This document shows positions 1 to 11,061 of a stretch of DNA of 11,061 bases, piece after piece. The notes below the pieces were generated by a model. That model worked only from the letters and a program-made list of their open reading frames with translations, had not been told where the DNA came from and ran no database searches. Where the stretch lies: positions 1-11,061 of the forward strand of contig SKRJ01000423.1 of assembly GCA_007118555.1 (NCBI GenBank), read 5' to 3'. This DNA is from Anaerolineae bacterium (lineage in GTDB: Bacteria > Chloroflexota > Anaerolineae > UBA1429). The position numbers were made by a program, and so were the translations under genes. Every line of letters begins with the position of its first letter. The first letter of the stretch is position 1.

Positions 1-585
1 ATCGCCGGCATGGTGGGCCTGCTGGTGGTCGCTCGCGTGGGGCCCCGCGCCGTGGACTGGCTCTGGCGCTGGATCGGGCGCTTGCCCCTGGTGGGGCACC
101 CCAAGGTCAGGGAGGGGCTGATCCACCTCGCCGAGGGTTGCGCCGTTCTCACACACACCCGCAGGCTGGTGCCGGTGCTGCTGACCACGGCGGCCATCTG
201 GCTGGGCTATGCGGGGATGAACCGCCTGATGATGTACGTCTTTGGCATGCAGGGCTTGCCGCTGACGGCGGCCGCGCTGGTGCTGTGCTTTACCGGCCTC
301 AGCATGGTGGTGCCCTCTTCGCCGGGGGCCATCGGGCCGTTCGAGTGGGCCGGCGTGCAGGCTCTGGCGCTCTTTGGCGTCGAGCAGAGCGCGGCCTTTG
401 GGTATACGTTGGGGCTGCATCTCTTTACCAACCTCTCGCTCATCGGTCTGGGCCTTGTGGGGCTGGTCAACCAGGGCCTCAGCTATAGCCGCATCACACG
501 GGTGGTGGCCGAGACCGAGCAGACCCCCGCGGCCACTCCGCAGGAGATGCCGATCGTCTCTGATCCCGTGGAGCGGACCTCTTGA
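1..585 (+). CDS. UPF0104 / flippase-like (LPG synthase TM-region family) membrane protein, 5' partial
   Basis: This is the C-terminal 194 residues of an integral membrane protein whose frame is open at base 1, so the true start lies upstream; the ATG at base 10 is internal. Hydrophobic segments occupy roughly residues 56-82, 88-128 and 132-160, and a short polar tail ends at the TGA at 583-585. The segment encoded at about 310-350 reads PSSPGAIGPFE. It matches the Pro/Ser-Pro-Gly-Gly-x-Gly-x-x-Glu signature of the UPF0104 family (PF03706, the transmembrane region of MprF-type lysylphosphatidylglycerol synthases and AglD-like archaeal proteins). No catalytic MprF C-terminal domain is present. 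In polysaccharide and glycolipid clusters such stand-alone proteins are usually annotated as flippase-like, but the substrate is unknown. Its stop overlaps the start of the glycosyltransferase gene, which suggests co-translation. The family call is fairly secure; the function is inferred. Confidence 0.8.
   Translation: MAGMVGLLVVARVGPRAVDWLWRWIGRLPLVGHPKVREGLIHLAEGCAVLTHTRRLVPVLLTTAAIWLGYAGMNRLMMYVFGMQGLPLTAAALVLCFTGLSMVVPSSPGAIGPFEWAGVQALALFGVEQSAAFGYTLGLHLFTNLSLIGLGLVGLVNQGLSYSRITRVVAETEQTPAATPQEMPIVSDPVERTS
570..573 (+). promoter_or_regulatory. Ribosome binding site for the TTG-started glycosyltransferase
   Basis: GGAG ends 8 nt before the TTG at 582-584. This spacing supports TTG as the start. 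The next in-frame ATG, at 597, has no purine-rich site at a comparable distance and would trim the first beta strand typical of GT4 proteins. Confidence 0.5.
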
Positions 586-1724
586 CCCGCGTCCTCATGG
601 CGCTGACCTACTATTACCCCCACTGGACCGGGCTGACGGCCAATGCGGCGAACCTGGCGGCGGGGCTGGTGCGGCATGGTCATGAGGTGACCGTGGTCAC
701 GTCCCGGTATCGGCGGGACCTGCCCCGCGTCGAAGAGCATCAGGGGGTGCGCATCGTGCGGGTGCCCTCGGTGCTGCGTCTCAGTCGTGGCCAGGTGATG
801 CCCGGCTTTTACGGCGCCATGCGGCGGCTGCTCCCCGAGCACGATGTGGCCCTGGTGGTCACGCCCATGCTCGAGACCTGCCTGGTGGGGGCGTTGGCCC
901 GCCGCGCGAACAAGCCGATGGTGATGGCGCACCAGGGCGACCTGGTAATGCCCGGCGGCGCGTGGAACCAGGTGGTGCAGCGGGTCGTGGGCTGGCTGCT
1001 GGATCGGGGCGCCCAGAGCGCCGACCGGATCACGATCCTGAACCAGGACTATGCCGAGCACTCGGCCTACCTGCGGCCTCACCTGGACAAGGTAGAGGCC
1101 ATCTACCCGCCCATGGCGATCCCAGAGCCCCGGCCCGAGGCCGTCGCAACCTGGCGGCGCGAGCTGGGGCTGGAGGGGCGGCCTGTGGTGGGCTTTGCGG
1201 GCCGCTTTGTGGAGGAAAAGGGGTTCGACTATTTGCTGCAGGCCATGCCCCTGGTGGCCGAGCGCATCCCCGATGTGGCCTTTGCCTTTGCGGGCGAGAC
1301 CTCGGTGGCCTATGAGGCGTTCTACGATTGCTGCCGGCCACTGGTCGAGGCCAACGCCGAGCGCCTGCACGTGCTGGGGCTGATCACCGACCGCCAGCGC
1401 CTGGCCGATTTCTACAGCCTGTGCGATCTGTTCGTGTTGCCCAGCCGCACCGATTGCTTTGCCGTCGTGCAGGTCGAGGCCATGCTGTGCGGGACGCCGG
1501 TGGTGGTCAGCGACATCCCGGGCGCCCGCGAGCCGGTGCGCGTCACCGGCATGGGCTGCAAGGTGAATCCGGGTGATCCGCGCGCCCTGGCCGATGGCAT
1601 CGTCGACGTGCTGCGCAATCCGGCGCGCTACCACCGACCCCGCCACGAGATCGAGGCCATCTTTGACCCCGATGCCACGGTGGCGGCCTACGAGCGGCTC
1701 TTTGCCGAACTGACCGATGGGTAG
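582..1724 (+). CDS. GT4-family (GT-B fold) glycosyltransferase
   Basis: This is a 380-residue cytoplasmic or membrane-associated GT-B enzyme, expected to move a sugar from a nucleotide-sugar donor to a lipid-linked or glycan acceptor. The N-terminal domain (about 1-190) opens with the MTRVLMALTYYYPHWTG strand-loop, followed by a helix and HGHEVTVVTS. The C-terminal Glycos_transf_1 domain (about 195-355) begins GFAGRFVEEKG; R208 and K213 sit where the family's donor-phosphate-binding Arg/Lys lie. The EX7E motif appears as D291-X7-E299 (DCFAVVQVE), followed by AMLCGTPVVVSD. The first acidic residue is therefore Asp instead of the usual Glu. I chose the TTG at 582 because it is preceded by GGAG at good spacing, shares bases with the upstream TGA, and gives the expected family N-terminus; ATG 597 is the alternative. 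No membrane segment is evident. The sugar and acceptor cannot be read from the sequence. The family assignment is strong. Confidence 0.9.
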   Translation: MTRVLMALTYYYPHWTGLTANAANLAAGLVRHGHEVTVVTSRYRRDLPRVEEHQGVRIVRVPSVLRLSRGQVMPGFYGAMRRLLPEHDVALVVTPMLETCLVGALARRANKPMVMAHQGDLVMPGGAWNQVVQRVVGWLLDRGAQSADRITILNQDYAEHSAYLRPHLDKVEAIYPPMAIPEPRPEAVATWRRELGLEGRPVVGFAGRFVEEKGFDYLLQAMPLVAERIPDVAFAFAGETSVAYEAFYDCCRPLVEANAERLHVLGLITDRQRLADFYSLCDLFVLPSRTDCFAVVQVEAMLCGTPVVVSDIPGAREPVRVTGMGCKVNPGDPRALADGIVDVLRNPARYHRPRHEIEAIFDPDATVAAYERLFAELTDG

Positions 1725-1728
1725 GAGG
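1723..1728 (+). promoter_or_regulatory. Ribosome binding site deciding the methyltransferase start
   Basis: A perfect AGGAGG overlaps the TAG stop of the glycosyltransferase and ends 3 nt before ATG 1732. An earlier in-frame ATG at 1717 lies inside the upstream gene and has no purine-rich site before it. The site therefore favours 1732, although the spacer is short. The overlap of stop and ribosome binding site suggests translational coupling. Confidence 0.6.
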
Positions 1729-1731
1729 GTC

Positions 1732-2604
1732 ATGGCTGAGGCTGGCTGGTTGACGCCCGAGCAAGAGACGACCCTGGCGCGCCTGCTGCGCAACGAGTCG
1801 GACGTGGCCTATCGGCGGCGGGTGCGCACCATGCTGCGCTATCTCGACCCACAGCCCGGCCAGGTGATCCTGGATTGCGGCACCGGCATGGGGTTCTATG
1901 CCCAGACCATTCACCGCCTCTTTCCCGAGTGTCACGTGGTGGGCATCGATGGCGACCCCCAGGCGCTGGCCTTTGCCCGGGAGCATGTGGGCGACTATAC
2001 CGGGCTGACGTGGGGGGACATCCAGCGCCTGCCCTTTCGAGAGGGCAGCTTTGACGCCGTGCTGCTCTCCGAGGTGCTGGAGCATCTGGACGATGACCTG
2101 GGCGGCCTGCGGCAGATCTATCGCGTGCTCAAGCCCGGGGGCGTGCTGGCCATCACCGTGCCCTATGCACGCTACCCCTACTGGTACGATCCGATCAACC
2201 GCGTCGCCGAGGGGGTGTTTCGGCGGCCCATCCGTCAGGGCCCCTTTGCCGGGATTTGGGCCAACCACCAGCGCCTGTACGAGCCCGAGGCGCTGCGCTC
2301 GGTGCTCACAGACGCGGGCTTTGCCACGGGCCCCATCGAGCAGCTCACACACTACTGCTTTCCCGGCACACAGACCATCGTCTATACTCTGGGCAAGGGC
2401 CTGATTGAGCGCAATCTGCTGCCGGGCAGCATCCTGCGCTCGACCCACCGCTTCTCCGGCGAAGAGAACCGGGGCAGTGGCCTGAACCCGCTGAACTGGG
2501 CCCTGGCCCTGTTCCACGCCATCGACCGCCTGAACGAGAATCCGGCTCGCCTGGCCGAGAAACGCACCTTTGTGAACCTGGCCGTGCGCGCCACCAAGGA
2601 ATAG
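1732..2604 (+). CDS. Class I SAM-dependent methyltransferase (Methyltransf_11-like)
   Basis: This is a 290-residue soluble protein with the Rossmann-fold methyltransferase motifs in order. Motif I is ILDCGTGMG at about residues 46-54. The acidic loop after strand 2 is GIDGD at 71-75. A DIQRLPF segment lies near 96-102. Motif II is FDAVLLSEVLEHLDDD, with the EVLEHL signature at about 114-119, and RVLKPGGVLAITVP follows at 131-144. These support transfer of a methyl group from S-adenosylmethionine. The acceptor is unknown; the context between glycosyltransferases suggests a sugar, sugar-lipid or glycan terminus. After the core fold there is an extension of about 90 residues (200-290) containing GLIERNLLPGS and NPLNWALALFHAIDRLNENPA, which is longer than a minimal enzyme of this type and could bind substrate or membrane. 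ATG 1717 would add five residues (MGRRV) but lacks a ribosome binding site. The fold assignment is secure; the substrate is not. Confidence 0.88.
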   Translation: MAEAGWLTPEQETTLARLLRNESDVAYRRRVRTMLRYLDPQPGQVILDCGTGMGFYAQTIHRLFPECHVVGIDGDPQALAFAREHVGDYTGLTWGDIQRLPFREGSFDAVLLSEVLEHLDDDLGGLRQIYRVLKPGGVLAITVPYARYPYWYDPINRVAEGVFRRPIRQGPFAGIWANHQRLYEPEALRSVLTDAGFATGPIEQLTHYCFPGTQTIVYTLGKGLIERNLLPGSILRSTHRFSGEENRGSGLNPLNWALALFHAIDRLNENPARLAEKRTFVNLAVRATKE

Positions 2605-2618
2605 ACGACCGAGCGAAC

Positions 2619-2623
2619 GAGGA
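2619..2623 (+). promoter_or_regulatory. Ribosome binding site of the GT-C gene
   Basis: GAGGA lies in the 22-nt gap after the methyltransferase stop and ends 3 nt before ATG 2627. It supports that start over the in-frame ATG at 2651, which has GGGG directly before it but no clearer site. Confidence 0.45.
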
Positions 2624-2626
2624 AGC

Positions 2627-4621
2627 ATGGATCCGAGCCAGCGCCCGGGGATGACTCACGCCCACACTACGCCCGCGACCTCTCTGGCCCGCCAGGTCTG
2701 GATGCCTGCACTGGCGCTGGCGGCCGGCGCCCTGGCCCAGTGGCTGCTGGATCTGGACCGCTTCGTCGCGCTGGCGTGGGCGCTTTTTCTGCTGGCGGCG
2801 GTCCTGTTCGGCCTGTGGAGCCGCGGCATCCCTGAGCGAGACGGGGACGTGCCTCTGCCGGCGACACCCTTTCGCGTGCGGTGGCCCTGGCTGGCGCTGG
2901 CGGCCGCGCTGGCTCTGCTGGCCTGGGTCAATCTGGGCGGCAATGTCCTTACCGCTGTGGGCGTTGCAGCCTGGGGCGCGGCGTTGCTGGGAGCCCTGCT
3001 GGCCGTGTGGCCGGGTCGGTCGTTGCGTCGGTTGGTGCGCGATCAGAGGGTGCATCTCTCGTGGCCCACTGTGGGCGTGCTGGTGGCCATGGCCGTGGCA
3101 GCCTTTTTTCGGCTGCATCGCATCGGGACAATCCCGCTGGAGATGGGCCCCGACCTGCCGCTCAACCAGTTCAATATCGCCCAGATCCTGGCGGGCGAGT
3201 ATCCGATCTTTTTCACCTCCCATCCGGGCCGGGAGGGGCTCTTTTTCTACCTGGCCGCTCCGGTGGCGGCGGCGCTGGGGCTGAGCCATGGGAGCATCAA
3301 GGTCACGTCGGCGCTCGTCGGCATACTGACGGTGCCCGCGGTGTATTGGCTGGGGCGCGAGCTGTACGATCGGTGGGCGGGGGTGCTGGCCGCAGGGTTC
3401 CTGGCCATCAGCCACTGGCACATTATGCTGACGCGGGTGGGTTACCGGGCCTCGCTGATGCCGCTGCTGGTGGCGCTCTCGTGGCTGTTCCTGCTGCGGG
3501 GACTCCGGCGCGGGCGGGCCCATGACTATGCCTTGAGCGGCCTGTGGGCGGGGCTGGGCCTGCAGACATACAATGCCTTTATGGTGGCGCCGCCCCTCTT
3601 TGTGGGGGTGCTGCTGATCGCCTGGGCCGGGCGGCGGCGTCTGGACGTCAACGTGCATGGCCGCGCCATCGCGATGTGGGTCCTGGTGGCCCTTTTGGCG
3701 GCGTTGCCGCTGGCCCGCTACGCCAGCGAGGACGCCGAAAGCTACCTCTACCGGGTAGCCACGCGCGCCACCGACCGGGAGCAGCCGCTGCCCGAGGGCC
3801 TGGCGGCCACGCTGGTGGGCAATGCGGGGCGCGCCGCGGCCATGTTTCACCATGTGGGCGACATTGTCTACACCACCAACGTCCCCCACCATCGGCAGCT
3901 TGGTTTTGGCACGGGGGTGCTGTTCGTGCTGGGGCTGGGCTATGCAGCCTGCCATGGGCGACGCAAGCAGGTTTGGACGGTGTGGCTGCTTTTGCCCGGT
4001 TTCCTCATGCCGTCTATTATGGCTTTGGCCTTTCCTGCGGAGGTGCCCAGCGCGGTGCGGTCCATCGGCGCGCTGCCGGCGGCCGTCATATTGCCCGCCC
4101 TGGCGACGCGCCGGCTCGGCGAGGGTCTGGCGACGGCCTGGCGGAAAGGGGGTCGTGTCACACGCCTGGCAGGGGCGGGGATGGTTCTGGCCGTGCTGAT
4201 CGGCCTGGTGGGCGAGGCGGTGGCGGTGTACCCCCTCTATTTTCGCGACTATGTGTGGCACCAGCCCCACCACAATCAGTCGATCTCGCTCAAGTTGGCC
4301 CAGACCATCGACCGCTATCATGGCGAGGGCGACGTGTACCTGATGATCTGGCCCCACTGGTACGATGGGAACGCCGTGCGGGCCCAGCTCCGGCACGCGC
4401 ACCTGCGGCGGGCGCCACAGGCCTGGAACAACGAGCGCTGGGAGTTGCGCCCCGGCGAGCCGCCCCTCGATGGCGCGCCCGGCCGCGTGACGGTGATCCT
4501 GCATCCCGACGAGCGAGCGACGCTGCAGTTGCTGCAGGAGCACTATGAACGCTACGCGGTGCTGGAGGAGCGTTGGGAGGATGGGAGCGTCGCGCTGCGG
4601 GTATTTGTAGGCGAACGATAG
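2627..4621 (+). CDS. GT-C fold membrane glycosyltransferase, family 39 / PMT_2-like
   Basis: This 664-residue multi-pass protein has hydrophobic helices over most of residues 25-540 and a soluble C-terminal region of about 120 residues. GT-C enzymes of this type transfer a sugar from a polyprenyl-phosphate donor to an acceptor on the outer face of the membrane. The first long loop reads RIGTIPLEMGPD (about 165-176), followed by GEYPIFF (190-196) and HPGREGLFFYL (199-209). This is the arrangement of Chloroflexota family-39-like proteins, with D176 at the position of the catalytic first-loop acid. The residue after it is Leu, not the Glu of the common Asp-Glu pair. A later PSAVRSIGALPA segment (474-485) also fits the family. 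The C-terminal region contains IWPHWYDGNAVRAQL (574-588). The gene starts 22 nt after the methyltransferase and ends 19 nt before the giant gene, so it belongs to the same operon. The donor and acceptor are unknown. Confidence 0.85.
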   Translation: MDPSQRPGMTHAHTTPATSLARQVWMPALALAAGALAQWLLDLDRFVALAWALFLLAAVLFGLWSRGIPERDGDVPLPATPFRVRWPWLALAAALALLAWVNLGGNVLTAVGVAAWGAALLGALLAVWPGRSLRRLVRDQRVHLSWPTVGVLVAMAVAAFFRLHRIGTIPLEMGPDLPLNQFNIAQILAGEYPIFFTSHPGREGLFFYLAAPVAAALGLSHGSIKVTSALVGILTVPAVYWLGRELYDRWAGVLAAGFLAISHWHIMLTRVGYRASLMPLLVALSWLFLLRGLRRGRAHDYALSGLWAGLGLQTYNAFMVAPPLFVGVLLIAWAGRRRLDVNVHGRAIAMWVLVALLAALPLARYASEDAESYLYRVATRATDREQPLPEGLAATLVGNAGRAAAMFHHVGDIVYTTNVPHHRQLGFGTGVLFVLGLGYAACHGRRKQVWTVWLLLPGFLMPSIMALAFPAEVPSAVRSIGALPAAVILPALATRRLGEGLATAWRKGGRVTRLAGAGMVLAVLIGLVGEAVAVYPLYFRDYVWHQPHHNQSISLKLAQTIDRYHGEGDVYLMIWPHWYDGNAVRAQLRHAHLRRAPQAWNNERWELRPGEPPLDGAPGRVTVILHPDERATLQLLQEHYERYAVLEERWEDGSVALRVFVGER

Positions 4622-4632
4622 AGTTCCGCTCC

Positions 4633-4639
4633 GAGGTGA
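4633..4639 (+). promoter_or_regulatory. Ribosome binding site of the giant membrane-protein gene
   Basis: GAGGTGA is complementary to the 16S rRNA tail over seven bases. Its GAGG core ends 4 nt before ATG 4641. It occupies the 19-nt gap after the preceding stop and fixes the start of the long frame. Confidence 0.6.
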
Positions 4640-4640
4640 G

Positions 4641-6719
4641 ATGTCCGACCTGTCGATAGAACGTGACCAGCAAGAGGCGCCCGTGACCGAGGCGGATCTG
4701 CCGAACGCGTCCCATCGCGTTCGGCGTCGTGGCTCGTGGCGGCCCCTGGCGGTGGCCCTGGCCCTGATCGCCATTCTGCTCGTGGGGGCGGGGCTGCGCT
4801 TTGTGGGGCTGAACTGGGACGAGAACCAGCATCTGCACCCCGACGAGCGCTTTGTCACCATGGTGGAAAACAGCCTCGACTGGCCCGCGTCGCTGGGCGA
4901 GTATTTCGACACCGAGACCAACCCGTTGAACCCCTACAACCGGGGCTTTGGCGCCTATGTCTATGGTCTGCTTCCGGTGATCGTGGCCAAGTTCGTCGGC
5001 GAGGTCACCGGGTACACCGGCTATGGCGGCGTCTTTCTCGCGGGGCGGGCGCTGTCGGGCGTGTACGACCTGATGTCGGTGCTGTTGGTGTTTGCCATCG
5101 GGCGCCGCCTGTACGACGCGCGGGTGGGTCTGGTGGGGGCGCTGCTGGCGGCCCTGAGCGTGCTCAACATCCAGAACGCCCACTTTTTCACCGTCGACAG
5201 CATGATGACCTTTTTCGTCACCCTGGCCCTCTATTTCGCGGTGCGGGTGGCGCAGGGCGAGGGCTGGGGCAGCATCCTGGGACTGGGGATCGCCTTTGGG
5301 CTGGCGGTCTCGTCCAAGATCAGCGTCCTGTCGTTCCTGCTCGTGATCGGGCTGGCGGCCCTGCTGCGGGTGTTTCGTCGCCCTGCCACGAGGGATGATC
5401 TCGAGCCCTGGGAGCGTCAGCGCCGGCTGCGGCTCGGCCCCTGGCGGCTGAGCCTGCAGGTCGAGCGGGAGACGCCGCCGGCCGAGACCCCGCCCATCGA
5501 TCGAGTCCTCGGCGGATTCCTCGTGACGGGGGCGCTGCTGGTCGTGGTGGTGTTTGTCGCGTTCTGGGCCTTTCGCGTCGCCCAGCCCCAGGCGTTCACC
5601 GGGCCCGGGCTGCTTGGCGTGCGCCTCAACCCGCGCTGGCTCGAGGACATGCGCTATATCCAGCGGCTGGTGAGCGGCGAGATCGACTATCCCCCCAGCC
5701 ACCAGTGGGCGGCGCGGGCGCCGGTGACGTACATGCTCGAGAACATGGTGCTTTGGGGCACGGGGCTGCCCCTGGGGCTCACGATCTGGGCCGCGTGGGG
5801 CCTGATGGCCTACCAGATGTACCGTCGCAACGTCTGGGCGCACCTGCTGCCCTGGGTGTGGATGACGTTCACCTTTTTCTACCAGAGCGTCCAGTTCGTC
5901 AAGCCGGTGCGCTATCTGCTGCCGATCTATCCCACCATGGCGGTGATGGCGGGCTTTGGTCTGGTGTGGCTGTGGGATCGGGGCAGGGGCACGCGACTGC
6001 CGCTGCGAATGGTGGCGCGGGGCGTCGTGGTCACGGTGCTGGTGGGCACGGCGATATGGGCGCTCGCCTTTGCCAGCATCTACACGCGGCCGGTCACCCG
6101 GGTGACGGCCTCGCGCTGGATCTATGAGCACATCTCCCCGGGCTCGACCCTCTCTTTCGAGCTGTGGGACGATCCCCTGCCCCTGAATCTGGACGGTCAG
6201 GTCGGCGACCAGATCTATGACACGGTGCGCATGGACCTCTACTGGGAGGACATTCCCGAAAAGCGCGAGGCGCTCTACGAGTGGATCGAGCAGGTGGACT
6301 ATATCATTCTGAGCAGCAACCGCCTGTACGGCTCGATCCCCCGGCTGCCCATGCGCTATCCGATGACCACCCGTTACTATGAGGCCCTGTTCTCCGGCGA
6401 GCTCGGGTTTGATCTCCTGCACAAGTTCACCTCGCGCCCCCAGCTCTTGGGCGTCCAGTTTGTGGACGATCACGCCGACGAGACCTTTACCGTCTATGAC
6501 CATCCCGTCGTCCTGATCTACGAAAAGCGGGACGATTTCGACATGGCCCAGGTGCGGGCCCTGTTCGACGACATCGACCTGGAGCGGGTGATACGGATGA
6601 TGCCGCGCGAGGTGAACAACGCGCCCAACAACCTGATGCTGGACGAGACGACCTGGCAGGCCCAGCGCCAGAGCGGCACCTGGTCGGCGATGTTCAACCG
6701 GTTCAACTTGCGCAACCGG
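4641..6719 (+). other. Domain: N-terminal GT-C / PMT-like module of the giant protein
   Basis: Residues 1-693. A short basic cytoplasmic N-terminus precedes the first helix (about 35-57). The first outer loop carries two acidic pairs eight residues apart, D60-E61 and D68-E69, in DENQHLHPDERF; this is the position of catalytic acids in GT-C enzymes. NPYNRGFGAYVYG (about 97-109) leads into the next helix. After the last helix, about 480-693 is soluble and begins TRPVTRVTASRWIYEHI with the WDDPLPL stretch soon after. This combination recurs in Chloroflexota family-39-like proteins from memory. The boundary with the next module is placed where hydrophobic sequence resumes at about residue 694. 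Confidence 0.7.
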
Positions 6720-9700
6720 TACCCCACGCTGACTTGGGCGGTGGCGCTCCTCGTGGTAGGGCTCGTGGGCTTTCCGCTGCTGTTCCCGATCCTGCGGCAT
6801 CTGCCGGACGGCGGCTATGGCCTCGCCAAGACGACGGGGTTCCTTATGCTGGGCTACCTGGCGTGGCTGGCCGCCAGCGTGCGGGCGCTGCCCTTTGCGC
6901 CGGGCACCGTGGCAGCTGCGCTGGTCGTGTTGGTCGTGGCGGCGGGCCTGGCCGCCCGGTGGCAGCGGCGTGCCTTGGGCGCGTTTGTGCGGGCGCGCTG
7001 GCGCCTGTTGGCCCTGAGCGAGCTGGCCTTTTGGGCGTTCTTTGTCGGCTTTTGGCTCATCCGCCGGGGCAACCCCGACCTGTGGCATCCGGTGATGGGC
7101 GGCGAAAAGCCGATGGACCTGGCCTATCTGAACGCCATCCTGCGCAGCGACTACTTTCCGCCTCTGGATCCCTGGTTCGCCGGTGGCTATATCAACTATT
7201 ACTACTGGGGCTGGGTGCCCGTGGCTTCGCTGATCCTGCTGACGGGCATCGTGCCCACCGTGGCGTACAACCTGGCGCTGCCCACGCTGTTCGCCCTGAT
7301 GGTGGTCGGCGTGGTGAGCGTCGTGGGACACCTGCTGCCCCCCGGGGATGGCGACGGGCGCCGCTTTCGGTACGGCCTGCTGGGGGCGCTGCTCGTGGGC
7401 GTGGCGGGCAACCTGGGGCAGGTGCGCCTGCTCTGGGAGCGTGCGACCGACGTCGGGCAGCGCCTCGCGGGGGAGAGCGCCGCGACGCTGTGGGGGCGGG
7501 TGGCGCAGGGGCTGCGCGGTCTGTGGGCCGTTGTCGCCCAGGGCGAACCGGTGGTCATGCGGCCCGAGTGGCCCTACTGGAACGCCAGCCGCATCATGCC
7601 CCACGGCGAGATCACCGAGTTTCCCTTTTTCTCCTTTCTCTATGGCGATCTGCACGCCCACGTCATGGCCATGCCGCTGGCGGTGCTGGCCCTGGGGCTG
7701 GCCGTGGCCCTCGTGGGACGACCGCACCCGCCGATGCGAGAGCGTTCGATGCGGCGAGGGCTCCGGCGCGTGGACGGGACGCGGGTAGGGCACATCCTCT
7801 GGCTGGGATTGGCGCTGGGGGCCCTCTGGTGCGCCAACTCGTGGGACTATCCCACCTACACGGGGCTGGCCGTGGCGGCGCTGGCCGTCTCGACTCTCGC
7901 TATGCGCCCCCTCGACAGGCACGCGGTGGCGGCGGTGGCGTTGCAGGGCGGCGCCATTGTGGTGCTGAGTCTACTGCTCTATCAGCCGTTTCACGCCCAT
8001 TTCGGCATGGCCTATAGCAGCGTCGAGCTCTGGCAGGGCGAGCGCACCGCCCTGGGCGATTACCTGCTGATTCATCTGCCGTTCCTCTTTATCCTGGGTA
8101 GCTACCTGCTTTGGGCGGCGCGGGGGCCCATCCGCCGCAGCCCCTGGTATCGCTCGCTGCGGCTGAACCTGGCGTCGCAGTCCCGCTATCTGCGGGCGCA
8201 ACGGCTGCGCTGGGTGCTGGTGCGGCGTCCTACGCTGGCCTATACGCTGGTCTGGGTGGGACTGTTGACGGCGGCAGTGTTCCTGGTGCTGTTGATGCTG
8301 CTGGGGGCCTGGACGACGCTGCTGGCGGTGCTCCTGCTGGCCCTGGCGGCGGTGACGCTGCTGCGGCCCGGCATCGAGCCCCGGCGCCGCCTGCTGGCGC
8401 TCCTGATCGGCGTGGGCCTGGCCCTCACGGCGGGCGTCGAGTGGGTCGTCCTGCGGGGCGATATCGGCCGCATGAACACAGTGTTCAAGTTCTACCTGCA
8501 GGTATGGATCCTGTGGGGGATTGCGTCGGCTGTGGTGCTGGGTCTGTTCGCAGGGGGCGGCTCGCGCGCGCCCCGTCCCACGCAGCGCGGCTGGTGGCGC
8601 GTGGCTCTGGTCCTGCTGCTGGTGGGGATGGCGGCCTATCCCCTGTGGGCGACCCCGGCCAAGCTGGACGACCGCTGGGGCGTCGAGATGGAGCCCACGC
8701 TGGATGGCATGGCCTACATGGACGTGGCCCGCTACTATGACCGGGAGCGCGAGCTGACGCTGGCCCATGACGCCGGCGCGATCCGCTGGATGCAGGACCA
8801 CGTCGTCGGCTCGCCGGTCATTGCCGAGGCCAACACGCCCCTGTACCGCTGGGGCAGCCGGATCTCGGTGTATACCGGGCTGCCCACCATCGTGGGCTGG
8901 GATTGGCATCAGCGCCAACAGCGCGCGGCCCTGAGCGGGGTCGTCGTGGACTGGCGCCTGCAGGACCTGCGCGAGCTGTACGAGACGCCCAGCATCGAGC
9001 GCGCCGTGGACCTGCTGGCCCGCTACCAGGTGGGCCTGATCTATGTGGGCGAGCTGGAGCAGGCCTATTACTCGGAGCAGGGCCTGCAGAAATTCGAGTG
9101 GATGGTGGGCCAGCACCTGGACATCGTGTACGCCGAAGGTCCGGTGACCATCTACCGGGTTCTGGACGCCGACGTGCAAACGGTTTCCGAACCGCCGGTG
9201 GCTGCACCGTCGGTTTCCGAACCCTCGGTGTCCGAACCGTCGGCGCCCGTGCCGTCGGTCAGCACCTGGGGCGATAGCCTGCGCCAATGGCTGGCCCGAT
9301 GGTGGATGCCTCCGACGGTGGCCGCCCAGGGACCGCCGCCCGCTGTGCTCCCAGAGCCCGAGCCCGACAGTGCGCCGCTGATGCTGGATGTGCCCGTCGA
9401 GGAGCTGCCCGTGGTCGATGGACGGGGCTGGAACCAGGCGGCCACCCGATCCACGCCGCTGGCCATCGTCGCCTGGTGGCTGGCGCTGCTGTTTATCGGC
9501 CTGGCGGGCTGGCCCCTGGCGGCGGCGGTGTTTCCGACATGGCCCGACCGGGGCTATCTCCTGGCCAAGGGGTTGGGCCTGCTGCTGGTGGGGTTCCTGC
9601 TCTGGCTGGGGGCGAGCCTGGGCCTGTTCCGTAACACCCTTGCCTCGCTCGGGGCCGTCCTGGGGGGCGTGGCGCTGGTGGCATGGCTGCTGGGGTGGCG

Positions 9701-11061
9701 TGGGTGGTCGCGACCCGACTGGCGCGCCGTGTTGAGGGGTGAGATCCTGTTCAGCGGCGCGTTCCTGCTTTGGGTCGGCATTCGCATCCTGAACCCCGAC
9801 TTGTGGCACCCTTGGTTCGGCGGTGAAAAGATGATGGAGATGGCCATGCTCAACGCCGTGGCCCGCTCGGCCCATTTCCCGCCCTATGACGCCTATTTCG
9901 CGGGCGGAATCCTGAGCTATTGCTACTATGGCTACTTGCTGACTCTGGTGCGCATGCGGCTGAGCGGCGTGGCGCCCGAGGTGGCGTTCAACCTGGCGGT
10001 GCCCACGTTCTTTGCCCTCACGGTGAGCCACGCCTATGCGGTGGCGGGGCGGATGCTCGGCGGTACATTGCGCCGCGGGGCGGGGATTGCGGGCGCGTTG
10101 TTGGTGGCCGGGGTGGGCAACCTCTCGGGGGCGGCGCAGGTGGCCCAGCCGATGCTGGCGGCGGGGTGCCCCGAGGGGGTGGGCAGCGCGGGGCAGGGGC
10201 TGCTATGCCTGGCCCGGGGCGCCGTCGTCGCAGCGCGAGGCGGGTTGCCGCCCTTTTTTTTCGACTACTGGTACCGTGGCACCCGCATCATCCCCTTTAC
10301 CATCAACGAGTTTCCCTTCTTCACCTTTCTCTTTGCCGATCTGCACCCGCACCTGATGGCCATGCCGTTCGGCCTGCTGGTGCTGGCCCTGGCCGGCGCG
10401 CTGCTGGCGCCCGGGCCGCGTAGCTTTGGTGCGCAGATGCTGCTCGTGGGGCTCTTGGCCCTGACGCTGGGCGCCCTCGGGGTCATCAACACCTGGGATC
10501 TGCCCATTTACCTGCTGATCGTGGCCGCCATCCTGCTCGTCAGGGGTTATCGGCAGGCCGGTCTCCGCGGGATCGGCACCGGCGGCGCCCTGGCCTTGGG
10601 GGTGGGGCTGGTCGCCCTGCTGGCCTATGCGCCCTTTTACCGACATTTCGAGCCCCAGTACACGGGCCTGGCCCTGCTGCCGGCCGAGGAACGCACGCAG
10701 GTCGGCCCCTTTTTCCTGATTTGGGGGCTGTTTGTCTATCTGCTGATCGGCGCCCTCGCCTGGGGGCTGAGCCGGCTGGCGCCCTGGCGGCGGACCGGCC
10801 ATGCGGCGCGGCGTTGGGGCGGTGGGCGCCTGTTGCGACGCGCCTGGGGTCTGGGGCTCCGCCCCTATGTGCTGGGCCTGGCAGGCGGCAGCGTGGGGTG
10901 GGTGGCCCTGGTGATGGGGACGGTGCTGCTCGTGCGCGGCCCCTATGTGTGGCCGGGGCTCCTGGTGCTGATGGCGCCCACGGTGGTGTTGTGCCTGAGC
11001 GCTGTGGCGGCCCGGCGCCGCCTGCTCCCCTGGCTGCTCCTCCTGGGCGCCCAGGGGATCC
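4641..11061 (+). CDS. Giant membrane protein: GT-C-like module plus two tandem DUF2298 (Chlor_Arch_YYY) modules, 3' partial
   Basis: I read this frame from ATG 4641 to the last base without a stop: 2140 complete codons, still open. Three membrane modules follow one another. Residues 1-693 are a GT-C/PMT-like unit with D60-E61 and HPDER (66-70) in the first outer loop, and a soluble region at about 480-693. Residues 694-1513 are a complete DUF2298 unit with NPDLWHP (811-817), GGEK (820-823), YYYWG (853-857), EFPFF...DLHAH (993-1007), NSWD (1066-1069), RMNTVFKFY (1277-1285) and WHQRQQR (1422-1428). Residues 1514-1606 are a Pro-rich linker. From 1607 a second DUF2298 unit repeats NPDLWHP (1718), GGEK (1727), YCYYG (1760), EFPFF...DLHPH (1890-1904) and NTWD (1950), then runs off the window. 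As I recall the TIGR03662 description, one family class has exactly this plan (extra N-terminal region, two YYY copies, then TPR repeats), of unknown function. A C-terminal TPR region would therefore lie downstream. The protein should sit in the cytoplasmic membrane. A role in glycan or glycolipid transfer is inferred from the GT-C module and the neighbours. Confidence 0.9.
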   Translation, partial: MSDLSIERDQQEAPVTEADLPNASHRVRRRGSWRPLAVALALIAILLVGAGLRFVGLNWDENQHLHPDERFVTMVENSLDWPASLGEYFDTETNPLNPYNRGFGAYVYGLLPVIVAKFVGEVTGYTGYGGVFLAGRALSGVYDLMSVLLVFAIGRRLYDARVGLVGALLAALSVLNIQNAHFFTVDSMMTFFVTLALYFAVRVAQGEGWGSILGLGIAFGLAVSSKISVLSFLLVIGLAALLRVFRRPATRDDLEPWERQRRLRLGPWRLSLQVERETPPAETPPIDRVLGGFLVTGALLVVVVFVAFWAFRVAQPQAFTGPGLLGVRLNPRWLEDMRYIQRLVSGEIDYPPSHQWAARAPVTYMLENMVLWGTGLPLGLTIWAAWGLMAYQMYRRNVWAHLLPWVWMTFTFFYQSVQFVKPVRYLLPIYPTMAVMAGFGLVWLWDRGRGTRLPLRMVARGVVVTVLVGTAIWALAFASIYTRPVTRVTASRWIYEHISPGSTLSFELWDDPLPLNLDGQVGDQIYDTVRMDLYWEDIPEKREALYEWIEQVDYIILSSNRLYGSIPRLPMRYPMTTRYYEALFSGELGFDLLHKFTSRPQLLGVQFVDDHADETFTVYDHPVVLIYEKRDDFDMAQVRALFDDIDLERVIRMMPREVNNAPNNLMLDETTWQAQRQSGTWSAMFNRFNLRNRYPTLTWAVALLVVGLVGFPLLFPILRHLPDGGYGLAKTTGFLMLGYLAWLAASVRALPFAPGTVAAALVVLVVAAGLAARWQRRALGAFVRARWRLLALSELAFWAFFVGFWLIRRGNPDLWHPVMGGEKPMDLAYLNAILRSDYFPPLDPWFAGGYINYYYWGWVPVASLILLTGIVPTVAYNLALPTLFALMVVGVVSVVGHLLPPGDGDGRRFRYGLLGALLVGVAGNLGQVRLLWERATDVGQRLAGESAATLWGRVAQGLRGLWAVVAQGEPVVMRPEWPYWNASRIMPHGEITEFPFFSFLYGDLHAHVMAMPLAVLALGLAVALVGRPHPPMRERSMRRGLRRVDGTRVGHILWLGLALGALWCANSWDYPTYTGLAVAALAVSTLAMRPLDRHAVAAVALQGGAIVVLSLLLYQPFHAHFGMAYSSVELWQGERTALGDYLLIHLPFLFILGSYLLWAARGPIRRSPWYRSLRLNLASQSRYLRAQRLRWVLVRRPTLAYTLVWVGLLTAAVFLVLLMLLGAWTTLLAVLLLALAAVTLLRPGIEPRRRLLALLIGVGLALTAGVEWVVLRGDIGRMNTVFKFYLQVWILWGIASAVVLGLFAGGGSRAPRPTQRGWWRVALVLLLVGMAAYPLWATPAKLDDRWGVEMEPTLDGMAYMDVARYYDRERELTLAHDAGAIRWMQDHVVGSPVIAEANTPLYRWGSRISVYTGLPTIVGWDWHQRQQRAALSGVVVDWRLQDLRELYETPSIERAVDLLARYQVGLIYVGELEQAYYSEQGLQKFEWMVGQHLDIVYAEGPVTIYRVLDADVQTVSEPPVAAPSVSEPSVSEPSAPVPSVSTWGDSLRQWLARWWMPPTVAAQGPPPAVLPEPEPDSAPLMLDVPVEELPVVDGRGWNQAATRSTPLAIVAWWLALLFIGLAGWPLAAAVFPTWPDRGYLLAKGLGLLLVGFLLWLGASLGLFRNTLASLGAVLGGVALVAWLLGWRGWSRPDWRAVLRGEILFSGAFLLWVGIRILNPDLWHPWFGGEKMMEMAMLNAVARSAHFPPYDAYFAGGILSYCYYGYLLTLVRMRLSGVAPEVAFNLAVPTFFALTVSHAYAVAGRMLGGTLRRGAGIAGALLVAGVGNLSGAAQVAQPMLAAGCPEGVGSAGQGLLCLARGAVVAARGGLPPFFFDYWYRGTRIIPFTINEFPFFTFLFADLHPHLMAMPFGLLVLALAGALLAPGPRSFGAQMLLVGLLALTLGALGVINTWDLPIYLLIVAAILLVRGYRQAGLRGIGTGGALALGVGLVALLAYAPFYRHFEPQYTGLALLPAEERTQVGPFFLIWGLFVYLLIGALAWGLSRLAPWRRTGHAARRWGGGRLLRRAWGLGLRPYVLGLAGGSVGWVALVMGTVLLVRGPYVWPGLLVLMAPTVVLCLSAVAARRRLLPWLLLLGAQGI
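6720..9179 (+). other. Domain: first DUF2298 / YYY module, complete
   Basis: Residues 694-1513, about 820 long, matching the 700-900 residues I recall for stand-alone members. It holds all family landmarks visible here: NPDLWHP, GGEK, the intact YYYWG motif at 7197-7211, EFPFFSFLYGDLHAH, NSWDYP, RMNTVFKFY and GWDWHQRQQR. A final helix at about 1321-1341 is followed by a soluble region to 1513 that contains the WHQRQQR motif and is probably outside the membrane. Confidence 0.8.
9180..9254. repeat. 15-bp tandem repeat encoding five-residue Pro/Ser/Val units
   Basis: Five consecutive 15-bp units start at 9180, 9195, 9210, 9225 and 9240, with a degenerate sixth at 9255. The clearest copies are TCGGTTTCCGAACCC and TCGGTGTCCGAACCG. 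In frame they encode TVSEP, PVAAP, SVSEP, SVSEP and SAPVP. They form the start of the linker between the two DUF2298 modules (residues 1514-1538). Because the period is a multiple of three, copy-number change would keep the frame. Confidence 0.75.
9180..9458 (+). other. Pro-rich linker between the two YYY modules
   Basis: Residues 1514-1606 have no predicted membrane helix and low complexity. They comprise the SVSEP repeat, a Trp-rich stretch (WLARWWMPP), and then Pro/Glu-rich sequence with PEPEPDSAP. It looks like a flexible, probably extracytoplasmic spacer separating the soluble tail of module one from the first helix of module two. Confidence 0.6.
9459..11061 (+). other. Domain: second DUF2298 / YYY module, truncated by window end
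   Basis: Residues 1607 to at least 2140. The order and spacing of motifs repeat module one with an offset of 897-907 residues. In the 48-residue block starting at NPDLWHP, 29 positions are identical by my alignment; in the 20-residue block starting EFPFF, 15 are identical. The YYY motif is YCYYG here (9918-9932). The window ends before the expected RMNTVFKFY and WHQRQQR equivalents. Confidence 0.78.

What the first reader, a model, noticed from the sequence alone, without database searches (positions are those of the whole stretch)
4641..11061. One frame of at least 2140 codons joining three GT-C-like membrane units
The sequence shows an unbroken frame with a PMT/GT-C-like unit and two DUF2298 units in one chain, directly behind a stand-alone GT-C gene. 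From memory of the TIGR03662 family this architecture is known but has no assigned function. Three potential active sites fixed in one membrane protein suggest a processive or sequential sugar-transfer machine. An alternative is that the YYY units are non-catalytic channels or scaffolds for the first unit.
Basis: partly seen in the sequence, partly recalled or inferred. Interest (0 to 1): 0.75.

Follow-up and report, generated by a model that had tools for sequence, protein, structure and literature searches.

The report
Three sugar-transferase units in one protein
A large membrane protein from an uncultured Chloroflexota bacterium strings together three units that look like outward-facing sugar-transfer enzymes, two of them from a family whose job has been unknown, and comparison with relatives suggests that each unit could be a working enzyme in one cell-surface sugar pathway.

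The parts
1..585 (+). Flippase-like membrane protein (LPG_synthase_TM, PF03706), 5' end cut by the contig
   Evidence: Pfam 50.5 bits, cut-off 33.4; longer relatives (329-450 aa) lie upstream of GT4 or the methyltransferase in the same operon
582..1724 (+). GT4-family cytoplasmic glycosyltransferase
   Evidence: PF13692 104.4 bits, PF00534 99.6 bits; same place in the operon of relatives
1717..2604 (+). SAM-dependent methyltransferase
   Evidence: PF08241 79.5 bits; same place in the operon of relatives
2627..4621 (+). Stand-alone GT-C glycosyltransferase (GTC0, 664 aa); relatives P0212, P0213, P0214 carry it in frame before M1-YYY_A
   Evidence: PF13231 48.8 bits; weak archaeo_STT3 match 27.1 bits, cut-off 450; fusion mapped for P0212, GTC0 profile hits in all three
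4633..4640 (+). Shine-Dalgarno-like GAGGTGAG directly before the start codon
   Evidence: sequence printed; judged by eye, short spacing
4641..11060 (+). M1-YYY_A-YYY_B frame, 2140 codons, open at the contig end
4728..6710 (+). Unit 1 (M1), residues 30-690: PMT_2-type GT-C unit with an outer C-terminal domain
4830..4850 (+). M1 first outer loop, HLHPDER (residues 64-70), candidate catalytic Asp68/Glu69
   Evidence: H64, H66, P67, D68, E69, R70 listed as invariant in the 43-row alignment A2; coordinates
6717..9179 (+). Unit 2 (YYY_A), residues 693-1513
   Evidence: TIGR03662 and PF10060; model pLDDT 92.1, pTM 0.93; GT-C by fold comparison
7071..7214 (+). YYY_A first outer loop with EKPMD, D843 and NYYYWG
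7647..7661 (+). YYY_A D-x-H-x-H motif, residues 1003-1007 (DLHAH), candidate metal site
   Evidence: compare AglB Asp161-His-His163 (PMC8342417, passages)
8820..8930 (+). Stretch of the YYY_A outer C-terminal domain with conserved E1396 and H1423
9180..9458 (+). Pro/Ser/Glu-rich linker between YYY_A and YYY_B, predicted outside
   Evidence: sequence printed; side of the membrane inferred from the model and charge bias
9459..11060 (+). Unit 3 (YYY_B), residues 1607-2140, cut by the contig end
   Evidence: TIGR03662 318.3 bits, profile 3-495; 36% identical to YYY_A over 531 columns
9825..9932 (+). YYY_B first outer loop from EKMME (1729) to YCYYG (ends 1764)
10338..10352 (+). YYY_B D-x-H-x-H motif, residues 1900-1904 (DLHPH)

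Best explanation
The gene encodes a polytopic enzyme with three GT-C glycosyltransferase units in one chain. Each unit is predicted to face its active site outward and to take a sugar (or a short glycan) from a polyprenyl-phosphate carrier. Unit 1 is a PMT/ArnT-like GT-C with an Asp-Glu pair in the first outer loop. Units 2 and 3 are GT-C units of the YYY/DUF2298 family with an AglB-like, probably metal-binding site (E-K-x-M-D/E in outer loop 1, D-x-H-x-H in a later outer loop, E and H from the outer C-terminal domain). The cytoplasmic GT4 and methyltransferase would start and mark a lipid-linked glycan, a flippase-like protein would turn it over, and GTC0, M1, YYY_A, YYY_B and YYY_C would extend or transfer it outside, each doing a different step. 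Fusion would fix neighbouring steps beside each other. Shown here: frame, domain order, predicted fold of M1 and YYY_A, conservation, operon, paralogy. Inferred: catalysis, metal, donor, order of steps, final acceptor.
Against: I found no activity, donor or acceptor reported for a YYY protein. YYY and M1 are not detectably related by profile comparison (hhalign probability about 1%), and the YYY profile finds no relevant PDB sequence, so kinship rests on predicted fold alone. No model coordinates were at hand, so distances between the conserved residues were not measured. One YYY unit in G203 has lost the D-x-H-x-H motif (7 of 22 positions kept) while its partner unit keeps 19, so a YYY unit can persist without the site. 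In families outside the window's class the second unit has Gln (5) or Thr (1) for Glu at position 704 in the 6 of 7 that reach it. GT-C folds can be inactive (PIG-U), and Agl23 flips lipids.
Confidence: 0.55

Rival explanations
1. Only M1 is a transferase; the YYY units are GT-C-fold scaffolds or lipid-glycan binders without catalysis, as PIG-U is in the GPI transamidase.
For: PIG-U is named as an inactive GT-C relative in PMC7801869 (passage); chain U of the GPI transamidase, taken to be PIG-U, is among the M1 fold matches (7wld_U, 8imx_U). One YYY unit in G203 is decayed.
Against: A near-invariant set of E, D, H, H, N, D, R, K and E, H residues in three paralogues; a scaffold would not be expected to keep an AglB-like metal motif in each copy.
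Confidence: 0.15
2. The YYY units are flippases for lipid-linked sugars that feed M1 and the neighbouring GT-C enzymes.
For: Operon neighbours in relatives match TIGR03663, the model named for Agl23. Purified Haloarcula Agl23 translocated Man5GlcNAc2-PP-phytanol in liposomes, and the authors conclude the same for the dolichol form (PMC11182771, section 7 read).
Against: A flippase does not obviously need a conserved outer-face acidic/His cluster; the operon already has a flippase-like gene and Agl23-like genes. P0001 itself does not match TIGR03663 at E 0.1. In the cited assay the HhAgl22 control stayed at about 50% but with a half-time like that of the flippases.
Confidence: 0.15
3. YYY units are oligosaccharyltransferases: they move a finished glycan en bloc to protein, in place of STT3, which relatives of this organism seem to lack.
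For: Best fold matches are STT3 chains and the C-terminal domain is like AglB's; Asp-x-His motif as in AglB; no full-length STT3 seen in 60 genomes.
Against: No WWDYG or DGGK motif in the frame; three paralogues in one operon are more than one OST needs; STT3 leads DPY19, ALG12 and PMT by only 2-3 Z units.
Confidence: 0.12

Closest known systems
TIGR03662 / PF10060 (Chlor_Arch_YYY, DUF2298)
   Same: Units 2 and 3 together score far above the curated cut-offs (861 bits against 300; 690 against 27.8). An N-terminal unit plus two YYY copies is a known arrangement of this family (recalled from the model's description) and is common among near relatives (56 of the 242 proteins held, the window's own included).
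   Different: The one protein scanned from outside the window's class (G174) carries TPR repeats behind the second YYY; the window type, judged on its 2409-aa relative P0126, shows none.
STT3 / AglB / PglB oligosaccharyltransferases
   Same: GT-C fold with an outer C-terminal domain; an Asp-x-His motif on an outer loop, as in AglB.
   Different: No PF02516 match, no WWDYG; three helices before the GT-C core (model residues 3-82; of the GT-C rows shown, the AftA match 8if8_C reaches furthest into them).
PMT / ArnT family (GT39, GT83)
   Same: M1 matches PMT_2 and PMT and folds like Pmt4 and ArnT.
   Different: In the loci seen, M1 mostly stands in front of a YYY unit, with a related stand-alone gene in some operons; its substrate is unknown.
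Agl23 (TIGR03663)
   Same: Downstream neighbours in relatives match TIGR03663: two of the ten proteins scanned over the 126-bit cut-off (260.5 and 271.6), six more, P0212 among them, below it.
   Different: The window frame itself does not match TIGR03663 at E 0.1.

Membership tests
TIGR03662 / PF10060 | score above the curated cut-off | tested here: met
   TIGR03662 861 bits, cut-off 300; PF10060 690 bits, cut-off 27.8; two stretches. Single matches 561.7 and 318.3 bits.
TIGR03662 / PF10060 | YYYxG motif (recalled as the source of the name) | tested here: met
   YYYWG at residue 853 in YYY_A; YYY_B has YCYYG, a variant.
GT-C superfamily | GT-C membrane fold, unit 1 | tested here: met
GT-C superfamily | GT-C membrane fold, unit 2 (YYY_A) | tested here: met
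GT-C superfamily | GT-C membrane fold, unit 3 (YYY_B) | tested here: inconclusive
   not folded; inferred from 36% identity to YYY_A over 531 columns.
GT-C superfamily | acidic residue in the first outer loop | tested here: met
   M1 D68/E69; YYY_A E822, D826; YYY_B E1729, E1733. That the loop is outside is predicted.
GT-C superfamily | transfer from a polyprenyl-phosphate sugar | not testable with these tools
   needs biochemistry.
STT3/AglB/PglB (PF02516) | PF02516 profile match | tested here: not met
   not listed for P0001 at E 0.1.
STT3/AglB/PglB (PF02516) | WWDYG motif | tested here: not met
   no match in the 2140 residues, which lack the end of YYY_B.
STT3/AglB/PglB (PF02516) | second DXD motif of the Asp-x-His kind | tested here: met
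   DLHAH and DLHPH against Asp-His-His in AglB; structural equivalence not measured.
Agl23 (TIGR03663) | score above the curated cut-off | tested here: not met
   no match for P0001 at E 0.1; GTC0 17.8 bits, cut-off 126.25.

The most novel reading that the evidence does not exclude
YYY/DUF2298 proteins are an unrecognised class of metal-dependent GT-C transferases, built like AglB but with three extra helices that put the N-terminus outside, so that they can be strung behind another GT-C unit. Chloroflexota use them as covalently linked, ordered assembly lines on the outer membrane face, which also take the place of STT3.
Probability: 0.25. Interest if true: 0.8.

Novelty: new variant of a known kind. 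Interest (0 to 1): 0.52.

Why it matters
Pfam calls DUF2298 an uncharacterised membrane protein, yet 144 of 201 sampled genomes of this phylum have a TIGR03662 match, 129 above the cut-off, and so do the Haloferax and Methanosarcina controls. A GT-C assignment with a named candidate site turns 'function unknown' into a testable enzyme hypothesis. A chain with three such sites would be an unusual case of ordered sugar transfer fixed by gene fusion; two narrow searches of the held library found no paper on fused or tandem GT-C units.

Tried and rejected
Sequence-only kinship of YYY to known GT-C proteins: phmmer and a profile search of PDB sequences gave nothing relevant, and hhalign of YYY against M1 was not significant. 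So the claim rests on fold.

Frameshift, chimera or chance frame: rejected on codon-position GC and collinear homologues. Large minus-strand ORFs (858 and 1210 aa) are taken as shadows of a GC-rich coding strand; no families were sought in them.

One origin of the fused second unit inside and outside the window's class: not settled. The best tree separates them, but holding them together is not rejected (p-AU 0.24 with L047, 0.067 without). The trees are quick ones (SH-aLRT only). Dropped before the 67-row tree: P0182 and P0185 (duplicates) and the short second units of L039 and L043.

Literature. DUF2298 occurs in 2 held papers: in PMC8756737 one passage was read, a gene list; the other was seen in the listing only. 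TIGR03662, Chlor_Arch_YYY and PF10060 occur in none of the 12 papers that 'YYY domain' brought up (listing only). A GT-C/DUF search needing 3 of 6 terms gave 0 papers; GT-C fusion terms, needing 2 of 5, gave one paper, whose passages concern two separate genes. Clan searches led to passages in PMC7801869 and PMC11467057 that do not name DUF2298. Whether Pfam already files PF10060 in its GT-C clan could not be checked. Of 62 papers with 'Agl23' (20 listed) two were opened: PMC11182771 (passages and section 7) and PMC8993221 (no Agl23 in its main text). A search on Chloroflexi oligosaccharyltransferases gave one listing, not read.

Promoter and terminator scans of 4400-4800 and a tRNA scan of the window gave nothing.

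Full report
What is there. Its last frame, 4641-11060 on the + strand, has 2140 codons and no stop. Third-position GC stays between 0.85 and 0.915 in ten 600-base steps that cover 4641-10640. A relative has a 2409-aa protein with 87, 83 and 79% identity over the three units (P0126). The frame is therefore real and lacks about 270 residues. Another contig of the window's genome, C100, holds the likely continuation: the end of a stand-alone YYY gene (78% identical to that of G001 over 486 residues) and a gene 76% identical to G001's next one, which clusters with Agl23/PMT-like neighbours (not scanned itself).

The three units. PMT_2 and PMT match residues 134-257, and TIGR03662 matches 696-1507 and again from 1607 on. 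Among the 242 proteins held after two searches (lists capped at 120 each, nearest relatives, not a census), 56 are M-Y-Y, the window's own among them, 113 M-Y, 68 Y, one Y-Y, and 4 are the window's neighbours. P0212 has the stand-alone GT-C of the upstream gene fused in front of M1-YYY_A; P0213 and P0214 give the same GTC0 profile hits.

Topology. In the model, YYY has three helices (3-26, 34-54, 62-82) before the first GT-C helix (84-118). If that helix runs outward, as in GT-C proteins (established knowledge), the N-terminus of YYY lies outside, where the C-terminal domain of M1 ends; the same holds for the joint between A and B. Over 68 rows the inner loops that I assigned are positive on average (up to +6.9 for 469-506) with one at -0.1; outer loops 119-163 and 276-312 are at -2.0 and -2.7. 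Against the rule, outer loop 421-445 is at +1.2, and two short outer stretches are at +0.5 and +0.2. That an odd number of extra helices makes YYY fusable behind another GT-C unit is my inference.

Candidate site. All 68 rows of the YYY alignment have D-x-H-x-H. In AglB the metal is bound by Asp47 and by Asp161 and His163 of a second motif, Asp-His-His (PMC8342417, passages). In the 34 A, 21 B and 14 C rows, E130, D311, H313, H315, N374 and D377 do not vary where a letter is present; D134 is D or E. The A set there includes L047, which the tree puts beside B. Over 48 domains, 12 further genomes included, the 22 positions that I picked for their conservation agree almost throughout. Exceptions: the first YYY of G203 keeps 7 of 22 (its alignment is uncertain); position 704 is Q in 5 and T in 1 of the 6 second units outside the class that reach it; single changes occur elsewhere, such as C for D311 in G107 and N for D134 in G092 and G127.

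Paralogues. A tree of 67 domains separates stand-alone C (14 rows, 100), B (18 fused, one stand-alone in G002, and L047; 99) and A (33 rows, 100) (SH-aLRT, quick tree). In family f1, 9 of 15 genomes show two YYY units in one frame (G000, G001, G003, G005, G006, G008, G011, G012, G013; several cut by contig ends), two do not at this locus (G002, G009), four were not resolved. G043 of another family has it too.

Operon. In 71 loci (at least two contigs counted twice, many cut by contig ends), a GTC0-type gene occurs in 32, an Agl23/PMT-like gene in 26, GT4 in 23, flippase-like in 17, methyltransferase in 15 and a second methyltransferase group in 11. The fullest order is flippase-like, GT4, methyltransferase, GTC0, M1-YYY_A(-YYY_B), YYY_C, Agl23-like, Agl23-like with NHL propeller (families); some loci have an M1-like gene first, or other orders. 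PF02516 gives partial matches in 35 of 60 genomes (own genome: none), best 43 bits over 164 positions, longest span 69-361 of 405; 16 genomes pass the cut-off, and some matches lie in GTC0 genes of this operon.

Outside the class. Of 12 further genomes of the phylum that I fetched, chosen partly for long frames, 7 from four families (f52, f62, f88, f91) have M-Y-Y; a YYY gene follows in 6 (in G203 in two overlapping frames), and in G127 the contig ends. One of them, G174, was scanned and has TPR repeats behind the second YYY, which fits the TIGR03662 description as I recall it. Their first YYY groups with A (support 93), their second forms its own clade (100) nearer to C (80), and their stand-alone YYY groups with C (100). 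A shared origin of the second units with B is not rejected. The other 5 show M-Y or Y genes only, apart from separate M1- or GTC0-like genes.

How it most likely works. Cytoplasmic enzymes build and methylate a lipid-linked glycan or donor, it is flipped, and outer-face GT-C units extend or transfer it. Distinct paralogues with intact sites fit different steps in sequence better than a processive repeat. The scheme of donor synthase, flippase and outer GT-C is established elsewhere (PMC11754754, passage). Steps shown: frame, predicted fold, conservation, gene order. Steps inferred: catalysis, metal, donor, acceptor, order. My estimates: YYY is GT-C 0.95; YYY units catalytic 0.75; one sequential pathway 0.55.

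Known or new. The family and the architecture are in the databases; the fold and site assignment were not found in the held papers. Hence new variant of a known kind.

Noticed in passing
L051 411-3596, L037 8917-12012, L079 14724-18746: Downstream operon genes join a PMT_2-type membrane part (the first two over the TIGR03663 cut-off, the third not scanned for it) to an NHL beta-propeller.
   Followed up: partly
L112 4989-11990 (genome G203): The first YYY unit of an M-Y-Y gene keeps 7 of 22 conserved positions while the second keeps 19: a naturally decayed unit. The YYY gene that follows lies in two overlapping frames.
   Followed up: partly
second YYY units of L108, L109, L110, L111, L112, L113: Position 704 (Glu elsewhere) is Gln in five and Thr in one (L112) of the second units of M-Y-Y genes outside the window's class.
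   Followed up: no
P0212, P0213, P0214: The upstream GT-C (GTC0) is fused in front of M1-YYY_A in one chain of about 2300 aa (P0212 mapped; GTC0 profile hits in all three).
   Followed up: partly
L091 (Candidatus Collierbacteria), L060 (Acidobacteriota): Relatives of the query in records titled as other phyla; the Collierbacteria YYY is very divergent (branch 1.9). Could be transfer or binning error.
   Followed up: no
G000:C100 1-3641 (L034): Likely continuation of the window's operon: end of YYY_C and an Agl23/PMT-like gene.
   Followed up: yes
60 genomes of the window's class: No full-length STT3 (PF02516) match seen; matches are partial, the longest 69-361 of 405 positions.
   Followed up: partly
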